A stretch of 64,000 nt of DNA. Origin: a virus. Positions 1 through 64,000 of the stretch are shown here, one piece after another (position 1 is the first letter of the stretch; each line of letters starts with the position of its first letter). The stretch covers positions 1 through 64,000 of the IMG/VR virus record IMGVR_UViG_3300036879_000022. One strand, written 5' to 3'. Under the pieces are notes generated by a model, which saw only the letters and a program-made list of their open reading frames with translations, searched no databases and had not been told where the DNA came from. The translations under genes and the position numbers were made by a program.

Positions 1-1
1 C

Positions 2-367
2 TGTCACCTTGTATTTGTTACAAAGTATCGTCGAAAACTTCTCGACGATCCGGCAATCGATTGGCTTAAGGACCACTTCGGCAAGGTCTGCACTGCAATG
101 GATTGTGTGCTTATTGCCTGTGACGGTGAGAAGGATCACGTCCATTTGCTTATTGAGTACCCACCGAAGCACTCTGTTTCCGGCTTGGTTAACGCCCTCA
201 AGGGAACGTCCTCTCGACTGCTTAGACTTGAGCGTCGCGACATTGCAGCCCGATACTGGAAGGGCGTTCTTTGGTCGCCATCCTATTTTGCTGCCAGCGC
301 TGGCGGCGCTCCGCTTGAGAGGGTCAAGCGATACGTGGAAGCTCAACGGGTTTCCTCCCCGCCGTGA
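2..367 (+). CDS. tnpA: IS200/IS605-family TnpA transposase, N-terminus cut by window edge
   Basis: The frame is open from base 2 (no start, window edge) to TGA at 365-367, giving 121 residues. Seen: LVFVTKYRRK near the N-terminus, the HUH metal-binding pair in DHVHLLI, and the C-terminal RVKRYVEAQ with the expected catalytic tyrosine. This pattern belongs to the small Y1 transposases of IS200/IS605 elements, which cut and join single-stranded DNA at hairpin ends. Family members are about 130-150 residues, so some 15-20 residues lie to the left. The stop codon lies inside a perfect hairpin (357-376) that looks like the element's right end. No tnpB is visible. Confidence 0.9.
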   Translation, partial: CHLVFVTKYRRKLLDDPAIDWLKDHFGKVCTAMDCVLIACDGEKDHVHLLIEYPPKHSVSGLVNALKGTSSRLLRLERRDIAARYWKGVLWSPSYFAASAGGAPLERVKRYVEAQRVSSPP

Positions 368-376
368 ACGGCGGGG
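357..376. mobile_element. IS200/IS605-type end hairpin, copy 1
   Basis: Perfect inverted repeat ccccgccgt-ga-acggcgggg followed by tttcc. It overlaps the tnpA stop codon, as right ends of IS200/IS605 elements often do. Two related hairpins with the same ccccg..ga/aa..ggg and ttTCC flank occur at 1287-1305 and 1504-1523 in the same orientation. Confidence 0.7.
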
Positions 377-394
377 TTTCCACCCGAGGTCACG

Positions 395-571
395 ATGATC
401 GCCCCGAACGCCAAACCGGAAACCGTGTTCTGGACCGTCACGACGATCGGCACCGTCGCGTTGCTCGCCGTATTCGTGCTCGCGCAGACTGCGCACCGCG
501 CTTTGAAACCGCTCCCGACGATCTCTCAGGGATTGTCGGGAGACATCCTGAAAGTGAAGCCGTCCCTATGA
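395..571 (+). CDS. Small single-pass membrane protein upstream of Flp pilin
   Basis: 58 residues from ATG 395, with a ccgagg ribosome-binding sequence 8 bases upstream. A hydrophobic stretch at about residues 11-31 (VFWTVTTIGTVALLAVFVLA) predicts one membrane segment. A short polar tail follows. Its TGA overlaps the pilin ATG (ATGA at 568-571), which implies coupled translation with the pilin. No family recognised; the context suggests a pilus-assembly accessory or a TadE-like small protein, but this is inference. Confidence 0.6.
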   Translation: MIAPNAKPETVFWTVTTIGTVALLAVFVLAQTAHRALKPLPTISQGLSGDILKVKPSL

Positions 572-732
572 TCAAAGCCCTCCGCGCATTTCTCGCCGAC
601 AAGACCGCAGCCGCGGCCATCGAATACAGTCTCTTGGCGGCAGGCATTGGCCTTGTGATCTTGCCCATCATCAACACGCTGGGCGTGACGCTCGCGGGCG
701 TCTTCACGACACTCCAGACAGCCTTGCAATAG
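568..732 (+). CDS. Flp-family type IVb pilin
   Basis: 54 residues beginning MIKALRAFLADK. It has the Flp pattern: a short basic leader, then AAAIEYSLLAAGIGLVIL with the conserved Glu-Tyr pair at mature positions 5-6, then one long hydrophobic helix. Flp prepilins are cleaved by a TadV-type peptidase, usually after Gly; here the -1 residue is Ala. Known role: monomer of bundle-forming Tad pili used for surface attachment. No other tad/cpa gene is in the window, so this is an isolated pilin beside an IS element: either captured host DNA or cargo. Confidence 0.8.
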   Translation: MIKALRAFLADKTAAAAIEYSLLAAGIGLVILPIINTLGVTLAGVFTTLQTALQ

Positions 733-815
733 GCCATGCCAGAGAGAATTCGAGGCCCACCACGTCCTGACCGTTTCTCAGGCGGTCCCCATCAACCCCA
801 ACCTAGTGAGCACAC

Positions 816-1073
816 ATGCAACAGAATAGATCAGAATTGATCGCCCGCGCTATCCTCGACAACGCCGTCTTGAAGGCCGCAGAGTTCGCGGGCGTCCGTC
901 ATCCGACCACTGCCCTCATCCGGGCTCAGCGACTACTGGCGACGCTCCGAATGGCACCGCATCTCATTGAGTGGCGTCTTAATCTCAGTGCGTCGGCGCC
1001 TTCCTACCCGAGCATGGTCCCGACCTACAACGGCGTAGAGCTGGAGATCGCAGAAAAGGTCTACGGCTCATGA
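816..1073 (+). CDS. Uncharacterised 85-residue protein
   Basis: ATG 816, stop overlaps the next start (ATGA at 1070-1073). Predicted mostly helical, with basic and hydrophobic segments (NAVLKAAEFAGVRH, ALIRAQRLLATLRM) and no Cys cluster or membrane segment. Lies between the pilin and IS-like end hairpins, so it may be part of the same acquired segment. No family recognised. Confidence 0.55.
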   Translation: MQQNRSELIARAILDNAVLKAAEFAGVRHPTTALIRAQRLLATLRMAPHLIEWRLNLSASAPSYPSMVPTYNGVELEIAEKVYGS

Positions 1074-1279
1074 CCGGCGCATCTGCTAGCCATACTCCCG
1101 CTCGCGATCGGATCATATTCGACGTGGCCCTCACGGCACTTCATTTGAGCCGTGACATGCGCAACGGCGCCATGGTCCTGATTGCGAAAACCGTACTGGC
1201 CACGATACGCCGTGGCCATACTCCGCTGGAAAGCCACGTCCGCAGTCTGCACCGCTATACCCGGGAGAATTTTCGTTAA
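1070..1279 (+). CDS. Uncharacterised 69-residue protein
   Basis: Coupled to the preceding gene through a 4-base overlap. Basic helical protein (ALTALHLSRDMRNGAMVLIAK). Its stop lies just before the second IS-type hairpin at 1287. No family recognised; the overlap supports it being a real gene. Confidence 0.5.
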   Translation: MTGASASHTPARDRIIFDVALTALHLSRDMRNGAMVLIAKTVLATIRRGHTPLESHVRSLHRYTRENFR

Positions 1280-1286
1280 CGTCTTC

Positions 1287-1305
1287 CCCGCCCTAAAGGG
1301 CGAGG
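1287..1305. mobile_element. IS200/IS605-type end hairpin, copy 2
   Basis: ccccgccct-aa-agggcgagg (one mismatch), followed by atttcctc. Same design and orientation as the hairpin overlapping tnpA, suggesting a remnant end of a related element. Confidence 0.5.
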
Positions 1306-1362
1306 ATTTCCTCTGAAGGTGGACAACGTTCTGTCCCGAAAAGCAACTGCTCTTCTTATACA

Positions 1363-1448
1363 CTTCGGCCGACTTTACTCTAGGCCGAAGCGGAAACCTG
1401 ATAGCGACTTCTCGCCAAAGTGGCCTACTGGCCGGTGCAGCTTTGGCG
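1363..1448. repeat. Two strong inverted repeats between IS-type ends
   Basis: Perfect 8-bp stem cttcggcc (1363-1370) / ggccgaag (1383-1390), then cgccaaag (1413-1420) / ctttggcg (1441-1448) enclosing an inner ggcc-tact-ggcc hairpin. Dense secondary structure next to an IS200/IS605-type end is typical of such elements' termini. Confidence 0.55.
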
Positions 1449-1713
1449 CATTCTCAATAGCCGTATCGCACTGCGGCGTCAACAGTAAAGGTGGGGCATT
1501 CCTCCCCGACCTGAAGGTCAGGGTTTCCAGCCCCAAAATACCGATGACTGCCTCGCACTCTTCCTGATCAATCCTAAAGAGCGTCAGTTCGGCATCGGGC
1601 TGACGCCTGACATAGGTGGGGCGTCCGTCGATCCCGCGCATGGGCTCCATAAGGTCGTTGATCTCTATCCGCCACTGGATAAGATCGTCGGCGCCGCCGT
1701 TGAAGACGCTCAT
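1375..1713 (-). pseudogene. Phage gene with its 3' end replaced by IS-type sequence
   Basis: Starts at ATG 1713, overlapping the upstream stop by four bases. The first 60 or so residues (MSVFNGGADDLIQWRIEIND..., EECEAVIGIL) read as a normal phage protein. From about base 1531 leftward the frame runs through the third IS-type hairpin and its flank, so residues after about 60 are probably translated element DNA. The true C-terminus appears lost. No function recognised. Confidence 0.5.
1504..1523. mobile_element. IS200/IS605-type end hairpin, copy 3
   Basis: ccccgacct-ga-aggtcaggg (one mismatch) followed by tttccagcccc. Third copy of the end design; the junction with intact phage sequence is near 1530, inside the gene at 1375-1713. 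Confidence 0.6.
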
Positions 1714-1910
1714 GGCCTGAGCTTCACCATGTTGAGGGCTGGACGCGGGCCGCGCTCGGCACCGCAGATGTGGAAGCCCGCCGGGACATATGGCTTCATC
1801 TGGGCCTCCATCTCACGCCACGCCACACCGCGCGGAAAATCGATCGGAACGTTGATCCATTCACCCTCGGCGTTCATGTCGTTGTCGGGGACAATCTTGA
1901 TCCGTGCCAT
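1710..1910 (-). CDS. Uncharacterised 66-residue phage protein
   Basis: ATG at 1910. Compact alpha/beta-like sequence with charged N-terminus (MARIKIVPDNDMNAEGEW) and a GFHICGAERG segment. Stop overlaps the following gene's start, so both are in one operon with the acetyltransferase 4 bases upstream. No family recognised. Confidence 0.7.
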   Translation of the reverse strand: MARIKIVPDNDMNAEGEWINVPIDFPRGVAWREMEAQMKPYVPAGFHICGAERGPRPALNMVKLRP

Positions 1911-1913
1911 CTG

Positions 1914-2363
1914 CTACTCCATGTCCGCGTGTTTGAGAACCTTGATCATCTCGATCCAATCGTTGCCGTAGTGGGCGCCCGCGACGAAACCGAACCGGCT
2001 GAAGTAGTTCGGCTTCTGCGTTACGAGAGTGACAACGGAGCCGCCGAGCTTTGTGATCTCCGCGATGCGGTGCTCGGTCAGCTTCTCGCCGACGCCGGAG
2101 CCCTGACAGGGCTTGTCCACGGCCAGCCAGATCAGATCAAAGGCCCCGTTCATCCGCATGGACCGATGATACGCGGCGAAGCCGGCGACGCCCCGGGCTG
2201 TCTCTGTGATCTTCGCGACAAAGAACTTCGGTGCGTACTTTCCGCCCTTGAAGTATTCGTACATCTGCTCTAGCGCGCGATCGGCAGCGATCTCTCCCCA
2301 GTTGTCCCGTACAATCCAGAGACACGCGCTAACGTCGGGGCCTTCAAGACGACGGACGATCAT
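1914..2363 (-). CDS. GNAT-family N-acetyltransferase
   Basis: 149 residues with the GNAT layout: N-terminal helix pair, central beta strands, the acetyl-CoA pyrophosphate-binding turn in DKPCQGSGVGEKL (about 82-94, matching the R/Q-x-x-G-x-G/A rule), and the C-terminal YFSRFGF strand typical of motif B. Family members move an acetyl group from acetyl-CoA to an amine; the substrate cannot be read from sequence. Six bases from the deoxyribosyltransferase gene upstream. Phage acetyltransferases may modify host proteins or toxins (inference). Confidence 0.8.
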   Translation of the reverse strand: MIVRRLEGPDVSACLWIVRDNWGEIAADRALEQMYEYFKGGKYAPKFFVAKITETARGVAGFAAYHRSMRMNGAFDLIWLAVDKPCQGSGVGEKLTEHRIAEITKLGGSVVTLVTQKPNYFSRFGFVAGAHYGNDWIEMIKVLKHADME

Positions 2364-2369
2364 GGTGCC

Positions 2370-2834
2370 TCACTTATCGATGTGACGATACGGCTTGACC
2401 TCGGAGCGGGGCAGGGGGACCGGCAGCTCGCGTAACGCCCGATCGATGCGATCGGCCAGCTCCAGCACGCCAACCTTCGGAGCATAGATCACGTGATCCG
2501 CACTCTCGGTCATCATGAGGTTGACCTTGTCGGCGCCCTCGAACATTCGCATGTCTGTCCGGTAGACCACGATGAGCTTGTTCTTGAAGCCATAGCCCAG
2601 CTCCCAGCACGTGCCGCTGTCCGGGTCTGACCCATCGAGATTGGCAAGGACGCAATCCGCCCAGTCGATCCCAGCGACATCACTCTCGAAGATCAGATCA
2701 GGCCGGTCGGACCGCTGCTCATGTTCTTGTGGCAGGAAGATTTCGTGGCCACGCAAGCGGAGCTGCTCAGCGAGGTCCGTATTGAAGCTGCACTCCGCCG
2801 TCGAAAAGAGTGCACCGGCCATATAAATTTTCAA
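2370..2834 (-). CDS. Nucleoside 2-deoxyribosyltransferase-like protein
   Basis: 154 residues. N-terminal MKIYMAGALF strand-loop binds the nucleoside in this family, and DGSDPDSGTCWELGYG (about 89-104) carries the conserved acidic residues and catalytic Glu before a glycine-rich turn. The family exchanges or hydrolyses the base of (deoxy)nucleosides, serving nucleotide salvage; some phage members are nucleotide hydrolases. Overlaps the upstream stop by four bases. Fits with the other nucleotide-pool enzymes at 6118-6816 and 19150-20052. Confidence 0.85.
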   Translation of the reverse strand: MKIYMAGALFSTAECSFNTDLAEQLRLRGHEIFLPQEHEQRSDRPDLIFESDVAGIDWADCVLANLDGSDPDSGTCWELGYGFKNKLIVVYRTDMRMFEGADKVNLMMTESADHVIYAPKVGVLELADRIDRALRELPVPLPRSEVKPYRHIDK

Positions 2835-3028
2835 GATACAGTCCTCTGGTTGATAACGCGCTCAATCAGCGCAACAAGTAGCGGCTGGGTTGCCGTGATC
2901 GACGCCGATCCGTCCACATCTTCCTTTACGGTATACCCCAACTCATAAGCAAGCTCGATTAGGAGTGCGCCCTCCGCGTCATCGTCTGTCCGGAGGACCG
3001 TGAACACAAGCCTGTCGTCCCCTATCAT
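2831..3028 (-). CDS. Uncharacterised 65-residue acidic protein
   Basis: Four-base overlaps at both ends. Sequence has a DDDAEGALLIELAYELGYTV helix and a strand-rich end. No family recognised. Confidence 0.65.
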   Translation of the reverse strand: MIGDDRLVFTVLRTDDDAEGALLIELAYELGYTVKEDVDGSASITATQPLLVALIERVINQRTVS

Positions 3029-3237
3029 CTGGGCTCTCCGAATGGGTGGCGCCGCACGATCTCCTTGACGCCGTCCGCGAATGTGTCGGCGGCTGTCTTC
3101 TGGAATGATGGCTTGAGCTTCTTGCGGATGATGCGGGCGAGCCGCTGAGCATCCGGGCTGAGCCCCATCGCGTCGAGATCGAGCCCGAGCACGGTCTCAA
3201 TGAGGACGGCCTCTTTGTCAGTCAGTTCGACGTTCAT
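3025..3237 (-). CDS. Uncharacterised 70-residue protein
   Basis: I chose ATG 3237 (MNVELTDKEAV) over an upstream in-frame start at 3273, since the latter falls in a strong hairpin (3258-3294) and the former has an agagcgag sequence just before it. Helical protein with a C-terminal basic region (RIIRKKLKPSFQKTA). No family recognised. Confidence 0.65.
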   Translation of the reverse strand: MNVELTDKEAVLIETVLGLDLDAMGLSPDAQRLARIIRKKLKPSFQKTAADTFADGVKEIVRRHPFGEPR

Positions 3238-3257
3238 GCTCGCTCTTTCGGTATGCC

Positions 3258-3294
3258 CGCCCCCGCCGGCCAAGGTGCACTGTCGGCGGGGGCG
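3258..3294 (-). terminator. Strong GC hairpin between operons, terminator-like without U-tract
   Basis: Perfect 11-bp stem cgcccccgccg / cggcgggggcg with a 15-base loop, between two leftward genes. No T-run follows, so it could be a leader hairpin or an RNA-stabilising element rather than an intrinsic terminator. Confidence 0.4.
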
Positions 3295-3409
3295 TTGGGG
3301 TTCTATGACTTGGGAGCTACCTTCGCCCTCACCCCAGCATTCTTGAAATGGTTGACGTAGTAGAGAGCCCGGCTTCTACTACGCCCGATGTTCTGCGGCG
3401 TCCGGGAGG

Positions 3410-3640
3410 TCAGGGATGCGATGAGCCTTCGCCGAGAACTCCCGGCAGCATATCCGGCAGAACCATTCCGGGGCTTGTCGGCATTGGGCCTCCAGCGGGG
3501 ATGGCCAGCACGAGATGACCCATGATTTCATTCTCGCCTTCAGGGGCAGAGCGCCACGTCCACCCCGGCGTCCCGCCGAAGTGCGTTGCCTGCCAAAGCT
3601 TGCCATCGCTTGTCCGGGCCAAGATCAAAACTGCATCCAT
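3410..3640 (-). CDS. Uncharacterised 76-residue protein
   Basis: Starts MDAVLILARTSDGKLWQATH and has alternating strands with Trp-rich middle (GTPGWTWRSAPEG). Another frame continues to 3303 with a plausible ending (ALYYVNHFKNAGVRAKVAP) but no start codon, so a frameshift or a missed start may divide a longer gene here. Function unknown. Confidence 0.55.
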   Translation of the reverse strand: MDAVLILARTSDGKLWQATHFGGTPGWTWRSAPEGENEIMGHLVLAIPAGGPMPTSPGMVLPDMLPGVLGEGSSHP

Positions 3641-3665
3641 CGCTTTTCTCCGTGTGATAGAAGTT

Positions 3666-3693
3666 CGGGCCAGAGCTTTATTGCTCCGGCCCG
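3666..3693 (-). terminator. Hairpin after the phosphoesterase gene
   Basis: cgggccagagc / gctccggcccg, 11-bp stem with G-U pairs and a 6-base loop, in the 78-base gap downstream of the leftward phosphoesterase gene. No clear U-tract. Confidence 0.4.
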
Positions 3694-3718
3694 TCTTCCT
3701 GTCAAGGTGTTTTTCGGT

Positions 3719-4846
3719 TCAAGCGACTTTCGGGGCCTTCGTTTCCCACGAGGCCCACGCCTGCGACCCCGGCTTGCGCCGCTCCGCGCCGTCGAGATAG
3801 ATCGGCCACTGAGCCGTGATCCCGTACTTCGGATGGATGAACGCGAGCGCCTGAGTGGGCCGCGTTGGGCCGGCGCGCAGCAACAGCCGCGCGTATTCGT
3901 TGTATCCGATCAGCGAACCATTGGCGAGCACGGGCACCGCATCTCCGCGAGGGATGTACGTGTGATAGTGGCCGATGATCAGCGTGTCGAAGTCGCGCCC
4001 GCACTGAGCTTCCGAGCGGCCGACCTTGATCGCACCACGCGCGATCGGACCGAGGGCACCGATGATGCCGTCGCCGCCCTTGACGCCGAGCGTATCACCG
4101 TGAGTGAGCATGAAGCGGTGACCGTAGACCGCGAAATGTGCATCGACTTCGTTCGGCACGTGGATGGTCACCCTCGGGTCCTTCGCGAACCACTGTTCAA
4201 GGTGCTGATAGATCACCCATTCCCAACTGTCGAACACGCGGTTCTTCGCGCGCGGCTTCAGCGTGGTGCGGCCGTGATTGCCCGGCACGCACGGAACGAA
4301 GACCTTGCCGAACTTGTCGGCGAGCATCGTGATAAAGCCGATGAGCATCTCTTCGACTTCGACCACGGCCAGCGTCACCGGGCCGTCATTGGTCTCGCGG
4401 AGGTCCTCGTGGATGCCGCCAGTGATCATGTCACCGCCGACACAGAAGACGACGCCCGGATAGCTCGGGTTCGTCATATGGTTGAAGCACAGATCGAGCA
4501 CCTTCGTTCCGAAAATCTTGACGCGCTCCTTGGAGATGCGTCGGTTGAAGGCGTTCATGCCGCCGACCTGATCCGGGTCAACCATCTCCCCGTGATGCCA
4601 GTCCGAGGCGACGATCAGCGGGACGCCGGTCGTCGAGTGCTTGACTTTGGTATCGACGAGCCACTTCGGCGGCTCGCGCGTGTAGGCTTCAAGGCCGAAG
4701 ATTTCTTGGCGGAGGCTTTCAGCCGTGTCGTTGCTCTGGGAACGACTGCGCAGCTCCTTGTTGAGGGCTTTGATCGTGGTCTCTTTGCCCCGGATGATGT
4801 CGTTGGCGTCGGCGAGACGCTCGGCGTCTGTTTTCTTTTCTGACAT
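3719..4846 (-). CDS. Calcineurin-like metallophosphoesterase
   Basis: 375 residues. N-terminal 60 residues are a charged coiled-coil-like helix (IKALNKELRSRSQ). The catalytic domain follows, with the family's metal-ligand motifs in order: SDWHHGE, VGGDMITGG, CVPGNHGRT and IIGHYHTY. This is the two-metal fold of Mre11/SbcD nucleases and other phosphoesterases; phage copies are usually annotated as DNA-repair exonucleases, but the substrate is not proven. Start ATG 4846 is preceded by aggga. The last part of the upstream gene overlaps it by 232 bases in another frame. Confidence 0.85.
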   Translation of the reverse strand: MSEKKTDAERLADANDIIRGKETTIKALNKELRSRSQSNDTAESLRQEIFGLEAYTREPPKWLVDTKVKHSTTGVPLIVASDWHHGEMVDPDQVGGMNAFNRRISKERVKIFGTKVLDLCFNHMTNPSYPGVVFCVGGDMITGGIHEDLRETNDGPVTLAVVEVEEMLIGFITMLADKFGKVFVPCVPGNHGRTTLKPRAKNRVFDSWEWVIYQHLEQWFAKDPRVTIHVPNEVDAHFAVYGHRFMLTHGDTLGVKGGDGIIGALGPIARGAIKVGRSEAQCGRDFDTLIIGHYHTYIPRGDAVPVLANGSLIGYNEYARLLLRAGPTRPTQALAFIHPKYGITAQWPIYLDGAERRKPGSQAWASWETKAPKVA

Positions 4847-5013
4847 GCTTTGTATTCCCTGTCTGTAGCCAAACCCTTTGGCGATGTTTGATAGGCTCGT
4901 TTTCTCTCAAGGTACTTCGGCGAATGTTGATAGCGGAGCGTGCACTGACGCCCTTTCGGGCTTCGCTTGTAGCGCCGCTGTTTGGCTCTGTATTTCTCCC
5001 GGTCTTGGGCCAT
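4615..5013 (-). CDS. Basic protein with SPKG/SPKY repeats
   Basis: Starts MAQDREKYRAKQRRYK and carries a roughly 13-residue repeat around SPKGR, SPKYL and SPKGL, each followed by basic and Tyr residues. The motif family is common in small phage nucleic-acid-binding proteins. About 75 residues precede the phosphoesterase start; the rest overlaps that gene in another frame and is low-complexity Ser/Arg/Pro, so the real protein may be shorter or frameshifted. Ends two bases after the upstream gene. Confidence 0.5.
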   Translation of the reverse strand: MAQDREKYRAKQRRYKRSPKGRQCTLRYQHSPKYLERKRAYQTSPKGLATDREYKACQKRKQTPSVSPTPTTSSGAKRPRSKPSTRSCAVVPRATTRLKASAKKSSALKPTRASRRSGSSIPKSSTRRPASR

Positions 5014-5014
5014 G

Positions 5015-5671
5015 TTACGGGCGAGGGGGCAATTTGAATTGCTTGGACAGATAAAGAGCGAGGCCGGCGAGCTGCTCTGCCGACAGGTAGGTGTATTCAG
5101 GGAATTTGTGTTTGACCTTGCGGGCGATCGAACTGTAGCGGAGCCCTTTTCCGTTCTCGTCAACATTGAGAAGCAGCGCGCGGGCGTAGTCGCGGGCCAG
5201 AACTTTTGACGATCGGCGCCGGACCGGCATCTGCTTGTCCGAGCCGTTCATCGCGTAGGCGACCATCTGCAACGAGCGGAGCGATGTGCGGAAGGCTGGC
5301 CAATTGCGGGAGCCGTTCGGGAAGCCGTCGTGTAGCTTGTCCAAGATGGCTTTGTACGTGAGCCCAACCTTGCGACCATAGATGTCAACGTAGCTGACCT
5401 GCAAGAGCAAGTCCTCCGCCGCTTCCTTGATCGTCTTGTATGTCTTTTTGCCCAAGGGCGCTCTTTTCTTTTTGCGTTCGTGCGGCTGGTAGGTAGCTTT
5501 CATGCGGGCGCGATGGCATTCGACACAGTATCCAGACGAGGTATATCTTAAGGGCTTGTGTCCGTGGGAGCACGGTTGGGCCGAATGATATGTTTTCAGG
5601 CCAAGGGTCGCCGCTGCAATCCGGGTCGCCTCTTTAATCCGGGCCGTTTCGCTACGTTGTTTCATACTCAC
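5015..5671 (-). CDS. Zinc-ribbon protein of the RYTSSGYC type
   Basis: 218 residues. Near residue 25-55 lies LKTYHSAQPCSHGHKPLRYTSSG followed by CVECH: a Cys-x2-3-His/Cys...C-x-x-C zinc knuckle. The same module, with RYTSSG or RYVSGG, recurs at 51179-51781 (two copies) and 54427-54867. A basic helical domain follows, then a C-terminal region ending YTYLSAEQLAGLALYLSKQ. Probably DNA-binding; related modules occur in phage HNH/endonuclease VII proteins, but no HNH core is seen here. Confidence 0.7.
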   Translation of the reverse strand: MSMKQRSETARIKEATRIAAATLGLKTYHSAQPCSHGHKPLRYTSSGYCVECHRARMKATYQPHERKKKRAPLGKKTYKTIKEAAEDLLLQVSYVDIYGRKVGLTYKAILDKLHDGFPNGSRNWPAFRTSLRSLQMVAYAMNGSDKQMPVRRRSSKVLARDYARALLLNVDENGKGLRYSSIARKVKHKFPEYTYLSAEQLAGLALYLSKQFKLPPRP

Positions 5672-5680
5672 AAGGGCACC

Positions 5681-6118
5681 TTACCAACCTTCACACGCTC
5701 TCAAGAGCACACAAGCCATATCTGACTTCGGGTCGATCACACTCATCGCTTCGAGGTCGGCCTCGGTCGCGATGACATCGTCGTAGCGGCTTCCGGGGAT
5801 CAGGTAGAGCTTCGCGCCATGCGCTTCGCCGACCTGTATCAGGACCCAGTGTATCCGGCTCCCCGCCGCCGTCCGGGCAGTGTGCCAAATCGATTGGCTC
5901 TCCTGCGTCTTCGACCGGATCACGGTGCCGGGTCGCTTCGGTCGAAGGTTTGACTTCAGTTCGATCCAGCACTGATCCCCGTTGATCACTCCCTCGACAT
6001 CGGGGTTGCCCATGCCGGCGTCGTTTTCGATGCGGCAGAAGTGCGTCGCATGTCCGCACTTCTTGAGGTTGGCGATCCCGGTCCGACATCGGGTCCAAAG
6101 AGATGTCTCTTTCGCCAT
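5681..6118 (-). CDS. VRR-NUC-like PD-(D/E)XK nuclease
   Basis: 145 residues. NDAGMGNPD (about 32-40) followed by CWIELKS (50-56) gives the catalytic pattern G-x-P-D...E-x-K of VRR-NUC/Holliday-resolvase-like nucleases, with a preceding Glu (E31). These act on branched or flapped DNA in replication and recombination. Length is normal for phage stand-alone members. It overlaps the upstream gene by one base (TAATG) and is near helicase, polymerase and SSB genes with which it commonly travels. Confidence 0.8.
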   Translation of the reverse strand: MAKETSLWTRCRTGIANLKKCGHATHFCRIENDAGMGNPDVEGVINGDQCWIELKSNLRPKRPGTVIRSKTQESQSIWHTARTAAGSRIHWVLIQVGEAHGAKLYLIPGSRYDDVIATEADLEAMSVIDPKSDMACVLLRACEGW

Positions 6119-6816
6119 TAGAACGTCGGGTCCCGATCCGCCGAATAGTTGCCGCCCGCGCGTTTCCGGCGTGACGATCCGCCCATGTCGCGCTCTTCAG
6201 TCTTATCGCTGATCGGGGGGTTGTGCGGATCGATGATACGTGGGCCGCCGAACGTATCAGCCTCGCCACGGAATGGCGGTTGCTCCTTCAGGCGGGGGAC
6301 GCAACGGTCGGCGTCCACTAATTCAATGCTGCTCTTCGCGATGCAATCGACGAGGGGTAGCCCACTGCGCGCAGCCAGCTCTTCGAGTGTGGACTTCGGC
6401 GGCGCCTTGAAAGCTTCGAGCGGGGCTTGCTCGCCGTTCGGCCCGACAAGCGAGTTCGTCTCCGGGAACGCGCGCGGATCGATGACGCCCTCCGGTAGCG
6501 TCAGGCCAAACTTGCGTTCAAGCACTTCCTGACATAGAGCCCCGGCTCGCCAAAACAGTGCGACCGCTTCGAGTGCGTCGCCGTCCATGCCGTTGTAGTT
6601 GGCCAGATGACGCATGATGCAGTCCGTGTGATCCATGCTCTTCCCGCGTGCATGATGCAGCGGTTCGCCCGGGTTGTGCTTCTCGTTGCCCTTGTACGAA
6701 TGCTCGGCAAGCGCGGCGATGGCGTCGGGGAAGTAGGCCATGACGCCGGAGAACATCGGCACCTTCTTGCGGCCGGCGCTGTCGAAGCGGTCAAGATATC
6801 GTTTCTCTTCAGGCAT
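6118..6816 (-). CDS. MazG/MazZ-like dATP/dGTP diphosphohydrolase-domain protein (DUF5664 type)
   Basis: 232 residues from ATG 6816 with gaggatt before it. The first ~115 residues fit the phage DUF5664 layout: FDSAGRKKVPMFSG, PDAIAALAEHSYKG, then DCIMRHLANYNGMDGDALEAVALFW, the helix pairs that bind Mg-nucleotide in all-alpha pyrophosphohydrolases. The family includes MazZ of aminoadenine phages, which removes pyrophosphate from dGTP/dATP, but it is widespread in ordinary phages too. The C-terminal half is charged, Pro-rich and unrecognised. Confidence 0.7.
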   Translation of the reverse strand: MPEEKRYLDRFDSAGRKKVPMFSGVMAYFPDAIAALAEHSYKGNEKHNPGEPLHHARGKSMDHTDCIMRHLANYNGMDGDALEAVALFWRAGALCQEVLERKFGLTLPEGVIDPRAFPETNSLVGPNGEQAPLEAFKAPPKSTLEELAARSGLPLVDCIAKSSIELVDADRCVPRLKEQPPFRGEADTFGGPRIIDPHNPPISDKTEERDMGGSSRRKRAGGNYSADRDPTF

Positions 6817-6876
6817 GATCAATCCTCACATGAAAGTGCCCGCTAACACGGGCGATGTTAGTGGGCAGGATGAGGG

Positions 6877-7140
6877 TTAGGCTGAAGCGCCGCGCCGTGT
6901 GATGCTCGTCGAGCTGGCGAGCTTGCGGATGTCGTCGATCAGGCCATCCGCGAAACCGGCGATGAGCGAGGGGCCGGCGTTGGCGATCTCTTCGTGCTGT
7001 TCATTCGAGAGATCGGGCTGCTCGTGCATTTGTTCGATCTCTTCGAACGTCGAAATGATTTCCTTGATTGAAAGCCCGGCGCGGTATGCGGAAAGGCCCT
7101 GAGTGTAGCGAGCGGGGACAATGACGGGATGGCGCGACAT
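6877..7140 (-). CDS. Uncharacterised 87-residue protein
   Basis: Acidic helical centre (IKEIISTFEEIEQMHEQ) and a possible amphipathic helix (IAGFADGLIDDIRKLAS). Preceded on this strand by a possible promoter TTGCAA-N17-TAGGCA (about 7204-7171). No family recognised. Confidence 0.65.
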   Translation of the reverse strand: MSRHPVIVPARYTQGLSAYRAGLSIKEIISTFEEIEQMHEQPDLSNEQHEEIANAGPSLIAGFADGLIDDIRKLASSTSITRRGASA

Positions 7141-7210
7141 GGACAGCTCCAGATATGGTTAATGCAGGACGATGCCTACACGAACTCTGGAGGGATTGCA
7201 AGGGGGTTGA

Positions 7211-7246
7211 CAAAGAAAAACGCCGCCCCTGCAAACTGGGGCGGCG
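7211..7246 (-). terminator. Rho-independent terminator of the tRNA transcript
   Basis: Perfect 9-bp stem cgccgcccc (7221-7229) / ggggcggcg (7238-7246) with an 8-base loop; on the minus strand it is followed directly by tttttcttt. It closes the transcription unit that begins near 8428. Confidence 0.9.
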
Positions 7247-7321
7247 CCATTCATGTTTCTTTCCGTCACGTGACCCGAGCTTACCGCTTGCCAGCGCCCG
7301 GCGGGGTGGAACCCATTAGCG

Positions 7322-7352
7322 AGTATAGATCACATCTCGCGATCGGTGTCAA
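7322..7352 (-). promoter_or_regulatory. Possible promoter between tRNA-Asn and the terminator
   Basis: TTGACA (7352-7347) and TATACT (7327-7322) on the minus strand, spacing 19, longer than ideal. With the terminator at 7211-7246 it would make a ~105-base RNA, possibly a small RNA or a secondary start. Confidence 0.4.
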
Positions 7353-7373
7353 TGGGCTTCGTCAGAAGAAAGT

Positions 7374-7449
7374 TGGCTCAGGGAGTAGGGCTCGAACCTA
7401 CGACCTACGCTTTAACAGAGCGCCGCTCTACCATCTGAGCTATCCCCAA
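7374..7449 (-). tRNA. tRNA-Asn (GTT)
   Basis: 76 nt with encoded CCA. Acceptor TTGGGGA/TCCCTGA (two G-U pairs), D arm GCTC/GAGC, anticodon stem GCGCT/AGCGT around CTGTTAA, T arm GTAGG-TTCGAGC-CCTAC. Confidence 0.92.
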
Positions 7450-7455
7450 AAACCA

Positions 7456-7530
7456 TGGTGCCCGTGGCTGGTATCGAACCAGCGACCTGACGGTTATCAA
7501 CCGCCCGCTCTACCACTGAGCTACACGGGG
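7456..7530 (-). tRNA. tRNA-Ile (GAT)
   Basis: 75 nt, CCA encoded. Anticodon loop TTGATAA in a GGCGG/CCGTC stem, T arm GCTGG-TTCGATA-CCAGC. The first acceptor pair is a C-C mismatch; otherwise canonical. Confidence 0.9.
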
Positions 7531-7568
7531 CATTCGCACTAGCAAGCGGTCGCGCGCTTGCACTAATT

Positions 7569-7645
7569 TGGTGGACCGGGTCGGCTTCGAACCGACGACC
7601 CCCTGCTTGCAAAACAGGCGCTCTCCCAACTGAGCTACGCGGCCC
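7569..7645 (-). tRNA. tRNA-Ala (TGC)
   Basis: 77 nt, CCA encoded. Anticodon loop TTTGCAA in CCTGT/GCAGG, T arm GTCGG-TTCGAAG-CCGAC. The acceptor pairs as GGGCCGC/CCGGTCC (G3-U70 present, last pair mismatched) and there is one extra base before the D stem. Confidence 0.85.
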
Positions 7646-7646
7646 G

Positions 7647-7678
7647 CTGTCCCGAATTTGTATACAAATTTGGGACAG
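7647..7678. repeat. 32-bp near-perfect palindrome between two tRNAs
   Basis: ctgtcccg/aatttgtatacaaatt/tgggacag: 16-base arms with a single mismatch (7654/7671) and no loop. Lies exactly in the 40-base spacer between tRNA-Ala and tRNA-Met. May be an RNase-processing hairpin in the precursor or a dyad site for a DNA-binding protein. Confidence 0.8.
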
Positions 7679-7685
7679 AAACTTT

Positions 7686-7763
7686 TGGTGACGGACGCTT
7701 GGATTTGAACCAAGGACCCTCGGGTTATGAGCCCGACGCTCTACCGGGCTGAGCTACGCCGTC
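7686..7763 (-). tRNA. tRNA with CAT anticodon (Met, or Ile2 if lysidine-modified)
   Basis: 78 nt, CCA encoded. Anticodon loop CTCATAA in TCGGG/CCCGA, T arm CTTGG-TTCAAAT-CCAAG. One extra base in the 3' acceptor strand. No initiator-type C1-A72 mismatch, so elongator-like. Confidence 0.85.
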
Positions 7764-7764
7764 A

Positions 7765-7840
7765 TGGTGCGAAGAGATGGGGTTGAACCACCGACGCGCA
7801 CGCTTTCAACGTGCCGCTCTACCAACTGAGCTATCTTCGC
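7765..7840 (-). tRNA. tRNA-Phe (GAA)
   Basis: 76 nt, CCA encoded, perfect acceptor GCGAAGA/TCTTCGC, loop TTGAAAG in GCACG/CGTGC. Only one base separates it from the tRNA downstream. Confidence 0.92.
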
Positions 7841-7855
7841 GAAATCTAAAAGCCG

Positions 7856-7933
7856 TGGTGCCGCTGGAATGGATTTGAACCTTCGACCTACCCCTTACGA
7901 AAGGATTGCTCTACCGGGCTGAGCTACAGCGAC
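7856..7933 (-). tRNA. tRNA-Thr (CGT)
   Basis: 78 nt, CCA encoded, acceptor GTCGCTG/CAGCGGC, loop TTCGTAA in ATCCT/GGGGT. The T stem pairs only if one A is bulged out. Confidence 0.85.
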
Positions 7934-7934
7934 A

Positions 7935-8008
7935 TGGCACGGGCTCTAGGATTTGAACCTAGACTGACGGGTTCAGAGCCCGTTGGGCTACCGTTACACC
8001 AAACCCGC
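7935..8008 (-). tRNA. tRNA-Gln (CTG)
   Basis: 74 nt, CCA encoded, acceptor GCGGGTT/AGCCCGT, loop CTCTGAA in ACGGG/CCCGT, T arm CTAGG-TTCAAAT-CCTAG; one base from each neighbour. Confidence 0.9.
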
Positions 8009-8009
8009 A

Positions 8010-8083
8010 TGGCACAGGATCAAGGTTTCGAACCTTGGCCAGCGGTTTTGGAGACCGCCGTGCTACCGCTACACCAATCCTGT
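8010..8083 (-). tRNA. tRNA-Trp (CCA)
   Basis: 74 nt, CCA end encoded, perfect acceptor ACAGGAT/ATCCTGT, loop CTCCAAA in GCGGT/ACCGC, T arm CAAGG-TTCGAAA-CCTTG. Confidence 0.93.
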
Positions 8084-8142
8084 AAAGATCAGGACCAGCT
8101 TTGCGATTGCGCGGCGGCGATAATAGTCGATGTGGGATTATT

Positions 8143-8220
8143 GGTCAGGGCGGCAGGATTTGAACCTGCGTTCTTCTGGGTCCGGGCCAGACGGGGACAG
8201 CCAAACTCCCCCACGCCCTG
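8143..8220 (-). tRNA. tRNA-Pro (CGG) with C33
   Basis: 78 nt, CCA encoded, perfect acceptor CAGGGCG/CGCCCTG. Anticodon loop CCCGGAC in TCTGG/CCAGA reads CGG but has C instead of the near-universal U at position 33. T arm GCAGG-TTCAAAT-CCTGC. Confidence 0.85.
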
Positions 8221-8320
8221 TTTAGGGCTTGGGTTGGTCGGGCTGTTTGCGCTGCGGCTCATCATCGGAACATCCTCGGTCTTCGACGTTGTAGGCGTGC
8301 GTATGACGCCTCGTTCGTTT

Positions 8321-8409
8321 CCCAGTGCATCCCCGCGAAGCTACCCGACCGAAATCGGGGACCGCTCGAAAGCGGTGCTTCTACGGGGCGATGTAGACGG
8401 GCCACTGGG
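8321..8409 (-). ncRNA. Structured leader RNA at the head of the tRNA transcript
   Basis: Nested helices read on the minus strand: outer cccagtg/cactggg (8403-8409 with 8321-8327), then catc..ccccg with cggggatg (8384-8393 with 8328-8335), then gaagc/gcttc (8377-8381 with 8337-8341), enclosing two hairpins: accgct-ttcg-agcggt (8361-8376) and cccga-tttcgg-tcggg (8344-8359). This is a three-way junction some 20 bases after the predicted transcription start. No reading frame explains it and it is not a cloverleaf. A further aggcgt/acgcct hairpin follows at 8293-8311. Function unknown. Confidence 0.7.
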
Positions 8410-8434
8410 CTCTCGTCGCTAACTCAGGGTGCGG

Positions 8435-8463
8435 CTTATAGAGGAAGTCAAATGGCTTGTCAA
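8435..8463 (-). promoter_or_regulatory. Sigma-70-type promoter of the tRNA array
   Basis: TTGACA (8463-8458), 17-base spacer, TATAAG (8440-8435): the strongest promoter match in the window. Predicted start near 8428, before the structured leader and nine tRNAs. Confidence 0.9.
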
Positions 8464-8466
8464 TCC

Positions 8467-8670
8467 CTAAATCGCCGCCCATGGATCAACTCGTGTATTC
8501 TGCATCTCATAGACCGCCTTGTTATAAGCGACAGCCGTCGCGCGCAGCGGATGATTGACGCATGCGGGGGAGCGCAGCCAGTTCACGAAAGCCTGAAACG
8601 TGTCGATCCGCATCGCGTGCGCCTCACGCAACGGGGCTTCGAGCCGGTCAATCTCTGTCAGTCCTTCCAT
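8467..8670 (-). CDS. Uncharacterised 67-residue protein
   Basis: Starts inside the end of rtcB (13-base overlap) after a gagggagaa site. Helical, with a FQAFVNWLRSP segment. Ends just upstream of the tRNA promoter. No family recognised. Confidence 0.6.
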   Translation of the reverse strand: MEGLTEIDRLEAPLREAHAMRIDTFQAFVNWLRSPACVNHPLRATAVAYNKAVYEMQNTRVDPWAAI

Positions 8671-10049
8671 GGGTCAAATTCTCCCTCGCCCGCCATCGCG
8701 ACGGCAAATGGTCGCAAAGTATGGAGCACCTTAACCGAACCCGCGTGGTGCGCCAGAACGTCCGGGAGCCTCCGGTATGCCATCGGGCTTTCGTCGAGAT
8801 CAGCGCCCACGAGCGTCACGCCACGGGCCTGAAGCCACTGATCCATCTGATCCTTGGTGAACGTGCGCTTGGCCTGCTTGCGGCCCATGACGCGGCCGGC
8901 GCCGTGCACGGTCGAATAGAGCGCGGCCTTGGCTTCGGGGCTATCGATGCCTTCGAGGATCACGGCGTCGTCGCCCATGGAGCCGCCGACGAAGCCCCTC
9001 TGGCCCGGGAACGCGGGCGTCGCGCCCTTGCGGACCACGAGCAGCTCGCGCTCGACGCCGTTGATGTTGTGCGTCTCTTTCCACGCGTAGTTGTGATGGT
9101 TGTGGATGCTCTCCGTGACGTTACCGCCGATGATCTGCCGGACGCGCTCGGTCACCCAGTTGCGGCCGGCGCAGGCGTACTCCCCGGCGAGCTTCATCGC
9201 TTCATAGTAGCGCGCACCGACCTCCGTGTTGAGGTTGACGACAGCGGGCGCAACGTTGATCCCATCGGTGCCGCCCGCGAGCTTGATATACTTGCTCGCC
9301 GACGTGTGGCCCAGACCACGCGAACCGAAGTGCACGCCGATCCAGACGTAGCCCTCTTCGTCGCGGAGGATGTCCACATAATGGTTGCCGGAGCCGACCG
9401 TGCCGAGCTGGGCTCGCGCCTTCTGGCGATAGTCTTCCATCTGGGCAGCGCGCCACACTTCATCCGCATCAAACAGCTCATGCTCGACACGCTCATCGTT
9501 CGAGCGCCCGACGCCAAATGAGATCGTCTTCTGCACGTCACGGATGATCGTCGGGATGTGCTCGGCGATGTCCGCGAACTTTGTGTCAAGCCGCACGGCC
9601 TTGTTGCCGCACCCGATGTCGAAGCCGACGCCGGAGATGGAGACGTGGCCCTTGTCGTATGCGATGACGCCGCCGACAGGCTGGGCGTAGCCGAGATGAC
9701 CGTCCGCACAGATCACGCCGGCCACGACGTTGCCGACCTTCATGCAGTTTTTCATCTGTTCGATCGTCTGATCGTCGTGCTCGCCGAAAATCGTCAGCGG
9801 CGCGTTCGCGTAGTCGGCCGTCTGGGCGGGCACCGACATTGCGGCGAGCTTGTCCGCGAGAACTTTCTGCTCGGCAGCAATCATTTCCTTGCGCGCGCCG
9901 TCACGGTACTCGGTCCATGCAGGGTGACCCCGGCCCATGGCCTGTTTCGTGGCGTCCCACTCTGCGCCATGTCGAGCGTCCGGGTTGAACCCGGCTTCGA
10001 GGCAGAGCTGGCGAGCGCGATGTTCATGCGGATCGGTACGTTGTGCCAA
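8658..10049 (-). CDS. rtcB: RtcB-family RNA ligase
   Basis: 463 residues, normal length. Seen: CADGHLGYAQPVGGV (metal-binding His/Asp), FDIGCG with the metal-ligand Cys (143-148), GSGNHY, HFGSRGLGH, NHHNYA, and VHGAGRVMGR, whose His accepts GMP in the known mechanism. RtcB joins 2',3'-cyclic phosphate (or 3'-phosphate) ends to 5'-OH ends, the breaks left by many anticodon nucleases. Its place beside nine tRNA genes suggests repair of tRNAs cut by host defence (inference). No archease is visible. Confidence 0.95.
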   Translation of the reverse strand: MAQRTDPHEHRARQLCLEAGFNPDARHGAEWDATKQAMGRGHPAWTEYRDGARKEMIAAEQKVLADKLAAMSVPAQTADYANAPLTIFGEHDDQTIEQMKNCMKVGNVVAGVICADGHLGYAQPVGGVIAYDKGHVSISGVGFDIGCGNKAVRLDTKFADIAEHIPTIIRDVQKTISFGVGRSNDERVEHELFDADEVWRAAQMEDYRQKARAQLGTVGSGNHYVDILRDEEGYVWIGVHFGSRGLGHTSASKYIKLAGGTDGINVAPAVVNLNTEVGARYYEAMKLAGEYACAGRNWVTERVRQIIGGNVTESIHNHHNYAWKETHNINGVERELLVVRKGATPAFPGQRGFVGGSMGDDAVILEGIDSPEAKAALYSTVHGAGRVMGRKQAKRTFTKDQMDQWLQARGVTLVGADLDESPMAYRRLPDVLAHHAGSVKVLHTLRPFAVAMAGEGEFDPWKD

Positions 10050-10479
10050 AGTTCTCTCCTAGTAAGTAGTGAGCTACAAGCGCGGGATTGCGCATTGCGG
10101 TGTGATAAAATCCCCACTGCTGTTTTGAATAGGGCCGACCATCTAACGGAAAGCCGTTTGATATCGCAACCCTGAACAGCATAGAAGCCAAACTCTTCGC
10201 GCCTCCGCGCCCGACTTCCGCCCCCATAAGACCCAGAGCCCGGCCCGCGCAGTGCTGCCGATAATACAGACGATGATACACACGCAAGTCGGGCCGTTTT
10301 CGAGGACCACCCGGGCGCTTTCGTATGGCATCTCGCCTACGCTCGGCGGCCAGTCGCGCTGCCCTAACCTCAGAACGCTGGCGGTACGCCTTTTCGCGAG
10401 CTTGAACTGCTGGACGCTTCCGCGCGAGTTTCCATCGCGCCCGTTTCCTAGCAATGGCTTCGGGGCTTTTAGCTGGCAT
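10024..10479 (-). CDS. Basic, probably nucleic-acid-binding protein
   Basis: 151 residues. First 75 residues are Lys/Arg/Ala-rich helix (RKRARWKLARKRP, RAARLAAERRRDAIRKRP). The C-terminal part ends in NPALVAHYLLGENFG. Overlaps rtcB by 26 bases. No family recognised; the charge suggests RNA or DNA binding. Confidence 0.65.
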   Translation of the reverse strand: MPAKSPEAIARKRARWKLARKRPAVQAREKAYRQRSEVRAARLAAERRRDAIRKRPGGPRKRPDLRVYHRLYYRQHCAGRALGLMGAEVGRGGAKSLASMLFRVAISNGFPLDGRPYSKQQWGFYHTAMRNPALVAHYLLGENFGTTYRSA

Positions 10480-11011
10480 TCTCCCACACCTTCCGATCCG
10501 CCGTTGTTAAACTACCAAACCTGTCAGTAGGCCGGTAGCGTTTAGCCCCAATGAACTTTCTAAGGACTGCTGCTCTAGCTGGCCCCAGTTCCTCATGCGC
10601 GATGACCTGAGCAATCGTCATCGTGCTCAATGCTACCGCGAGGGTTGCTAAATAGTTCTCAAACGTCTTATTCGCCTGATCTTCTCTATCTTTCTTGGCC
10701 TGTGGCTTGGGTTCCGGTTTCATGGCCGGGGCAACAGGCCGTTCCGGCGGAACGCTCGCGCCCGTCACCGGATTGACGCCGGCCGCGCGAACATCGCCTT
10801 CGGCCTGATTGAGCGCGTTCGTGACGATGTAGCCCAAGAATTCGCTCTCGTACTGAGCGTAGAGCTTGGCCCCGATCATGATCTTGTCAACCCCGTACTG
10901 CACCAAATCCTCGTGGGGCATGCGCGGGTTGTCTCGCATGGCTTTAGCGAGCGCCTTGCGCAGTTCCTTCATCGGGATCGCGAAATCAGTGTATCCGTTA
11001 CGACGACGCAT
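10469..11011 (-). CDS. Uncharacterised 180-residue protein
   Basis: Start chosen at ATG 11011 (MRRRNGYTDF), which has a gagg site; an upstream in-frame start falls in hairpin DNA. N-terminal helical half, Pro/Lys linker (PAMKPEPKPQAKKDRED), then a helical C-terminal domain. No family recognised. Confidence 0.65.
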   Translation of the reverse strand: MRRRNGYTDFAIPMKELRKALAKAMRDNPRMPHEDLVQYGVDKIMIGAKLYAQYESEFLGYIVTNALNQAEGDVRAAGVNPVTGASVPPERPVAPAMKPEPKPQAKKDREDQANKTFENYLATLAVALSTMTIAQVIAHEELGPARAAVLRKFIGAKRYRPTDRFGSLTTADRKVWENAS

Positions 11012-11040
11012 AACAAACCTCGTTGCGTGCTGGAGGGGAA

Positions 11041-11110
11041 GATCGGCGGAGGACAGCACACCCTCCGCCGATCCCGCGCAGGGTCAGCTCCCGGGGGCGG
11101 AGAGCTGACC
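11041..11110 (-). terminator. Two tandem hairpins in a short intergenic gap
   Basis: 12-bp stem gatcggcggagg/cctccgccgatc (11041-11073) and 9-bp stem ggtcagctc/gagctgacc (11082-11110, overlapping the stop of the upstream gene). No U-run; likely attenuator or mRNA 3'-end protection. Confidence 0.5.
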
Positions 11111-11299
11111 AAGTCCTTCACGTCGGGCGCGCTTCGCCGCCATGATCTTCTCGACTTCGGCAATGGACGCAAGGGCGCGCTCTCTAGCCGAGGCTTCGGC
11201 GACAGGCCCGCAGGGGCACGGAGACATTTTCCGCGCCCCAAACGTTTTCAGTTGCGGGGCCATGGCACGGCGAAAATTGAGAGGACGAAAATGAGCCAT
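11084..11299 (-). CDS. Uncharacterised 71-residue basic protein
   Basis: Starts one base after the upstream stop. Contains a CPCGP turn and a long helix (ERALASIAEVEKIMAAKRARR). No family recognised. Confidence 0.6.
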   Translation of the reverse strand: MAHFRPLNFRRAMAPQLKTFGARKMSPCPCGPVAEASARERALASIAEVEKIMAAKRARREGLGQLSAPGS

Positions 11300-11300
11300 G

Positions 11301-11663
11301 TCAGTGGCTCCCCCACGTCTGGCCGCCGTCGTGCGAGTGCACGCCCTGCGCGAGAGCCTGCTTGTTGACCGTGCGGCCCGCCATGGCCTCGGCCTGCGCG
11401 AGCTTCGCCTTGGTCAGCGACGATCCGGAAACCATCAACCGACGATAGATGCATGCATCGGTCGCGCCGTCGCGAATGGTGTCGTCGAGACCGTCGAAGG
11501 CGACGGCGCCGGTCCGCTTGTCCACGATCGGCTTGACTTTGCCGGCCGCAATCAAGCTGTTCACGTCCGTCACGGTGCGCCGGATTTCTTCGGCGCGCTC
11601 GGAGATCGTCTGGCGACGTTTCAAATTCCTGTAGTTCTCTTTCAGTCTCGTGTCGCAGGGCAT
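11301..11663 (-). CDS. Uncharacterised 120-residue protein of the AAA-module regulon
   Basis: Helical N-terminal half (ISERAEEIRRTVTDVNSLIAAG), then VDKRTGAVAFDGLDDTIRDG. Preceded by the leader cagcacataggaacagca shared with the next two upstream genes, and by promoter TTGACG-N18-TACAAA. No family recognised. Confidence 0.7.
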   Translation of the reverse strand: MPCDTRLKENYRNLKRRQTISERAEEIRRTVTDVNSLIAAGKVKPIVDKRTGAVAFDGLDDTIRDGATDACIYRRLMVSGSSLTKAKLAQAEAMAGRTVNKQALAQGVHSHDGGQTWGSH

Positions 11664-11741
11664 GTGCTGTTCCTATGTGCTGTAGGAGTTTGTAGCGGAG
11701 CCCGAGGCGACCCGTCAAGAGCCGCCTCGGATAATGGTTAA
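11664..11741 (-). promoter_or_regulatory. Promoter of the AAA-module type, for 11301-11663
   Basis: Minus strand: TTAACCATTA box (11741-11732), TTGACG (11718-11713), TACAAA (11694-11689), then the shared leader with aggaa. The box starts 23 bases before the -35, as in three sister promoters. A 7-bp ccgaggc/gcctcgg hairpin lies over the -35 area. Confidence 0.6.
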
Positions 11742-12556
11742 GCAAGCATGTCCTCCAAGTCGAGATCGATCGGCGCCGGGGCCGGGACCTCGCCCAGAAG
11801 TTCGGCGAGCGGCTCCAGATCGAGCACGCGGGCCGAGGTATCCACCGGGGCCTGCACTTCGGTCGCGCCGTCGAGATCAAGGAACGCGGTGCGGGACGAC
11901 GCCAGCGCGGCGAGGGTCGCTTCGTCGATCACGATCGCCGCCTGCTCGCCAGCCGTGACGGCCTTCGCGATCTTGCGGGCGACGGCGCGAGCCACTTCAA
12001 TGGCCCCTTCGAGGCTCTTCTGGCCGTCCGAGGACAGCATGGTGCCGAGCTTCTTGGCTTTGTTCGCGGCGGTGCGGACAGCGTCCACGTCGAGCGACTT
12101 GATGCCGGTCTCCATGGTCTCCAGCAAGCCGTTAAGCTCGTTCTTGATCGCGCGAACCGCCTGCACGTCATCGGCCGCAATGCGCCCGGTGATGACGAAG
12201 AAATCGATCTCGGTCAGCCGCGCCGTGAGGTTGAACTCCGTGCAGAGGTCCTGAGCAGTCTTGACGGCGGCCTCCAGATCGGCCTCGCGCGTATCCGGGC
12301 AGAGATAACCGAAGTCCGACTTCGCGCAGATACCCGTGATCAGGCTGCGCGCCTTCGAGCGAACCTTAGTGGCTTGCTCAAACTCGGCGGCATCAGCGAC
12401 GGACTTGTCCGTCTGCCACGAGCTGACGAGCACGCCGAACTCGTCAACGTGTTCGGCTTCGATCTCGGTCTTGTTGTACTCGACATTGTCGCCCGTGATC
12501 TTCGTGCTCAGGCCGACGAGCAATCCGGGGCGGAGGGTCTTTGAAGCGAGAGACAT
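11738..12556 (-). CDS. Uncharacterised 272-residue partner-candidate of the AAA+ ATPase
   Basis: N-terminus MSLASKTLRPGLLVGLSTKITG is beta-rich; the middle is long helices (KTAQDLCTEFNLTARLTEID, AIKNELNGLLETMETG) and the C-terminus is acidic and Leu/Pro-rich (ELLGEVPAPAPIDLDLEDML). No membrane segment or known enzyme motif. It shares promoter design and a 20-base leader with the AAA+ gene just upstream, so the two are probably made together and may form a complex (inference). Confidence 0.7.
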   Translation of the reverse strand: MSLASKTLRPGLLVGLSTKITGDNVEYNKTEIEAEHVDEFGVLVSSWQTDKSVADAAEFEQATKVRSKARSLITGICAKSDFGYLCPDTREADLEAAVKTAQDLCTEFNLTARLTEIDFFVITGRIAADDVQAVRAIKNELNGLLETMETGIKSLDVDAVRTAANKAKKLGTMLSSDGQKSLEGAIEVARAVARKIAKAVTAGEQAAIVIDEATLAALASSRTAFLDLDGATEVQAPVDTSARVLDLEPLAELLGEVPAPAPIDLDLEDMLA

Positions 12557-12654
12557 TTGCTGTTCCTATGTGCTGTAGGGCCGGGCCATCCCGGCTGCAA
12601 ACTTTCTAATCCTGTCCCGGAGAAGACGCAAGAGCCTTCTCCGGGGATGGTTAA
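12557..12654 (-). promoter_or_regulatory. Promoter of the AAA-module type, for 11738-12556
   Basis: TTAACCATCC box (12654-12645), TTGCGT (12631-12626), 17-base spacer, TAGAAA (12608-12603), then the shared cagcacataggaacagcaa leader. A 10-bp cccggagaag/cttctccggg hairpin spans the box-to-spacer region and may also end the upstream transcript. Confidence 0.65.
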
Positions 12655-14301
12655 TCAGAGGTCAAGCTGGCGGCCACCCGTGACCACTTCCAGCTTCGTC
12701 GCGCTGGTAGCCGGCCGGGCGTTCGCCTGACCCCACTTGCGCAGCTCGGCGACCTTGTCGGCCTTGGTCTTGGCCAGCGGCACGACGCGATCGGCAGCGT
12801 TGAGCAAGTCCTTAGTGTTGATCTCGCGGACACCGTCCGCGAAACCGGCGTAGAGGGCGGTCGCTACCAGCTCGGCAACTTCCGAACCGGTGAAGTCCGC
12901 AGTGGCCTCGGCGACGGCGCCGAAGTCAATCTTGATCTTGTCGCGGCCGTTGGCCTTGAGCGCGGCCTTGAGCACGCCCTTGCGCTCGACCGTGTTCGGG
13001 AGGTCAACGAAGAACACTTCGTCGAAGCGGCCCTTGCGGAGCAGTTCCGGCGGCAGCGATGATACATCGTTCGCCGTCGCGATCACGAAAGCACCGGCCG
13101 GATGATCCTGCATCCATGACAGGATCGTGCCGAGCGCGTCAGCGGAGACACCGCCGTCCGCAGAGCCACCGTTCGTCGCGCCCTGCATTGCCTTCTCAAT
13201 TTCGTCGATCCACACGACACACCGGCCAATGGCTTCGATGACCTTGAGGGCCTTGCGGAGGTTGCCTTCGCTACCACCGACGAACTTGTCCTTGAGCGCC
13301 CCAAGGTCGAGCCTCAGAAGCGGGATGCCCCATGCCGTGGCAACCGCCTTGGCAGTGAGCGACTTACCGCAACCTGACATGCCAGTCAGCACAACACCCT
13401 TCGGCGCCGGCAGACCATATTCGCGAGCCGCCGGGCTGTACGCTTCCGTGCGGGCATTCAGCCACTCCTTGACGTTGTCGAGCCCGCCAACCGCGTCGAG
13501 CCCGCCCTTGATCGGGTCATGCCATTCAAGCACGCGCTCGCGGGCGATGACACGCTTCTTTTCGTTCGACACGAGCTGCGGGTCGATCGTGCGCGTCTGC
13601 ACAAGCGACTTGGCGAAGCACGAGGCAGCCTCGTCTGCCGTCAAGCCGACAGCGGCGTCGATCGCGGTCTCACGCGTCTCCGGCGTTGTCGCGAGTGAGC
13701 GGATCGGCTTGCCCTTAATGTCTTCGCCGGTTTCCTTGTCCTTTTCGAACTCAGGCAGCGAGTTGATCGCAGTGGTCAGCACCTTTTCGATTTCCGAGCG
13801 GTCCGGGAGCGGCCATTCGAGGACCGTTGCGTGGCCGGCGAGATCGGCCGGAATGTTGCCTTCCGTGGTCAGGATGATAATCGCCTGCGCCGCCTTGCGG
13901 TCAACGCCCGGGAGATGCTTGGCGAGATTGCGGAGCTGACGCATCGGGGTCGCACCCGGCTGGCCTTCAAGCCATTTCGGAAGGTCGCGCATGACCCAGA
14001 CCTGACGAACGCCCTTGGTGGCGCCCTGATCGGCAGCAGTGCGGATCGCGGTCAACGTATCGCCGCAGTCGTTACCGCCGACGCCCTTGACCGGGTCGCC
14101 GTTGATCATGGTGACACCCTGCTCTACGTCCCAAAACAGGGTCTTGTAGCCTGCGGCGGCAGCGGCTTCAACGAGGAAACCTTCGACGCGAGCTTCCTCG
14201 CGGGTGACAATCCAGAGCAGCGAGTTGCGGGCGCGCAAAAGCGAGGCAACGTCAGCAGCGGCAGTCTGGCCTTTCGAGATCGTGGTCTTGGTCGCGGTCA
14301 T
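12655..14301 (-). CDS. Ycf46-like AAA+ ATPase
   Basis: 548 residues. N-terminal ~250 residues resemble the Ycf46 regulatory domain (SLLWIVTREEARVEGFLVEA). AAA core: Walker A GMSGCGKS (307-314), Walker B VVWIDE (362-367), sensor-1 IATAND (407-412), second-region Arg in LRKGRFDE (421-428), then a helical lid and an unusual basic tail. Family members are ring-forming remodelling ATPases of unknown substrate. Large phages often carry one, but its role is undescribed. Sits in a four-gene group with common promoters. Confidence 0.85.
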   Translation of the reverse strand: MTATKTTISKGQTAAADVASLLRARNSLLWIVTREEARVEGFLVEAAAAAGYKTLFWDVEQGVTMINGDPVKGVGGNDCGDTLTAIRTAADQGATKGVRQVWVMRDLPKWLEGQPGATPMRQLRNLAKHLPGVDRKAAQAIIILTTEGNIPADLAGHATVLEWPLPDRSEIEKVLTTAINSLPEFEKDKETGEDIKGKPIRSLATTPETRETAIDAAVGLTADEAASCFAKSLVQTRTIDPQLVSNEKKRVIARERVLEWHDPIKGGLDAVGGLDNVKEWLNARTEAYSPAAREYGLPAPKGVVLTGMSGCGKSLTAKAVATAWGIPLLRLDLGALKDKFVGGSEGNLRKALKVIEAIGRCVVWIDEIEKAMQGATNGGSADGGVSADALGTILSWMQDHPAGAFVIATANDVSSLPPELLRKGRFDEVFFVDLPNTVERKGVLKAALKANGRDKIKIDFGAVAEATADFTGSEVAELVATALYAGFADGVREINTKDLLNAADRVVPLAKTKADKVAELRKWGQANARPATSATKLEVVTGGRQLDL

Positions 14302-14402
14302 TTGCTGTTCCTATGTGCTGGTAGGGCCGGGGTCGTTCCCCGATGACCAACACCTAGCGGCTCTCCCGGAGAAGATCAAGCACTCAATTTGATGATGGTA
14401 AA
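14302..14402 (-). promoter_or_regulatory. Promoter of the AAA-module type, for the AAA+ gene
   Basis: TTTACCATCA box (14402-14393), TTGATC (14379-14374), 17-base spacer, TAGGTG (14356-14351), and the cagcacataggaacagcaa leader. The region holds no gene. Confidence 0.65.
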
Positions 14403-14492
14403 TACCGCGTTAACCTTGCGACAAAAAGTCAGTTGCAAAGTGAGCAATTCGGATCGGGCGGACTGGAGGGTTCCCGCGACCGGCTGTCGCGG

Positions 14493-14666
14493 CTAGTCGT
14501 TCGGACAGGGTCGGCTCGTGATGTACGAACCATCGTGGTATGGCCCCAGAGCCTCCAGCCAGCCTCTCCCGTTGCAGTCCTTGCGCTGGGGGCGTCCACA
14601 CTCATGGCAGGTCGGACGGTCATCACGGGGCTGGATAATGGCGGACAGATCGGGTTTTTCGAGCAT
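14493..14666 (-). CDS. Small zinc-ribbon protein
   Basis: 57 residues, start ATG 14666 with ggag 9 bases before. TCHECGRPQRKDCNGRGW plus a late Cys in RPCPND gives a C-x2-C-x7-C...C knuckle. Such tiny ribbons are frequent in phages; function unknown. Confidence 0.65.
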   Translation of the reverse strand: MLEKPDLSAIIQPRDDRPTCHECGRPQRKDCNGRGWLEALGPYHDGSYITSRPCPND

Positions 14667-14706
14667 CGGTTATACTCCGTTTGCAGGTTGCGTATAACGA
14701 ACAAAT

Positions 14707-14766
14707 GGCCCGGCGCGCTGAGCGCAGCCGGGCCGCTTGCCTCTCGACGGCTCCTATATGGAGCCG
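14707..14766 (-). terminator. Two hairpins in a 210-base gap without a gene
   Basis: ggcccggc/gccgggcc with an inner gcgc/gcgc extension (14707-14734) and cggctcc-tatat-ggagccg (14748-14766). The gap 14667-14876 otherwise shows no convincing gene. Confidence 0.5.
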
Positions 14767-14876
14767 CCGCGTCTTCAGTGCCCTTGAACGGTTCGAGACA
14801 TTTAGCCGAAGCGAGGCCCGCAGGACACCTTTCTGATAGCCGAGCGACGAACCCGACCGCAAACGCCCTCGCCGGG

Positions 14877-15071
14877 CTAGCTGTTGTTCCTTTCGCCCTG
14901 CGCGGACCATACCGCGTCAAGGGCTCGATAGAGGCGTGCCGTCGCGGTCTTGGTGCGGCGGTGCGCGAGCTGAGCCTGAGCTTCGAGAAGCTCGATGCGC
15001 GCCGTCTCCAAACGCTGAGGTAAGTCAATGAAGGGAGACGGCGGGAGAAGTGCGAAGGTCCCGTGCATCAC
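14877..15071 (-). CDS. Uncharacterised 64-residue helical protein
   Basis: Four-base overlap with the upstream stop. Long helix RLETARIELLEAQAQLAHRR of coiled-coil character. No family recognised. Confidence 0.6.
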   Translation of the reverse strand: MMHGTFALLPPSPFIDLPQRLETARIELLEAQAQLAHRRTKTATARLYRALDAVWSAQGERNNS

Positions 15072-15745
15072 ACGCGCTCGGTGGAGTGCGCTTCCATGTG
15101 AAGCTTGGCATGCCGAGCGCCGTAGAGCGCAGCTTCCGGCGACGCATAGCCGATCGGACCGTGGGGGTTGTGCACGGTGCGCCAGATCGTGCCGTTGTCG
15201 CTGACCTGACGGAACTCGCCGTAATAGGTCTTGTGACCGTCATAGGGCTTCGCCGGGATCGCGCGCAGGCCGTCGTACTCCTTGCCGATGAAGGTCAAGG
15301 CGCCAGCCGGCGTCGGACCACCGAGGAAGGCTTCCTTGGCCTGCCCGTAGCCGAGTTCGGGGCGGCCGTGAGCAGCCGCGTCGTCATTGAGCTTCTGCCA
15401 GAACTTCGGGAACGGCGGCTCCGCGTCGATCGCAGAGTGGATGCCTTCCATGCCCGAGTGACGCGGGGCCGGGCGGGGGTTGAGGACGCTTTCGAGGGCC
15501 GCGTCGATGAAGAGGTCGGCGAGAATGCCGGCGACGATGGCTTCGCCCTTGCTCGCGTTCTGTACGCGAGCGTGGGAGGAAGAACCATCCCAGCCGCGCT
15601 CCGCCTGCTCGCGCTTGTCGGCCATGTTGCTCTCGAAGGGGCGGTTCACGTCCGGGCTTTCCGTGTGCCGGCCGACGCCGAACATTTCGCTCGAACGATG
15701 ATGGGGGGTCTCGTTGGCTTCGATGATTTCAGAAATTCCACGCAT
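15068..15745 (-). CDS. Uncharacterised 225-residue protein of the AAA-module regulon
   Basis: No known motif. Polar N-terminus, a helical hydrophobic stretch (GEAIVAGILADLFIDAALES) and a C-terminal half rich in aromatics and Gly (YYGEFRQVSDNGTIWRTVHN). The promoter upstream is of the same type as those of the AAA+ genes. Confidence 0.65.
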   Translation of the reverse strand: MRGISEIIEANETPHHRSSEMFGVGRHTESPDVNRPFESNMADKREQAERGWDGSSSHARVQNASKGEAIVAGILADLFIDAALESVLNPRPAPRHSGMEGIHSAIDAEPPFPKFWQKLNDDAAAHGRPELGYGQAKEAFLGGPTPAGALTFIGKEYDGLRAIPAKPYDGHKTYYGEFRQVSDNGTIWRTVHNPHGPIGYASPEAALYGARHAKLHMEAHSTERV

Positions 15746-15792
15746 GGGGGTCTCCGTTGTTGCGCGTTGTTGTCTGCGGTGTTCGCAATCGG

Positions 15793-15844
15793 AAGCTAGG
15801 CGCGATCCATAAACGGGTCAAGAGCGAAGTTGGTGGATGGTTAA
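15793..15844 (-). promoter_or_regulatory. Promoter of the AAA-module type, for 15068-15745
   Basis: TTAACCATCC box (15844-15835), TTGACC (15821-15816), 17-base spacer, TAGCTT (15798-15793). The box-to--35 distance is again exactly 23 bases. Confidence 0.65.
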
Positions 15845-15848
15845 TGGA

Positions 15849-16094
15849 TCATATCTCGACGGTCTCGGTATCCCACGAGGAAGTTCGATAATCGTCGTTC
15901 TCCATGAGATCGGCAGTGCCGACCGCGACCGCTACCAAATTATCGTGCGACACATAGAGCGCGGCTCGGGCTGCACGAAGGACCAACGTCGTCGGCACAT
16001 TGTTTGCGTCAAGCATCTGAATGACCGGCCGCCATTCGCCAGCGTAGAACATCCGGTACTTCGTTTTCGGCGGGGGGTTGCGCCAATCACTCAT
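15849..16094 (-). CDS. Uncharacterised 81-residue protein
   Basis: Beta-rich, starts MSDWRNPPPKTKYRMFY; overlaps the upstream stop by four bases. No family recognised. Confidence 0.65.
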   Translation of the reverse strand: MSDWRNPPPKTKYRMFYAGEWRPVIQMLDANNVPTTLVLRAARAALYVSHDNLVAVAVGTADLMENDDYRTSSWDTETVEI

Positions 16095-16348
16095 TTGAGC
16101 ACCGCCCGGCCGCCGACGTATTTGTAGTCGCTCTCCGGGCGGCCCGACTGTTTCGCCGCGCGGTCGATCGCGCGCCCGGCTGGCCCCATGGCTTCGCGCT
16201 CCTGTCCGGCCTTGGTCAGGCGCTCGCTGTTCTTGTAGACGTGGCCACGCTCCCGGAGGATGCGAAGTGCTTCCTCGCGCGCGTCCGGGTAGTTGGCAGT
16301 ACCGATCTGCCGTGTGAGCCGTGTGATCAGTGGAAGATATTTCGCCAT
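16091..16348 (-). CDS. Uncharacterised 85-residue basic protein
   Basis: Helical and basic (EEALRILRERGHVYKNSERLTKA in two parts). Three bases from the upstream gene. No family recognised. Confidence 0.65.
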   Translation of the reverse strand: MAKYLPLITRLTRQIGTANYPDAREEALRILRERGHVYKNSERLTKAGQEREAMGPAGRAIDRAAKQSGRPESDYKYVGGRAVLK

Positions 16349-16351
16349 GAC

Positions 16352-16606
16352 CTACCTCAAATCGATCTCAAGCCATTCCCTGTACGGCGGAGCGCCCGCC
16401 ACACCGTCTGTTGCTTCGCCGCGCTCGCGGATGATGCAGTCACTCCGATCGTAGAAAGTCAGCAATGCTTCGCGCGGCTGAGCCGCTAATTTGATGAGCA
16501 TCTCGACTACCGTCGTTTGCAGGAGCCGCTGTTGCTCGACTGTAACGATGAGTTTCATGCTCGGTCGATACTCGTTGAGAATGCTTTGGAGCTGCCCGAC
16601 ACGCAT
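16352..16606 (-). CDS. Uncharacterised 84-residue protein
   Basis: ATG 16606 is preceded by aaggaa at good spacing, so I keep it although it places 167 bases inside the upstream gene. Contains LIVTVEQQRLLQTTVVEML helix. No family recognised. Confidence 0.6.
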   Translation of the reverse strand: MRVGQLQSILNEYRPSMKLIVTVEQQRLLQTTVVEMLIKLAAQPREALLTFYDRSDCIIRERGEATDGVAGAPPYREWLEIDLR

Positions 16607-17063
16607 CGGCGTATTCCTTCAGTTGGGTTTGCAGGCTGACGTTGATCTGGCCTGTCTTGATGAACTCGTCACAGAACTGGGCTCGGAGTTCCCGGATATG
16701 ATCCGGGGACGTATCTTCTGCGGCGTTCGGGGCTCGTTTACGCGTCTTGCGGTCACGTCGAGCGGCAGCGTTCCACGCCTCCCGCTCCCAAATAAACTTT
16801 CCGATCTCTACTCGCGTGATCTCGCCAAGCTGATAGTGCTTGGTCGTGACCATACGTTTGAGTTCGGCGACCCGAGCCTGTTTAGCTGCGTATCTCTTGT
16901 GACGTTGCATCGTCGCCTTTCGGCTCGGGTGCCGTGTCTGGACCGGAGTATTGACAGCGCGCTCAAAGCTCCAGCCGTTCAACAGCCGCATGTACGCGCA
17001 ACTGTAGCTGACGCCCGGGGCGAGTGGCGTACTCTTCGACAGTGCGGGAAACTTCCTAGACAT
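16440..17063 (-). CDS. Uncharacterised 207-residue basic protein
   Basis: Residues 40-120 are strongly basic and helical (RHKRYAAKQARVAELKRM), and the last 55 residues overlap another gene in a different frame and look less natural. It begins eight bases inside the helicase end. A role with the helicase is possible but unproven. Confidence 0.6.
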   Translation of the reverse strand: MSRKFPALSKSTPLAPGVSYSCAYMRLLNGWSFERAVNTPVQTRHPSRKATMQRHKRYAAKQARVAELKRMVTTKHYQLGEITRVEIGKFIWEREAWNAAARRDRKTRKRAPNAAEDTSPDHIRELRAQFCDEFIKTGQINVSLQTQLKEYADACRAAPKHSQRVSTEHETHRYSRATAAPANDGSRDAHQISGSAARSIADFLRSE

Positions 17064-18600
17064 CGGTCCTCATCAACAAATCGCGCAACCCGCGCCCGGA
17101 AACAGTATCGGCTAGTGTGATCTTCCCGTCTACAATATCATAGTTGCGATCGTCAACGGTGCCCGGCGTCCGCATCCGCACGATGGATACAGAGTGGCCG
17201 GCGATGAGCGTTCCGCGCTCCTTGGCCTGTTCGTAGTGGATGGCGTTCGGCGTACTGGAGAAGAAGATAATAGCATCTGCCGCGCTAAAGTCTCGGCCCT
17301 CTCCGCCAGCCGCCGGCTGACCCACGAGGGGGTTATAGGCTGGGTCGTTCTGGAAAGCAAGACGGACACCCTCACGCTTGTCAGTCGGGATACCACCGTG
17401 AAATTCGAGGGGGTTGAACCCGGCCTTCTTGAGCTTGGCGACGACGCGTCGAATGTCTTCGCGGTACCGGCACCAAATAATGGACTTCCCGGGGAGGGTA
17501 CCATAGACCTCTTCAAGCAGGGCGGCGTAGATCGGCGCGTCCGGGTCGATCTCGATAATGGCGTCTTCATTTTTGATGTACCCATTCACGATTTGCTGGA
17601 GCTTCATCATCCGCGCGCCAGCGTCAACGGCCGTGATCTGTTCGCCGTTCTCAATCTCGACAAGATGGCGCGAGACCATCTCCAGATAGGCACGGCGCTG
17701 CTTATCGCTCATGACCACGATCCGCTCGGCCGAGATCAGCGCGGGCATGTCCCCGATGTCCTCGCGGAGCACGACCGAGGCGTAGTTCGCCATCATGTCC
17801 CGGAGTTCGTCAAGGTCCCTGTAGCCCGTGATCTTCTTGTATGCCCGGCGCTTGCGGTTGCCTCGCTTATCACTGTCTTCGATGACCGCGAACCGTTGCA
17901 CGAACTTCTCATAGCAGTCGCCCTGAAAGTCGGGACCGAGCGCGTCGTCGTCCATGATCTTCGCCATGGAGTACCAGCGCAGCGGCGAGTTCAAGATCGC
18001 GGTGCCGGTTTCGAGCGTGATGAATTTGGCGACCTTCCCGAGATTGCGCGCCAGCCGCGTCCGCTTTGCGCCGGCATGCCCAAAGTGATGAGCCTCGGAG
18101 ATCACGAGCATGAACCGACCGTGGCACGCCGTCTTGAACCGCTTCACCGCCGCGATCACGTCTCGGGTGGCTTCATCGTTGCTGCCGAAAGCCTCCATAT
18201 TGATGGCGAACCATCTGAGACCGCCGGTATGGGCGCAGAGCGTATTGAAGTCGGCGATCTTCCCCCAGTCAGCGCGCTTCGGCGCCTCCCACGCGAAAGC
18301 CAATGGCTGGCCGTTCTCGGGCCACGACCATTTCGGAATTTCGTTGACGCAATAGTTGATGTGGATGCCATTCGGCGCGAGCACGATGACGCCTTCGATG
18401 GCACCCTCGCCGAACTGATATTCAGCCTTGTCAATGACGGCCTTGGACTTGCCCGTGCGCATGGACCATAGCAGCGCGCGGCAACGGTCGTCCTTGTGCT
18501 CATCGAACTCCTTGGCTTGGTGCGCCCACGCCACGGTCGGTGCCGGCTCGGGCTCCGGGCCTAGAAGGTCGAACAGCTCATCTGCGGAAGGGATTGTCAC
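17056..18600 (-). CDS. SNF2-like superfamily 2 helicase with altered motif II
   Basis: 514 residues. Motif I SMRTGKSKA (46-54), motif III-like ETGTAILNSPLRW (197-209), and C-terminal motifs IV-VI region with SIIWCRYREDI, EFHGGI, GGEGRDFSAADAIIFF and HYEQAKERG. This fits the phage SNF2/DEAD helicases that accompany the PolA-type replication module. Oddities: motif II reads VISEAHHFG, where D-E-x-H is expected (Ser for Asp), and the RxHRxGQ of motif VI is degenerate. It may translocate poorly or act as a structural factor. Confidence 0.8.
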   Translation of the reverse strand: MTIPSADELFDLLGPEPEPAPTVAWAHQAKEFDEHKDDRCRALLWSMRTGKSKAVIDKAEYQFGEGAIEGVIVLAPNGIHINYCVNEIPKWSWPENGQPLAFAWEAPKRADWGKIADFNTLCAHTGGLRWFAINMEAFGSNDEATRDVIAAVKRFKTACHGRFMLVISEAHHFGHAGAKRTRLARNLGKVAKFITLETGTAILNSPLRWYSMAKIMDDDALGPDFQGDCYEKFVQRFAVIEDSDKRGNRKRRAYKKITGYRDLDELRDMMANYASVVLREDIGDMPALISAERIVVMSDKQRRAYLEMVSRHLVEIENGEQITAVDAGARMMKLQQIVNGYIKNEDAIIEIDPDAPIYAALLEEVYGTLPGKSIIWCRYREDIRRVVAKLKKAGFNPLEFHGGIPTDKREGVRLAFQNDPAYNPLVGQPAAGGEGRDFSAADAIIFFSSTPNAIHYEQAKERGTLIAGHSVSIVRMRTPGTVDDRNYDIVDGKITLADTVSGRGLRDLLMRTDV

Positions 18601-18802
18601 GGTCAGCCTTCGCCGTTTTCGAACAGTCGGAGCAGAGATGATCGCCCCCGTTCATCCTCCATCCTTCGTCAGCGTGCAGCTCATGCCAACACGCGAGGAA
18701 GTTCTGCACGTCGGCTCCTTCGGCCTTCGAGAACTCGAACGTGTCGAAGCACGCATCGCACTGGAAAACCAACAGCCCTTTACTCGGTCTTTCGAAGCTC
18801 AT
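18578..18802 (-). CDS. Small zinc-binding protein
   Basis: 74 residues with two pairs: CDACFD near residue 15 and CSDCSK near 57, plus a Cys-x-His in ACWHELH. Overlaps the helicase start by 23 bases. Zinc-ribbon fold likely; function unknown. Confidence 0.65.
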   Translation of the reverse strand: MSFERPSKGLLVFQCDACFDTFEFSKAEGADVQNFLACWHELHADEGWRMNGGDHLCSDCSKTAKADRDNPFRR

Positions 18803-18806
18803 TTTC

Positions 18807-18983
18807 TTATTTCCCCGCTTTAATTCTGGCGCAGATGCGAAGTGCTGCGCATGCTGCCTCGACGATCTCGCCAGTTGCTAGTTGAATGCGCTTGCCATCG
18901 CGCACTTCGTATTTCGGCTTTTCGAGGATGCTCGCGTAAGGGAGCATCGTCTCTGGGGCCGGAAGCTCTTCTAGGAGGTCCAC
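18807..18983 (-). CDS. Uncharacterised 58-residue protein
   Basis: Start set at GTG 18983, just after the upstream stop and preceded by gagagg, rather than a start at 19025 inside the neighbouring gene. Ends VEAACAALRICARIKAGK. No family recognised. Confidence 0.55.
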   Translation of the reverse strand: MDLLEELPAPETMLPYASILEKPKYEVRDGKRIQLATGEIVEAACAALRICARIKAGK

Positions 18984-18985
18984 GC

Positions 18986-19153
18986 TCAGGCCTCTCGCTT
19001 GATCAGCGCCTCCGCCGGCTTCCACCGGCCCGGGTTCTTGTAGAGCACGAACCGGATCGGTCCAACCGAGAAGATGTCTTTCTTCTCACGTCGCCAAACG
19101 CCGAAGCGCCACGAGGACGGGAATATAACGATCCCGAAGGCGATGGTCTTCAT
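18986..19153 (-). CDS. Uncharacterised 55-residue protein
   Basis: Begins MKTIAFGIVIFPSSWRFG, with a gagag site, and overlaps the HD-domain gene's stop by four bases. N-terminal hydrophobic strand, C-terminal basic tail. No family recognised. Confidence 0.55.
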   Translation of the reverse strand: MKTIAFGIVIFPSSWRFGVWRREKKDIFSVGPIRFVLYKNPGRWKPAEALIKREA

Positions 19154-20052
19154 GCTGCTCTCTCCATGATCTCGAAGTTGCCGTGAACCCACTTCCACTG
19201 GGGACGCGGGAAAGTGCCGCCGGTCGTATCGCGAACCACGATGCCTTCATCGTCGTGAAGACGAACCCGGCCGACATGACCTTTAACATCCACTTCGAGC
19301 ACGTCAAGCGATTTCCGAGTATCGCTGTTCGTTTGATGGAAGACATTCACCGGGAGGCCCCACGAATAGTTGATGTACTGATAGGAGCCATAGACCTCCT
19401 TCGAGTACGCCGCGTACATCATCAAGAATTGCTTCTCGGCGTCAGCCGGCGACCACGGCTCGATCTTGATGCCGATCAGCTCCAGATGGTGGCCCCAGTC
19501 GAGCCCGCTCCGCGACATCAGCGCGGCGCGTTCGTCCACGATGATCCGGCTGTCGAGTTCGTCTTGGATCGCGAGCATGGGCAAATCTTTCCATCCCATC
19601 CACTCGCGGATCACGTCGTTGATCGCGTGGTCCCAGACACGGTACTGCGGCATGTACTGCTTGACCGGACGCGGGATGTCCACGAGATAGGCTTCGGGAG
19701 CATCATGCATCAAAATTTGAAGGCAGTCGAGCGCCGAGCCGCCGTGGTTCGCCAGCCACGCCGCCAGCAAACAACAGTGCTGGGCCACGCTGTAGAAGAA
19801 CTGCACGTGGCCGGAGTAGCGGCACTGGTTGGCTAGGGCATGTGCGATGTCGATCACCGACAGCGCATCCATCGTCGGCTGGAGCGGCCAGAACGCGCGC
19901 CCAGTGTAGGTCTCGATAAATGTCGCGGCCCGATAGGCCGTGTCGGTCTTCAGGATCGCCGCGTCATCTGCCTGTGTGATGTGGCGCGGATCGAAATTCT
20001 TGTATGACACGTCCACGGGGGACATGCCTTCGCCGATCGCTTTGGGGGACAT
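19150..20052 (-). CDS. HD-domain nucleotide phosphohydrolase (YfbR/DatZ-like)
   Basis: 300 residues. FWPLQPTMDALSVIDIAHAL (54-73) and the HD ligands H92 (SVAQHC), H116-D117 (LMHDAPEAYLVD) and a later Asp in DERAALMS match the YfbR-type 5'-nucleotidase fold, used by phages to remove dNTPs or dNMPs. DatZ of aminoadenine phages is a relative. The last ~85 residues, beta-rich with VDVKGHVGRVRLHDDEG, are an extra domain not seen in short family members. Start ATG 20052 has taggagat. Confidence 0.8.
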   Translation of the reverse strand: MSPKAIGEGMSPVDVSYKNFDPRHITQADDAAILKTDTAYRAATFIETYTGRAFWPLQPTMDALSVIDIAHALANQCRYSGHVQFFYSVAQHCCLLAAWLANHGGSALDCLQILMHDAPEAYLVDIPRPVKQYMPQYRVWDHAINDVIREWMGWKDLPMLAIQDELDSRIIVDERAALMSRSGLDWGHHLELIGIKIEPWSPADAEKQFLMMYAAYSKEVYGSYQYINYSWGLPVNVFHQTNSDTRKSLDVLEVDVKGHVGRVRLHDDEGIVVRDTTGGTFPRPQWKWVHGNFEIMERAA

Positions 20053-20061
20053 GGGTATCTC

Positions 20062-20307
20062 CTATAGTCCTTCGAGTTTGTCGTATGCCCTCATGATGCG
20101 CTGCGCGAGATCGTAGGCCCCTCCGCTGTCCGTCGTGAAGCTGCTCAGGACACCGTCTTCGTTGTGGAATTGCAGACGGAATGCGTTGTCGTCAATGTTG
20201 GTTTCGATGGTATACTCGGTCGCCTCGCTGTCTTCGAGCAGCTCCATCATCAACTCTTCGGTCAGTTCGATTTCGGGTTCGTTGTCTTCGATCAGTTCCG
20301 CAACCAT
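20062..20307 (-). CDS. Acidic 81-residue protein
   Basis: Very acidic N-terminal half (EDNEPEIELTEELMMELLED), then a strand-rich half ending with AQRIMRAYDKLEGL. Lies between polymerase and HD genes, nine bases from the polymerase. A DNA-mimic role would be speculation. Confidence 0.65.
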   Translation of the reverse strand: MVAELIEDNEPEIELTEELMMELLEDSEATEYTIETNIDDNAFRLQFHNEDGVLSSFTTDSGGAYDLAQRIMRAYDKLEGL

Positions 20308-20316
20308 AGCATCCCC

Positions 20317-22902
20317 CTACTTCCTTAAACGTGGTCCGACCCAGCCCTCCGCCGTGATTGGCATGCCCGGCGCCCAGATCGGTACGATAGACATGATTGC
20401 CTCAAATTCCTGCACATTACAAGTGTCAATTACTGCCTCCGCGATGACCTCGTCATGGATCGACAAAAGCAAGTCAAACTCGGGCATTTCGTCGATCCGG
20501 AGCATCGCTTCCGCGAGCAGATCACGCGACGATGCCTGATCATAATTCTCGACAAGCGAACCGCCGTGCGTTCCGCATCGCTTCCACTGTTTAGTGTAGG
20601 TATCACGCCCCATGAATGACAGATGCGGCGAGACGAAGCTCTCCGGCGGATCGGGGAGTAGCTTCTTGTGCTGCTTCTCCGCGAGCTTCTCCGCGTGCCA
20701 GCGCACTTGATGCTGCGGCACTTTCTTCTTGGCGGGGAAGTTGATCGCGCAGGGGCGTCCGCGCTCATTGAGCGCAGCGAAGCGATACGTGACGCGCTGG
20801 CGAACTTGCGGATAGAGATAGGCGAGCAGTCGGCCGCTGGGCAGCCTGCAATGCAGGAAGTTGCCATCGTCGGACATGAAGTAGCTGACAGCTCCGATGC
20901 CTGTGATTGGGTCGCCGCCGCAGAAGTGCTCGCCGCCTTCAACCACCGCTGCGATAGCCGCCCTCTCGCTGTCGCGCCAGAGCATCGGGACTTCGGGGTA
21001 TTTGTCTTTGCGATAGACCTTGACGACCATCTGACAGAACTCGTCTTCAAGCCAAATGCCTTCGTCGGCCCAGACCGTCGCTTGGAACTTCTCCCATCCC
21101 ATCGCGTAGCCGAGGCCGAGCACCGCCTTCTTACCGAGGTTGCGCTCAGTCTTGTCGGCCTTCGTGATCAGGCGCTTGTAGATGCCGCTCGCCATGTCGC
21201 AGTAAATATCTTTGCCCGGCGTGAACATCGCGAGCATGTCAGCGCAGCCCGAGAGCCACGCGAGCTTGCGCGCCTCGATCGCATTGAAGTCGGCCGCGTA
21301 CAGCTCTTTGCCCGGGGATGCGATCAGCGCGCCACGGCAGGCCTTGGCGAGCATCACCATCGGCTCGCCCCACATCATCGTGATCAGGTCGTGATCGAGA
21401 TGCATGATATCGTTCCATGCATCGCCCATCTCGTCGAACCCGTCAGATGTCAGCTTCTTGTATCCGCCGCCGTAGCCGCGAACGAAGTTGTGCGGCTGCA
21501 CACCTTTGCCGGACCATCGGCCCGTGCGGTCAGCTCCGTTGTAGAGCATGATGTCGTGCAGGCGATCGTCGGGGCAGACGCTCTGGAGCATGCGCTTGTA
21601 TTTGGCGACCGATGAGCGGTTGACCTCCATGCAGATGCGGAGCGCCCGTTCGACGTACTCGCCCTCCGGACCGAACGCATCCCACTTCTCTCGACTGGGC
21701 TCCAGAGCAGCCTCGCGTGCCTCGTCGCCGGCTTTCGTCGGGACGCCGTCGAGCGCGAAGCTGAGCGTGTCGGCCTTGGTATCCTTCAGTGGCTCGCCGC
21801 CCAGCTCAGTTAGCTTGTCATTCGCCCAGCGCAGGAGCGCGGTGCGTTGCGAGCCCTTGAGCACGCGGTTGCCCGTCAGGGCGGCCAGCTCGCCATTGAG
21901 CCTCTTGGCCTCTTCGGCGGCATAGTCAAACGCGGTTTGCGCGGCCGGGATATCGAGCGCGACGCCCCGCAGGTTCATGCGGAAGTCCATGAGCCAATAC
22001 TCACGCTCACGATCGGTCATCTCGGGGCAGAACTCCGAGAGACCGCGCTCGGCGCGCACGTCGCCTTTGCAGTATTCCCAGTTGCGGCGATGCTCAATTT
22101 CTTCTTCGCAGAACCGGATTTCATTCGGGTTGATCGGGGCGGGCGCGCGGAGTTCGTTGTCCGGCGGCTCCACGTCGGTATAGACCCACTCTTCTCGCCT
22201 GACCTGACGGAGATAGCCCTTCTTGACCAACCGATCATTGAGGGAGTTACGCGCGCTCGCCCACGGCTCTTTCGTTGCCGGGTAGAACGGGACGAGGTCT
22301 TCGAGAATGTCGCGAGCCTCTACATTGGTCAGAACTTTGTCAGGCTCCCAGTTCGCGAGCACTTCCCGTTCGAAGGCGCCCTTCAGGGTCTCGCCCTCGG
22401 CCTTCTTGCGTCGTCGAGCCATTGGCTTCGATAGCTTGTTGATGAGCCGCTTGCCGTCCGCCACCTTGTGATAGGGGAGACCGAGCGCGGTGATTGCGTC
22501 CTCCAGCCCCCGGGGCAAGGATAGGCACGACGCTTTCGCTGCCGAGCAGAACATCTGTTCGAGCTGGAGCTTGACATCAAACATGGGAAACTCGCGCGTG
22601 AGCGCTTCATTCCAGATGTTGAACTCGAAGCCGGCGTTGTGCGCTTCGACCGGCTCGCCGTCGCGGATGCGCTCGATTAGTTCATCGGGGCGAGGGTCCG
22701 CCTCGCACCACGTGGTATTGGTGACCGGGTCATAGTGGCCCCGGTGCCAGAGATGCACAGGACCATCGATCGGCTCTTCTGGGAATTGCCAGCACAGGCA
22801 CAAGGCTTGCGTGCTCGTGTCGAGCGCGTAGCGCCGCTGACCCCACTTTAGGAGGTCGGCGACGCTTCGCGTTTCGAAGTCGATCGTGATCGGCCTGATC
22901 AT
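20317..22902 (-). CDS. Family A DNA polymerase with 3'-5' exonuclease domain
   Basis: 861 residues. Exonuclease: D8 and E10 in TIDFETRS, HNAGFEFNIW (88-97) and WEYCKGD with the Tyr-x3-Asp of Exo III. Polymerase: GADRTGRWSGKGVQPHN, motif A YAADFNAIEARKLAW, motif B KTERNLGKKAVLGLGYAMG and motif C LLSIHDEVIAEA. This is the phage PolA type that travels with Enc34-SSB, DUF2800 and VRR-NUC genes. It is the likely replicative polymerase. Its stop is nine bases before the next gene; start overlaps the upstream gene by four. Confidence 0.95.
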   Translation of the reverse strand: MIRPITIDFETRSVADLLKWGQRRYALDTSTQALCLCWQFPEEPIDGPVHLWHRGHYDPVTNTTWCEADPRPDELIERIRDGEPVEAHNAGFEFNIWNEALTREFPMFDVKLQLEQMFCSAAKASCLSLPRGLEDAITALGLPYHKVADGKRLINKLSKPMARRRKKAEGETLKGAFEREVLANWEPDKVLTNVEARDILEDLVPFYPATKEPWASARNSLNDRLVKKGYLRQVRREEWVYTDVEPPDNELRAPAPINPNEIRFCEEEIEHRRNWEYCKGDVRAERGLSEFCPEMTDREREYWLMDFRMNLRGVALDIPAAQTAFDYAAEEAKRLNGELAALTGNRVLKGSQRTALLRWANDKLTELGGEPLKDTKADTLSFALDGVPTKAGDEAREAALEPSREKWDAFGPEGEYVERALRICMEVNRSSVAKYKRMLQSVCPDDRLHDIMLYNGADRTGRWSGKGVQPHNFVRGYGGGYKKLTSDGFDEMGDAWNDIMHLDHDLITMMWGEPMVMLAKACRGALIASPGKELYAADFNAIEARKLAWLSGCADMLAMFTPGKDIYCDMASGIYKRLITKADKTERNLGKKAVLGLGYAMGWEKFQATVWADEGIWLEDEFCQMVVKVYRKDKYPEVPMLWRDSERAAIAAVVEGGEHFCGGDPITGIGAVSYFMSDDGNFLHCRLPSGRLLAYLYPQVRQRVTYRFAALNERGRPCAINFPAKKKVPQHQVRWHAEKLAEKQHKKLLPDPPESFVSPHLSFMGRDTYTKQWKRCGTHGGSLVENYDQASSRDLLAEAMLRIDEMPEFDLLLSIHDEVIAEAVIDTCNVQEFEAIMSIVPIWAPGMPITAEGWVGPRLRK

Positions 22903-23183
22903 GCGAGATTGGATGCTTCCGCGACGGTGCGCGTGAGCGTCGTCTCCAGATCGCCAGCACGGCTATGCCGCTGAGACTGGACAACACGAAGAGAGGGCTG
23001 GAGAAATTCTCTGAGACAGCCCTTCAATACCTCCCGTGCGTCGAGCACGTTCTGATAATTGGCTTGTCGCTGAGCCATGAACCTCGGCTCGGGGGAGGCT
23101 GAGATCACGGATGCGAGTACGAGGGCCTCGATCGCTTCCGTGACGAGTTCAATCTTGGTTTCGGTGACAGGATTTGAGGACAT
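22899..23183 (-). CDS. Uncharacterised 94-residue helical protein
   Basis: Overlaps the polymerase start (ATGA). Long helices (LVTEAIEALVLASVISA, LDAREVLKGCLREFLQP). No family recognised; position suggests expression with the polymerase. Confidence 0.65.
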   Translation of the reverse strand: MSSNPVTETKIELVTEAIEALVLASVISASPEPRFMAQRQANYQNVLDAREVLKGCLREFLQPSLRVVQSQRHSRAGDLETTLTRTVAEASNLA

Positions 23184-23414
23184 GATGCGCTTTCCAAATT
23201 GACGATGCAGACTTTAGAGACCTTGGCCGCGCCGTTGTCAAATGGTTGGGGCGCGACACCGTTTTGCGATATCGCGCCCCGGAAGGTGCAGAGGTCGGAC
23301 GCACTAATCCCGGCGTTCATTAGAGTGCTGGGTGCACCTAAAGCGGGGGCGGTGTCATCGGGCTCAAGAATGGCCTCCTGAAAGCACCGCCCCCTAACAA
23401 CCGCGCGTGGCCAG
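23184..23414 (-). terminator. 231-base gap with two hairpins
   Basis: Downstream of the SSB gene: gggggcggtg/caccgccccc 10-bp stem (about 23345-23395) and ggcgcga/tcgcgcc (about 23252-23280). No gene seen. Probably ends or shortens the SSB transcript. Confidence 0.5.
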
Positions 23415-24053
23415 TTACGCGGTCGGATCGTCGTCGCCGACGCCGCCGAAGTCGTCGTCGTCATCGGACGTGAAGCCCTCGGCCGGATCATCGCCGAAGT
23501 CATCCTCGGCCGACGTGAAGCCTTCGAAGCTATCGTCATCGCCGAGCTTCTGGATGTTGCCCAGACCGATGGCCAGACCCTTGCCAATCTTGTCGAAGGC
23601 GTAGGGGTTGACCGAGGCGCGAGCCCAGCAGCCGGCGTAGAACTCTTCCGCGTTCTCGGATGTGATCGGGTTGCCCTTCACGTCGAGAATTTGGGGGCGC
23701 CGCTTCGAGTTGGCCATGGAGAAGAACACCATGTCCGGATCGCCGTAGCCCTGATAGGTCTTCTCGTCCCCCTTGTGGAACGGGATTTTGAAGGAGCGAT
23801 CCTCCTTCATCTTCTTGATGTCCTTCTTGAAGAACTCCTGACAGACCTCGCCGAGCTTGGCGCGGATGGCCTGCCACTTCAGCTTGTCAGCCTCGGTGAA
23901 CTCCTTGGGATAGAACAGACCCACGAGCGAATAGCGGAGCGTGCCGTCATTGTAGCTCGACTTCTCGAAGACTTGGGGAAACGAGACCCGGAATTTCGGG
24001 GTCAGTAGGCGGGAGCCCTTTTTGCCGGGCGCAGCGGTAGCGTTGGATGCCAT
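23415..24053 (-). CDS. Enc34-type single-stranded DNA-binding protein (DUF2815)
   Basis: 212 residues from ATG 24053, preceded by aaaggacaaagac; an earlier in-frame start lies in promoter DNA. RLLTPKFRVSFPQVFEKS, RYSLVGLFYPKEF and EEFYAGCWARASVNPYAF follow the OB-fold family found beside phage PolA genes. The last 30 residues are Asp-rich (SDDDDDFGGVGDDD), like the acidic tail by which SSBs bind partner proteins. Role: coats ssDNA at the phage fork. Confidence 0.9.
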   Translation of the reverse strand: MASNATAAPGKKGSRLLTPKFRVSFPQVFEKSSYNDGTLRYSLVGLFYPKEFTEADKLKWQAIRAKLGEVCQEFFKKDIKKMKEDRSFKIPFHKGDEKTYQGYGDPDMVFFSMANSKRRPQILDVKGNPITSENAEEFYAGCWARASVNPYAFDKIGKGLAIGLGNIQKLGDDDSFEGFTSAEDDFGDDPAEGFTSDDDDDFGGVGDDDPTA

Positions 24054-24106
24054 GTCTTTGTCCTTTCGATTTGATGTGATGTGATAATTGGACTTGGCAG
24101 TTGCGG

Positions 24107-24135
24107 GGTTTAACGATTTGGTAACCATGTGTCAA
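24107..24135 (-). promoter_or_regulatory. Promoter of the SSB gene
   Basis: TTGACA (24135-24130), 17-base spacer, TAAACC (24112-24107), 54 bases before the SSB start. Confidence 0.75.
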
Positions 24136-24190
24136 GAGATAAAATGATGCCATCCAAAGAAAACGGTGGCCCCCAACATAGCACCCGGGG
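24132..24190 (-). pseudogene. Duplicated C-terminal fragment of the PAP2-like gene
   Basis: This stretch translates to PGAMLGATVFFGWHHFIS and stop, almost the same as the end of the PAP2-like gene at 25449 (PGAMLGSIVFFGWHYFIP). DNA identity is also high. It has no start and lies between the SSB promoter and a terminator: a remnant of tandem duplication or recombination. Confidence 0.8.
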
Positions 24191-24197
24191 ATAACGC

Positions 24198-24222
24198 AAA
24201 AAGATGCCCGGCAGAGCCGGGC
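24198..24222 (-). terminator. Rho-independent terminator after the ParB-like gene
   Basis: gcccggc-aga-gccgggc stem (24206-24222), followed on the minus strand by atcttttt. Confidence 0.85.
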
Positions 24223-24243
24223 GTCTATGACGGGTCGGGGAAT

Positions 24244-25161
24244 TTAAGCAGTCAAGGTCGGGGCCGGTAGGATCGGTTTTACAGCCTTGGGGAAGAACCG
24301 CTTGCCCTCAACAGTGATGACGCCCTTATACTGGGCTACCGAGACCCCGGTCACAAGAGCGTTCCAGACCTTGACGCCGATTGCAAGACGGTCAATCGCC
24401 GAAATCTTCTTAGTCTTGTTCTTGCCGTTGGCCTCCGTCAGGCGCTCGCGGTAGAAAAGCACCGGATCACCCTTTTTGAGCCCAGCCCCCGTAGCCATCT
24501 GATCCGCCCAGACATCCGCCCAAGCCTTGTTGAGCTTGGCAAAGACATAGTAGAGCCCCGCCGCCTGTGACGGGGCCAAGTGCGAGATGGATTGCGACTT
24601 CACGACGGCAGCGATGAGGTTCGCCGGGTCCGCATCGTAAGCAGCCCTAACTACTTCGTTGTCCGCCGTGTAGCTCATCACCGACCACTGATTTTCAATG
24701 ATGGTCGAGTTGCGGATCGCGCCAAAGACCAACGCGGCTGCGCGAGCCGGAGAGAGCCCTTCGATTTCGCAACCTTCGATCCCGACGATGTCGTTGCCGC
24801 GCCGAGTACGACCGCGACCCATAGTTGAGAAGGTCTCCCGATCAATGCCGTAGATAACGAAAGACATGAAAGGTGTTCCAGTTTCAACACTGGCGATACA
24901 GCGGTGCTGCCCGTCTAAAGTTTCGCCCTCGTCACTGATGATGATCGGCTCTCCGTTGACGCGCCACTTGTTCTCTGTAAGCTGGCGGCTGTAGTCGCGA
25001 ACAGCACTCTTGTTGACGGGCCGGTTCTTAGTCATATGGTCGAGCAAGTCCTGTGCGCGCTCCGGTGAGATCAGTTCTACCCGCGCCAGATATGACTGTC
25101 GCCCGGTATGGACATGGCCCGTTGCGATGAGGGTATTGAGGCGATCAGATTTAGCTAACAT
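24244..25161 (-). CDS. ParB/DGQHR-like domain protein
   Basis: 305 residues from ATG 25161, with gaggaac before it. NGEPIIISDEGETLDGQHR is the ParB/sulfiredoxin-type active-site strand and DGQHR loop; VNKSAVRDYSRQLTENKW precedes it as in related phage proteins. The remaining 190 residues are helical and unrecognised. Proteins of this type bind or cut DNA, or use CTP/ATP; which applies here is unknown. Ends in a clear terminator, so it forms a single-gene unit. Confidence 0.75.
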   Translation of the reverse strand: MLAKSDRLNTLIATGHVHTGRQSYLARVELISPERAQDLLDHMTKNRPVNKSAVRDYSRQLTENKWRVNGEPIIISDEGETLDGQHRCIASVETGTPFMSFVIYGIDRETFSTMGRGRTRRGNDIVGIEGCEIEGLSPARAAALVFGAIRNSTIIENQWSVMSYTADNEVVRAAYDADPANLIAAVVKSQSISHLAPSQAAGLYYVFAKLNKAWADVWADQMATGAGLKKGDPVLFYRERLTEANGKNKTKKISAIDRLAIGVKVWNALVTGVSVAQYKGVITVEGKRFFPKAVKPILPAPTLTA

Positions 25162-25326
25162 AGCATTGTTCCTCGTGTTTGATGGTTGGTATGGATTGGA
25201 CTTGTTCACATGCCGTCGTCTGTATCAACGACCACGCGGATGCGAAAGTCAAGAGGCATTTGCCACATCTTAACGAGCACCCTCGAAATCCTCTTAATAT
25301 CCGGTTAAGACGAAAGAACAGCGATT
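25162..25326 (-). promoter_or_regulatory. Leader/promoter region of the ParB-like gene
   Basis: A TTGACT lies at about 25250 on the minus strand with TGATAC 19 bases on; weak. The gap holds no gene. Confidence 0.3.
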
Positions 25327-25452
25327 TCAGATTTTCAGGGCCGTCAGAGCTTTAGGCGTTTTCCCGAGTTTCGTGACGTGAGTGCGCCACGTCCACTCGC
25401 CAGTCAGCGGGTCGTAGCGCAGGATCGATTTCAGATACGCTTGGGAGATCAT
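25327..25452 (-). pseudogene. Truncated HNH-endonuclease N-terminus
   Basis: 41 codons starting MISQAYLKSILRYDPLTGEW, the typical opening of phage HNH/homing endonucleases (L-x-x-L-x-Y-D-P-x-T-G-x-W/F). The His-Asn-His core is absent and the frame ends after 20 more residues. Overlaps the PAP2-like stop by four bases. Likely remnant of a lost homing endonuclease. Confidence 0.65.
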
Positions 25453-26069
25453 GGGATGAAGTAGTGCCAGCCAAAGAAGACGATAGACCCCAACATAGCA
25501 CCCGGGATGATATCGACGCAATAATGCTGCTTGGTCTTGAGCGCGGACGTTGCGATGAGCAGCGGGAAGAGCGCGCAGACGTAGCCGGCGACCGGCCAGT
25601 TGGCGCCGATGGTCAGATCAACCATCATGGCGACGCTGACGTGCATGCTCGGCAGGCTGTTGCGGAGCTTGTCATAGCTCCAGACCATGTCGAGCATCCG
25701 CATTGACTTCGGATGCTCCACACGGGCATCGGAGACATGGAAGGCCGTGCGCCAGTGCCCGGGGATAGCGACCGGCCACGTGACGAACATGAAGACCTGT
25801 ATGGCCAGCAACGTCAGGAAGCATCCCACGGTGTAGGCATAGGCCTGCCACGTCGGCACGCTGAGCGCGGCAAGCAGGATCATCGGATAGTAGAGCCCGG
25901 AATAAATCCAGACCCATCGCGGATCGAAGTTGATCCGCTGATCCCAGCCGGTCTCGAAGTAACGTGCGTCGAAGAACGTCTGGCGCTGCGCCCAGAAATA
26001 GAATTGGTACCCGCCGACGATCAAGACGACCGTGATGAAGAGTTCAAGAATTCGGTCGAATAGTTCCAT
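25449..26069 (-). CDS. PAP2-family membrane phosphatase/transferase
   Basis: 206 residues from ATG 26069, after ggggag. Five to six hydrophobic segments (for example ILELFITVVLIVGGYQF, YYPMILLAALSVPTW). Motifs NSLPSMHVS and TKQHYCVDIIPG match the PAP2 C2 (S-x-S/M-x-H) and C3 (H...D) catalytic motifs. Known family members act on membrane lipid phosphates such as phosphatidic acid or undecaprenyl-PP. In a phage it may alter host envelope lipids (inference). Confidence 0.8.
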   Translation of the reverse strand: MELFDRILELFITVVLIVGGYQFYFWAQRQTFFDARYFETGWDQRINFDPRWVWIYSGLYYPMILLAALSVPTWQAYAYTVGCFLTLLAIQVFMFVTWPVAIPGHWRTAFHVSDARVEHPKSMRMLDMVWSYDKLRNSLPSMHVSVAMMVDLTIGANWPVAGYVCALFPLLIATSALKTKQHYCVDIIPGAMLGSIVFFGWHYFIP

Positions 26070-26223
26070 CGTCAAGCTCCCCTTTGGCAACGGCTTCCGC
26101 GCGCAGCCTCGCATGTATGATACCGACATTCGGGCCGGTTGGGTTTTTGATCCACTCTGCCGCCGCCTCGGTCATAAGCCGCATCTCGACCCGGCGGCGC
26201 TCGCATCCTACGCACCGCTCCAC
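26044..26223 (-). CDS. Small Cys-pair protein, GTG start
   Basis: 59 residues. GTG 26223 is preceded by a near-perfect aaggagg seven bases away, which decides the start. N-terminus ERCVGCERRRVEM has a C-x2-C pair; the rest is helical. Overlaps the PAP2-like gene by 26 bases. Function unknown. Confidence 0.65.
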   Translation of the reverse strand: MERCVGCERRRVEMRLMTEAAAEWIKNPTGPNVGIIHARLRAEAVAKGELDDGTIRPNS

Positions 26224-26226
26224 GGC

Positions 26227-26859
26227 TCAGCCTCCTTGAGGGTGCCGAATGAGACAATAGACGGTGCCGACCTCGCCGCCGTGGACGGTCATGAAAACCC
26301 ATGACACGTCAGTCGGATTGTCGAGATCGTCGTCGAGCTTGTTGACGAGTTCTGGCGGAACCGGGACTTCCGTTCCATTCGGGATGGCTTGTCGTGTCGT
26401 GCCGTCCGGATACGCCTTCGCGGAGCCGTCGCCGATCTTCGCGGTCCATGTCCCGTCCGCATTACGCCAATAGTCTTCGACCGGATAGGCATCGCCCTTG
26501 CCACAACACGAGCCGGGCATGTTCGGGCGCTGAAGGCGCTCAAACCATTTCGTTGTCGCGCTGTTCGGGTTGAAGCCGTGATCCATTGCTGGAGCCGAGT
26601 GCGGCCAGAGAACCCAGAGCGCGAGGGCGAGGAAGCAAGCCCAGCCCACGAGCGAGCGCGCAGTGTTCGCGGTCGGGCTCGACGGTGCTGGCCCGTCATA
26701 GGTCTCGATCAGGCGCGCATACGGATGACCGCGATCACGTCCGTCCGGGCATCCCGGATACTCGCACGTGAAAAAGCGGTTCTTGTCGCCGTTGCAGATC
26801 GGGCAGCGATACTCCTTGCGGGGCTCCGGATACGCCGGGCCGTGTTCATCCGTGCCCAT
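26227..26859 (-). CDS. Membrane protein with N-terminal zinc ribbon
   Basis: 210 residues: YRCPICNGDKN and FTCEYPGC form a four-Cys ribbon (residues 17-37), SLVGWACFLALALWVLWP is one membrane segment (about 69-86), and the exported/other-side part holds GSCCGKGDAYPVEDYW and a beta-rich domain. Similar single-pass proteins occur in rhizobial genomes and their phages. Function unknown; the Cys pair CC could be redox-active. Confidence 0.65.
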   Translation of the reverse strand: MGTDEHGPAYPEPRKEYRCPICNGDKNRFFTCEYPGCPDGRDRGHPYARLIETYDGPAPSSPTANTARSLVGWACFLALALWVLWPHSAPAMDHGFNPNSATTKWFERLQRPNMPGSCCGKGDAYPVEDYWRNADGTWTAKIGDGSAKAYPDGTTRQAIPNGTEVPVPPELVNKLDDDLDNPTDVSWVFMTVHGGEVGTVYCLIRHPQGG

Positions 26860-27244
26860 GGGCGTCCTCGTTGATTGTGATCGGCGCCTTCTCGACGCCG
26901 CTCAGCGGCGGATTGTCCTTGAGCGAGAGCGGATCAAGGCCGCGCGCAAGACACTCTTCAACGCTGAGCCCGTCAAGCTCATGCGGGACCGGCTTGACGA
27001 CGTAGGCGCGCATCGCCGGCTGATTGGCGGTGCAGAGACCGATCTCGACAACGCCGCCCTCGTTGAGCATCTTGAGTTCGTGCTTGGTCGGCTTCCATGT
27101 GCTGATCAGCTCGACAACGTTGGCCTCGCCGAATGTTTCCGCGCGGACCTGTAGGTCACCGCACTCCCCGTCCATGGTTTTCGCATCCCAGTTCTCGGGC
27201 TTCGCGAATAGATGCGTGGCTCCACGCGTGACTGTCGGCTTCAT
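26846..27244 (-). CDS. Uncharacterised 132-residue protein
   Basis: Mixed alpha/beta, segments VVELISTWKPTKHELKMLNE and VEIGLCTANQPAMRAYVV. Overlaps neighbours at both ends. No family recognised. Confidence 0.65.
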   Translation of the reverse strand: MKPTVTRGATHLFAKPENWDAKTMDGECGDLQVRAETFGEANVVELISTWKPTKHELKMLNEGGVVEIGLCTANQPAMRAYVVKPVPHELDGLSVEECLARGLDPLSLKDNPPLSGVEKAPITINEDAHGHG

Positions 27245-27540
27245 TTGGGGCTCCTATGACTTTTCTTCGGCCGCTTGTCATACTCGACGGCCTTCAGTGC
27301 CTCGCCAACGAGATACCAAACATGGTGCTCATCGCTGGGGACTTGACTGACTTTTCCTTGCCGGTTTACGATGCGCTTGTCAAGGTCTTCTTTCTTCCGG
27401 CCGCGCAACGTTTTGACATCGTAGTTGTGAAGTCCGGCGGGCTCGCTCCCGTCATCGATATTGCTGATATGCATCCGAGCAAGCTCTTTGCTCCGGCTGG
27501 AATGGATCGCGCTGTCAAGGTAGACCGTCACGATGATCAT
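27241..27540 (-). CDS. Uncharacterised 99-residue protein
   Basis: Start at ATG 27540 (MIIVTVYLDSA), coupled to the upstream stop; a much longer in-frame start would cover the DUF1653 gene. Basic middle (VKTLRGRKKEDLDKRIVN). No family recognised. Confidence 0.65.
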   Translation of the reverse strand: MIIVTVYLDSAIHSSRSKELARMHISNIDDGSEPAGLHNYDVKTLRGRKKEDLDKRIVNRQGKVSQVPSDEHHVWYLVGEALKAVEYDKRPKKSHRSPK

Positions 27541-27827
27541 CGCAGAACTCCCGCCGAGCTGTTGATGTATTGACACGGGCTGAGCCCGCTCGGTGACCGC
27601 TCGTACTTGAAGCGCGGCACTCCGTTCGCGACCTCCTGTACGAACCGAATGAGGCGCTGAGTGTAGATCGGCGCGAGCTGCGCATTTCCCCACGTGTAGT
27701 CCGTATAGACGACTACGGCGTGGCCTTCATCGTCTCGGGCCATGCCGATGATCGTGTAGAGGCCGCTCTTATAGTGCCTCCACGCCTCGCCAGTCGCGGG
27801 CATCCGGAAGTCCTGTTGCACGGTCAA
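27537..27827 (-). CDS. DUF1653-family protein
   Basis: 96 residues. WRHYKSGLYTIIGMARDD, VVVYTDYTWGNAQLAPIY and a late GVPRFKYE fit DUF1653 (G-x-Y-x-H-x-K..., V-x-Y..., R-F). Molecular role unknown. Overlaps the DUF2800 gene by four bases. Confidence 0.75.
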   Translation of the reverse strand: MTVQQDFRMPATGEAWRHYKSGLYTIIGMARDDEGHAVVVYTDYTWGNAQLAPIYTQRLIRFVQEVANGVPRFKYERSPSGLSPCQYINSSAGVLR

Positions 27828-29134
27828 AAGTCATCTCCATCGTCATCGTCATCGGCGAACTCGTTGACTGCATCGTCGAGCACGCTTGTCGCCTCGCGCG
27901 GGTCGTAGCCGGGCGCGATCGTCAATTTCCCGTTCGGCATGAAGGCCAGCTCGCCAATGGCTTTCTTGACCCGCTTACGCTGATCCTTGCCGACGCCGAG
28001 CTTCTCCAACTGCGCGGGCGTCTTGAGTTTGGGCTCAACATAGAGGTCTTCGACCGCGAGCCCGATGTAGTCGATATCCGGGCCAAGCTCTTCAGCCGAC
28101 GCGGTCAGGCGCCGTTTCGTTTCCTCGGGATCGATCAGACGCCGCTTCGACTTCCCACGTACAAGCTTCCAGTCGCCCACGGCGTTGCCATTCTCAAGCT
28201 CACGCTGGATATCGCCCTTGATGTTGTTGCACCATGCTTCGATCACCGGAAGCCATTCGGCCTTGTGTGCCAGCTCCTTGGTGCTTGTCGGCAACGGCAG
28301 TTGAGCCGGCGGCTCGTCTTCCGTGAAGTCGGCCTGCGCCTCTTCAAGCAACATGCTGTCGAACTCGGTACAGCGGCGCTTGGCCGGGCACCATAGGCAC
28401 CAATCGCCTGCACGCAGCGGCGCATTCGGCGCGTCCGTCGCGTCGGCCGCTTCCTTCATCCTGATCTCGTAGAGCTTCAGCTCATCGATCGAATAGCTCT
28501 CGGATCGGATGGTCCCTTCCTTGTGCGGGGCATGCGGTTGGGAGATCGTGACCGTGACGCCTTCGCAGTCGGGATGCTCATGCGCGGCAAGAACCGCGTA
28601 CTGCTTGAGCTGATCGTTATCCTTCGCCTCGACGATGATGTAGCCGTTCTTGTGATCGACGATGTCGAGCCATCCGTAGGGCTCGGCAACGCGAACGTCG
28701 ATCGACCCGCCGAAGCGATGGTCTAGCCACGAGCCGTCGAGATAGACCTCGGAGTAGACCTCCGGCGCGAAGCGGGCCGCCTTGATGCGGCCAACCTCGT
28801 CAATGGTTTGCTGCACGCCTTCGACCATCTTCTCATCGGCGACGAACATGAACCATCCCGGGCGCGCGTGCTCGGGATCGAGCGCAGGCTTGCCCGGGGG
28901 ATAATACTCGGTCTCTTCGTCACCGTCCGCCTTCACGAGGAAGGTTGAGCCTGCGTACTCGCTGGCGTCTTCGGCTCCGGCGATGATCATGATCTCGACG
29001 AGCTTGTGCGCGGCCGTGCCGAGCATCGCGGCTTGGCCTGTCGTTGAGCTTTCGTCGCCGATTAGGGCGATCGAGCCCGGACAGTTCATCCATCGGTGCG
29101 ACGCGGAGGGGGATAGCTTTGCGTGGCCGGCCAT
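27824..29134 (-). CDS. DUF2800 PD-(D/E)XK nuclease (RecB/Cas4-like)
   Basis: 436 residues from ATG 29134 (MAGHAKLSPSASHRWMNCPG), with gaaggaaacgaa before it. GTAAHKLVEIM (catalytic His helix), IDVRVAEPYGWLDIVDHK and YIIVEAKDNDQLKQYA give the RecB nuclease D...D-x-K and Q-x3-Y motifs; CLWCPAKRRC plus an earlier Cys could hold an iron-sulfur cluster. DUF2800 proteins travel with phage PolA and Enc34-SSB and probably act as exonuclease in replication or recombination. Confidence 0.85.
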   Translation of the reverse strand: MAGHAKLSPSASHRWMNCPGSIALIGDESSTTGQAAMLGTAAHKLVEIMIIAGAEDASEYAGSTFLVKADGDEETEYYPPGKPALDPEHARPGWFMFVADEKMVEGVQQTIDEVGRIKAARFAPEVYSEVYLDGSWLDHRFGGSIDVRVAEPYGWLDIVDHKNGYIIVEAKDNDQLKQYAVLAAHEHPDCEGVTVTISQPHAPHKEGTIRSESYSIDELKLYEIRMKEAADATDAPNAPLRAGDWCLWCPAKRRCTEFDSMLLEEAQADFTEDEPPAQLPLPTSTKELAHKAEWLPVIEAWCNNIKGDIQRELENGNAVGDWKLVRGKSKRRLIDPEETKRRLTASAEELGPDIDYIGLAVEDLYVEPKLKTPAQLEKLGVGKDQRKRVKKAIGELAFMPNGKLTIAPGYDPREATSVLDDAVNEFADDDDDGDDF

Positions 29135-29154
29135 TTCGTTTCCTTCTAAAAAGT

Positions 29155-29312
29155 TGGCGCGCTGGGGAGGACCGGACCCTCCATCCATACTCTACGTTTC
29201 GATTTCGTCTCGGCGTCCCGGCCACTTCCGTCAGGTCTCGCCTGATGGCGTTGTGTGGCGACGACTACTGACTACCTCGTAAAGTCGCTCTGTCTGTTTG
29301 AGCTACCAGCGC
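29155..29312 (-). ncRNA. 158-nt tRNA-like RNA with CCA end and long insert
   Basis: 5' GCGCTGG pairs perfectly with 3' CCAGCGC, followed by G73 and CCA. D-like arm GCTC-AAACAGACA-GAGC, then a 17-base anticodon-like arm GACTT-TACGAGG-TAGTC (CGA in anticodon place, but A33), then ~85 bases holding gccac...gtggc with an inner tcagg/cctga hairpin, then a T-like arm GGAGG-GTCCGGT-CCTCC. G73 and CGA would fit a serine tRNA with a huge variable arm. Both loops lack the usual GG and TTC. Ten bases from tRNA-Cys. Confidence 0.6.
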
Positions 29313-29322
29313 AAATTTGGTT

Positions 29323-29397
29323 TGGAGGATCAGGCGGGTGCTTCCCCCACTCATACGAGTTTTGCAGACCCGCGCGTTCGTGTTTCGCCACCGACCC
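29323..29397 (-). tRNA. tRNA-Cys (GCA) with non-canonical D and T loops
   Basis: 75 nt with encoded CCA and U73, the cysteine discriminator. Acceptor GGGTCGG/CTGATCC, D arm GCG-AAACACGAA-CGC, anticodon CGGGT-CTGCAAA-ACTCG, T arm GTGGG-GGAAGCA-CCCGC. The D loop has no GG and the T loop no TTC, so the usual elbow contacts cannot form. Lies between protein genes of one operon. Confidence 0.75.
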
Positions 29398-29400
29398 TAA

Positions 29401-29760
29401 TCAGGCAACCGTATAGGGGAACGTGATCGGCTTGCGGCCGACGCGAACGTCCCACGCCATCATGTCGTCCTTGAAGACGCAACAGTAGCGCTTGTTGACC
29501 TTGATCTGATCGTCCTCGACGCCCTCGGGATGCTCCCACTCGTCATCCTCGCCAGTCAGTGGCGTAAGCGGCATGCCACGGGCGAGCGTCTCGAAGACCG
29601 CGAGCGTCTGCTCGGCGCCTCCGCCGGAGTGACCATAGGCCGTGAAGACCTCCATCAACGACGTGACTTGCACGGCGACATCGCCGTTGTATTCGGCGTC
29701 CGCGTCGAAGAGGCCGGCGGCGCGGAGTTCGCGCTTGGCGTGTTGGCTGAGCCTACTCAT
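29401..29760 (-). CDS. Uncharacterised 119-residue protein
   Basis: Start ATG 29760 with agaggtt. Segments AKRELRAAGLFDADAEY and DVRVGRKPITFPYTV; acidic middle. Ends four bases before the tRNA-Cys. No family recognised. Confidence 0.65.
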   Translation of the reverse strand: MSRLSQHAKRELRAAGLFDADAEYNGDVAVQVTSLMEVFTAYGHSGGGAEQTLAVFETLARGMPLTPLTGEDDEWEHPEGVEDDQIKVNKRYCCVFKDDMMAWDVRVGRKPITFPYTVA

Positions 29761-30050
29761 TTTCGAAACCTCTTGATGATACGACCCTTGAGGATACAAC
29801 TGCGCAGCCGGGTCGCGACATGGCTACCGTCTTCGTCTTCCTTGTCTTCGTAGTCGCGCGCGATGTGCGCGACCGTCGTGATCGTCTTCGGCGTGACCTC
29901 GACAACGAAACCGACAGTCTCGCAAATCGAAGGCGTCAGCGCCCCGACAATCTTCTCCTTGATGTCGAGCCATCCTTTACCGTCGTATGTGCAGTGGTCT
30001 TCCCACAACACGTAGACGAGATCGCCGACCTTCGGATCGAATTTAATCAT
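29757..30050 (-). CDS. Uncharacterised 97-residue beta-rich protein
   Basis: PKVGDLVYVLWEDHC at the start suggests a small SH3-like barrel; C-terminal basic tail LKGRIIKRFRK. Coupled to its neighbours by short overlaps. Confidence 0.65.
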   Translation of the reverse strand: MIKFDPKVGDLVYVLWEDHCTYDGKGWLDIKEKIVGALTPSICETVGFVVEVTPKTITTVAHIARDYEDKEDEDGSHVATRLRSCILKGRIIKRFRK

Positions 30051-30312
30051 CAACCTTGGCCCCGTAAACGATGTCCACGCCCCGCTCGTTGCCTTCGACG
30101 CCGACCTTCACATTCATGTACTGACCAACCTTCGGCGCAGCGACCCCCAAGCGAATGGTTTCGGAGCCGTCATCCGAGGTCACGACAGCTTCCGCGACGG
30201 CGCCCGCCGTCGAGACGTTGAATAGCACGACGCTCCAGCCGGGGGCAGGCGTGATCCTGACGTGGTCTTTGCTGATATGACGGACGGTTGCGGGGGCGGC
30301 AGTGAGGGTCAT
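30043..30312 (-). CDS. Uncharacterised 89-residue beta-rich protein
   Basis: Start ATG 30312 (MTLTAAPATVRHISKDHV), overlapping the upstream stop. Repeated strands (APGWSVVLFNVSTAGAVAEA) suggest a beta sandwich. No family recognised. Confidence 0.65.
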   Translation of the reverse strand: MTLTAAPATVRHISKDHVRITPAPGWSVVLFNVSTAGAVAEAVVTSDDGSETIRLGVAAPKVGQYMNVKVGVEGNERGVDIVYGAKVDD

Positions 30313-30650
30313 GACTGATCCATCGGCACGGGGAGAGGGTTCTGAGCTGCGATCTGGGCCATGCGCGCTTCGTGCTGCGCCAGCTTGATCTTCTCCTTGA
30401 GCCGGGCCTGCTTGCCCAGCATGTCCTTGATCGCCGGAGGATAGCTCTCGAAGCTGGCGTCGCCGATATGCGTCGAGACAGCACGCCACCCGTAAGTTCG
30501 GTCGGGCTTGCGGTCCAACTGTTCGACATGGAAAATGAGGTTGAGGTCGTTCACGACGATGCGAAGTGCTCGGGTGGGGACTGCAACGGCGAGGACACGC
30601 CAGCCCTCGGGGCAAGCGTTGATGATCTTTCCTGCTTCAACTGCATCCAT
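30309..30650 (-). CDS. Uncharacterised 113-residue protein
   Basis: Start ATG 30650 (MDAVEAGKIINACPEGWRV). Globular N-terminal part and a long C-terminal helix (IKDMLGKQARLKEKIKLAQ). No family recognised. Confidence 0.65.
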   Translation of the reverse strand: MDAVEAGKIINACPEGWRVLAVAVPTRALRIVVNDLNLIFHVEQLDRKPDRTYGWRAVSTHIGDASFESYPPAIKDMLGKQARLKEKIKLAQHEARMAQIAAQNPLPVPMDQS

Positions 30651-31056
30651 TGTGTTTGGCCCAGCGCGCGATATGGTGTTGGATAGGTATACCGCGTTTG
30701 ATGTCGTAGTCAATCCATCCGCAAAGGCGCATACGCACGCCCTTCATGATGTTCTTCGTTACGGGGAGGCCCTCATTGCGGAAGCAATGAAGCGCGAAAC
30801 GCTCTGCCTCAAACTCTTCGCGATGTTTCGGAAGCTTGAGCTTGAAGTGGTCCTGCTTGACGTGTCCGACTTCGTGAAGGTAGAGAAATAGGCTGTCGTC
30901 GTCCTTGAGCGTAGGAACGGAAAGGGTGCGTTTGTTGCTATCGGCCTCTGCGCTTTCCCAAGTCCATCGGTGCTGGCTCTGTCGAACGCGCCAGCCTCGC
31001 GGCCTGTGCCGCTTGACGATCTCATTGATCCTCTCCTGCGACAGCTTGCGGCTCAT
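30637..31056 (-). CDS. Zinc-metalloprotease-like protein (HExxH)
   Basis: 139 residues from ATG 31056. YLHEVGHVKQDH carries the HExxH zinc motif, and EEFEAERFALHCF downstream gives the third acidic ligand, similar to ImmA/IrrE-type proteases. Those cleave repressors in mobile elements; whether this one does is unknown. Overlaps both neighbours. Confidence 0.65.
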   Translation of the reverse strand: MSRKLSQERINEIVKRHRPRGWRVRQSQHRWTWESAEADSNKRTLSVPTLKDDDSLFLYLHEVGHVKQDHFKLKLPKHREEFEAERFALHCFRNEGLPVTKNIMKGVRMRLCGWIDYDIKRGIPIQHHIARWAKHNGCS

Positions 31057-31357
31057 CGGGTGGCTCCCATCGGACGACGACAACGCCGGAGGTTCCAAAC
31101 CTCGGGTCGCGTGACTTGTGCACGGTGACCGTCACGCCTGCATCCATCAATGGCGCCAACTCCGCCGCAAGACCGCGCGGAAGGTGCCCGAGTTTTTGAT
31201 TGAAGATGTGGAGCGAGATAGCGTTGGGATCGTACTTGTTCGTGGGCTCCCGTTCAACTCGCAATTGCTGGCCGGGCCACAATCTCGGGATATGGTTTCC
31301 TGCTCCCGGATAGAAGCTGGAACCCATTATGGACGCTTGTCTTTCTTGGAGGGCCAT
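31022..31357 (-). CDS. HIRAN-domain protein
   Basis: 111 residues. ATG 31357 has ggagg eight bases upstream. GAGNHIPRLWPGQQLRVEREP, NKYDPNAISLHI and LGHLPRGLAAELAPLM are the HIRAN pattern, a small barrel that binds 3' DNA ends or damaged DNA in SNF2 proteins. Here it is stand-alone. It might assist the SNF2-like helicase (inference). Confidence 0.8.
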   Translation of the reverse strand: MALQERQASIMGSSFYPGAGNHIPRLWPGQQLRVEREPTNKYDPNAISLHIFNQKLGHLPRGLAAELAPLMDAGVTVTVHKSRDPRFGTSGVVVVRWEPPDEPQAVAGEDQ

Positions 31358-31950
31358 CAAAAATACCTCCGGATAGAGTTGGAGACGGCGGCGGAGACTT
31401 CCTCGGCGGTCGCCGGGCGCGGCATGGCGTCAACCCAGTGAGTTCCCCACGGCCAGAAGACGCGGGCGTGCTCAGTGTCGCCGGTCCGCTGATTGAGCGT
31501 GACGGAGCCATCCACGAACTTCGTCTCGTGGATTTCGTCGGCGCGCTGTCCGTAGACATCGCCGGGCTCGTACAGCTCTTCGTAGCGCGGCTCCAGCACG
31601 CAAGCACCATATGCAGACTTCTCCAGCCCGCCGCCCTCGCCGGTCTTGATCGTTGTGAATGCGTGCGTCGGCTCGAACGATGAGCCCGCGTGCCGCGTCA
31701 TGTTGTATCGCTGATTGGCGAACTCGCCCGCGACGATGACCGACGTGAAGTCCCACGGATGATCATGGATGGTCGAAACATTGGGGACCGTGAAGTGATG
31801 GTCCCAGAGGTTGAGCCGATACATCTTGGGCGCGTTAGGCGGCCCGAAGTAGGTTCGCAGAAAACCAAAGCCTTGCACGGTCCAAGACCGGCGATCGTCC
31901 TGCATGATCGTAGCGACAAGCGGCTTGAGAAAAGTCAGATCGTTTTTCAT
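31357..31950 (-). CDS. Cupin-like protein
   Basis: 197 residues. TIHDHPWDFTSVIVAGEF has the His-x-His and later Glu/Gly of cupin motif 1; later strands include DEIHETKFVDGSVTL. Cupins bind a metal and act as dioxygenases, isomerases or binders. Enzymatic role unknown. Shares one base of its stop with the HIRAN gene start. Confidence 0.65.
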   Translation of the reverse strand: MKNDLTFLKPLVATIMQDDRRSWTVQGFGFLRTYFGPPNAPKMYRLNLWDHHFTVPNVSTIHDHPWDFTSVIVAGEFANQRYNMTRHAGSSFEPTHAFTTIKTGEGGGLEKSAYGACVLEPRYEELYEPGDVYGQRADEIHETKFVDGSVTLNQRTGDTEHARVFWPWGTHWVDAMPRPATAEEVSAAVSNSIRRYF

Positions 31951-32012
31951 GATCGGTCTCGAAGAAAGTCGGGCGGCGCACCATTGCGCCGCCCGGGACT
32001 TGGGTGCGCGGC

Positions 32013-32549
<537 letters not shown>

Positions 32550-32654
32550 GGGGGACAACTCCGGGTTGGATGGTCTCATTGAGACTAGATCGTTAACGAT
32601 GATGGCTCATATCCCGAAAGCCGGGAGCCGTCAAGCGGGGTCAATGATTTATTT

Positions 32655-32906
32655 TCAATGTTCTCCGGTAGAAGTTAAATCGAACAACAGCCGGACGGCG
32701 CGGTTCAACATTCGCGTCTCGCGGTGAACCTTTGCGCGATAGCGTTCTTCCGTGAAGTGTTTTTGTTCGGGATGCGCCTTGATGTAGGCGCGCTGACGGC
32801 GCGCAGTGCGGACAGCACTACACTTCGGAGAGCATGTCTTGGAGTTTCTGCGAGGCGCGAATGGCGCCTCGCAGATGATGCACGACCTCACGCCGGGATG
32901 CCCCAC
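32655..32906 (-). CDS. Small zinc-finger protein
   Basis: 83 residues: CIICEAPFAPRRNSKTCSPKC is a compact four-Cys knuckle, followed by a basic helix (VRTARRQRAYIKAHPEQ). Typical of phage DNA-binding or HNH-related proteins, though no HNH core is present. Confidence 0.7.
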   Translation of the reverse strand: MGHPGVRSCIICEAPFAPRRNSKTCSPKCSAVRTARRQRAYIKAHPEQKHFTEERYRAKVHRETRMLNRAVRLLFDLTSTGEH

Positions 32907-33502
32907 GTGGTCGTCGTCTCCAGCGGGACGGGCAACTGCACGTCCTTGAGACCCTCGACGTAGGCGAGGCCCTTCTCGGTCGCGCGATACGCCCAGCCCG
33001 GATGCGCGTTGCGCTGGGCATGCGTCGGCCGCTCGATCATCTCGTCAGCAAGCAACTGCTTGACGAACTTCGTGTAGGCCGGCGATGTGCGCTGAGCCTC
33101 GGGAGCGAACGGCGAGATGGTCGTCGCGAAGTGCAGCATCATCGCGATCTTCATCGGGGGCGTGCGGTAGCGTTTCGGGGGCGGGTCGAACGGGAGCAAC
33201 ATCCGCGCCAGTTCGGCCATCGTGTATGTTTCAGACATGGGAGTTCTCGTTGGTTGGGGTTGACGCGCGGACCATCGGCCTGTGACCGTTCCGGCGTAAT
33301 TGATCCGCCAGTCCGTGAGGACAGCGGTCGCCTCTGCTTGTCGGAGAGCGGCCGTCCGGCGCACGTCAAGAGCCCGCTTGATTTCGACCGGCTTTCCGGA
33401 GTAGCTTTTCCAGCATGCGGGATCGATTTCGTAGGCGATGGCTTTGACGTGCGGCGGGTATGGCATGGGTTCTCCGTTATTCCATTCTTGTTCATCTGTC
33501 AA
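32888..33502 (-). CDS. Uncharacterised 204-residue protein
   Basis: C-terminal part (MAELARMLLPFDPPPKR, TKFVKQLLADEMIERP, YRATEKGLAYVEGL) looks like a winged-helix DNA-binding domain. An internal ATG at 33238 could make this part alone. First gene of the long leftward operon, 76 bases after a promoter. Confidence 0.6.
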   Translation of the reverse strand: MTDEQEWNNGEPMPYPPHVKAIAYEIDPACWKSYSGKPVEIKRALDVRRTAALRQAEATAVLTDWRINYAGTVTGRWSARQPQPTRTPMSETYTMAELARMLLPFDPPPKRYRTPPMKIAMMLHFATTISPFAPEAQRTSPAYTKFVKQLLADEMIERPTHAQRNAHPGWAYRATEKGLAYVEGLKDVQLPVPLETTTTWGIPA

Positions 33503-33555
33503 GTCGGGATTACAGCGTCATGTCGAGACCTCCTGAGCGTCTATGCGCTAGATGC

Positions 33556-33583
33556 AGCGTACACGAACTCGGAACGCTGTCAA
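33556..33583 (-). promoter_or_regulatory. Leftward promoter of the 16-33.5 kb operon
   Basis: TTGACA (33583-33578), 16-base spacer, TACGCT (33561-33556) on the minus strand, back-to-back with the rightward promoter at 33595-33623. Confidence 0.7.
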
Positions 33584-33594
33584 CATCGTGGGGC

Positions 33595-33623
33595 TGGACA
33601 TAGTTAACAAAAGGGTGTAGACG
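33595..33623 (+). promoter_or_regulatory. Rightward promoter of the primase-helicase gene
   Basis: TGGACA (33595-33600), 17-base spacer containing gttaac, TAGACG (33618-33623). The gttaac core also fills the presumed origin region, so the same protein might bind here. Confidence 0.65.
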
Positions 33624-33658
33624 AGCCGACTGTCCCCGATCCGCGTGAGAACTTTCAC

Positions 33659-36013
33659 ATGATTTTTGATAGCTTGGCGCTCGCGCTCGCATACCTTGAT
33701 CGGCATATGTATTCGCGATATCTTTTCCCGATCGCCGCAGGCAAAAAGTTTCCGCCGTGCCTCAAAGACAATCTCGACGGCAACTGTTCGAACGACCCAA
33801 AGCAGATCATCGCGTGGGCCAAGCAGTTTCCCGGCTGCAACTGGGGCGTAGCGCACCGCAAGTCACGCTTGATGGTCGTGGACGTTGACACCAACAAAGC
33901 CAAGGGTAAGGTCGGCGACGAAACATTCGCCTATCTCGACATGCTGTACGGCTGGCCCGAAACCGAGCGCACGGGGACGCCGTCCGGCGGCTGGCATTTG
34001 ATCTACGAGGGCTGGGACGACGCAAACCATCCTGCGCACATCTTCGCGCTCGGCGAGAACGGCATCGGCAAAGATATTGATAGCCCGAACTACTCGCTGA
34101 TCCCCGGGTGCCGCTTTGCTGACGGCACGAGCTACACCACGAATGACGCCGACGCCGTCGCGTGCCCGGAATGGATTTACGACACCATCAAAAGCTCCAA
34201 GACCAAGTCGCGTATCACCGACGCGGGCGAGGTCGTTGTCGAGCTTGATCAGCAAGCGAACATCGATATCGCAATCGACTTTTTGCAGGATGATGCAGTC
34301 CCGGCCATCGAAGGGTCGGGCGGCGACTTCAATACCCTGAAGACCGCGATGTACCTCAAGGACCTCGGCATCTCGCCGACGCTGTCCGTCGATCTCTTGA
34401 ACGAATACTACAATCCCCGCTGCGTGCCGCCGTGGGATCGCGATGATCTGGAGCGCAAGGTTGAGAACGCCTTCGCCTACTCCAGCCTCTCGAAGGCCGG
34501 CGGCAAAACCGCCGAGGCCGACTTCGCCGATGACGCGCCCGAGCCAATCACGCGGAAGGGCACCTACAATATCGAGACCAAGCAATACGAGTTCAAGCCC
34601 AGTGCCGATCCGGACACCGCCAAAGAGAACCGGGAAGCCGCGCGAAAGGGGGTCGCTGCTCTTACGCCAGAGCAACGAGAGCGATTTCTGAAGATGACCG
34701 AACTCATCAATGAGTGGGTATGGGTCGGTGGCCTCAAGCGGTTCATTGAAAAGGTAGACACCCGGCGTCTCTGGGACAAGGAAGCCTTCAACAGCCAGTA
34801 CAACAACATTCTCGGCGAGAAGGCCACCAAAAATATCTCCGACGTTCTGCTCCGCAAAAAGAAAGGCACGATCGCCCGCTTCAAAGAGATCGCGTACAAG
34901 CCCGGGCTAGGGCAGAGGATCAGCGGCGAGGTCTTCAACGTCTATCTGCCCTCGGACGTGCTCCCGGTGGAGGGCGATGTCTCGTGGTGGGATGATCATC
35001 TCGAATACCTCTTCCCGATTGAAGAGGATCGCGTGATGGTCCTCAATTGGATGGCTTGGCTACTCCAGAACATGGCGACCAAGCCAAAGCACGCGTTGCT
35101 GATCCAAGGCGATGATCAGGGTACGGGCAAGAGTTTTCTTGTCGAGATGCTCGGCCGTATCCTCGGCCAGCGCAACGTCTCGAACATCAATCAGACCGAT
35201 TTGCACGGCGACTTCAATGGATGGGCTCAGCACTCGAAGCTGCTCGTCATCGAAGAGCTGCGCGCGATCGATAAGACCGAGGTCGCCAACAAGCTGCATC
35301 CGTTGATCACGCAAGACATGATCAGCGTCAACGAAAAGAACCTGCCCCGGCGCGATGTTGAAAACTGTTTCGGTATCTTCGCGATGTCAAACCATGAGGC
35401 AGCCCTCAATCTCGACGACAAGGACCGGCGCTATCTCGTCATCAACACGAAGGCGACACCGCGTTACGGGAAGGGCTCGCCGGCCTCGGTCGCATACTAT
35501 ACCGACCTCTACGTCACGAAGCTCAATGACCCGGCGGCCGTCGCGGCCGTCGCATTCAAGCTCCAGAACTGGGACTACGGCGAGTACAGCGGCGCGGCAG
35601 CCGCGCCCGCTACGTCGGCCAAGACTTCGATGATCACGGCCGGTCAGAGCGATCTCGAACATTGGATGGATGAGAACCGCGACAAATTCCCGTTGAATGG
35701 TCGGGTCGTCGCGGTCAGCGATATCATCTTGGTCTTGCCAAAACGTCTGGAGGGCCGAAGCCCGCGCCTGCATGCGTCCATCAAGGGCATCTTGATGCGG
35801 AGGTTCGGCGCCGAAGAGGTCGGACAGGCCACGCTCTCCGATGGCGAGCGTCCGCGTCTGTACGCGATCAACGGCAAAGCAGGTATCCTGAAGAACCTCT
35901 CGCCCAAGGCAATCGGCACGATCTACGAGACCGACAGGGCGAAGGCGGGCAAGGGCCAGCCTCTCGACGATGACGCGACCGAAGAGTTCGGCGAACCCAA
36001 CAATATAGCTTGA
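33659..36013 (+). CDS. NrS-1-like primase-polymerase/helicase
   Basis: 784 residues. N-terminal prim-pol (AEP) domain: SRLMVVDVDTNK (about 70-80) with catalytic Asp pair, GGWHLIYEG with the conserved His. Middle helical PriCT-like region (DFNTLKTAMYLKDLGISP). C-terminal SF3/DUF5906-type helicase: Walker A GDDQGTGKSF (about 483-492), Walker B KLLVIEEL, then NKLHPLITQ and FAMSNHEAAL. This matches self-priming replication proteins such as that of phage NrS-1: primer synthesis and unwinding in one chain. Starts its own rightward transcript. Confidence 0.9.
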   Translation: MIFDSLALALAYLDRHMYSRYLFPIAAGKKFPPCLKDNLDGNCSNDPKQIIAWAKQFPGCNWGVAHRKSRLMVVDVDTNKAKGKVGDETFAYLDMLYGWPETERTGTPSGGWHLIYEGWDDANHPAHIFALGENGIGKDIDSPNYSLIPGCRFADGTSYTTNDADAVACPEWIYDTIKSSKTKSRITDAGEVVVELDQQANIDIAIDFLQDDAVPAIEGSGGDFNTLKTAMYLKDLGISPTLSVDLLNEYYNPRCVPPWDRDDLERKVENAFAYSSLSKAGGKTAEADFADDAPEPITRKGTYNIETKQYEFKPSADPDTAKENREAARKGVAALTPEQRERFLKMTELINEWVWVGGLKRFIEKVDTRRLWDKEAFNSQYNNILGEKATKNISDVLLRKKKGTIARFKEIAYKPGLGQRISGEVFNVYLPSDVLPVEGDVSWWDDHLEYLFPIEEDRVMVLNWMAWLLQNMATKPKHALLIQGDDQGTGKSFLVEMLGRILGQRNVSNINQTDLHGDFNGWAQHSKLLVIEELRAIDKTEVANKLHPLITQDMISVNEKNLPRRDVENCFGIFAMSNHEAALNLDDKDRRYLVINTKATPRYGKGSPASVAYYTDLYVTKLNDPAAVAAVAFKLQNWDYGEYSGAAAAPATSAKTSMITAGQSDLEHWMDENRDKFPLNGRVVAVSDIILVLPKRLEGRSPRLHASIKGILMRRFGAEEVGQATLSDGERPRLYAINGKAGILKNLSPKAIGTIYETDRAKAGKGQPLDDDATEEFGEPNNIA

Positions 36014-36028
36014 AACAGGTAGCTGCCT

Positions 36029-36733
36029 ATGGTAGACGAAGTTCGCGACTGTAGCTCAATGTTAGAGCACCCCGGGTCCACTGGGGAAGATGGCGGTGCA
36101 ATTCCGACCCGGTCGCTCCATATCAAACAAATCCCCGTTGCCCAAGCCCGTGCGTTCATCAAGATGTGGCACAGTCGTTTGCCCAATTGCGATGGGCCTT
36201 TCAAGATCGCGTTTGGGGCGTTCGATCAGGGCGGCTACCTCATGGCGGCTGCACTCTGGCATAACTGCTCAGCGCGAAACCTCCCGCAAGACTGGACTGA
36301 GTTGCGGCGCATGGCTGTCGCCAGCATGTACGCGCCACCGAATACGGCGTCCATCATGATCGGCCAAATGGTCAGATGGTTCAAGAGAGAAGGCAAAGCG
36401 ACAACGCTCGTCTCTTATCAGGACCTCGGTGAAGGCGCCCCTAACTCAGTAGGGTTCGTCAAGCATACCGGCACGATCTACAAAGCAACTAATTGGACCC
36501 CGGTAGCGATCAGCCGTCCGCGTCTTCGAACCCGCACAGTAGCGGATCAAGATTGGGTCAAGAATGGTCGGAAGGTGTACCGCCGTAATGACAAAAACCT
36601 CACGCCGGAGGGGACGACCGACGCTATCGCATCCGCGAAAGTCCGTTGGCAGTACAGCTTGCGAGGCGAGAAGTTCACTGCCCTGACCCCGGAGCAGATC
36701 GAGGCCGCCCGAAGGATGAAGCCGACCAAATAG
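36029..36733 (+). CDS. XF1762/Mom-like acyltransferase-fold protein
   Basis: 234 residues from ATG 36029, but the first ~31 codons are the DNA of a tRNA-like sequence and match nothing. From about residue 32: HIKQIPVAQARAFIKMWHSR, KIAFGAFDQGGYLMAAALW, WTELRRMAVASMYAPPN, TLVSYQDLGEG and GTIYKATNWTP follow the GNAT-like phage family that includes Mom relatives. Mom modifies adenine in phage DNA; for this family member the function is not proven. No ATG/GTG/TTG lies near the conserved start, so the true start is uncertain. Confidence 0.7.
   Translation: MVDEVRDCSSMLEHPGSTGEDGGAIPTRSLHIKQIPVAQARAFIKMWHSRLPNCDGPFKIAFGAFDQGGYLMAAALWHNCSARNLPQDWTELRRMAVASMYAPPNTASIMIGQMVRWFKREGKATTLVSYQDLGEGAPNSVGFVKHTGTIYKATNWTPVAISRPRLRTRTVADQDWVKNGRKVYRRNDKNLTPEGTTDAIASAKVRWQYSLRGEKFTALTPEQIEAARRMKPTK
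36045..36120 (+). tRNA. tRNA-like sequence, probably tRNA-Gly (TCC)
   Basis: 76 nt with CCA and U73 (as glycine tRNAs have). Acceptor GCGACTG/CGGTCGC, D arm GCTC-AATGTTA-GAGC, anticodon arm CCCCG-GGTCCAC-TGGGG (TCC, but G33), T arm GGCGG-TGCAATT-CCGAC with one mismatch and one extra base. Lies in sense orientation within the start of the next gene. Confidence 0.6.
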
Positions 36734-36742
36734 TTAACATCC

Positions 36743-36809
36743 CGCCGGCGAAAAAGTCGCTCGCCGGCGAAAATAACGCTTGACGCTCGCCGGCGAACGC
36801 GTGTATGGG
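36743..36809 (+). promoter_or_regulatory. Promoter with three CGCCGGCG operator-like sites
   Basis: Palindrome CGCCGGCG at 36743-36750, 36762-36769 and 36788-36795, each followed by aa. The third lies between TTGACG (36780-36785) and TATGGG (36804-36809), where a bound repressor would block polymerase. A cccacg/cgtggg hairpin follows in the leader. Confidence 0.75.
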
Positions 36810-36871
36810 TATTCTCATGAGGCAACCCCACGCCTACGTGGGACCCTCTCAAAAAGAGAAAGTCCCTCAAG

Positions 36872-37870
36872 ATGACAGTACGTGTTGTTCAGGCCAAGTG
36901 GTCTAAGAAACAGATGCTCGCCCTCCCGGAGTGGGAAGGTCAGCGCGATACCGACAAGCGGGTTGCGAAGTACCTCGCGCGCAAGGATTTTGATGCGACG
37001 AACGCAACCATCAAGACTGGATGGGCGACCGTGGTCGTAGGCGGCGAAGAGAGCCGGATTAACGGCAACACTCGCGCGCACGTCATGAACCATATGCCTC
37101 TCGACGAAGCCGAGATGACGGTACGGCGCAAGGACTTCGCCAAGCACTTCCCCGAAGAAGTGCTCGGCGACAAGTACATTTGCTCAACGAAGGAGGAAGC
37201 TCAGGAAATGTATAACAGCATTGACAACACTTCTTCGAGCAAGGGCGCAGCGGACAAGCTGACTTCTGCATTCAAGGCTTGCGGAGTTGGCGTGCGGTCG
37301 AAGATGTACAGGTCAGGGCGCGGTACGTCCGGTCTTGCTCTCGCATGGCGGGCGTTACTCGGTCAGGCTTCCAATTCCGCCTGTTGGCGGACCGAGACCA
37401 TGGTCACTGAGTTCATTCATGAGCTTCGGCTTTTGGATAAGCTCATGTCCGACAATAACGTTCCGGCCAATAGCCGGGTCGTATCCTATCCCGGCTTTCA
37501 GATGGCCGTGCTGCTCACGCTCTACCGCGCTCGTTTAACCCCGCACAAGCGGGGCGATGGCGAGAGCGTTGATGAGGTCTACAAGTTCTGGGACACCGTC
37601 ATCAAGTACGAAGGGGAGATTATCGTCGCCGGGAGCGATCTCGTGTCGAAGTCCCCCGTGATCAAGATGTGGACGATGGTCAACGACGATGTTCTTGCTG
37701 CGTCCGACGACAAGACACAGTCGCGGGAGACGTGGTATGAGGTCGGAGCCAAGGCGCTCAGCCTCTTCTTGCGCCGCCGTGAGGCGTCAGTTGACAGGCC
37801 GTCCCATAAGAAGGTGGTTATCGAAACCTTCTTCCCCTGTCTCGTGGAAGCTCAGGCCGAAGCGGCCTGA
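36872..37870 (+). CDS. Uncharacterised 332-residue protein with ParB-like INGNTR motif
   Basis: VVGGEESRINGNTRAHVMN (about residues 52-70) resembles the ParB-type strand plus D/N-G-N-T-R loop. The rest is helical (AADKLTSAFKACGVGV, GFQMAVLLTLYRARL) and unrecognised. Single-gene transcript between an operator-rich promoter and a terminator, so it is regulated on its own. Possibly a DNA-binding or CTP-using regulator; unproven. Confidence 0.65.
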   Translation: MTVRVVQAKWSKKQMLALPEWEGQRDTDKRVAKYLARKDFDATNATIKTGWATVVVGGEESRINGNTRAHVMNHMPLDEAEMTVRRKDFAKHFPEEVLGDKYICSTKEEAQEMYNSIDNTSSSKGAADKLTSAFKACGVGVRSKMYRSGRGTSGLALAWRALLGQASNSACWRTETMVTEFIHELRLLDKLMSDNNVPANSRVVSYPGFQMAVLLTLYRARLTPHKRGDGESVDEVYKFWDTVIKYEGEIIVAGSDLVSKSPVIKMWTMVNDDVLAASDDKTQSRETWYEVGAKALSLFLRRREASVDRPSHKKVVIETFFPCLVEAQAEAA

Positions 37871-37918
37871 TACCTACTCCTACTCGGAGCCGGTCGCGAA
37901 TGACCGAGTGGCTAAACA

Positions 37919-37954
37919 GCGCGCCGGGGTCTCCGCCTCGGCGCGCATCTTATT
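37919..37954 (+). terminator. Terminator after 36872-37870
   Basis: gcgcgccg (37919-37926) / cggcgcgc (37939-37946), 12-base loop, then atcttatt. Confidence 0.75.
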
Positions 37955-37958
37955 GTGC

Positions 37959-37987
37959 TTGACACCTTCCGTTCCCGTGCGTAGGCT
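37959..37987 (+). promoter_or_regulatory. Promoter for a non-coding transcript
   Basis: TTGACA (37959-37964), 17-base spacer, TAGGCT (37982-37987). No protein gene follows before the tmRNA. Confidence 0.75.
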
Positions 37988-37993
37988 TCTCAC

Positions 37994-38200
37994 GTGCAGT
38001 GGCCGGAAGACGTAACCCCCGAAGTGTTCTAGACGCGGACAGGGGAACAGCCGGCGCCCCGCTAATCCCGAGGGCAAGACGTGTGACGAGAGACGCGGCG
38101 ACCCGGTTGCTGATCAGATCGGACCTCTACGCACTCAATCACATTCATCGGGGGACGAACCAACGTTGCGGCCTCGCGAACCGCCTGCACATTTCTCCCT
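37994..38200 (+). other. Possible small RNA between two promoters
   Basis: About 200 GC-rich bases start at a good promoter but contain no convincing reading frame, tRNA or terminator. They may form a separate RNA or read through into the tmRNA. Confidence 0.35.
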
Positions 38201-38201
38201 C

Positions 38202-38230
38202 TTGACACGCCTCACACATCGGTCTAGTCT
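38202..38230 (+). promoter_or_regulatory. tmRNA promoter
   Basis: TTGACA (38202-38207), 17-base spacer, TAGTCT (38225-38230); start expected near 38237. Confidence 0.85.
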
Positions 38231-38236
38231 TCGGGT

Positions 38237-38631
38237 GCGATCGATACAACGGACGAGGCTTTGGCCCTCACGTACCAAGGTGCGCAAAGAGGGATGGGTA
38301 GCGAGCGGTTGACCAATCGAGCGTGATGGTTCTGAATGTTGAGACGGACTGCGGTCAGACCCGGGGGCAGTACCCGGCGCCTCCACCACGAGCAGCGCGA
38401 TGAGGCATGGATGCCTTGCACTAAATGTGCGTACACCCCTCGGGGAACACGCGCTGCTTCTGATGGGGGCGACACAGGATCGATGGACGCTCGGAAAGTC
38501 TCGAAAGTGAACTCGGCGTGATCTGCCGCGATCGGATCAAACACCTAAATGACAACGACAACTTTGTCATGGATCAGCGCCTCGCGGCGTAACGTTCCGG
38601 GGTTGGTCGCCTAGCAACAGAAAGACCCCAG
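38237..38631 (+). ncRNA. ssrA: Circularly permuted two-piece tmRNA
   Basis: The acceptor piece comes first and ends CGCCTCC-A-CCA (38378-38388), preceded by a T-arm-like ccggg-ggcagta-cccgg. After 76 bases, whose ends pair as gcagcgcg/cgcgctgc, the coding piece begins GGGGGCG (38465-38471). GGGGGCG pairs with CGCCTCC and includes the G3-U70 alanine identity pair. A reading frame at 38551-38592 encodes DNDNFVMDQRLAA and stops with taa. It rescues stalled ribosomes and tags the product for ClpXP. The permuted order and NDNF...AA tag are typical of alphaproteobacteria. Mature ends are not determined. Confidence 0.9.
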
Positions 38632-38667
38632 ACGCCCTAGCCGCAAGGCTGGGGCGTTTTGCTTTAT
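38632..38667 (+). terminator. tmRNA terminator
   Basis: acgccctagcc-gcaa-ggctggggcgt, 11-bp stem (one G-U), then ttttgcttta. Confidence 0.92.
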
Positions 38668-38707
38668 AGTGGGTTCATTCAAGCAGCCGTGGCCCGGTAT
38701 CAACCCA

Positions 38708-39196
38708 TTAAAAGGGGATGTCTTCTGGGGGCGGCGTCTTGGACCGCGCTGGGCGGACCGGAGAACGCGCTGTACGCCTATTCTGGGAGGGGGTCGCCCA
38801 TTCGAGGTTGTCCCGCCGGCAATTCAGGCTGTCGCCGTCGCCGTGGTCGCCCATGACGTGCTTTCCGCAGGGTGGGAGCTTCATTGAGCGGACCAAGATT
38901 TCCTTGTGGAGATAGAGCTTGATCCGGCGCGGACCGGCATGGGTCGAGCGCGTCGCATACGCTTTGCGTTTGTGCCGGTCCCACGTGATCTGCCACTTCC
39001 ACTGAAGCGCCCACGCATAGTCCTCGAATGAGACCGTGGCGTAAATGCCTGCCTCAACGTCGAGCCAAATGCGGTGTTCAATAGTAGTAGTGCGGAGGGA
39101 GGCATCCGACGCTGATGAAGCCGGGTCGGCCACTGGCTTCGATCCATCGCCATGCAATGGCGAGGCCACAACGATCGGCCGGGACTGTTCGCTCAT
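38708..39196 (-). CDS. HNH endonuclease
   Basis: 162 residues from ATG 39196. VMGDHGDGDSLNCRRDNLEW followed by ATPSQNRR is the HNH pattern of phage homing-type enzymes (D-H...L-x-N-R-x-x-N-L-x-x-A-T). N-terminal part has YATVSFEDYAWALQWKW, a typical substrate-strand region. Free-standing HNH genes nick or cut DNA and spread by homing; this one sits at the end of the leftward operon beside the tmRNA terminator. Confidence 0.8.
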   Translation of the reverse strand: MSEQSRPIVVASPLHGDGSKPVADPASSASDASLRTTTIEHRIWLDVEAGIYATVSFEDYAWALQWKWQITWDRHKRKAYATRSTHAGPRRIKLYLHKEILVRSMKLPPCGKHVMGDHGDGDSLNCRRDNLEWATPSQNRRTARSPVRPARSKTPPPEDIPF

Positions 39197-39245
39197 AGCA
39201 AGGGGCTTCCCAGTCGGCGTGGTAGGTGAAGACATAGGCGTGCAT
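39078..39245 (-). CDS. Uncharacterised 55-residue protein
   Basis: MHAYVFTYHADWEAPCYERT..., ending HYYY. It overlaps the HNH gene's N-terminus in another frame by 119 bases, so one of the two starts may be wrong. Confidence 0.45.
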   Translation of the reverse strand: MHAYVFTYHADWEAPCYERTVPADRCGLAIAWRWIEASGRPGFISVGCLPPHYYY

Positions 39246-39246
39246 G

Positions 39247-39429
39247 TCACGCAACGCGGAAGAGGATGATATTGTCGGGGAGTTCTTCTCCCGGGTCGGG
39301 GTCACCGTCATCGAAGCCCTCTATCAACAGAACCATGCAAGCCAAAGTCTTGACCGCGAACGTGTCGCCGCCGATCGCGCGACGCTCCAGCTCATTGACG
39401 TGAGCAACGATGTCTTGGCGGGTGCTCAT
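39247..39429 (-). CDS. Uncharacterised 60-residue protein
   Basis: Coupled to the upstream stop by ATGA. Helical (MSTRQDIVAHVNELERRA) with an acidic tail. No family recognised. Confidence 0.6.
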   Translation of the reverse strand: MSTRQDIVAHVNELERRAIGGDTFAVKTLACMVLLIEGFDDGDPDPGEELPDNIILFRVA

Positions 39430-39698
39430 TCCAGCGACTTGAGCCATTCTCTGGCCTCTTCGAGACTGATCTCGGTATGGCCGCGACTGGCGAGGAACCG
39501 ACGCTGACGAGGCGTGGCCTCCATGTCAATATAGCGCAGCTTCTCGGGATCGTATCCGCGCAGGATTTCCACATCCTCGTCGCGCTCGACGATCATGAGT
39601 GTGCGCCGCGCGGCCGTGCTGGGATAGTCGAGATCAGTGATCGCGCGAGCGTAGCGGGCGCCTCGGCCGAGGCAGACGATGCGCTTGAGGTCACTCAT
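39426..39698 (-). CDS. Uncharacterised 90-residue protein
   Basis: LKRIVCLGRGARYARAI start, then a charged helical half ending EEAREWLKSLE. No family recognised. Confidence 0.65.
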   Translation of the reverse strand: MSDLKRIVCLGRGARYARAITDLDYPSTAARRTLMIVERDEDVEILRGYDPEKLRYIDMEATPRQRRFLASRGHTEISLEEAREWLKSLE

Positions 39699-40029
39699 TG
39701 CCGTTCTCCCTCCACGCCTTGACCTCGACCTCGGTCATCGGCCGCAGGTTTGTGAACGGGCTATCCTCGGTCAACTCCATCTTCGTGAGGATCGCCGCAT
39801 CCTTCAGGTTGCCGAAGTTGGCGAGGTCCTTCTCCGCGACGACGGCCGACCACCCGCTGGACATCTCGCCCTCATCGCACGTGATCATGCGCTGGAGCGT
39901 GACGATGAAAAACTGTTCGGTATCAGGCATAGGCTTCTTTCTCCGTTTGGTCGGCTTGCAGCTCGCGCACTGGACCTTGCACGTCGGGCCGTTGAACTCT
40001 TCGCTCTCGCACATGAAGTTAGCGGGCAT
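39691..40029 (-). CDS. Protein with N-terminal Cys cluster
   Basis: 112 residues; start ATG 40029 has gaggg. MCESEEFNGPTCKVQCASC has four Cys in 17 residues, likely zinc-binding. An internal ATG at 39930 (MPDTEQFFIVTLQ) could give a shorter form without it. Confidence 0.6.
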   Translation of the reverse strand: MPANFMCESEEFNGPTCKVQCASCKPTKRRKKPMPDTEQFFIVTLQRMITCDEGEMSSGWSAVVAEKDLANFGNLKDAAILTKMELTEDSPFTNLRPMTEVEVKAWRENGNE

Positions 40030-40141
40030 GGCGCGCAACCCTCACGCTGATCCGGCGCCCGTGCTCCTTGCGGCTGCGGGCCGGCGGCATCTTCGCCAGA
40101 TGACGAAGAGCCCTACGCTGTTTCTTGTTGAGCCTGATCAT
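40019..40141 (-). CDS. Very basic 40-residue peptide
   Basis: MIRLNKKQRRALRHLAKMPP and an Arg-rich tail; 15 Arg/Lys of 40. ATGA-coupled to the upstream gene. Could bind RNA or DNA; function unknown. Confidence 0.6.
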   Translation of the reverse strand: MIRLNKKQRRALRHLAKMPPARSRKEHGRRISVRVARHAR

Positions 40142-40395
40142 TTGATCCGATGAACCTCGTAGTCGGCTTCGCGGAGATAGATGCGATAGACGTTGACGCC
40201 GTAGTTGATGCAGTTGTGGAATTGCTGCTCGCTCGTCATCATCGGCTCGCGGCGCATGTAGCCTTCGACCATCTTCTCGCCCCCGATCTGGGCAGGGAAC
40301 GCAAGCTCGACCATGTCACTCTTGAACAGTTGATGACCGTCGATCGGGAGCTGTTCGCTCGCCATGAGCAGATAGGCGCGTTCGGCGTTGCTCAC
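40138..40395 (-). CDS. Uncharacterised 85-residue protein, GTG start
   Basis: GTG 40395 (SNAERAYLLMASEQL) overlaps the upstream stop as GTGA and has gagggtgg before it. Ends with NVYRIYLREADYEVHRIK. No family recognised. Confidence 0.6.
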   Translation of the reverse strand: MSNAERAYLLMASEQLPIDGHQLFKSDMVELAFPAQIGGEKMVEGYMRREPMMTSEQQFHNCINYGVNVYRIYLREADYEVHRIK

Positions 40396-40592
40396 TTGAC
40401 CACCCTCAAATCGGGAAACTTTATCTTGCGTCGGCAGTCCGGGCACGTTGTCCGGACATCGAAATGCGTGGTCTTGATCGGCTCGTCATAGTAGCCGCGC
40501 GACGTGTCGGTGTCGCTCAGCCGAATGCCGCACCGCGTATAGACAGAGCCGTGCTCCAGCAATGCCAACCGATGAACGTCACATCGTGCCAT
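40392..40592 (-). CDS. Small zinc-binding protein
   Basis: 66 residues: an N-terminal Cys-x-x-His (RCDVHRL), Cys in YTRCG and TTCPDCRRK complete a four-ligand site. Function unknown. Confidence 0.6.
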   Translation of the reverse strand: MARCDVHRLALLEHGSVYTRCGIRLSDTDTSRGYYDEPIKTTHFDVRTTCPDCRRKIKFPDLRVVK

Positions 40593-40869
40593 AGATGATC
40601 TTCCGGGGCGTTGCCTTGGCCGCTACGGACGCCGCCTGTCGTGCGGTCACCACGAGGGAGACACCGGTGCGCTCGGCCAGCGCACGCGCCAGAAGAGCCC
40701 GGGGAGTGGCTTTCCGACCGCTCGGGCCAGACCCGGAAGTCTTGCTGTTGCCGCCGCGCTTCTGCCAGACGAACCGGCGATGTTTCGTCATGCCATCACG
40801 CATCGGCTCCAGCCACGCCCCCTGACCGGCTACCTTCGGGCTGACACAAACTCCTGCACGTCCACGCAT
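40579..40869 (-). CDS. Basic 96-residue protein
   Basis: Ser/Gly/Lys-rich centre (KRGGNSKTSGSGPSGRKATP) then a helix (RALLARALAERTGVSLVV). Probably nucleic-acid-binding. Overlaps both neighbours. Confidence 0.55.
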   Translation of the reverse strand: MRGRAGVCVSPKVAGQGAWLEPMRDGMTKHRRFVWQKRGGNSKTSGSGPSGRKATPRALLARALAERTGVSLVVTARQAASVAAKATPRKIIYGTM

Positions 40870-41066
40870 CACGATTTTCCTTTTGCTTTGAGCTTCGCCT
40901 TATAGCTCCGATCGAACAGCCGCGCAAGGTCTTGTTGAAGAGCATGCGTGTTCGCGTTGAACGTCGCCAGCCGGCAGTTATAGTCCCGGGTATAGATGCC
41001 GACCTTGCCATCTTCTCCCGTGCGAATTTCGTAGTTGGCCCAGCCGAATTTCTTGGGATACCCCAT
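40869..41066 (-). CDS. Uncharacterised 65-residue protein
   Basis: ATG 41066 with gaggg. MGYPKKFGWANYEIRTGEDG then a helix and a Lys tail. No family recognised. Confidence 0.6.
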   Translation of the reverse strand: MGYPKKFGWANYEIRTGEDGKVGIYTRDYNCRLATFNANTHALQQDLARLFDRSYKAKLKAKGKS

Positions 41067-41125
41067 AGCATGTCCCTCATGAGAACGGAGCCGGTCGCCC
41101 GGCTCCGCTACGCTAGAAGTTGATC

Positions 41126-41632
41126 TCAGTGATCGGCGGTGCCGACGATGAGCGGCTGGATGCGGAGCCGGATCGGCTGATCGCTGTAGAGGTACGATCC
41201 CTGACCCCACTGACGATAGACGCCGTCCGTGTTCCAGTAGTAGATGTATTCGCCCGACGAGCCCCACGTTCCTTCGTCGGAGGCTGCGGCCCGGGCGATG
41301 GTGTTCGTGCCACCGCCGCCCCAGCCTGACGAGGCGCGATCGGGCGGCGTAAGGCGCTTGCCGCCGCTCGTCACCTTACCCTTGACGCCTTCGTACAGGA
41401 TCGGCTGGCCTGCCTGATTGAGCAGAACGATGAAGCCGAGCTTGCCCGGGTCCGCCGTCAACTGGAGGCGATGCTTGATATTGTCGATCTCGGCATTGTC
41501 CTCGAAGTTGATTGACTTGGCGGCCTCGGCCGCCTTGTTAGTCTGGACCTGCTTGTTGGTCGGCGGGTCCACATCGCAGCCGGCGAGCATCACGCACGCG
41601 AGGGCCGCAAAGATAGCAGAGATAGTCTTCAC
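41126..41632 (-). CDS. Phage lipoprotein
   Basis: 168 residues with a signal peptide ending in the lipobox LAGC (Cys19), so the mature protein is expected to be anchored in a membrane on the outer face. A later part with GTWGSSGEYIYYWNTDG and YLYSDQPIRLRI is a beta-rich region found in phage lipoproteins. Overlaps the next gene upstream by four bases. Could take part in superinfection exclusion or lysis (inference). Confidence 0.75.
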   Translation of the reverse strand: MKTISAIFAALACVMLAGCDVDPPTNKQVQTNKAAEAAKSINFEDNAEIDNIKHRLQLTADPGKLGFIVLLNQAGQPILYEGVKGKVTSGGKRLTPPDRASSGWGGGGTNTIARAAASDEGTWGSSGEYIYYWNTDGVYRQWGQGSYLYSDQPIRLRIQPLIVGTADH

Positions 41633-42060
41633 TCACATTCTCCTGAGTTGAGCTGATCGGGGAGGTCGTGCGACCGGAAGATGCCCCGGTTCATCTTCTC
41701 GGAATTGGCATTGTACCGACGCGAGAGATCGCGGCAGGACTGCTGAATGGCCGCCATATCGATGCGGAGCCTGCTCTTCTCCTGAGCATCGGTCTCGGCG
41801 CCGAGCAAGCCCTTGAACTGCTTGACCTGAGCGACGCGCGCCAGATAGTTGCCGTTCGCGTCATGGAACCATTCGTAATTCGTGATGACGTTGTCGGCGT
41901 CGAGCGTCTTGTTGACGATGCGCCCGGGCTGCAAGATCAGACTGCCGATGCCGAGCGCGGAGCCCAGCACGAACAGCCCGATGATGGTTGCGAAAAAGAT
42001 TTTGGGGAGCGACCAATAGAAGTTGCCCTCCGCCTCGTGAACGTCTCTCCGATAGCTCAT
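41629..42060 (-). CDS. Single-pass membrane protein paired with the lipoprotein
   Basis: 143 residues. IFFATIIGLFVLGSALGIGSL (about 21-41) is a membrane segment; the C-terminal 100 residues are soluble helices (CRDLSRRYNANSEKM). Its adjacency to the lipoprotein suggests an inner/outer-membrane pair, but spanin identity cannot be shown. Confidence 0.65.
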   Translation of the reverse strand: MSYRRDVHEAEGNFYWSLPKIFFATIIGLFVLGSALGIGSLILQPGRIVNKTLDADNVITNYEWFHDANGNYLARVAQVKQFKGLLGAETDAQEKSRLRIDMAAIQQSCRDLSRRYNANSEKMNRGIFRSHDLPDQLNSGECE

Positions 42061-42449
42061 CGCTTTCCTCCGATTAGTAATGGACCACGGCTTGCCTCAT
42101 ACGCGATGATCAGCCGTTCGACAATAGCCTGTAACGAGTACGCCTCAAATTCCGAGGACGGGGTTAATTCGCCCATCGCCTCCCGCATCTGGCGCCAGAC
42201 ATGGCTTCCCTCGTGGACAAGATAGCCCACGACCTTCCGCTTGGACTTGACGTGCTCCCCGACACAGACGAGCGTTGTGGACACGCCCTCACGATCTATG
42301 AAATGGATACTGCACGCGTCGTGATCCGGATAGGCCCGGTCAAGATGATATCGCTTGTCGGCCTCTCCCCACGCTCGCGCGCTGGGACAGAACGCGAAGT
42401 GATACGGAAGCCAATCGTCGCTGCACCAAACTAATTTGTGCTTGATCAC
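42057..42449 (-). CDS. HExxH-like metallopeptidase
   Basis: 130 residues. YLVHEGSHVWRQM carries HExxH and SSEFEAYSLQ a downstream Glu, arranged like small phage zinc peptidases. Substrate unknown. Confidence 0.65.
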   Translation of the reverse strand: MIKHKLVWCSDDWLPYHFAFCPSARAWGEADKRYHLDRAYPDHDACSIHFIDREGVSTTLVCVGEHVKSKRKVVGYLVHEGSHVWRQMREAMGELTPSSEFEAYSLQAIVERLIIAYEASRGPLLIGGKR

Positions 42450-42670
42450 ATCAAGTCCTCAAACTCATCCACCGGCTGAAGCTCATTGAACCGCTTGCGC
42501 TGATCTTCGATCTCGCTGGGGTACACTGGCGCGTTGATGCACCAAAGAAGAAACGCTTGCTCGGTGCCGACCTCAGACGACGCCGGCACCAATGCCTTAA
42601 CGAGCCCAGCGCATCGCTCGCGCTCTTCCTCGATATAGTGCTGGATCGTGTGCTCGTAGACATAGCTCAT
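42446..42670 (-). CDS. Uncharacterised 74-residue acidic protein
   Basis: Helical (YIEEERERCAGLVKALVP), ends with ELQPVDEFEDLM. Four-base overlaps at both ends. Confidence 0.6.
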   Translation of the reverse strand: MSYVYEHTIQHYIEEERERCAGLVKALVPASSEVGTEQAFLLWCINAPVYPSEIEDQRKRFNELQPVDEFEDLM

Positions 42671-42915
42671 TTGCGTTTGGCCCGACGTTTATTCTCGGCG
42701 TCAAATGCGGCGTCGCACGCTTCTTTGCCTTGCTCCTTGACGAACCGAGTGAGCGCGAGCCGCGATGTGATGCGCTCCAACTGATCACGCGAGCCGACGC
42801 CGTCCACGAGTTTGTTGAACTTGCGGGCTTCCGCCGTGGTCAGCTTCTTGGGCGGCAGGAGGCTGTCGGCGCCGAGCTTCTTGACCTGAGCCTTGATGTT
42901 GAAGCGTGGGATCAT
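42667..42915 (-). CDS. Uncharacterised 82-residue basic protein
   Basis: ATG 42915 after gagggg. Helical (AEARKFNKLVDGVGSRDQLE), ends ENKRRAKRK. No family recognised. Confidence 0.6.
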   Translation of the reverse strand: MIPRFNIKAQVKKLGADSLLPPKKLTTAEARKFNKLVDGVGSRDQLERITSRLALTRFVKEQGKEACDAAFDAENKRRAKRK

Positions 42916-43037
42916 TTGCCCCTCAAGATCAGATAGCACGCGGCCGTGATGAGCAACAGCCGCCATTCTCCGGTGGCTACCGCGCCGACGCAGGACACGA
43001 CGAACGCGATGATAGCGAGTGAGCCGATGAGCATCAT
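42912..43037 (-). CDS. 41-residue two-helix membrane peptide
   Basis: MMLIGSLAIIAFVVSCVGAV then a short turn and LLLITAACYLIL: two hydrophobic segments. ATGA-coupled to the next gene. Confidence 0.6.
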   Translation of the reverse strand: MMLIGSLAIIAFVVSCVGAVATGEWRLLLITAACYLILRGK

Positions 43038-43038
43038 G

Positions 43039-43158
43039 TCAGAAGCACCTTTCGCTTTGCGTGACCGCGCACCAAACGTGCGCACTCCAGAACGGATTGA
43101 TGGCCGTCGCTATAGCGAGTGCTGCGATGGCTGTCAACATGCCCAGTGCAAACCTCAT
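43039..43158 (-). CDS. 39-residue membrane peptide
   Basis: MRFALGMLTAIAALAIATAI hydrophobic start, then a polar tail with two Cys. ATGA-coupled to the exonuclease gene. A TTGACA-N17-TATAGC promoter match (43137-43109) lies inside it. Confidence 0.6.
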   Translation of the reverse strand: MRFALGMLTAIAALAIATAINPFWSAHVWCAVTQSERCF

Positions 43159-43880
43159 AAAGCCCAGTGTCCCCAGACCTTATGGGCCTGCACGATGCAA
43201 TCGTAGACTGGGTCGTGTGGAACACCGTCGATCTTCATAGAGGGCGGGATGATCCGCGTCGGCGGCGTCTCACGGCAAAATGACCGCATGTCGCGCGGTG
43301 CCTGATAGTGCCAAAGCTCGGGCTCATCCCGGTCGTTCGACTGGCCATAGGCGCCCATCTGCATGTTGAGGCCGACAAGATTAGACAAATCGAACTGTGT
43401 GCCATTGGCCCAGACGCGTGATGCGTTCCGACAGAAGTCCCGAACATCCTTGAGCGTGCCGGCCATTGAGCGCCGCTCGCCCACGTATTCTGCCCAGTGC
43501 GCCCGCGCTTCCTTCGACTGCGCCATCCACCACTTCTGAGTGCTGGCACTGACTTCGCGTCCGAGGATGAGCTGTTGCTCGATACTGGGGATGATCAGCT
43601 TGCGCTTACCGATGCGCAGACCCTCGATCGGCTCCGGCGTGAACTCGATCAGGCCGATCGACAGGATCAGCGCGTTGTTCGGGTGCAGCGACATGGTTTC
43701 GATATCGATCATCACGTGATCAAACAGCTCTTCCGTCAGGCCGCGATCAAATGCCTCGCGCTGCTCGGGCGTAGCGTCGCGGATATACGCACACGATCCC
43801 GGGTCATTCTCCGCGCACTTGATCAGTGTAACGCCGACCGTGTCATCATCGATCACCGCGTCGTATTGGGTCGTCACCAT
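43155..43880 (-). CDS. Rv2179c-like 3'-5' exonuclease (DnaQ fold)
   Basis: 241 residues from ATG 43880. FDHVMIDIETMSLHPNNALIL has the D-x-E of ExoI; STQKWWMAQS, VWANGTQFDLSNL (ExoII-like) and a late His/Asp (DPVYDCIVQAHKVW) complete the family pattern. Such enzymes trim RNA or DNA 3' ends. Possibly acts on host RNA or phage intermediates. Confidence 0.8.
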   Translation of the reverse strand: MVTTQYDAVIDDDTVGVTLIKCAENDPGSCAYIRDATPEQREAFDRGLTEELFDHVMIDIETMSLHPNNALILSIGLIEFTPEPIEGLRIGKRKLIIPSIEQQLILGREVSASTQKWWMAQSKEARAHWAEYVGERRSMAGTLKDVRDFCRNASRVWANGTQFDLSNLVGLNMQMGAYGQSNDRDEPELWHYQAPRDMRSFCRETPPTRIIPPSMKIDGVPHDPVYDCIVQAHKVWGHWAL

Positions 43881-44089
43881 GACACACGCTCCAGAGTTGT
43901 AAGTTGGAAGGGATATTCGTTTGGCTTCATGTTGAGGTCGAACCAAATGCACCGGGCAAACTCGCCCTCGATTTTCTTGACGACCATCTCTTGGTTGCAG
44001 CCGGACAGACGCACGACCGAGCCGTCGCGAACTTCATGAGATCGGGCCACGTAAGCCCCCCTATGGGTCCGGTCAGAAGGGAATGTCAT
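43874..44089 (-). CDS. DUF2158-like protein
   Basis: 71 residues. VRDGSVVRLSGCNQEMVVKK and ARCIWFD fit the small DUF2158/YodC barrel pattern. Start among three near ATGs uncertain; 44089 chosen. Confidence 0.6.
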   Translation of the reverse strand: MTFPSDRTHRGAYVARSHEVRDGSVVRLSGCNQEMVVKKIEGEFARCIWFDLNMKPNEYPFQLTTLERVSW

Positions 44090-44498
44090 CGCCATTATCC
44101 ACATATCCCGAGGCTTTGCGAGCCTCGGCTGCTTGATGGTTCTCAGCACGGCGCCGGGCGATTGCCATACTGTGCGGGAAGCCGAGCATTTCTTTGTCGG
44201 CCCCGACGTACTGGATCGTATACCCCTTGAGCGCGGCACTGACAAGCCATTTTCTCATGCGCTCTTTGTCGAGCATCTCGACGCCGACGCGGTCCTTCTT
44301 GGCCCAGTCGAAGTGCAGGGGACAGGCGAGGTTCTTCGGCGGCCGGATATCATGATTGATCGCGAACCGGAAAGGCCTCTCAGTCAGCTCCAGACACTTC
44401 GCCGCGAGCAGTTCGGCGACGCGCCGATCGCTATAGGCCGGCGTGATCGCGAGGACTTGCTGATTGATCGACAGCTTGCTCGGCCCGTGCTCGCCCAT
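44073..44498 (-). CDS. Uncharacterised 141-residue protein
   Basis: MGEHGPSKLSINQQVLAIT start; PLHFDWAKKDRVGVEMLDKE in the middle; acidic tail DNGDDIPF. No family recognised. Confidence 0.6.
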   Translation of the reverse strand: MGEHGPSKLSINQQVLAITPAYSDRRVAELLAAKCLELTERPFRFAINHDIRPPKNLACPLHFDWAKKDRVGVEMLDKERMRKWLVSAALKGYTIQYVGADKEMLGFPHSMAIARRRAENHQAAEARKASGYVDNGDDIPF

Positions 44499-44499
44499 T

Positions 44500-44967
44500 T
44501 TAGGTGATGCCCTTCTCGCACGCCTGCCACGACGCGCAGTCCGCTGGCTCAATGCAACGAGAACACGGGACCCACGCGTCCGGCTCCAGCCCGTGCGCAG
44601 CGCGGATCGCGTCGAGCCTCTCGGCTTCGTTCGTTGGGGCCGCGTGGACCCTGATCTGTTCGTTCGGATCGCGCTTCAATTCGCGCGGATCATATCCCTT
44701 GCGGATGCAATTGGCGACGACGCGGAACGCCTTGGCGACCTCTTCGAGTAAATGGGCGTTGTACTCCCACTTGGGCGCGACATGCGTGGTCTTCTTGAAC
44801 GGGGGCCAGATCGCCCGGGCAGTGAACGTGCCCTCCTTGCGAACACGATCGGCACTGACGATGCTGATATCCGCGCGCATTTCGCAGAGCAGCGCGCAAC
44901 GTTCGGTCTCGTCGGCGCGATGCGCCCGCTCCATGGCATAGAGTTCGTCCTCGGATAAGTCGGCCAT
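44500..44967 (-). CDS. Uncharacterised 155-residue protein with C-terminal Cys cluster
   Basis: Acidic helical start (LSEDELYAMERAHRADE), Trp-rich middle, then VPCSRCIEPADCASWQAC, probably metal-binding. No family recognised. Confidence 0.6.
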   Translation of the reverse strand: MADLSEDELYAMERAHRADETERCALLCEMRADISIVSADRVRKEGTFTARAIWPPFKKTTHVAPKWEYNAHLLEEVAKAFRVVANCIRKGYDPRELKRDPNEQIRVHAAPTNEAERLDAIRAAHGLEPDAWVPCSRCIEPADCASWQACEKGIT

Positions 44968-45173
44968 CACCGCGCCCTCGCTTCATCCAATTCACGGTCC
45001 AATTCACGGTCTCGCTCACGCGCCGCTCGCCGAAACGTGTCAGCGCGCTTTTGCAGGTCCAAGGCCCGGACATGATGTCCATCGCAGAGTTCGATCCCGG
45101 CCCGGCGCATCGCTTCGTCGGCGCCCGCGTCCAAAAGCTCGGGCGAAAACTGCTTGCTGATCGGGTCACTCAT
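44967..45173 (-). CDS. Uncharacterised 68-residue charged protein
   Basis: ATG 45173. Ends in a highly charged helix (RRAARERDRELDRELDEARA). Coupled to its neighbours. Confidence 0.6.
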   Translation of the reverse strand: MSDPISKQFSPELLDAGADEAMRRAGIELCDGHHVRALDLQKRADTFRRAARERDRELDRELDEARAR

Positions 45174-45348
45174 CTTCGTTGCACTTTCCGTCTTTTCGCA
45201 GGCACGAACCGGTTGGCAGGAAATAGAAATCGTTGCCCAGTCGCACGTGACAGTCGCACGGCTCCAGTGGGATTGTATCCATCCCCGAACGCTGCACCGT
45301 ATCGGGCAGATGGATGATCGTTCCGTCCTGAGTGCGAAACTCACGCAT
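45166..45348 (-). CDS. 60-residue Cys-containing protein
   Basis: MREFRTQDGTIIHLPDTVQR then beta strands with CDCHVRLG and GSCLRKDGKC. Four Cys suggest zinc. Confidence 0.6.
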   Translation of the reverse strand: MREFRTQDGTIIHLPDTVQRSGMDTIPLEPCDCHVRLGNDFYFLPTGSCLRKDGKCNEDE

Positions 45349-45351
45349 TCC

Positions 45352-45615
45352 CTAATCCTCTGATTTGCAAGCTGCACAACGAAGATCGGATGACCCGCGC
45401 GCTACGATCGCCTCGAACCGCTGGAGCCAATCGCCCATGAAGTTTTGGTGCTGTCGAAACGCCCCTTCGATATTGTCCGCTGCGCGCAGCATCAGATCGG
45501 CCGAACCGCTGACGGTATCGCCTGCGCGCAGCATCAGATCAGCCGCGCTGGATATCGTGCGGCCGGCGCGGAGAACATCCTCGGCGCCCATCAATGTAAC
45601 GTATTCGCCCATCAT
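45352..45615 (-). CDS. 87-residue protein with internal repeat
   Basis: SAADLMLRAGDTVSG is repeated as SADLMLRAADNIEG, so a helical repeat; ends RCAACKSED. ATG 45615 or 45612. Confidence 0.6.
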   Translation of the reverse strand: MMGEYVTLMGAEDVLRAGRTISSAADLMLRAGDTVSGSADLMLRAADNIEGAFRQHQNFMGDWLQRFEAIVARGSSDLRCAACKSED

Positions 45616-45989
45616 GCACCCCCAAGGTATGAAACAAGCCGGCACTCATAGTGCTCCGGCTTGCTGGCGCGTGTCAAGCAGCTATCCCAAACTTTTCCGT
45701 CGCGCCAGACGACCCAATGCCAGTCGTAGCCGCCCTCGCACTCAGGAGGGATCACCTTGACGATCGCGCGCTCGGGTGGAATGTCGTGCCAGCTCTTGAC
45801 GCGGATCAGCTTTGGCTTCGTGATGTCGATCGCGGTTGCAACCTGTTTTGTCCGGGTGTTGAACCTGAGCCTGTTGTAGTGCGCGTTGCCCCATATGCGA
45901 TGAGCGGCAGCTCTCCACGAGATGTCGAGCAGATTGGCCACGGCGCAGACGCCGCAGTCATGGAGCTTGGTGTTCTTGATCATCCTCAT
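45612..45989 (-). CDS. Papain/C39-like cysteine peptidase-fold protein
   Basis: 125 residues. HDCGVCAVANLLDISW carries a candidate nucleophile Cys, YDWHWVVWRDGKVWDS the His and Asp of a C39-type site. Common in phages, role unknown. Confidence 0.6.
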   Translation of the reverse strand: MRMIKNTKLHDCGVCAVANLLDISWRAAAHRIWGNAHYNRLRFNTRTKQVATAIDITKPKLIRVKSWHDIPPERAIVKVIPPECEGGYDWHWVVWRDGKVWDSCLTRASKPEHYECRLVSYLGGA

Positions 45990-46285
45990 GGGATATAGGC
46001 CTTCGCTACCCATGCGACGATCAGCAACACGAAAATCCCGCCGAAGATATATCCAAGGTAGTCCGGCTTCTCGACGCGCGGCTCCCAGCCCTCGCCCGTG
46101 GTCCCGCACATCTCTTCGGCCTCCCGGACAGTCCGGGCCTGTTGCGCATACCAGCCGTCAACGACATCGAACTTGCGGTATAGAACATTGGTGCACGTGT
46201 TGCCGTCGTCGCCTCCACGAGAAAACCATTTGCACTCGCGGCAGGGCTTCAATGTGTTGGTGTAGTCAGTCATTCGCAGCTTCAT
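45986..46285 (-). CDS. Membrane protein with N-terminal Cys pair
   Basis: 99 residues: PCRECKWFSRGGDDGNTC, then a C-terminal membrane helix (GGIFVLLIVAWVAKAYI). ATG 46285 chosen for its ATGA overlap. Confidence 0.6.
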   Translation of the reverse strand: MKLRMTDYTNTLKPCRECKWFSRGGDDGNTCTNVLYRKFDVVDGWYAQQARTVREAEEMCGTTGEGWEPRVEKPDYLGYIFGGIFVLLIVAWVAKAYIP

Positions 46286-46491
46286 GGCATCCATCCCATC
46301 ATGGTGTTGACCGCGCGCACAAACTCAGACCACTGATCCTGAGTGAGAAACTCGGTCGCGTCCTGATCCGATCCGAGGACGCTCAGCGCAATCTCGCCCA
46401 CGTTGTTCGGCGTAGCCACAACGCACCGACGCTGATCGCAGCCCTCATCGTTCTCGTCATCAGGGTCGGTGAAGACTACAGCTTCGGTCAT
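46282..46491 (-). CDS. Uncharacterised 69-residue acidic protein
   Basis: MTEAVVFTDPDDENDEGCDQ start; ends NTMMGWMP. No family recognised. Confidence 0.6.
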   Translation of the reverse strand: MTEAVVFTDPDDENDEGCDQRRCVVATPNNVGEIALSVLGSDQDATEFLTQDQWSEFVRAVNTMMGWMP

Positions 46492-46721
46492 GACGTATGC
46501 TCCGTCCACCACTTGGCGAGCAGTCGGGCTTGCGCGCCGGTGCACATGACTTCATCGCAGCACGCACCCGTGCCGAACGTGCAACCAATCTGCTCGGCAT
46601 AGCGATGCATCTCGTCGAACAGCTTAGCCTTAGCCTCCCGCCACTGTTGCTGGCGCAGCGCCTCCATATCAACGCGCATCGCCGGCCGACGAAAGTTTGG
46701 GTCAAACTTACGCATCTGCAT
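46488..46721 (-). CDS. Uncharacterised 77-residue protein
   Basis: Start ATG 46721 or 46715. Helical (EALRQQQWREAKAKLFDEM), with GACCDEVMC Cys group near the end. Confidence 0.55.
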   Translation of the reverse strand: MQMRKFDPNFRRPAMRVDMEALRQQQWREAKAKLFDEMHRYAEQIGCTFGTGACCDEVMCTGAQARLLAKWWTEHTS

Positions 46722-46902
46722 GCCCCGGGCCGATGTATCGGATCGTGGTGCCATCAGGCAGAATGATGGGCGGCGGTGGATCGGTCGCAGCCAGCGCGGC
46801 GAGAGCCTTGATGTACGGCTCAGCACGCGTATGATATTCGTTTCGGAGCCTGTCAAGCTCCCGATACAGAAACTCACGCTGGCGCTCTTTATAGAAGCTC
46901 AT
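46708..46902 (-). CDS. Uncharacterised 64-residue protein
   Basis: MSFYKERQREFLYRELDRL helix then a Pro-rich turn and short strands. ATGA overlap decides the start. Confidence 0.55.
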   Translation of the reverse strand: MSFYKERQREFLYRELDRLRNEYHTRAEPYIKALAALAATDPPPPIILPDGTTIRYIGPGHADA

Positions 46903-47021
46903 CGGAAAAATCCATGCACCCAATCGAGGTAGTAGGGATAGCCGAGCATAATCCACGGCAGCACCAAGAACGTCACGACGAAACCGCCGATCACCGCCAG
47001 CATCGCTTGCAGATAGCTCAT
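46899..47021 (-). CDS. 40-residue membrane peptide
   Basis: MSYLQAMLAVIGGFVVTFLV and an aromatic end (YPYYLDWVHGFF). ATGA-coupled on both sides. Confidence 0.6.
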   Translation of the reverse strand: MSYLQAMLAVIGGFVVTFLVLPWIMLGYPYYLDWVHGFFR

Positions 47022-47167
47022 CGGAAAGCCCTCTCCAGCTTCTCTAGCCGGTCCATGAGACCGACTGTTCCCTGTTTCATCACGTACACTGCCGCGCTGT
47101 CCACGACGATCCAAGCCGCCATGATCGCGACGACCATCAGCAAGGACGCTAACAAGCTGCGTTTCAT
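47018..47167 (-). CDS. 49-residue membrane peptide with coiled tail
   Basis: Membrane helix SLLASLLMVVAIMAAWIVV, then a charged helix MDRLEKLERAF. ATGA-coupled on both sides. Confidence 0.6.
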   Translation of the reverse strand: MKRSLLASLLMVVAIMAAWIVVDSAAVYVMKQGTVGLMDRLEKLERAFR

Positions 47168-47394
47168 ATTGCGGCTCCCAGCTCTCGAAGTGTGCGCTTC
47201 GCCAGCGCCATCACGTTGCGTTCTGCCCGATGATCGCTCGGGGTATTGCCGATCACGATGAAGCGAGACTTCTCCCGAAATACGAAGTACACTTTCGGGT
47301 GCCGTCCACCGTGAACGACGTTGATTTGAGCGCCGACGCTTTCGGCTAGGTCGGCTAGGTATTGTTCGATCTCACGCGTCTTGCTGCTTGCCAT
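47164..47394 (-). CDS. HicA-like double-stranded-RNA-binding-fold protein
   Basis: 76 residues with aggagg before ATG. GGRHPKVYFVFREKSRFIVI and RNVMALAKRTLRELGA follow the alpha-beta-beta-beta-alpha order of HicA-type proteins (catalytic His in HGGRH plausible). No HicB partner is adjacent, so a toxin role is uncertain. Confidence 0.55.
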   Translation of the reverse strand: MASSKTREIEQYLADLAESVGAQINVVHGGRHPKVYFVFREKSRFIVIGNTPSDHRAERNVMALAKRTLRELGAAI

Positions 47395-47439
47395 GTTGGC
47401 CTCCTGTCCCAGTGGCTTCGCATGCCGCCGGGGCAGTGT

Positions 47440-47544
47440 CTATCTAAAACCCTCGGGATGGTTAACCCTTCGGGTGATCGGCATGCCGTATTGATTGAGC
47501 CACGCTTCTTTGGTGCCATTCGTCGGATTGATATAATAGCCCAT
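47440..47544 (-). CDS. 34-residue peptide
   Basis: MGYYINPTNGTKEAWLNQYG followed by a basic tail. Four bases from the upstream gene. The peptide has the feel of a conserved phage family (N-P-x-D/N-G-T-K-E-x-W-L). Confidence 0.55.
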   Translation of the reverse strand: MGYYINPTNGTKEAWLNQYGMPITRRVNHPEGFR

Positions 47545-47547
47545 GGT

Positions 47548-47973
47548 TCACTCCGTTGTCAGATAGGCCTCGACGGCCTCAAGAAGCTTCCTGTCTTTGT
47601 CCGGTTGCTCGCGCCCGACCGAATAGGCCAGCAACTCTTCGATCTGCTTCGCGAGCGAGGGCACGTCATCACGCTCTTCGAGAAGCCGGGTCACGTCTTT
47701 GACAAGGCCCTTCATCGTGGTCGGCTCGCACGTTGCGATGTGGCGCATGTCATTGCGGCCACTCATGCCGGCGTTGATCCCATAGACCGTGTGATCCTTT
47801 TCGTTCCACGGCTGCTTGCACACATCGAAGTCGGCGCCGCCCTTCTTATTCTTGCCGGGCGAGATGACGTGGCCATGGCTCATATACCACGGGCCGGGCG
47901 AGGTCGCCTCGGTGTTGGCCGCGATCGTCGCGATGACGCGCTTGATCCGGTTGATGGCACTTGTCTCAATCAT
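47548..47973 (-). CDS. Uncharacterised 141-residue protein
   Basis: ATG 47973 after aggac. GPWYMSHGHVISPGKNKKG and HIATCEPTTMKGLVKDVTRL suggest the Ead/Ea22-like class of phage early proteins, weakly. Function unknown. Confidence 0.6.
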   Translation of the reverse strand: MIETSAINRIKRVIATIAANTEATSPGPWYMSHGHVISPGKNKKGGADFDVCKQPWNEKDHTVYGINAGMSGRNDMRHIATCEPTTMKGLVKDVTRLLEERDDVPSLAKQIEELLAYSVGREQPDKDRKLLEAVEAYLTTE

Positions 47974-48133
47974 TGTTTTGGTCCTCATCAATGAACACGG
48001 GCACGATCTGCCCTGTCCACGGGTTGCGTCTCGGGTCAAGAGGCCTCTCTTGGCTCCGGTCTTGTGTTGTTGGCCGAAGAGCCACGTCTCCCCTGACTTT
48101 CCAGTCCGGCCGATCTTTAGATTTTGGTTTCAT
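47966..48133 (-). CDS. 55-residue polar protein
   Basis: MKPKSKDRPDWKVRGDVALR; no hydrophobic core, ends FIDEDQNND. ATGA-coupled to its upstream gene. Confidence 0.55.
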   Translation of the reverse strand: MKPKSKDRPDWKVRGDVALRPTTQDRSQERPLDPRRNPWTGQIVPVFIDEDQNND

Positions 48134-48954
48134 TTGCGTCGCTTCTTGCTGCGCTGTTCCCAGTCCCGCTTCTTGGGACCGCGACCGTAGACCGCGTCCT
48201 CGGTTGTCTTTACCGTGAGGTCTCGAAGCGTGTCAAGCTCCATATGGCCGAGTGCACGCTGCTCCATCTGCGAATAGTCGAAACGGTTAAGAACGTCAGA
48301 CCTCATTTTGTAGTCCACCCAATGCGGATCGCCGTTCTTGTCGATCATCATTGCGTCGTGGCCAGCGCGCACGCGCTCGCGCTCGGCCGCCGTGAGCGGA
48401 TACATGGGATCACCGCCCATGACCACGAGCACTTCGGCTTTCGAAACCATCGCAGCATAGGCACGCAATTGCTCTGTGCTTTTCGCCATCGCCGCCGTGT
48501 GCTCGGCAACGCTGTTATACATGCCGATGTGCGTGTCACCCACGATCAGCGTGTGCTTCGTCGGATCGCGGCCTGTCGCTGAATAGGGTTCGTCCATCGC
48601 GTTCGTCTGTGCTCCCGGGTGCGGGTTGATGCGCTCGCGCCAGTTCGTTGCGAAGCTGTCGTCCCGATAGAAGCGAGCGAGCCAATACCGATCGTAGAAG
48701 CCGGAGCCCGGGTTGTTCTCGGTCAGGATTTTCTCTGGGGTAAGTGGTGACAGGCGCAGCGTCAGCGCATTGAGCGCCGCATTGGTCAGCGGCTCATTGC
48801 CATTTTCCTTGATCGCCTCTTCGATCTGTTGATGGACCCACGTGCCAAAGTCCGCAGGGTTGGACATCTGATGGGTCGATCGGCTCTCGAAGTCGAGCGT
48901 GACCATCTTTTTGCGTTCGTTGTTCTTCGCAGCTCTGCGTCGTTTGTTGCTCAT
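48130..48954 (-). CDS. Uncharacterised 274-residue protein
   Basis: Basic N-terminus (SNKRRRAAKNNERKKM). HTLIVGDTHIGMYNSVAEHT and VLVVMGGDPMYPL hint at metallophosphoesterase-type turns (G-D-x-H, G-G-D) but the order and remaining ligands do not clearly fit. C-terminus basic. Confidence 0.6.
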   Translation of the reverse strand: MSNKRRRAAKNNERKKMVTLDFESRSTHQMSNPADFGTWVHQQIEEAIKENGNEPLTNAALNALTLRLSPLTPEKILTENNPGSGFYDRYWLARFYRDDSFATNWRERINPHPGAQTNAMDEPYSATGRDPTKHTLIVGDTHIGMYNSVAEHTAAMAKSTEQLRAYAAMVSKAEVLVVMGGDPMYPLTAAERERVRAGHDAMMIDKNGDPHWVDYKMRSDVLNRFDYSQMEQRALGHMELDTLRDLTVKTTEDAVYGRGPKKRDWEQRSKKRRK

Positions 48955-48990
48955 CTGATATCCACGAGACCACTCTCGCGCTCCTTCATC

Positions 48991-49659
48991 TTAGTCATCG
49001 AAGTCAATCCCTGCGAAGCGAGCCGCGTCACCGACAGGCTTTGGTGTCGGAGGCTCTATAGGTTTTGCTGTTGGGAGGGTCCAACTCGGGTAACGGTCAA
49101 CATCGAGCACCCTCCACGACGTGTCACTGAAGCGCGTGATCTCGGCCCGCACGCGGCGTGTCTGATCACACAGATAGACGCGTTGGTCGTTCGGATTGGC
49201 TTCCACGGACCAACGAGGGGGCATGACCTCGAAGATCATTCCAACGAGAGGCTGCTCGGTGATATACAGCGGACCGGTGGGGCCGCCGGTCGAGCCGGGG
49301 CTGTCGAGAGAGGCGTTGGCGACGCGGGCTGCATTTTGGGCCTTCCGGTGTTCGCGCTCGCACGTCGTGCACAGTTCGCCCTCATTGACCGGGTGACCGT
49401 TGCTGCAAAAGAGTGGCTGATTGACGCGGATCATGAACTGATTGGCGCTGCTGCTGCTGCCCCGGGCGTTCTGCATGAGCCGCGCCAGCTCGGCGACGGC
49501 GATGGCTTCCTCTTTTGTCACGTAGAGGACGGCGACCGATCGCAAGTTGGGCTCGCCGCTCAGTGGCGTCTTGGTCTCGTGAGTTTCGATCCTGCTCGTC
49601 TTCGGCGTTGCCACTTTATCATCCCATCCAGCCGCTCGGGCCATCGCATCGCTCAGCAT
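48991..49659 (-). CDS. Uncharacterised 222-residue protein with Cys ribbon
   Basis: LFCSNGHPVNEGELCTTCER is a zinc ribbon in the middle; N-terminal helix (VTKEEAIAVAELARLMQN) and Pro-rich C-terminus. No family recognised. Confidence 0.6.
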   Translation of the reverse strand: MLSDAMARAAGWDDKVATPKTSRIETHETKTPLSGEPNLRSVAVLYVTKEEAIAVAELARLMQNARGSSSSANQFMIRVNQPLFCSNGHPVNEGELCTTCEREHRKAQNAARVANASLDSPGSTGGPTGPLYITEQPLVGMIFEVMPPRWSVEANPNDQRVYLCDQTRRVRAEITRFSDTSWRVLDVDRYPSWTLPTAKPIEPPTPKPVGDAARFAGIDFDD

Positions 49660-49694
49660 ATGTTTTCATCAATTGCACGCTCGCGAAGCCATTG

Positions 49695-50108
49695 TCAAGA
49701 GATGCGCGACCACGTGATGACGCCCTCGAAGTTGCCGAGCTGGGCGCGCTCGGCCTCGGTCAGCTCCAGCCGATCCATGATGGCATAGGGCGTCTCAGGG
49801 GCGTCCGTGGCAGCTCTCAGGTTGGCCGCAGTCGCAAGGTGGCCGGCAGCTTTTGTGGCTCTTTCGGTCTCGTACCCGGGCCGCCCGCGCCGGAGCAGAC
49901 TGAGCACGTATTTCTCATTCTTGGTTGCCAGCTCTTCCACGGTAAGAGCCCGACGCGTCGGTGGCCCGGCGTCAACAACGGCTCGCTCTGCACGGGACAA
50001 GTACATTCGGTTGACCCGGCTAGGTCGGCCATTGAAAGGCTTGGTCATGCCCTGAGCGGCGGCAATCTCGGCATACGAGCGGATGAGCGGTCGGCGAACT
50101 TGGGGCAC
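49695..50108 (-). CDS. Uncharacterised 137-residue protein, first gene left of the origin-like region
   Basis: Start is GTG 50108, preceded by aaaggatgg. PLIRSYAEIAAAQGMTKPF and RRALTVEELATKNEKYVL suggest a helix-turn-helix-like, DNA-binding protein. As the first gene behind a good promoter it may be an early regulator (inference). Confidence 0.6.
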   Translation of the reverse strand: MPQVRRPLIRSYAEIAAAQGMTKPFNGRPSRVNRMYLSRAERAVVDAGPPTRRALTVEELATKNEKYVLSLLRRGRPGYETERATKAAGHLATAANLRAATDAPETPYAIMDRLELTEAERAQLGNFEGVITWSRIS

Positions 50109-50153
50109 TTTTCCATCCTTTTTGAGGGGTCATTTTCGCGGTGTTTGATGTGC

Positions 50154-50181
50154 GTTATCACAAGGCTCGGGCCGATGTCAA
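50154..50181 (-). promoter_or_regulatory. Leftward promoter of the 38.7-50.1 kb operon
   Basis: TTGACA (50181-50176), 16-base spacer, GATAAC (50159-50154) on the minus strand. Confidence 0.75.
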
Positions 50182-50279
50182 GTTGGGCGCTCTGGGACGG
50201 CTCGCCGGGGGATTGTTCAATGGTTTCAACGTTTGTCGCTGGGCGGCTACTCAGTGACGCACACTCAGAACTCAGTGGC

Positions 50280-51140
50280 CGCTGAAAGGTTTTCCATTTG
50301 TCAAATCAACAACTTGTCTTGTATTAACTCATCCACTCATTAGGTCTCATAAACTCCAGCTATAGAAGTCCATGTATCAGCCCCTCGGAAGAGCCCTATA
50401 TATGCTGTATGTGGAAAGGCTGGTAAGGGAAATCATAACAGCACAGTAAGAGAGTGTCCGGTAAGTGCTTGATCAGTCAAGGCCTTTAGCGATGCTCAAA
50501 TCGCGACCCAACCCTCAGGGGCCTATGGCTGCGCTGCCATACTGACCATGTCAAGCACTAGTTTAGATTAACTGCCTCAATGGGCGCGTTAACCTTACCA
50601 GTTAACCTTAACTACGCGCATGCGTGGTTAACCTTAATTGTGCGCCATAATGGCACACCTTATCGCTTATTAACGTTAATAATCAACCACTTAACCCCTG
50701 TATAGGGCACCCTTAACCCTACTAATTAAGGTTAACCCTCCCCTACGCGCGAGCACACAGGGTCAGGGGGGCTGTCAACCACACTATACTACCTATTGGT
50801 ATTAACCTTAACTATTCAGGTTAACCGCAGCCTGCCTTGTAGGGTGCAGCCTATAGGCTATGTGGTATTAACCTTAACTATTAAGGTTAACGATCCCCTA
50901 CGCGCGCGCGCAGCCACATGCGATGCATTAACCTTAATAGTACACCATATCATGCAGTACAACCTGTGATCGCGTTGACCTACCAAGGTTGGTGTGGTAC
51001 CCTGCGCGCCGGGGAACTACGGGGTAGGCCCCAAATTTCGACGGATCGGCAGGATGCCTATGCCCCCTTGTGCATTCACACTTCCCCGATTTTGAGATTA
51101 AACCCGCCAGAAAAATAAAAATATCCCGGAGAAAAATTTA
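50280..51140. other. Non-coding, repeat-rich divergence region; candidate replication origin
   Basis: No gene in some 860 bases. From 50,589 to 50,937 TTAACCTTAA or its complement occurs about ten times, including TTAACCTTAA-CTA-TTAAGGTTAA (50868-50890), the same with one mismatch (50802-50824) and TTATTAACGTTAATAA (50667-50682). Three copies are followed by tacgcgc. All genes left run left, all right run right. An AT-rich iteron array at a divergence point suits an origin, a centromere-like site or a regulator hub. Confidence 0.75.
50802..50890. repeat. Two copies of a 23-bp palindrome
   Basis: TTAACCTTAA-CTA-TTCAGGTTAA (50802-50824) and TTAACCTTAA-CTA-TTAAGGTTAA (50868-50890), 66 bases apart; the second is perfect. 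Confidence 0.85.
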
Positions 51141-51143
51141 GGG

Positions 51144-51172
51144 TTGACACAATTCCGGTTTTCTACTAGACG
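51144..51172 (+). promoter_or_regulatory. Rightward promoter, possibly giving a leaderless mRNA
   Basis: TTGACA (51144-51149), 17-base spacer, TAGACG (51167-51172). The ATG at 51179 lies where transcription should start, and no ribosome-binding sequence is present. Confidence 0.8.
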
Positions 51173-51178
51173 ACAAGC

Positions 51179-51781
51179 ATGGCACTCACGTTCAAAAATG
51201 ATCCGGCTCGCACCGCCGCTCTCGCGGACAACCTGACCACGTATGTCGGGCGCCCGTGTCTCCGTTGCGAAACCGTCGAACGATATACTTCGTCCGGGGC
51301 GTGCATCACATGCACAAAAGCCCGATCGACCCAACGTGGTGGCTCCGCACTGACGCGCTACAGGCCGAGCGAAGACAGCGCACGCGGTGCCGCGCTCGCG
51401 GCTGAAGAGAAGACATACATCGGGCCGCCGTGTCGAACGTGCACAAGCACCGAACGATACACGTCGTCAGGCGGATGTGTCCACTGCACGAAGGCCGCTG
51501 TCACTCAGCGCGGCGACGGCAGGCCCCGGCGAAAGTACGAGCACCACGAGAAGCACGGGCTCAGCGTTCCGCTGCAACCGGAAGACAGCAAGTGCGAATG
51601 CTGCGGCAAACCCGCGAAGCTCGTCATCGATCACGACCATAAGCTCGAAATTCTCGGCTTCCCGGGCAGCGAAACTTTCCGAGGATGGATTTGTTACGCT
51701 TGCAATGCAGGCATTGGTCGGCTAGGGGATGACATCGCGGGAGTGCAGCGCGCTCTCGACTACCTACGGAGACCACGATGA
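51179..51781 (+). CDS. Endonuclease VII-like protein with two zinc-ribbon repeats
   Basis: 200 residues. Two ribbons, RPCLRCETVERYTSSGACIT with CTKA, and PPCRTCTSTERYTSSGGCVH with CTKA, precede an endonuclease VII/HNH core: CECCGKPAKLVIDHDHKL, RGWICYACNAGIGRLGDD. T4 endonuclease VII resolves Holliday junctions and branched DNA before packaging. First gene of the rightward operon; likely leaderless. The doubled ribbon is unusual. Confidence 0.85.
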   Translation: MALTFKNDPARTAALADNLTTYVGRPCLRCETVERYTSSGACITCTKARSTQRGGSALTRYRPSEDSARGAALAAEEKTYIGPPCRTCTSTERYTSSGGCVHCTKAAVTQRGDGRPRRKYEHHEKHGLSVPLQPEDSKCECCGKPAKLVIDHDHKLEILGFPGSETFRGWICYACNAGIGRLGDDIAGVQRALDYLRRPR

Positions 51782-52026
51782 CCGTTGCATGCGACGACCG
51801 CTATCACACCGAACTCAATTTCCAGCGCGAGGTTTTCGCGAGCCGCGTCCGCGCGAGCCTCGCTCGCGAGACGCATGTCATCGTCGGCGATCACACACCC
51901 GAGGTTCGCGACGAAGGGCTCTGGCCTGACGACGGTCTCGGCAACATGCGGCTCAGCGGCTCCGGCGCCCAAGTGCGCGCGATGAACCGTTATCGTGGAC
52001 AGGCGTTCAAGGATGGCCCGCGATGA
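51778..52026 (+). CDS. Uncharacterised 82-residue protein
   Basis: ATGA-coupled. Charged helix (REVFASRVRASLARETH), then VIVGDHTPEVRDEG. No family recognised. Confidence 0.6.
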   Translation: MTVACDDRYHTELNFQREVFASRVRASLARETHVIVGDHTPEVRDEGLWPDDGLGNMRLSGSGAQVRAMNRYRGQAFKDGPR

Positions 52027-52538
52027 GACCCGGTGACGAAGTCGAATGCATCAAGGACATGAGCCGCATCTGGCATCTGCGCAACGAACGGTTCTGGCAT
52101 TGCGCGACCCCCGTCGTCGGCCGGCGCTACATCGTGCGCAACGTCTGTCCTGTGTCCCGGGACGTGCCGCGCATCCTTCTTGCGGGGCTCGTGAACCCGG
52201 TCGTGAAGTTCTACGCGCACGCATCCGGCGAGGCGTCGTTTCCGATGAAGCACTTTCACAAGATCACGACGACGACCGTCGAGACATGGCTTGAGAAGCC
52301 AACCGACGCGGACAGCGAGCAGTGGGATAATCGACGGGAGGGTCAACGCGTGAGCACAGTTTCGAAGTTCATGAGCATCGGCGACGACGACGATCAGTAC
52401 GCGATGGTTGGCTACACCGGTTTTCACAAACCGATGGCGCCCATCGCAGCGGTCTCCGATGATTTCTTTTTGTGGCTCAAGAGCCACGCGCAGCCGAGCG
52501 CGTGCGAGTGGATGATCCCCGGAGCAAACCATGAGTAA
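52023..52538 (+). CDS. Uncharacterised 171-residue protein
   Basis: Begins MRPGDEVECIKDMSRIWHLR and GRRYIVRNVCPV: a small beta-barrel-like start also seen in other phage proteins. Later part charged. No family recognised. Confidence 0.6.
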   Translation: MRPGDEVECIKDMSRIWHLRNERFWHCATPVVGRRYIVRNVCPVSRDVPRILLAGLVNPVVKFYAHASGEASFPMKHFHKITTTTVETWLEKPTDADSEQWDNRREGQRVSTVSKFMSIGDDDDQYAMVGYTGFHKPMAPIAAVSDDFFLWLKSHAQPSACEWMIPGANHE

Positions 52539-52641
52539 ACTCGAACGCGTCCTCATCTGGACATTCATCATCACGGGCATGGGCTGCAACGTCGTGCTCT
52601 ACTACGCGATCTTCAAGATCGCAACCGGATGCACGTCATGA
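52531..52641 (+). CDS. 36-residue membrane peptide
   Basis: MSKLERVLIWTFIITGMGCN and a second hydrophobic stretch VVLYYAIFKI. Overlaps both neighbours by 3-8 bases. Confidence 0.6.
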   Translation: MSKLERVLIWTFIITGMGCNVVLYYAIFKIATGCTS

Positions 52642-52874
52642 TGCGCAAAACCATTTTCACTCTCAACGATCTCCGCGCCGCGTTCGACGGGACGTACCCG
52701 ACGAAGCTGTCGGAAGAGCTGTACGATCGCGCCAAGGCCGAAGGCTACGAGATGGCTGGCTACGTGAGAGGCTGGCAGCGAACCAACTACTTCTCCGGCG
52801 GCTGCGCGTCGCACGCGCCGGATCGCAGCAACCGCTATGTCGTGCCCGCCTCCGCAAGTCATGGACCACGCTAA
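52638..52874 (+). CDS. Uncharacterised 78-residue protein
   Basis: MMRKTIFTLNDLRAAFDGTY; start set by ATGA overlap. No family recognised. Confidence 0.6.
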   Translation: MMRKTIFTLNDLRAAFDGTYPTKLSEELYDRAKAEGYEMAGYVRGWQRTNYFSGGCASHAPDRSNRYVVPASASHGPR

Positions 52875-53137
52875 TGGCGGCGCTCTCCCTCACCCAGCGA
52901 TACGCGCTCGAAGCGATGTACTGTTCGAACGGGATCGGATATGACGGGCAGCGGGATCGCACCATGATTGCTCTGCAACAGCGCGGGCTCGCTCGATTTC
53001 AGCGGCGTCACAAATACGGACGCGACTGTTGGCACCTGACCGAGGCTGGCACCGCCGAAGCCGCGAAGCGCGCAGCCCAACGGGCGCGACGCTTCACTAG
53101 AAGTGGATCACCCGGAGCAGATGATGTCCCATCGTGA
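52874..53137 (+). CDS. 87-residue winged-helix-like protein
   Basis: LTQRYALEAMYCSNG, MIALQQRGLARFQRR and DCWHLTEAGTAEA follow the helix-helix-wing layout of small DNA-binding proteins. TAATG overlap. Target unknown. Confidence 0.6.
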   Translation: MAALSLTQRYALEAMYCSNGIGYDGQRDRTMIALQQRGLARFQRRHKYGRDCWHLTEAGTAEAAKRAAQRARRFTRSGSPGADDVPS

Positions 53138-53597
53138 AAAATCCCTGACGCCGTGGATCACCAACGAGACGCACGGCGATTTGCCGCCGGCACATTTCGA
53201 CGGCACGCGCTGGAGCGACGACGATCCGAAGACCGACCGCGAGAAGCACGAATTCTGTCGGCGGCGGACCGGCGTCTGCGCGACGTTCCTCTCGCCCTCG
53301 CTCTATGCGAAGGCCGAAAGCCTCGGATACGATATGCGCAATTTCGTAATCAACAAGTCAATCCCGGTCGTACTCAGCCCCGGCGAAATCTCGCTCGACA
53401 ATGGCAAGACGTGGGAAATCTCGAAGCTCGCGCCGTCGCACGCGGTGCGCTGGGATGATTGCCGACCGGCCCCCAAGCTGTACCCGCATGGCAAGGTTGG
53501 CCGCAAGCATATCAGCGAGAAAACGTGCGGCGACAAAGATGTCGTCTGCATGCCCGGGCTCGACGGCAAGTGCGTGGCGTGCTCCGATGACGATTGA
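53121..53597 (+). CDS. Uncharacterised 158-residue protein with C-terminal Cys
   Basis: Start ATG 53121 or 53124 after ggag. Ends with KTCGDKDVVCMPGLDGKCVACSDDD-like Cys-rich segment (four Cys). No family recognised. Confidence 0.6.
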   Translation: MMSHREKSLTPWITNETHGDLPPAHFDGTRWSDDDPKTDREKHEFCRRRTGVCATFLSPSLYAKAESLGYDMRNFVINKSIPVVLSPGEISLDNGKTWEISKLAPSHAVRWDDCRPAPKLYPHGKVGRKHISEKTCGDKDVVCMPGLDGKCVACSDDD

Positions 53598-53769
53598 CGC
53601 TTACCACTACGAACAAACGGAGCGCTGGATCAGAGCGATGGCCCAGCGTATCGAGAACTGCCCGCATACCGAGATGTATAGCCTCCGGCCGAAGTCGCTG
53701 CGAATGAGCTGCAAGGATTGCTTTTTCACTCGCGCCATGACGGCCGAGGAAATCGAGAGGACAAAATGA
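53587..53769 (+). CDS. 60-residue zinc-binding peptide
   Basis: ENCPHTEMYSLRPKSLRMSC followed by KDCFF gives Cys-x-His...Cys-x2-Cys. Overlaps neighbours. Confidence 0.6.
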   Translation: MTIDAYHYEQTERWIRAMAQRIENCPHTEMYSLRPKSLRMSCKDCFFTRAMTAEEIERTK

Positions 53770-53948
53770 AAACTTCCGAGGTAGCGCAGACCATCACGAA
53801 CCCTCTGCTCAACCTGCGGAGCAGCGCGATCGTCGAGCACGAGCAGACGATGGTCGGCACCGAGACGATCCACCTGACAACACGCGAGCCGTTCACCGAG
53901 GGCGGCCAGATCGACACGTTCAAGATCACCGTCACGAGGCAGCGATGA
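53766..53948 (+). CDS. Uncharacterised 60-residue protein
   Basis: MKTSEVAQTITNPLLNLRSS then beta strands (DTFKITVTRQR). ATGA-coupled. Confidence 0.55.
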   Translation: MKTSEVAQTITNPLLNLRSSAIVEHEQTMVGTETIHLTTREPFTEGGQIDTFKITVTRQR

Positions 53949-53963
53949 CCGGTAAGTCGAAGT

Positions 53964-54233
53964 ATGACTAGCTTCATGGAGCCATCGGACATCAAGCCCG
54001 GCGATCAGGTCGTTTCTCGCGTCCTAGTCGCGGGCCGAGCCCATACACCAACGATGGACGTTGTCAGTGTCACGGCAGGCTTCGCCACGTGCAGATGGAT
54101 TGGCGTCGATCCGAGCCGCCTCTCTAAGGATGGCAAGGAAATAATTCTTCAGAGATACCCTGTCCCAAGGTTCAACATTTTCCACACGTCCGATTTGGTC
54201 GTCGTGGCTCGACAAGAAGGATTGAGATCGTGA
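53964..54233 (+). CDS. 89-residue DUF2158-like barrel protein
   Basis: IKPGDQVVSRVLVAGRAHTP, TMDVVSVTAGFATCRWIG and FHTSDLVVVARQ resemble YodC/DUF2158-type barrels, as at 43874-44089. Function unknown. Confidence 0.6.
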   Translation: MTSFMEPSDIKPGDQVVSRVLVAGRAHTPTMDVVSVTAGFATCRWIGVDPSRLSKDGKEIILQRYPVPRFNIFHTSDLVVVARQEGLRS

Positions 54234-54430
54234 GCGTCATTGACAAACAAATGCTGCGAGAGCTGGAGCGGCGCCTCGCCGAACACGAAGCGGTCATCAA
54301 AGAGCTGTTCAACGTTTTCTCCGCCTATGGAGAGGGCGCGACGGTAGAGCATCGATACCTCGAAGGCACGGACATAACTCCGGATGCGCCGACGATCGCT
54401 GCTATCATTCGAAAAGGACCAAAATCATGA
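54230..54430 (+). CDS. 66-residue coiled-coil protein, GTG start
   Basis: GTGA overlap fixes the start. MLRELERRLAEHEAVIKELF coiled coil. Function unknown. Confidence 0.6.
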   Translation: MSVIDKQMLRELERRLAEHEAVIKELFNVFSAYGEGATVEHRYLEGTDITPDAPTIAAIIRKGPKS

Positions 54431-54867
54431 CCACCAAACCCCCGGGCGGCAGGCCCGTCAACGATAACCGCCAGATCGCGCTCCAGTACGGTCTCAAGAC
54501 CTACGACGGCAGCCCGCACTCGAAGTGCGGCACCACGGAACGCTACGTCAGCGGCGGCGGATGTGTGCATTGTGCGCGCGTCACCGCGACCGAGCAGCGT
54601 GACGCCCTGAAGTTCTTGAAGCAGCATGCGATCGACGAAGCGATTGCAGCGAAGCAAGCGGCGGACGGCGTTGATCCGGCGAGCATTAACGATGATTTTG
54701 GGATCATCTCGACGCCGTTCGGGACGCAAGGCGAGACCTTCGCGGAAGAGCCTGTTAACGATGACGCCGACAACCCCGACGATCCGCTTGACAGTGCCGA
54801 CGAAGATGGCTTAGAGATCGATGACGCTGAAGCCCGGAGACTGGCGGCGATCGAAGACCTTATGTGA
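54427..54867 (+). CDS. Zinc-ribbon protein of the RYVSGG type
   Basis: 146 residues. LKTYDGSPHSKCGTTERYVSG, then GGCVHCARV: same module as in the endonuclease VII-like protein and at 5015-5671, here alone, followed by a helix (LKFLKQHAIDEAIAAKQAA) and a very acidic C-terminus (NDDADNPDDPLDSADEDG). Confidence 0.7.
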   Translation: MTTKPPGGRPVNDNRQIALQYGLKTYDGSPHSKCGTTERYVSGGGCVHCARVTATEQRDALKFLKQHAIDEAIAAKQAADGVDPASINDDFGIISTPFGTQGETFAEEPVNDDADNPDDPLDSADEDGLEIDDAEARRLAAIEDLM

Positions 54868-54874
54868 GAGCAAT

Positions 54875-55411
54875 ATGCCCCCCGAAAGCAGCACCAACTT
54901 CTATGGCCATCTTCTCGCGGACCCCGCGCGCAATCGCGATCTGATCGACTGCTACCTCAGCGGCCAGATTTCGGAGCGCCAGTGGATGAAACACCTTGAC
55001 GCGGAGCCCGGCCTGCTTGACGCATGGGTGGATCGCAAGTATGTGGGTGGACCCCGGCTGACCGTGGAGCACGCCAAGCGCACGATCAGCAAGCACCCCG
55101 CGCTCGCCGTGCCCTACGGCCGAGGCCTTCAGGAGAACACCATTCAGCTCGACGAGATCGCCGTGGCCCAGCGCAAACTTTCACCGCGCCTCCCCACGAT
55201 CGCGGAGGCCACCGAGCGCCGCACCGCGCTGCGCGAGACGATCATCGCGCGCACGCTGCTCGGGCTCACGGTCGGCGGCTTGATCTATTCCGTCTGGGAC
55301 CGCTCCGGCTTTGGCCTCGCCGGGGCCAGCTTCGTCGGCTTCGTCATCACGTGCTTCGTCGCTGGCAACCGCCGGCATGGGCGCAGCGGCGGCGGAGGGT
55401 TTCCCGGATGA
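54875..55411 (+). CDS. 178-residue protein with C-terminal membrane helices
   Basis: ATG 54875 after gagag. Soluble helical part (YLSGQISERQWMKHLDAEP), then LLGLTVGGLIYSVWD and GLAGASFVGFVITCFVAG as two membrane segments and a Gly/Arg tail. First of a run of membrane proteins. Confidence 0.65.
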   Translation: MPPESSTNFYGHLLADPARNRDLIDCYLSGQISERQWMKHLDAEPGLLDAWVDRKYVGGPRLTVEHAKRTISKHPALAVPYGRGLQENTIQLDEIAVAQRKLSPRLPTIAEATERRTALRETIIARTLLGLTVGGLIYSVWDRSGFGLAGASFVGFVITCFVAGNRRHGRSGGGGFPG

Positions 55412-55602
55412 GTGCGGTCATGGGAAGTGGTCCCCGAAACAAGGAAGAGACGCTCAACGAACTCAACGAGCGTCATCGGCGTCGTGTGCAGCTCATGCGG
55501 ATGCAGGGCGACATCGATCGGCAGGAGAGACGCGTGCACATCATGTGGGCCGTCGCTGCTGTCCTCGGCGCCATCGCTCTCCTGCTGTTGGCCGTGTCGT
55601 GA
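55408..55602 (+). CDS. 64-residue tail-anchored membrane protein
   Basis: Charged helix (NELNERHRRRVQLMRMQG) then MWAVAAVLGAIALLLLAVS at the end. ATGA-coupled. Confidence 0.6.
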   Translation: MSAVMGSGPRNKEETLNELNERHRRRVQLMRMQGDIDRQERRVHIMWAVAAVLGAIALLLLAVS

Positions 55603-55820
55603 GTGTCCCGCCGGAAGAGAAGTTCGAGATGACGCCGGATGAAAGGTTTGAGCTTGCCAAGCAGCTTCGGATTGCCACGCGCAACCGGCGGGTCAGCAAA
55701 GCGTTGCTGAAGCGCGCCGAACAGCGGCAGCTCAACTCCATCGGGTTTGGCGCGGTCGGAAGCGTGATCTTGATTGGCCTGTTAATGTGGGGAATGTTCT
55801 ATGTCGCATTGGCGAGATAA
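55599..55820 (+). CDS. 73-residue tail-anchored membrane protein, GTG start
   Basis: GTGA overlap. Basic helix (LLKRAEQRQLNSIGFG) and hydrophobic end AVGSVILIGLLMWGMFYVAL. Confidence 0.6.
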   Translation: MSVPPEEKFEMTPDERFELAKQLRIATRNRRVSKALLKRAEQRQLNSIGFGAVGSVILIGLLMWGMFYVALAR

Positions 55821-55920
55821 AACGCGCGCACGGCGAAGGCTGGAGATCGTCCGGGTCGTCGTGTTCTTCGGCGTCTCCGTGATCGTTATTGCCTTGATCA
55901 CGTTCGGGGCACTGCGATGA
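55801..55920 (+). CDS. 39-residue membrane peptide
   Basis: Basic start (RDKTRARRRLE) then one helix VVVFFGVSVIVIALITFGAL. Overlaps both neighbours. Confidence 0.6.
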   Translation: MSHWRDKTRARRRLEIVRVVVFFGVSVIVIALITFGALR

Positions 55921-56060
55921 AACCGGACTGCGATATCTGCCAAGGCACTGGCCATGTCCGCCTGATCCGGCACCGCGACAGCGGAGAAAGTTCGCGACGT
56001 TCGCGAGAGCCGCGAGAGCGCCCGGGATCGGTTTTCCGGTCTCGAACTGTTTCAGGATGA
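55917..56060 (+). CDS. 47-residue Arg-rich peptide with Cys pair
   Basis: MKPDCDICQGTGHVRLI has one C-x2-C-x-G-x-G unit, as in DnaJ-type ribbons; the remainder is Arg/Ser-rich. ATGA-coupled. Confidence 0.55.
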   Translation: MKPDCDICQGTGHVRLIRHRDSGESSRRSREPRERPGSVFRSRTVSG

Positions 56061-56072
56061 TGGAGAGATGTC

Positions 56073-56213
56073 ATGAGCCCGGCTACCGAAAATGTTTGCA
56101 CGCTCGCTGTCACGGGCGCAACGATCGCTCTTGCACTTTGGTTCGGAGCTGGCGGCTGGAGCTTCGTTGCGCTGATCTTCCTCGGGAACTTGAACAAGCG
56201 AACGCACAGATGA
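56073..56213 (+). CDS. 46-residue membrane peptide
   Basis: ggagag before ATG 56073. Hydrophobic region CTLAVTGATIALALWFGAGG and WSFVALIFLGN. Confidence 0.6.
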   Translation: MSPATENVCTLAVTGATIALALWFGAGGWSFVALIFLGNLNKRTHR

Positions 56214-56389
56214 GCCCGCCTCCGGATGGAAAACATGCCGCGCTTCAGGAGCAGCTCCGTCGTCTCGCGTCGCAGACACTCGATGTGCTCGTGCCGTCCG
56301 ACGATTTGATTATGCTGCTCGATTACATCCGTGAGCTTGAAGAGGCCGACTACCATTCGTGGGAAGCCCATATGGGAGAAGATTTGTGA
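56210..56389 (+). CDS. 59-residue acidic helical protein
   Basis: MSPPPDGKHAALQEQLRRLA; then DDLIMLLDYIRELEEADYHS. ATGA-coupled. Confidence 0.6.
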   Translation: MSPPPDGKHAALQEQLRRLASQTLDVLVPSDDLIMLLDYIRELEEADYHSWEAHMGEDL

Positions 56390-56622
56390 CGCACGACATT
56401 ATCGCGACGCGCATCATCGCCGCGCTCCACGCTGCGGAGGTTGATCTTGTCGGCTCGACCGTGCAGACGTTCAACGGCGAGGCTGGCACCTGCAAAGGCG
56501 TCCGGCTTGACGATCACCACGGACTGTGCTTTACAATCGATGATCCGCGCACGTCGCTCGATATGTACGTGCGCGACATGCGCCGCTGGTACCCCGTTTC
56601 AACAATTAGGATGAAGTCATGA
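56386..56622 (+). CDS. 78-residue protein, GTG start
   Basis: GTGA overlap. Alpha/beta (IIATRIIAALHAAEVDLVGS) and a GTCKGVRLDDHHGLCFTIDD barrel-like part. No family recognised. Confidence 0.55.
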   Translation: MTHDIIATRIIAALHAAEVDLVGSTVQTFNGEAGTCKGVRLDDHHGLCFTIDDPRTSLDMYVRDMRRWYPVSTIRMKS

Positions 56623-57125
56623 GTGAAGCGACTATCGTCATCCGTTTCATCGCCGAGAAGGGCTTCGTGCCGTGGGCCATCCGCGTGCAAGCGGGCGTCA
56701 CGATGCCCATCACCCCGAACCATGTCGAGAGCGTTTCCCCGGATGGTCAGTGGTATTATGGCGAGCACATCTCAGGCGGCTTGCGCAAGCGCCCCAAGGG
56801 GTATGACAGCGCGACGTTGCTGCGCGAGTTCTTCGTCACGATCCCCTGCACTCAGGCGCAGGCCGATGCCTACTATGGCTATCTCGAAGGCAAGGTCAAC
56901 AATGAGCCGTATGACTGGCGGTCGATCGTCAGCTTCGTCATCCCGTCGTGGAATTTGCACAAAGTCGGCGAGCTGATCTGCTCGGCGATCACGGGCGCGG
57001 CCTTGCGCAAGAGCGAAGTTTTCCCGTGGCCACTGGCTGTCCCTTTCCATCATCTGTCGCCGCGTGATATCCTGCTCTTGCTGAGCGCAGTCGTGAAGGT
57101 CGATCATCCGGAGATGCCACTGTGA
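56619..57125 (+). CDS. NlpC/P60-like permuted papain-fold protein
   Basis: 168 residues. TMPITPNHVESVSPDGQWYY (His), AYYGYLEGKVNNEPYDW and VGELICSAITGAAL (Cys) follow the permuted YiiX-type papain fold, where the His precedes the Cys. Such proteins hydrolyse amide or lipid ester bonds, often at the envelope. Surrounded by small membrane proteins, so a lysis or envelope role is possible. Confidence 0.7.
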   Translation: MSEATIVIRFIAEKGFVPWAIRVQAGVTMPITPNHVESVSPDGQWYYGEHISGGLRKRPKGYDSATLLREFFVTIPCTQAQADAYYGYLEGKVNNEPYDWRSIVSFVIPSWNLHKVGELICSAITGAALRKSEVFPWPLAVPFHHLSPRDILLLLSAVVKVDHPEMPL

Positions 57126-57343
57126 CCTCACTCCGCATCATCGTCTGTCTGCTTGTCGGTCTCAGCTTTCTGGCGGGGAATATCGTCGGGTATAAGAGCG
57201 GCTGGGGTGATGGCGCCGGCTCCGCCCTCAACGACGTTGCTAAGGTCAAGGAAGAACACGACCGCATCATGCACAAGCTCGGCCTGTGCAAGTGGGCGCA
57301 AATCTGGGCCGAGGATACCCGGTGCAAGGCGGAGCGGCCATGA
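57122..57343 (+). CDS. 73-residue protein with N-terminal membrane anchor
   Basis: GTGA overlap. IIVCLLVGLSFLAGNIVGYK anchor, then a helix (AKVKEEHDRIMHKLGLCK). Spanin-like length and layout but nothing decisive. Confidence 0.6.
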   Translation: MTSLRIIVCLLVGLSFLAGNIVGYKSGWGDGAGSALNDVAKVKEEHDRIMHKLGLCKWAQIWAEDTRCKAERP

Positions 57344-57678
57344 TCACGATCGAGAAACCTGACCCTCACTGCATCGGATGGGTACGAGCAAGCGCCGCAC
57401 TCTACGGCATGTCGCGTGATCACGATCTTGATGAGCCCGTTCTGTTGAGCGAGCCAGTCTTCTGTCGCGTGAGGCTCGGCGAGATGTCGGTCATCGCCGA
57501 TCGCGAGATTGTATTGAAGGCGTGGTGCGCAGGGCACCATGTTGCGCTTCGCTTCACATTCAAGGACGGGAGCTTCTACGAGGTCGAAAGCGGCGAAATT
57601 TCCAGCATCCTCAACGGCCAGACAGCAACAGTGGACGTGACCCGTCCCACATTACGGGGCGCCCGGGGCATGTCATGA
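57340..57678 (+). CDS. Uncharacterised 112-residue protein
   Basis: ATGA-coupled. CIGWVRASAALYGMSRDHD, later ALRFTFKDGSFYEVESGE strands. No family recognised. Confidence 0.6.
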   Translation: MITIEKPDPHCIGWVRASAALYGMSRDHDLDEPVLLSEPVFCRVRLGEMSVIADREIVLKAWCAGHHVALRFTFKDGSFYEVESGEISSILNGQTATVDVTRPTLRGARGMS

Positions 57679-57953
57679 AGGTTCATCCGAACAACGATCC
57701 GATGCTTGACCGTTGCGAGGCCGCGTACCGCGCGGAGTACGAGCGATGGTGCGTGCGCCGTGTGCGCGCCGACGACAGCCACAACTTCCATCTTGTCCGC
57801 AACGCGAGCCCAAACCGCGACCTCATCACCGATCAACAAGAGATCGTCAAGCTGGCCAAGCACGAGGCCGAGAGCTACAGCGACGCGGAGAGTTGGCTCA
57901 ACACCTATCGCGGACGCGCTGCGATGCGCGCCGCACTGGAGACGCTGAAATGA
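57675..57953 (+). CDS. Uncharacterised 92-residue protein
   Basis: Helical, aromatic and charged (YRAEYERWCVRRVRADD; KLAKHEAESYSDAESWLNT). ATGA-coupled on both sides. Confidence 0.6.
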   Translation: MKVHPNNDPMLDRCEAAYRAEYERWCVRRVRADDSHNFHLVRNASPNRDLITDQQEIVKLAKHEAESYSDAESWLNTYRGRAAMRAALETLK

Positions 57954-58186
57954 TCATCTGCAAGCTTCCGCCCAAGCAGGGTATCCGGTTCGCGTGGATG
58001 CCCGTGTGGACCGAGGATGGCAAGGTATGGCTTGAATGGGTCCACTTCCGCTACAACGATGTCGGGCTCGAAGGTAGCTACACCTATCGCCGCTGGGTCC
58101 CAACGAAGGAATACGACGCGGGCAAGCGTGCGTGGGGCTCGACGTGTCCGAGCGTGACCGGCCGCGACGGAGCCGACTATGAGTGA
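57950..58186 (+). CDS. Uncharacterised 78-residue protein
   Basis: Trp-rich beta protein (FAWMPVWTEDGKVWLEWV). ATGA-coupled. Confidence 0.6.
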   Translation: MIICKLPPKQGIRFAWMPVWTEDGKVWLEWVHFRYNDVGLEGSYTYRRWVPTKEYDAGKRAWGSTCPSVTGRDGADYE

Positions 58187-58424
58187 CGTGCTCGCACTCG
58201 CGGCCCGCGCCGCCGGCATGCTGGAGAATACCAGCGACAGCCTCGAAGACCTCGCCGAGCGCGACGCGCGGACTGCCGAGGTAGTTGACGACGCCGAGTT
58301 TTTGAAGTATCTCGACAGCATGGTCTTCTGTTGTGTCTCGTGCAATTGGTGGCATCGCCAGCGCGAGAACGCGACGCCGGACGGCGCCGAGTGGGAATGT
58401 CAGGAGTGTCACGATGAGCGATAG
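58179..58424 (+). CDS. 81-residue zinc-ribbon protein
   Basis: Acidic helix then CCVSCNWWHRQREN and WECQECHDER: two C-x2-C pairs near the C-terminus. Function unknown. Confidence 0.65.
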   Translation: MSDVLALAARAAGMLENTSDSLEDLAERDARTAEVVDDAEFLKYLDSMVFCCVSCNWWHRQRENATPDGAEWECQECHDER

Positions 58425-58641
58425 CGCATATGAAGCGGAGGCCGCGCGCACGCACGCGGCCATGCTCAAGGCCCGTGATCCCGTGCCCAAGTCGTACCCG
58501 GCGCGCGACAAGGCATTCAGGGAATGGGCGGACAGTGCGATCAGCGCTGCGAACCCGCCGGAGCGTGCGTTCGCCAAGGCTATATTCGTCGCCGGCTGGG
58601 ACGCGCGCAAGCGTGCCCAGTACAGCGGCGACGCCAGTTAA
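58414..58641 (+). CDS. Uncharacterised 75-residue protein
   Basis: Helical, Ala-rich (AYEAEAARTHAAMLKARDP; ERAFAKAIFVAGWDARKRA). No family recognised. Confidence 0.55.
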   Translation: MSDSAYEAEAARTHAAMLKARDPVPKSYPARDKAFREWADSAISAANPPERAFAKAIFVAGWDARKRAQYSGDAS

Positions 58642-58666
58642 CCATTCGACCAACGAGGGCTAGACC

Positions 58667-58768
58667 ATGTTCTTCGATCATGCTATCGGGTGGCTCGTGA
58701 TTGGCACGTGCGCGCTGATCCTGATCAGCGTTATCGTTTCCGGCGCACGAGGGAAGTTCAAGTTATGA
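58667..58768 (+). CDS. 33-residue membrane peptide
   Basis: MFFDHAIGWLVIGTCALILI helix then a basic tail. Overlaps the next start (ATGA). Confidence 0.5.
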   Translation: MFFDHAIGWLVIGTCALILISVIVSGARGKFKL

Positions 58769-58851
58769 CCGAGACCCAAGCGCGAACGTGGACCGTCTGC
58801 GCGCTGCCGTTTCTGATCCTCGCTGCGCGGAGTTTCGTGTTGTGGATTTGA
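58765..58851 (+). CDS. Possible 28-residue hydrophobic peptide
   Basis: MTETQARTWTVCALPFLILA, coupled through ATGA, but most of it overlaps the next gene in another frame. Confidence 0.35.
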   Translation: MTETQARTWTVCALPFLILAARSFVLWI

Positions 58852-59051
58852 ACGACGCCATCCATACGGCGGAGTGCGGCGGCTTCATCCGCAACGATGA
58901 TACCATGCGTCCCGGTTGGTCAATCCGCTGGGACGCCAAGGACAAGCTGCTCTACTTCTTCGACCCGCAAGGCGAGCGCAAGCACCGGGTTCAATTCAGC
59001 GACACGCACCGCATGTCGTTTCAATGGCGCACCACGATCGACGGCAACTAG
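58788..59051 (+). CDS. Uncharacterised 87-residue protein, GTG start
   Basis: IRNDDTMRPGWSIRWDAKD and LLYFFDPQGERKHRVQF look like a compact beta protein. The start (GTG 58788) lacks a good ribosome-binding sequence and may be wrong. Confidence 0.5.
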   Translation: MDRLRAAVSDPRCAEFRVVDLNDAIHTAECGGFIRNDDTMRPGWSIRWDAKDKLLYFFDPQGERKHRVQFSDTHRMSFQWRTTIDGN

Positions 59052-59066
59052 GAAAGGAAATCGACA

Positions 59067-60038
59067 GTGACCCCCTTCGGTATTTTTGGAGTGGCAGTTC
59101 TTGCGGTCCTCGTGATCGTGATCCTCGCGCTCACATTCTCGCCGCGACGCAAGCGTCGTCCCGGCGACGGCGAGATGGTCGATCTCTGGGACGGTTCGCA
59201 CTTAGACCGCTCTGGCCTTCCACGTCCCGGCTTCAACGCCAAGGGCGAGTATATTCCATTCCCGCCGCCCGCGTACTCCCCCGTCGCGCTCGACAAGATG
59301 CGCGATCGTTTCCGGGACGGCGGCCTCGCGCATTCAATCCCGCGTGCGGAGCCCCCGGCCGCTGCAAATGCCTATCACACGGCGAAGGGTCCGGTGCCGC
59401 CGAGCTTCGGCAAGCGCAAGCCCTCGATCTTCCTGACCCCGCGCCAGTTGGAGCGGGTCAACATTCAGCGCAAGCTTCAGGGGCGCCAGCCGCTCAACCG
59501 GCGGGGCTTCACCAACGCGGTCGCCCATGCGTGGGACCAACATGAGAGCACTCATCCCACGCGCCAGAGCCAGCCGGTCAATACCGGAGATTGGTTGACG
59601 TACCTCATCCTGTACGAATGCCTGTTCGATGACCACTCGACGGGCCGGACCTACGTCGATACCGGCCTGACGATCACCCCCGAGGCCCCCTACAACGGGC
59701 ACGGGGGCGAGTTCGCCGGGGCGGGCGCATCCGGTGACTGGGCGAGCCCGACCGCATCCACGGCTGCGGCTGCGGCGGCTATCGCGGCTGACGGGGGCGC
59801 GCCGTTCCCCGCCCCGCAATACACCGATGACAATGCGCCTGAGCGCGCCGTCGAGCCGGCCATCACCGGGAACGGCTACCACTTCACCGACCCGGCGCCG
59901 TCAACTCCGAGCTATACACCGGACCCCGCGCCGTCAACTCCGAGCTATACGCCGGACCCGTCGCCCAGCTACTCGCCGGACCCGAGCCCGAGCTTCGACA
60001 GCGGCAGCTCGTCTTCGGGCGGCGGCGACGGCTCATGA
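59067..60038 (+). CDS. Membrane-anchored protein with repetitive Pro/Ser tail, GTG start
   Basis: 323 residues. GTG 59067 is preceded by aaaggaaatcgaca. One membrane helix (FGVAVLAVLVIVILALTF, about 7-24), basic stop-transfer, Pro-rich linker, a folded region with DWLTYLILYECLFDD, an Ala-rich stretch, and a C-terminal repeat of TPSYTPDPAPS-type units followed by a Ser/Gly/Asp tail. The repeat is also direct at DNA level (59893-59960) and may vary in length. Function unknown. Confidence 0.65.
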   Translation: MTPFGIFGVAVLAVLVIVILALTFSPRRKRRPGDGEMVDLWDGSHLDRSGLPRPGFNAKGEYIPFPPPAYSPVALDKMRDRFRDGGLAHSIPRAEPPAAANAYHTAKGPVPPSFGKRKPSIFLTPRQLERVNIQRKLQGRQPLNRRGFTNAVAHAWDQHESTHPTRQSQPVNTGDWLTYLILYECLFDDHSTGRTYVDTGLTITPEAPYNGHGGEFAGAGASGDWASPTASTAAAAAAIAADGGAPFPAPQYTDDNAPERAVEPAITGNGYHFTDPAPSTPSYTPDPAPSTPSYTPDPSPSYSPDPSPSFDSGSSSSGGGDGS

Positions 60039-60241
60039 GATGCCTCGACGCGAGCGATCGTGAAAAACTGCTTGACCTCATCGTGGAGGCCAAGTTAGTA
60101 GAGATCACCTACGCTCGCGTCGAAGACGGCTCGATCTATTGCACCATTCAACGAAGGAAGAACCCCCATGGCGACCTCAGCCGAACAACTGATCCTGCGC
60201 GGATTGAACCTCGTGATCCGGGCGAGCTTTTCACCGAATGA
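60035..60241 (+). CDS. Uncharacterised 68-residue protein
   Basis: ATGA-coupled. DREKLLDLIVEAKLVEITYA helix-strand start; basic end overlaps the next gene by 74 bases. Confidence 0.5.
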   Translation: MRCLDASDREKLLDLIVEAKLVEITYARVEDGSIYCTIQRRKNPHGDLSRTTDPARIEPRDPGELFTE

Positions 60242-60389
60242 TCCCGCTGGGCAGGCGAAGCACTTCGCCGCGCTGACGCAGGACATCGGACCGTGGTTCA
60301 AGGACTACGCCGAAGAGATTGCGAAGCCCGCAGTCGATTGGAGTGTTGATTTCCAGGAGGCGACCGAAGACGGCGACCTGCAACAGTGA
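60168..60389 (+). CDS. Uncharacterised 73-residue acidic protein
   Basis: aaggaag before ATG 60168 supports this start despite the overlap. Helical (LILRGLNLVIRASF). No family recognised. Confidence 0.55.
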   Translation: MATSAEQLILRGLNLVIRASFSPNDPAGQAKHFAALTQDIGPWFKDYAEEIAKPAVDWSVDFQEATEDGDLQQ

Positions 60390-60604
60390 ACCCCTACAGG
60401 GTCACATGGGCGATCGAGCACACGCCTGACGGCTCCTATGTCGTCGAGCGCGAGACCGATCGCCCCGTGACCGTCTACGGCCCAATGCCCGCTGCTCTCG
60501 TGACCGCGTTCATTCGCGATCGGGAAGCAGTGATCCGAGAAGTTTTTCAGGCGCATCTTAACAGGAGTTTCCTTCATGGCCAAAACCCGCCGCAAGAAGA
60601 TTAA
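60386..60604 (+). CDS. Uncharacterised 72-residue protein, GTG start
   Basis: GTGA overlap. Beta strands (GSYVVERETDRPVTVYGPM) then a helix. No family recognised. Confidence 0.55.
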   Translation: MNPYRVTWAIEHTPDGSYVVERETDRPVTVYGPMPAALVTAFIRDREAVIREVFQAHLNRSFLHGQNPPQED

Positions 60605-60986
60605 CAAGTCCCCCAGCCGTCCGTATCGCAACGCCAAGGCGTTCATCGCCGACAGGGGCGACATGATCACCACGGCCGGCGTGCGCGGACGCACCAAGGT
60701 CGTGCGCGTGCGCGACGAAAACGACAAGCGCGTCACGTCGGTTCGGTCCGTCATGGTCGTGCCGCAAGTCGCGGCGAAGACCGGGAGAGCCCGCGACGCC
60801 GAGGGAGCCCCGACCAACAAGCCCCGGGGCATCTTCGTGGGGCGCTGGTACACTGGCATCGCGCGCAGCAAGGTCTACCCGACGCACGGCGCGAAGCGCG
60901 GCGGCGTGGCACCCAAGCCCGCCGGGCTCATGGCGCGGGCTGCCAAGGCGGTCAAGCGCGTGGTCGTCCGGGACGGAGCCAAGTGA
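60576..60986 (+). CDS. Very basic 136-residue protein
   Basis: MAKTRRKKINKSPSRPYRNA and a Lys/Arg/Ala-rich end. Nearly a quarter of residues are basic; likely nucleic-acid-binding. aggag before ATG. Confidence 0.65.
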   Translation: MAKTRRKKINKSPSRPYRNAKAFIADRGDMITTAGVRGRTKVVRVRDENDKRVTSVRSVMVVPQVAAKTGRARDAEGAPTNKPRGIFVGRWYTGIARSKVYPTHGAKRGGVAPKPAGLMARAAKAVKRVVVRDGAK

Positions 60987-61261
60987 TGCAGACGGCTATC
61001 GAAACCGAGTACCAGCGCCAGCGCATCATTGGCGTCGCTGACGCGATCCGTGGGCTACAGGCGTGTGGCGACGAGCGCCGCGCAATCCAGTTGCTCATTC
61101 TGAGATTTCCCGAGGCCGCGCGGTACGTGCCGATTGGCAGCCGCATCGGCGAGCCGAGGCTGACGCCGCGAGCCGCGATCTCATATCGCGAGGGCACGGT
61201 CCACTACTGGCGCCCCGGCAATGATGGATACGCGGACAGCACATGGTTGGTACCGCAATGA
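60983..61261 (+). CDS. Uncharacterised 92-residue protein
   Basis: GTG 60983 directly followed by ATG 60986; either start possible. Helical, Arg-rich. No family recognised. Confidence 0.55.
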   Translation: MMQTAIETEYQRQRIIGVADAIRGLQACGDERRAIQLLILRFPEAARYVPIGSRIGEPRLTPRAAISYREGTVHYWRPGNDGYADSTWLVPQ

Positions 61262-61542
61262 ATAGCGTTGACGCGAAGGGCAAGCCCCTCAAGATCGGCG
61301 ACGAAGTCTATTGCTTCATCAAGGGCCATGGCAGCGAAGGGTGTTTTGGTTTCATCATCGGCGTGATGAGCTACGCGACAGATGCGGATGACGAGGTTGT
61401 CTGCATCGCATCGGAGCAATACTCCGGCATGCCAGTGAACACCGCGCATCTCCAGCGCACGGGCGAGCACCGTCCGGACGTGGCGCGAGCGCGGCGCGAG
61501 CAGTATCTCATGCAAATCCCCGGCGCATTTAAGCCGGAATAG
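61258..61542 (+). CDS. 94-residue barrel-like protein
   Basis: GKPLKIGDEVYCFIKGHGSE and CFGFIIGVMSYATDADDEVV: small beta-barrel layout. ATGA-coupled. Confidence 0.6.
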   Translation: MNSVDAKGKPLKIGDEVYCFIKGHGSEGCFGFIIGVMSYATDADDEVVCIASEQYSGMPVNTAHLQRTGEHRPDVARARREQYLMQIPGAFKPE

Positions 61543-61556
61543 AACGTGGCGAAATT

Positions 61557-61763
61557 ATGAAAAACGACCCCGCGAGTAGATCAGTGACGGAGCGCGAAGT
61601 CCTTATCCGAGTGACCGCCAGTTTGGCCGCTGCGATCTCGATACTGGAGCGCATACCGGGCGCACCGAAGGCCGTTGCATCGGACAAGATGTTCAAGCAG
61701 ATGATCGTGGACTATACGCGCTCGCTCAATGCAGCGCGGTCGCTGCTACGCGGAGCGGACTGA
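61557..61763 (+). CDS. Uncharacterised 68-residue helical protein
   Basis: VLIRVTASLAAAISILERIP helix. Last gene of the rightward operon; converges with the leftward gene that follows. Confidence 0.55.
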   Translation: MKNDPASRSVTEREVLIRVTASLAAAISILERIPGAPKAVASDKMFKQMIVDYTRSLNAARSLLRGAD

Positions 61764-61882
61764 TCTAATCCGACCCATGCGAGCCCGAGCTGTTGCTCAG
61801 CGGTGCGCTTGCGGACGTTCTCGAACGCCGCCCGCTGGAGCCTTGCAAGCTCCAGCGTGATCTCTTCGTGGATGTCAAACAT
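61712..61882 (-). CDS. 56-residue helical protein
   Basis: MFDIHEEITLELARLQRAAF start is convincing; the last ~15 residues overlap the converging gene and are less so. Confidence 0.55.
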   Translation of the reverse strand: MFDIHEEITLELARLQRAAFENVRKRTAEQQLGLAWVGLDQSAPRSSDRAALSERV

Positions 61883-61886
61883 CGGA

Positions 61887-62084
61887 CTAGGCTTTCCGGT
61901 AAGAGTTGATGAGGCCGCCGACCGACGCCGCGTAGTACGCGACGTAGTCGCCCTCCGGCTGTTTCTCCGTGGCGGCGCAGAGCCGGTCGAATTTCCGGTT
62001 GGCCTCGTGCCGCGTGCAGTAGACGCTTTCGGTCGAATGCGCGAAGTGATTGCACACGACGAAGGTGAACATTTCATTTTCCAT
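61887..62084 (-). CDS. Uncharacterised 65-residue protein
   Basis: MENEMFTFVVCNHFAHSTES; Cys and Tyr-rich. Overlaps the next gene upstream by 11 bases. Confidence 0.6.
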   Translation of the reverse strand: MENEMFTFVVCNHFAHSTESVYCTRHEANRKFDRLCAATEKQPEGDYVAYYAASVGGLINSYRKA

Positions 62085-62460
62085 TTTGCTTCTCCAGTGC
62101 TCTCACGATGGTCATGATCTCGACGGCGCGGCCCTGACAGTTGCCCAGCGTGCGCCGCCATTCGATGCCGAAGTGGTGCGTCAGGTATTTGTGCGCGTCG
62201 TGATCATAGACGCTGATGCCGAAGCCCGCGTCCGTGCTCTTGACGATGTCGAACTTGATGTTGCCGTGCTTGGCATGGTATTCGTACATCGGACGGCCCG
62301 AGTTATCCTCGCCGTCGTTCTCGCGCGTCCATTCCAGCCCGGCGACAACCTCCCATGCTTTCTTCGGCTTGCGCCGACAGAGAGCGGGGAAATTGTGTCT
62401 ATGCACGGCCTCGGCAGACATGCTGCGAAACCGTTTGCCACATCGGCATGACAAGTCCAT
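62074..62460 (-). CDS. 128-residue protein with N-terminal zinc finger
   Basis: CRCGKRFRSMSAEAVHRHNF and PALC give a C2HC/C2H2-like finger; the following domain is beta-rich (YHAKHGNIKFDIVKSTDAG). Possibly DNA- or RNA-binding. Confidence 0.65.
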   Translation of the reverse strand: MDLSCRCGKRFRSMSAEAVHRHNFPALCRRKPKKAWEVVAGLEWTRENDGEDNSGRPMYEYHAKHGNIKFDIVKSTDAGFGISVYDHDAHKYLTHHFGIEWRRTLGNCQGRAVEIMTIVRALEKQNGK

Positions 62461-62463
62461 AGC

Positions 62464-62664
62464 TCAACCCTCCAGTGACGCTTTGCAGGCGGCCAGCGAG
62501 ACGAATACTTCGCCGCCGAGCTTGTCGCCCTTGGGGTAGTAGCACCACCCGCCGGTCACAAGGTGGGGGACGCGGGCGCCCGTTAAATGCCTGATAGTGC
62601 CGACGCGACGGCCGGCGATGAAGACCTTGACTTCGGTGTAGGTCTCATAAGTGATCGTGCTCAT
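62464..62664 (-). CDS. Uncharacterised 66-residue protein
   Basis: Beta-rich (TEVKVFIAGRRVGTIRHL), ends VFVSLAACKASLEG. No family recognised. Confidence 0.6.
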   Translation of the reverse strand: MSTITYETYTEVKVFIAGRRVGTIRHLTGARVPHLVTGGWCYYPKGDKLGGEVFVSLAACKASLEG

Positions 62665-62675
62665 GGTGTGCTCCG

Positions 62676-63011
62676 TTAGAAGTTTGCGCTGTCGTCGAAC
62701 GAGAATGTCCGAACGTCCTGTGTTTCGTCACCATCCGCGAAGATGACAACGTCGCCTTCCGCCACTTCGTCAACCGCACGGCGGTCCCAGAAGCGATGGA
62801 TAAAATCGGGTCGGCCCCATGTCTTGATCGCGTTCCAGTAGCGATCGTCCTTGAAGCCGACGAAGTGAAACGCACCGCGCTCTTCGTAGGGCGTGCCGCG
62901 CGTGACCTTCTGCCAAGCAGCGCGCGTCACGTAGAGCCCGCCATCGGCCCGGCGCTCGACGACGCCGCTGTCGATCAGGGATTGATGCGGGTCTTCCCCG
63001 GGACCGTGCAT
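62676..63011 (-). CDS. Uncharacterised 111-residue protein
   Basis: Start MHGPGEDPHQSLIDSGVVER, helix-turn-helix-like beginning (LYVTRAAWQKVTRG), Trp-rich middle, acidic end. No family recognised. Confidence 0.6.
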   Translation of the reverse strand: MHGPGEDPHQSLIDSGVVERRADGGLYVTRAAWQKVTRGTPYEERGAFHFVGFKDDRYWNAIKTWGRPDFIHRFWDRRAVDEVAEGDVVIFADGDETQDVRTFSFDDSANF

Positions 63012-63076
63012 AGCTCAGCTCCAGAGTTTGAGGCGGCGCCTGCGATAGCGGGCAACAGAGTTCGCTAGAGAAACTG

Positions 63077-63177
63077 TGGAGAGGTCGGAGGGTATCGAAC
63101 CCTCTACGCCTGCGGGGCGTGTCCGATGTAGGCCTTGCATCCGCTTCCCGCGTTCCGGGGATGGGGCCGTCGATCTC
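63077..63177 (-). ncRNA. tRNA-like RNA with CCA end and no clear anticodon arm
   Basis: 5' GAGATCG pairs with 3' CGACCTC (one mismatch), then U73 and CCA. A canonical T arm GAGGG-TTCGATA-CCCTC and, before it, a variable-arm hairpin acgcc-ccgca-ggcgt. The remaining part folds as one long hairpin (ggcc..ggcc, catcc/ggatg), not as D and anticodon arms. Promoter TTGCAC-N16-TATGTT ends 11 bases upstream. Confidence 0.55.
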
Positions 63178-63187
63178 TTGTGTCCCC

Positions 63188-63215
63188 AACATACACGCTG
63201 CCCCCGGCCGTGCAA
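63188..63215 (-). promoter_or_regulatory. Promoter of the tRNA-like RNA
   Basis: TTGCAC (63215-63210), 16-base spacer, TATGTT (63193-63188); predicted start is about 4 bases before the RNA's 5' end. Confidence 0.6.
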
Positions 63216-63359
63216 GGCAAACCGATGCTTATGGTTTACGAACCGTGAAGACCCTTGCAGAATAGGCGTTAGCGAAGCGTTAACCACGGCGAGCGGTTTG
63301 ACTTGCGAGCCGCGATGGCATGCGCTACATCGGTGGGTATAAGAGATGGAGCAAAGCAA

Positions 63360-63527
63360 GTGACCTACGAAGTGAGCATCAAGACCCAATACGCGCAGGC
63401 CGATAGCGTCTTTATCGAAGCGGCTACCGCGAAAGACGCGATATCGAAAGCCCGCCGGACCGCTCGTCTTGAAGGCTGGTTCTGTCTCCGCAATGACGGG
63501 CGTGTTACCTACACAGTGGTTAAGTGA
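63360..63527 (+). CDS. 55-residue protein, GTG start
   Basis: ggagcaaagcaa before GTG 63360 decides the start. TYEVSIKTQYAQADSVFIEA: alpha/beta, followed by a basic helix. First of a rightward group at the window end. Confidence 0.6.
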   Translation: MTYEVSIKTQYAQADSVFIEAATAKDAISKARRTARLEGWFCLRNDGRVTYTVVK

Positions 63528-63733
63528 TGCATTTACGCACCGTCAACAACGTGTTCTCCGCCTCGAAGCTCCCGATCGAGCTTGTCAAGGGCAAGGACTA
63601 TCTGTACCTCATCTTCGATGACGGCACGCGCTACGACACGCTGTCCATCATGGTGCCGAGGCTCAACGATCTCACGCTCGCGCAGTGGGTCGAAGAGGGA
63701 AAACAATTCGCCGCGAAAATGGAAAGCAAATGA
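63527..63733 (+). CDS. Uncharacterised 68-residue protein
   Basis: TGATG overlap sets ATG 63527. MHLRTVNNVFSASKLPIELV; beta then helix. No family recognised. Confidence 0.6.
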   Translation: MHLRTVNNVFSASKLPIELVKGKDYLYLIFDDGTRYDTLSIMVPRLNDLTLAQWVEEGKQFAAKMESK

Positions 63734-63987
63734 GCAAGCGCAAAACGATCCAGATCGCCGACCTCAAGGCGAAGGCCAACAAGGTCTTCCGCGAAAGCGA
63801 AGATGATTATGCGGACGGTCGCCGGCACATCCAGAACTTCGTCGAGAACGTCTTGATGGAGGCCGATCAGTACAAGGGCTTCGGCTACCTGAGCAAGGAC
63901 AAGGTCGCCCCGGGCAAGACGTTCGGGATCGAGTTCGTCGGCAATGAGCCTAAGTTTCATGACCATACCCGGATCGAGTTCTTTTAA
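63730..63987 (+). CDS. Uncharacterised 85-residue protein
   Basis: ATGA-coupled. Basic helix (QIADLKAKANKVFRESED) then FGIEFVGNEPKFHDHTRIEF. Stops 13 bases before the window edge. Confidence 0.6.
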   Translation: MSKRKTIQIADLKAKANKVFRESEDDYADGRRHIQNFVENVLMEADQYKGFGYLSKDKVAPGKTFGIEFVGNEPKFHDHTRIEFF

Positions 63988-64000
63988 CCACGATCAACGG

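Follow-up and report, generated by a model that had tools for sequence, protein, structure and literature searches.

Noncoding RNAs of phages are poorly catalogued, and one candidate lies in a 64,000-nt stretch of viral DNA (positions 1–64,000 of IMG/VR record IMGVR_UViG_3300036879_000022; called the window here). An earlier note on this DNA had described an unexplained structured RNA at 8321–8409, at the 5′ end of a transcript with nine tRNAs, and had offered a processing signal, a nuclease protector, an effector RNA or a decoy as its role. Is this structure real, where does it begin and end, and does it serve the tRNAs behind it or act by itself? We find that the RNA belongs, in reduced form, to a phage-specific family of structured noncoding RNAs that has not been curated before and is missing from Rfam.

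Results

The RNA at the window locus

Behind the promoter, the locus carries the structured RNA (8418–8284), a spacer of approximately 60 nt and nine tRNAs; the promoter and the nine tRNAs had both been described correctly. The 5′ end of the RNA is located approximately 10 nt past the predicted transcription start. The untranslated transcript predicted from this promoter measures approximately 1.2 kb, and a strong hairpin past the last tRNA is its probable end. The features are listed below; "clade" refers to the related viral contigs described in the next section.

8658–10049, minus strand: RtcB RNA ligase, directly upstream of the promoter of the tRNA array
8435–8463, minus strand: σ70-type promoter, near-consensus in sequence (TTGACA, 17 nt, TATAAG)
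8284–8418, minus strand: whole conserved structured RNA, approximately 135 nt, delimited by clade homologues and agreeing folds
8414–8418, minus strand: 5′ strand of the closing helix P0, CGACG, pairing with 8284–8288
8410–8413, minus strand: P0–P1 junction AGAG, invariant in the clade and mostly GAG-AG in the wider family
8403–8409, minus strand: 5′ strand of P1, CCCAGUG, pairing with 8321–8327
8331–8388, minus strand: inner domain, a stem (8388–8377 with 8341–8331) bearing two UUCG hairpins
8376–8361 and 8359–8344, minus strand: the two UUCG hairpins in the window fold
8321–8327, minus strand: 3′ strand of P1, CACUGGG, with AUG (8330–8328) just before it; the family consensus is NUGC
8312–8320, minus strand: P1–P3 junction AAACGAACG, invariant across the clade
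8293–8311, minus strand: P3 hairpin AGGCGU..ACGCCU, the family signature, conserved in sequence
8289–8292, minus strand: P3–P0 junction ACAA, invariant in the clade
8284–8288, minus strand: 3′ strand of P0, CGUCG, pairing with 8414–8418
8142–8220, minus strand: tRNA-Pro(CGG), the first tRNA 3′ of the RNA, whose 5′ end is presumably cut by RNase P
7219–7248, minus strand: strong terminator-like hairpin past the last tRNA

The segment 8321–8409 is made of P1 and the inner domain and is part of a larger element. Its minus-strand fold has a 7-bp outer helix, a bulge-interrupted stem and two 6-bp inner hairpins. The fold given by the earlier note therefore stands, but not its extent, as P0 and P3 had been missed; both hairpin loops, rather than one, are UUCG. 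The minimum free energy of the segment is −43.4 kcal mol−1 (z = −3.57; equally good folds in 1 of 200 shuffles), and that of the full element is −57.1 kcal mol−1 (z = −2.69; 2 of 200). By itself, the folding energy is only moderately unusual, and the proof of the structure comes from conservation and compensatory changes rather than from energy. The plus strand of 8321–8409 also folds. We assign the RNA to the minus strand because the promoter, the homologues and the T-arm sequences fix its orientation. The element had been said not to form a cloverleaf, and indeed no tRNA above the Rfam or ARAGORN cut-off was found at 8284–8418; nor did Rfam match it to YrlA/Y RNA (RF02553), tmRNA or known ribozyme families.

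Homologues in related contigs

Searches with RtcB and with sequence patterns yielded the contigs L002 (126.8 kb), L030 (93.8 kb), L065 (16.5 kb) and L081 (69.1 kb), in which the order of the parts is identical to that in the window. G008 (L151), with a DNA polymerase 70% identical, and G010 (L129) were added through DNA polymerase relatives. The promoter hexamers and the 17-nt spacing are identical in all six. Five of them, all except G010, carry the RNA behind this promoter, and tRNA-Pro is the next gene past the RNA that ARAGORN calls in each of the five. G008 holds a diverged copy between the same promoter and tRNA-Pro, in which several P0 pairs are changed (CCGAG/CUCGG) and the P1–P3 junction is long with an extra hairpin. 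In G010 (approximately 6986–7153), the promoter runs straight into tRNA-Pro; this contig is a natural comparison without the RNA.

The homologues measure 135, 133, 130, 123 and 119 nt. These differences are not multiples of three, and the RNA is therefore noncoding, as the lack of an explanatory reading frame had suggested. The junctions CGACGAGAGCC, GGAAACGAACGAGGCG and CGCCUACAACGUCG are constant in the clade. The P1 arm varies in sequence and length and yet still consists of P1 and a stem with two hairpins; P1 itself is CUGCGGG/CCCGCAG in L030, CUUGGG/CCCAAG in L081 and of the CUUUAG/CUAAAG type elsewhere. A covariance model built on the clade (R1) gave a single strong match per record in five clade records. 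The exact inner sequence of the window RNA had no match in viral contigs, and blastn of the window leader against cultured phages returned two chance-level matches only. The latter result is explained by divergence of the sequence, while the structure and junctions persist.

A wider family with compensatory changes

The wider family was retrieved from viral contigs by the P3 signature, which is present in the window at 8311–8293 as AGGCG/CGCCU followed by UAC, and by the long junction GCAACTAACACGAGGCG. The pattern GACGAGAG..GAAACGAACG retrieved chiefly unrelated loci. Contigs outside the clade showed the same architecture, many of them within large tRNA arrays. We then allowed P0 and P1 any partners up to 420 nt upstream, with position unrestricted. 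Most long-junction members had P0 flush to CGCCUA, followed by AG (two nucleotides) and then P1; most window-clade sequences were missed by this search, their P0 having a 1×2 internal loop. Single-sequence minimum-free-energy folds mostly contained P0, P1, a spacer hairpin, an inner stem, an extra hairpin and P3, with less clean folds for L194, L187 and L199. The additional hairpin (GGUAGC..GCGAGCAACUAACACG) occupies the P1–P3 junction in most family members. P0 pairs found elsewhere in the family include AAACGAG/CUCGUUU and AUAAGUG/CACUUAU.

A covariance model (R2) was built solely from L188, L194, L196, L175 and L182, with the window's clade excluded. It matched L030 (E = 7×10−8), L081 (E = 3×10−5) and members with a tRNA-like domain (down to E = 1×10−16). 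On the window record, the match was weak (E = 0.042) and fell exactly on 8284–8418, the sole candidate at E ≤ 0.1; in a 489-kb search, the window was again hit weakly (E = 0.24) at the exact coordinates. Since its own R2 score is weak, the window's membership rests on the bridges L030, L081 and G008, and we are highly confident that its RNA belongs to this family of phage junction RNAs.

The 24-member alignment (A5), which was fitted to R2, has 93.2% of its cells paired, compared to 71.1% when shuffled and 35–47% when slid. Two-sided (compensatory) changes occur at 24 of the 34 pairs. The covariation score reaches 0.431; shuffled alignments give 0.114 ± 0.012 (none of 500 as high), and slid ones at most 0.077. 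P0 and P1 show compensatory changes both in the window clade and in this alignment. The P3 helix yields no covariation because it is invariant, and this invariance is partly due to ascertainment, since several loci had been found by searching with P3. The covariation check that had been proposed for this locus was thus passed, and the structured RNA at the head of the tRNA transcript is real, conserved and covarying. The z-score of the whole element, merely −2.69, could be read as a chance fold of GC-rich DNA; compensatory change far above the controls refutes this reading, whose probability is negligible.

All 28 records checked that contain the RNA have one match each. Single copies, together with homing endonucleases near the RNA in phages CBB and EaPF7, would also suit an element acting as DNA (an origin, a packaging site or a homing target) with palindromes that only look like RNA. 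T-arm sequences, G–U pairs, conserved unpaired junctions and a constant orientation with respect to promoters and tRNAs make such an element extremely unlikely. The alignment and folds show that the core of the family is a constant three- or four-way junction (P0, P1, an optional extra hairpin and P3) with conserved joining sequences, and that the P1 arm holds an exchangeable inner domain.

The inner domain

Most family members have a tRNA-like domain inside P1, among them L187, L198 and MM7. In many, this domain shows a seven-pair acceptor-like stem and a T arm (GGUUCGA). With 49.5 bits in MM7 and 31.1 bits in Faunus, it exceeds the Rfam cut-off for tRNA. That of L198 stays below the cut-off; its anticodon arm carries an insertion of approximately 50 nt. 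The 3′ strand of the acceptor leads into UGC and P1 with no free CCA end. Because UGC/P1 replaces CCA, the domain as drawn would not be chargeable.

The window RNA has no tRNA-like domain; its place is held by 8331–8388 with the two UUCG hairpins. A stem with two hairpins is likewise seen in the rest of the window clade, G008, L175, L188, L194 and L196, and L182 has a two-hairpin inner domain with a weaker fold. The tRNA-like domain is missing in L175, L188, L194, L196 and G008 and is therefore not required for membership. Since the window clade has no T arm, the junction, rather than mimicry alone, bears the shared function.

Distribution

BLAST searches with family members identified cultured phages of Erwinia (ChrisDB, SNUABM, MM7, phiEa104, KEY, Faunus and EaPF7), Serratia (Moabite, 2050HW and ChuuTotoro), Pectobacterium (CBB, Arno18 and Wc4), Klebsiella (KP13-26) and Citrobacter (Tr1). 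For the MM7 RNA, matches were obtained in at least 64 records of cultured phages. Overall, the family spans many phages that are unrelated to one another, with Erwinia, Serratia, Klebsiella, Pectobacterium, Salmonella and others as hosts, plus alphaproteobacterial-type phages. In the cultured phages, the region is mostly unannotated or at times labeled "tRNA-OTHER" or "tRNA-Undet" (phiEa104, 21812–21884). Rfam searches of members at gathering and relaxed thresholds gave only tRNA and noise. An exact pattern search of 84,980 bacterial and archaeal genomes had no match, and neither did blastn against plasmids and E. coli genomes. We found no description of the family in the part of the literature that was covered; an earlier account in a subscription journal is possible.

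Relation to the tRNAs and to RtcB

Does the RNA act on the transcript that it heads? Six related contigs have it approximately 10 nt past a predicted start, within an untranslated transcript (approximately 1.2 kb in the window) and frequently with tRNA-Pro next. These features would fit a cis-acting leader of the tRNA operon, either an antitermination element similar to put of HK022 or a protective 5′ cap that guides processing. The wider family argues against it. In the 54-kb records of Faunus and EaPF7, the sole match to the tRNA model is the RNA's own domain. MM7, phiEa104 and Arno18 have a further promoter-like TTGACA sequence between the RNA and the tRNAs, and in ChrisDB, CBB and KP13-26 the RNA is located between tRNAs. 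In G010, the promoter and tRNA-Pro are both present and the RNA is not. The annotation of Yersinia phage P778 suggested another tRNA-free phage; this was rejected, as cmscan finds many tRNAs there.

Because of the tRNA-free phages, the extra promoters and the positions between tRNAs, a leader role is not the general function, and we consider the leader reading unlikely for the RNA as a whole. On the same observations and on G010, neither of two roles proposed earlier, a signal for processing the tRNA transcript and its protection, is supported as a general role. A local cis role is possible in the window clade, since the RNA there always heads the tRNA operon. As some carrier phages have no tRNA genes, the RNA probably acts by itself, outside tRNA production, and action in trans is likely. 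An effector or decoy reading of the window RNA, as had also been proposed, is possible.

RtcB adjoins the RNA locus upstream in the window and in L030, and is also present in L002. It was found in all five clade contigs that were tested, the sixth contig of the clade being G005. This neighborhood, the conserved junctions and the apparent permuted forms elsewhere could indicate a self-cleaving RNA or an RtcB substrate, for example one circularized by the neighboring ligase. Only 8 of 25 records overall carry RtcB, and no Rfam ribozyme family matches the RNA; we regard this option as very unlikely. On the same count, RtcB was rejected as an obligatory partner, and its adjacency in the window is probably incidental. 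As a separate observation, an RtcB beside a tRNA array possibly repairs tRNAs against host tRNA-cutting enzymes.

Discussion

Several known RNAs resemble parts of this family. The species 1 and 2 RNAs of T4 (rnaC and rnaD) are, like the window RNA, small RNAs of a phage tRNA cluster; they are stable, their function is unknown, and rnaC has a T-arm-like GGTTCGAATCCC. They differ in fold and have no P3/junction signature. R2 found no match in the T4 tRNA region (L201), and rnaC and rnaD are unsupported as family members. tmRNA also joins a tRNA-like domain to further domains, but the members have no match to it above the Rfam cut-off, UGC replaces the CCA end, and the window phage has a separate permuted tmRNA (38268–38632). 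The put antitermination RNA of HK022 is a structured RNA with which a phage transcript begins; the present family is not tied to transcription starts. GOLLD and ROOL, likewise structured and noncoding, have been reported from phages and from the neighborhood of tRNAs. Structures of both have been described (PMC12286853). They are far larger than the window RNA, which has no Rfam match.

The nearest known plan with two modules, a constant stem and a tRNA-like module, is that of YrlA (RF02553). By analogy with Y RNAs, the protein-binding stem would tether a Ro60-type protein or a ribonuclease, and RtcB beside the RNA in the window clade and the apparently permuted tRNA-like insert of L180 would agree with this. 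In the family described here, however, the constant module is a three- or four-way junction with P3. Members are far below the RF02553 cut-off (L187 scores 18.1 bits where 69 are required, and owes this score to generic T and D arms alone), and the TROVE (Ro60) protein is found in none of seven related phage records. A Y-RNA-like role is thus quite unlikely.

We favor, as a moderately probable overall reading, a stable phage RNA that acts in trans, combines a constant junction with what is usually a tRNA-mimicking arm, and engages a host factor. The window RNA would form the 5′ portion of the tRNA transcript and be released by an RNase P cut at tRNA-Pro, and trimming back to P0 would follow. 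Its paired ends would make the released RNA stable. The constant junction may bind a partner that is conserved among hosts, and the inner domain may be a tRNA mimic or an anchor. The most plausible role would be to occupy or titrate a host tRNA-binding protein during infection; candidate targets include a tRNA-handling enzyme, a ribonuclease and a tRNA-cutting defence protein. A purpose specifically as tRNA mimic or decoy is tentative. Equally tentatively, the four-way junction could present a locked tRNA mimic as a trap for a conserved host protein that binds or cuts tRNA, with the window clade having swapped in the two hairpins and kept the junction. In that clade, tRNA mimicry cannot be the whole function, because the T arm is missing.

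If this reading is correct, a widespread phage-specific class of RNA has been absent from databases. The tRNA-like domain hints at a tRNA-centered conflict between phage and host. Faunus and EaPF7, small phages with a single-copy RNA and no neighboring tRNAs, offer a clean genetic system, and the old question of what the stable non-tRNA RNAs of phage tRNA clusters do becomes directly testable.

Minor observations

The permuted tmRNA of the window is of the alphaproteobacterial type (plus strand, 120.7 bits, RF01849), and the related contig L145 has a tmRNA with a tag peptide at 18980–19377. A probable tRNA-Tyr that is absent from the ARAGORN output lies between the junction RNA and tRNA-Pro in L002 (approximately 2818–2901). 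In L113 and L114, the DNA polymerase match spans approximately 3.2 kb instead of 2.3–2.6 kb, which suggests an intein or intron. The tRNA-like domains of L187, L197 and L199 share an insert in the anticodon arm (AAGAACC..GUAGGC..CGCGUGG..CACGCCAGCCGAACGUAGUAAG), which suggests a further conserved subdomain.

The family member in L180 (3547–3683, minus strand) has an insert in the order T arm, capped acceptor, D arm, resembling a circularly permuted tRNA as in YrlA. L162, L165, L169, L178 and L185 contain genes for a tRNA or a tRNA-like RNA, in some cases with a long insertion in the anticodon arm. On their 3′ side lies a module that resembles the family junction with P0 capped and P1 open. Judged from single folds, L162, L178, L165 and L185 are possible circularly permuted relatives; the expected junction module was not seen in the fold of L162. 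L189 was rejected as a permuted form, as its arrangement proved ordinary. Immediately upstream of the P3 module of L162, ARAGORN calls a tRNA (1824–1896) with the anticodon UUA, which reads a stop codon. L177 is a viral contig with 29 tRNAs; its tRNA array, which also bears a member of the junction-RNA family, has a match to bacterial RNase P RNA at 2834–3123 (102 bits, barely above the cut-off).

Follow-up and report, generated by a model that had tools for sequence, protein, structure and literature searches.

The window, a stretch of 64,000 nucleotides that belongs to a virus record 84,382 bases long, carries a circularly permuted tmRNA gene of the two-piece type at positions 38268-38632. 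We consider it probable that this is a working ssrA gene, inherited with the phage, which supplements host trans-translation and in which an Asp resume codon is tolerated or mildly selected. When the 64 kb were searched against all Rfam families, the alpha_tmRNA model (RF01849) matched 38268-38632 on the forward strand with 120.7 bits (E 2.3e-32), and the tmRNA_permuted model (RF04321) matched 38328-38592 with 110.7 bits, both above the curated gathering cut-offs (50 and 47 bits, respectively). An earlier sequence-only reading had proposed a permuted tmRNA here and had named a covariance-model search as its check; the two matches, together with the acceptor strands and the linker, bear that proposal out. 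In the RF04321 alignment all consensus pairs are standard, the models holding no pseudoknots. The gene folds with a z of -5.4 relative to shuffles, none of 100 shuffles being equally stable, and this value and the E value of 2.3e-32 exclude a chance match. ARAGORN reported no tmRNA in the window, a negative that was set aside because the two Rfam models agree. An antisense ORF lying over the gene (38224-38544) was rejected as spurious.

The gene has the architecture of the alphaproteobacterial permuted tmRNAs (RF01849/RF04321), exemplified by Caulobacter ssrA, in that the acceptor 3′ half lies 5′ of the coding piece with a linker between them (Table 1). It also shares with them the G3-U70 acceptor stem, the encoded CCA, the T-arm, the frame element, an NDN...LAA tag and the terminal GCAACAGAA motif. 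It differs from the cellular copies in being carried by a phage, in having GAC instead of GCN as resume codon and in its lower model score (110.7 bits versus 113-166 bits for the full-length RF04321 matches among the cellular alphaproteobacterial tmRNAs found). The acceptor strands CGCCTCC and GGGGGCG pair at seven of seven positions with G3-U70 present, as had been read from the sequence. The linker had been described as 76 nt long and closed by a stem of 8 bp; its length and the presence of the stem are correct, but the stem has 10 pairs (GAGCAGCGCG, 38390-38399, with CGCGCTGCTT, 38450-38459). A conserved TGAT stands in the linker directly 5′ of the predicted cut site.

Table 1. Features of the tmRNA gene and its neighbours, in window coordinates.
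Feature	Position	Strand	Basis or remark
Primase/helicase-like protein, 5′ of tmRNA	33659..36013	+	PHROG 1156, E 2e-46; shared with L249, L007, L237
Sigma-70-like promoter: TTGACA (38202-38207), 17 nt, TAGTCT (38225-38230)	38202..38230	+	Sequence, conservation
Acceptor piece (tRNA-like 3′ half, encoded CCA at end)	38268..38388	+	RF01849, RF04321; 5′ end approximate
T-arm CCGGG/CCCGG	38361..38377	+	Sequence, Rfam alignment
Acceptor stem 3′ strand CGCCTCC, discriminator A, CCA	38378..38388	+	U70 paired with G3
Linker (intervening sequence), 76 nt	38389..38464	+	No ORF within; predicted removal in mature form
Acceptor 5′ strand GGGGGCG	38465..38471	+	Start of coding piece
Coding piece, from GGGGGCG, with conserved 3′ motif	38465..38632	+	RF01849 alignment; 3′ end approximate
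Frame-setting element UAAAU, A at -4 of resume codon	38546..38550	+	Matches E. coli A86 ruler (PMC2481249)
Tag reading frame GAC...TAA, resume codon GAC (Asp)	38551..38592	+	DNDNFVMDQRLAA-stop; frame, alignment
Intrinsic terminator ACGCCCTAGCC-GCAA-GGCTGGGGCGT + TTTTGCTTT	38632..38657	+	11 pairs, GCAA loop, T-rich tail
HNH endonuclease, convergent with tmRNA	38708..39250	-	PF13392, E 1e-6; kept in 4/4 related phages

Three criteria identify GAC, nucleotides 87-89 of the coding piece, as the resume codon: the reading frame, the alignment to relatives and the A at -4 (UAAAU/GAC), which follows the A86 rule of E. coli tmRNA (PMC2481249) and is failed by the codons adjoining GAC. The Asp codon and the retained LAA degron had both been proposed before, and both hold, the tag ending in the LAA type followed by a stop. 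A GCN (Ala) resume codon, which is usual in alphaproteobacterial tmRNAs without defining them, is replaced here by GAC. The tag is ordinary except for its first residue. It is close to ANDNVVMDARLAA of one cellular alphaproteobacterial genome, from which it differs in that residue, and another virus (L204) has DNDNFVMEDRLAA; in view of these two tags, the claim that VMDQR is not a common middle is not supported. In that cellular genome (G030, locus L269), the only tmRNA detected is itself phage-like in score (113 bits).

That the gene is phage-borne, as had been suggested, is supported by the helicase, DNA polymerase, exonuclease, primase, terminase, portal and scaffold genes of the record and by synteny in three related viral contigs. 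In L249, L007 and L237, the primases of which are 78%, 54% and 48% identical to that of the window, respectively, the order of primase, tmRNA and convergent HNH endonuclease is kept at the same place, and all three tmRNAs pass the Rfam models. The acceptor stem has changed on both strands, from CGCCTCC/GGGGGCG in the window to CGGCTCC/GGGGCCG in L007. Position is thus conserved, sequence diverged and structure kept, and therefore the tmRNA has been passed down with the phage and maintained. Among named phages, Roseobacter phage RDJL3 is the closest in polymerase and primase (38% and 32% identity); the 17.3-kb stretch of RDJL3 that holds its primase (L423) gave nothing above the Rfam cut-offs, and a megablast search of 23 kb against phages gave no match.

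A promoter and a terminator of its own had also been ascribed to the gene, and the evidence agrees. The TTGACA-17 nt-TAGTCT pattern fell below the threshold of a generic promoter scan; it was accepted nevertheless because TTGACA and a downstream TA...T hexamer occur at the equivalent place in all three relatives. The terminator is an 11-pair hairpin with a T-rich tail. The idea that the gene is passive cargo, a fragment of host ssrA acquired at integration or excision, gains some plausibility from ssrA being a frequent integration site (PMC11915505), but the gene is complete with its own signals, four diverged phages retain it at the same place, with compensatory changes, and no integrase was found in the 84,382 bases of the record, which may be incomplete. 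We regard this origin as extremely improbable. Just 3′ of the primase lies a gene for a Mom-like DNA modification protein (36029-36733; PF25680, E 6e-11), the start of which is overlapped by a candidate tRNA-Gly (36045-36120) reported by ARAGORN and absent from the Rfam matches.

We infer the following course for the processing, charging, activity, timing and benefit of this tmRNA. A single transcript would span the region between the promoter (38202-38230) and the end of the terminator (38657); the host enzymes that process tRNAs would excise the stem-closed linker, leaving two products, an acceptor RNA with CCA at its end and a coding RNA, paired through the acceptor stem. Host AlaRS would charge the molecule via G3-U70, host SmpB would deliver it to ribosomes that had stalled on broken mRNA, translation would resume at GAC, as set by UAAAU, and Ala-DNDNFVMDQRLAA would be added to the protein for host ClpXP-type proteolysis. 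The phage tmRNA would in this way supplement host trans-translation during infection, and the Asp codon, tolerated or mildly selected, would impair neither rescue nor degron.

SmpB (PF01668) was not found in the 84,382-base record by a search that detected it in 10 control genomes; as the record may be incomplete, neither this absence nor that of an integrase weighs heavily. On this basis, the tmRNA would work only with the SmpB of the host, either as a supplement or as a competitor. As a competitor, the phage RNA would mainly titrate host SmpB or ribosomes and damp host trans-translation; a phage without SmpB must compete for that of its host, and it has been reported that RNA consisting only of the tRNA-like domain, as in the tRNA-like-only tmRNA of mycobacteriophage DS6A, inhibits tmRNA (PMC4131195, PMC11915505). 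In contrast to the DS6A RNA, which has no tag frame, the tmRNA of the window has a tag frame and a stop. The full frame, stop, frame-setting element and LAA degron, present in the window and in its relatives, would be needless for a pure decoy, and we hold such a role to be quite unlikely.

The tmRNAs of other bacteria include known examples with Asp, Gly, Val and further resume codons (PMC1168896, PMC2584231), and function is not abolished when the resume codon is other than Ala, since Val is functional in Helicobacter pylori (PMC2584231). Because Asp and Val are already known elsewhere, the tmRNA described here is a variant of a known molecule and not a new kind. Staphylococcus epidermidis (Asp; PMC1168896) and H. 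pylori (GUA, Val; PMC2584231) resemble the window in their non-Ala resume codons; however, their tmRNAs are cellular and fall outside the alphaproteobacterial permuted family, and the likeness does not imply a common origin of the codon change. In Caulobacter crescentus, the host of the Caulobacter phages CcrColossus and CcrPW, the resume codon is GCG, Ala (PMC1168896).

Among viruses, a scan for Asp in the AAAT context revealed three further lineages with an Asp resume codon, L036 (DNDNFVRQDFALAA), L201/L202 (DNDNIAFGDMLLAA) and L204, all of which pass the Rfam models. A wider viral scan found Val in about 32 contigs, and RF04321 was passed by all 10 of those tested, including Caulobacter phages CcrColossus and CcrPW, which belong to the same Rfam family as the window and have the tag VNDNDAPVMEQ(L/R)LAA. 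All four Asp lineages, and most of the Val ones, have a tag that ends in LAA. Pattern matches in L153 and L203 were attributed to chance. Most phage tmRNAs keep GCN, and we estimate the non-Ala share in the AAAT context at about 2-3%, setting about 32 contigs with Val, 5 with Asp and 1 with Gly against roughly 1,300 with Ala, the last number being scaled from the 106 contigs of an IMG/VR scan for GCC only.

In cells, the resume codon was Ala in 45 of 45 alphaproteobacterial tmRNAs found by pattern and in 59 of 59 readable ones, so that Asp occurs in none of about 100. Among the 59, an apparent GAT in L531 was rejected, the start having been misplaced in GCA-AAT-GAT, where the true reading is Ala. 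A scan of 84,980 species genomes, covering the AAAT context only, returned 22 matches to Asp, none of them tmRNA-like as judged by reading frame and context rather than by Rfam. The Asp resume codon is a rare change, found in few virus lineages. Asp and Val are not proven to be strictly phage-specific, nor is their enrichment in phages, because, at a share of 2-3%, a sample of about 100 cellular sequences is too small to rule out the same rate in cells.

Within the clade of the window phage, the codon is Asp in the window, Val in L237 and L249, and GTC-GCA in L007, and these differences indicate that it is labile there; GTC-GCN, as in L007 and some Caulobacter phages, can be read as either Val or Ala. 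It could be supposed that alphaproteobacterial viruses repeatedly move the resume codon from Ala to Val or Asp for a function or immunity absent from host ssrA, a generalisation that seems rather doubtful to us. If true, the change might, for instance, let the phage RNA escape a nuclease that acts on the resume codon of the host, or alter the way in which adaptors deliver tagged proteins. In a reading specific to the window, the phage copy would be a spare part that replaces host tmRNA damaged or depleted by RNase toxins or infection, the changed codon escaping a nuclease that reads GCN. The recurrence of Asp and Val in several phage lineages agrees with this, as does the proposal that phage tRNAs evade tRNA-targeting defences (PMC10264068). 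A nine-tRNA array (7374-8220) that adjoins an RtcB RNA ligase gene (8658-10049) suggests a theme of translation repair, and is possibly a tRNA-repair module against anticodon nucleases. Nevertheless, our analysis identified no nuclease that specifically targets the resume codon in alphaproteobacterial tmRNA, and the prevalence of GCN in phage tmRNAs argues against it. We rank the spare-part role next after supplementation, which is the most likely, and deem it unlikely, with decoy and passive cargo behind it.

The sequence-only reading took a permuted tmRNA to be rare in a phage, a view that the literature and our own scans overturn. A 2022 survey, the one that described methylophage Melnitz, counted 133 distinct phage tmRNAs, of which 53 were two-piece (PMC9004378), and a 2025 database contains 79 phage tmRNA sequences (PMC11915505); pattern scans of IMG/VR gave at least well over 100 contigs with a permuted tmRNA. 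Like the window phage, Melnitz and the pelagimyophages carry a permuted ssrA related to that of Alphaproteobacteria, although the Melnitz copy, unlike that of the window, is associated with a glutamine riboswitch (PMC9004378). Rhodobacter phages RcRudolph and RcSimone-Hastad (L002, L003) have a tmRNA of the same Rfam family with an Ala resume codon (ANDNVRMDAQALAA), unannotated in public records; in RcRudolph a hypothetical gene, RCRUDOLPH_61, has been called over it. Unannotated permuted tmRNAs are likewise present in giant Caulobacter phages, CcrColossus and CcrPW among them (37 records by similarity, six of them read, L424-L429).

Across 162 distinct phage loci there are 16 types of acceptor stem, all fully paired; pairing and G3-U70 were search conditions, and only the diversity of stem types counts as evidence. 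No such condition was set on the linker stem, and in the 117 phage loci with different sequences it has at least 7 pairs in 96% of them, against 9% of shuffled linkers; TGAT directly precedes the coding piece in 92 of the 117. Phage-borne trans-translation is widespread in alphaproteobacterial viruses but mostly lacks annotation, and this holds even for the laboratory phages of Caulobacter and Rhodobacter, in which it is directly testable. With Asp and Val resume codons occurring naturally in a family that otherwise has only Ala, one can ask why bacteria keep alanine at this position and whether phage and host tmRNAs are interchangeable.

Linkers of 150 nt or more occur in 37 of 256 phage loci, whereas the maximum in 56 cellular genomes is 84 nt. 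These long linkers frequently hold a small protein gene on the same strand, as observed in L301, L370, L309, L065, L360 and L440, and also in L477, L498, L341, L359 and L084. The encoded proteins mostly have hydrophobic, membrane-like segments, and a purine-rich stretch often lies just 5′ of the start. Differences by codon position number 9, 4 and 29 between L301 and L370, and 11, 2 and 28 between L065 and L360; since they fall mostly at third positions, the linker proteins of the compared pairs are under purifying selection. PHROGs gave no confident family for the eight linker proteins tested. The 2025 database paper mentions a tRNA gene and a repeat within such linkers, as well as tmRNA introns with homing endonucleases; a term search of that text found no mention of linker protein genes (PMC11915505), and a non-exhaustive literature search found no report of them. 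They may be more novel than the Asp-resume tmRNA itself. The tmRNA linker of the sister phage L237 contains a LAGLIDADG endonuclease gene (5696-6097; PF14528, E 3e-7). L083 and L116 each carry a tandem, partly duplicated permuted tmRNA gene, in which a second acceptor piece interrupts the first copy.
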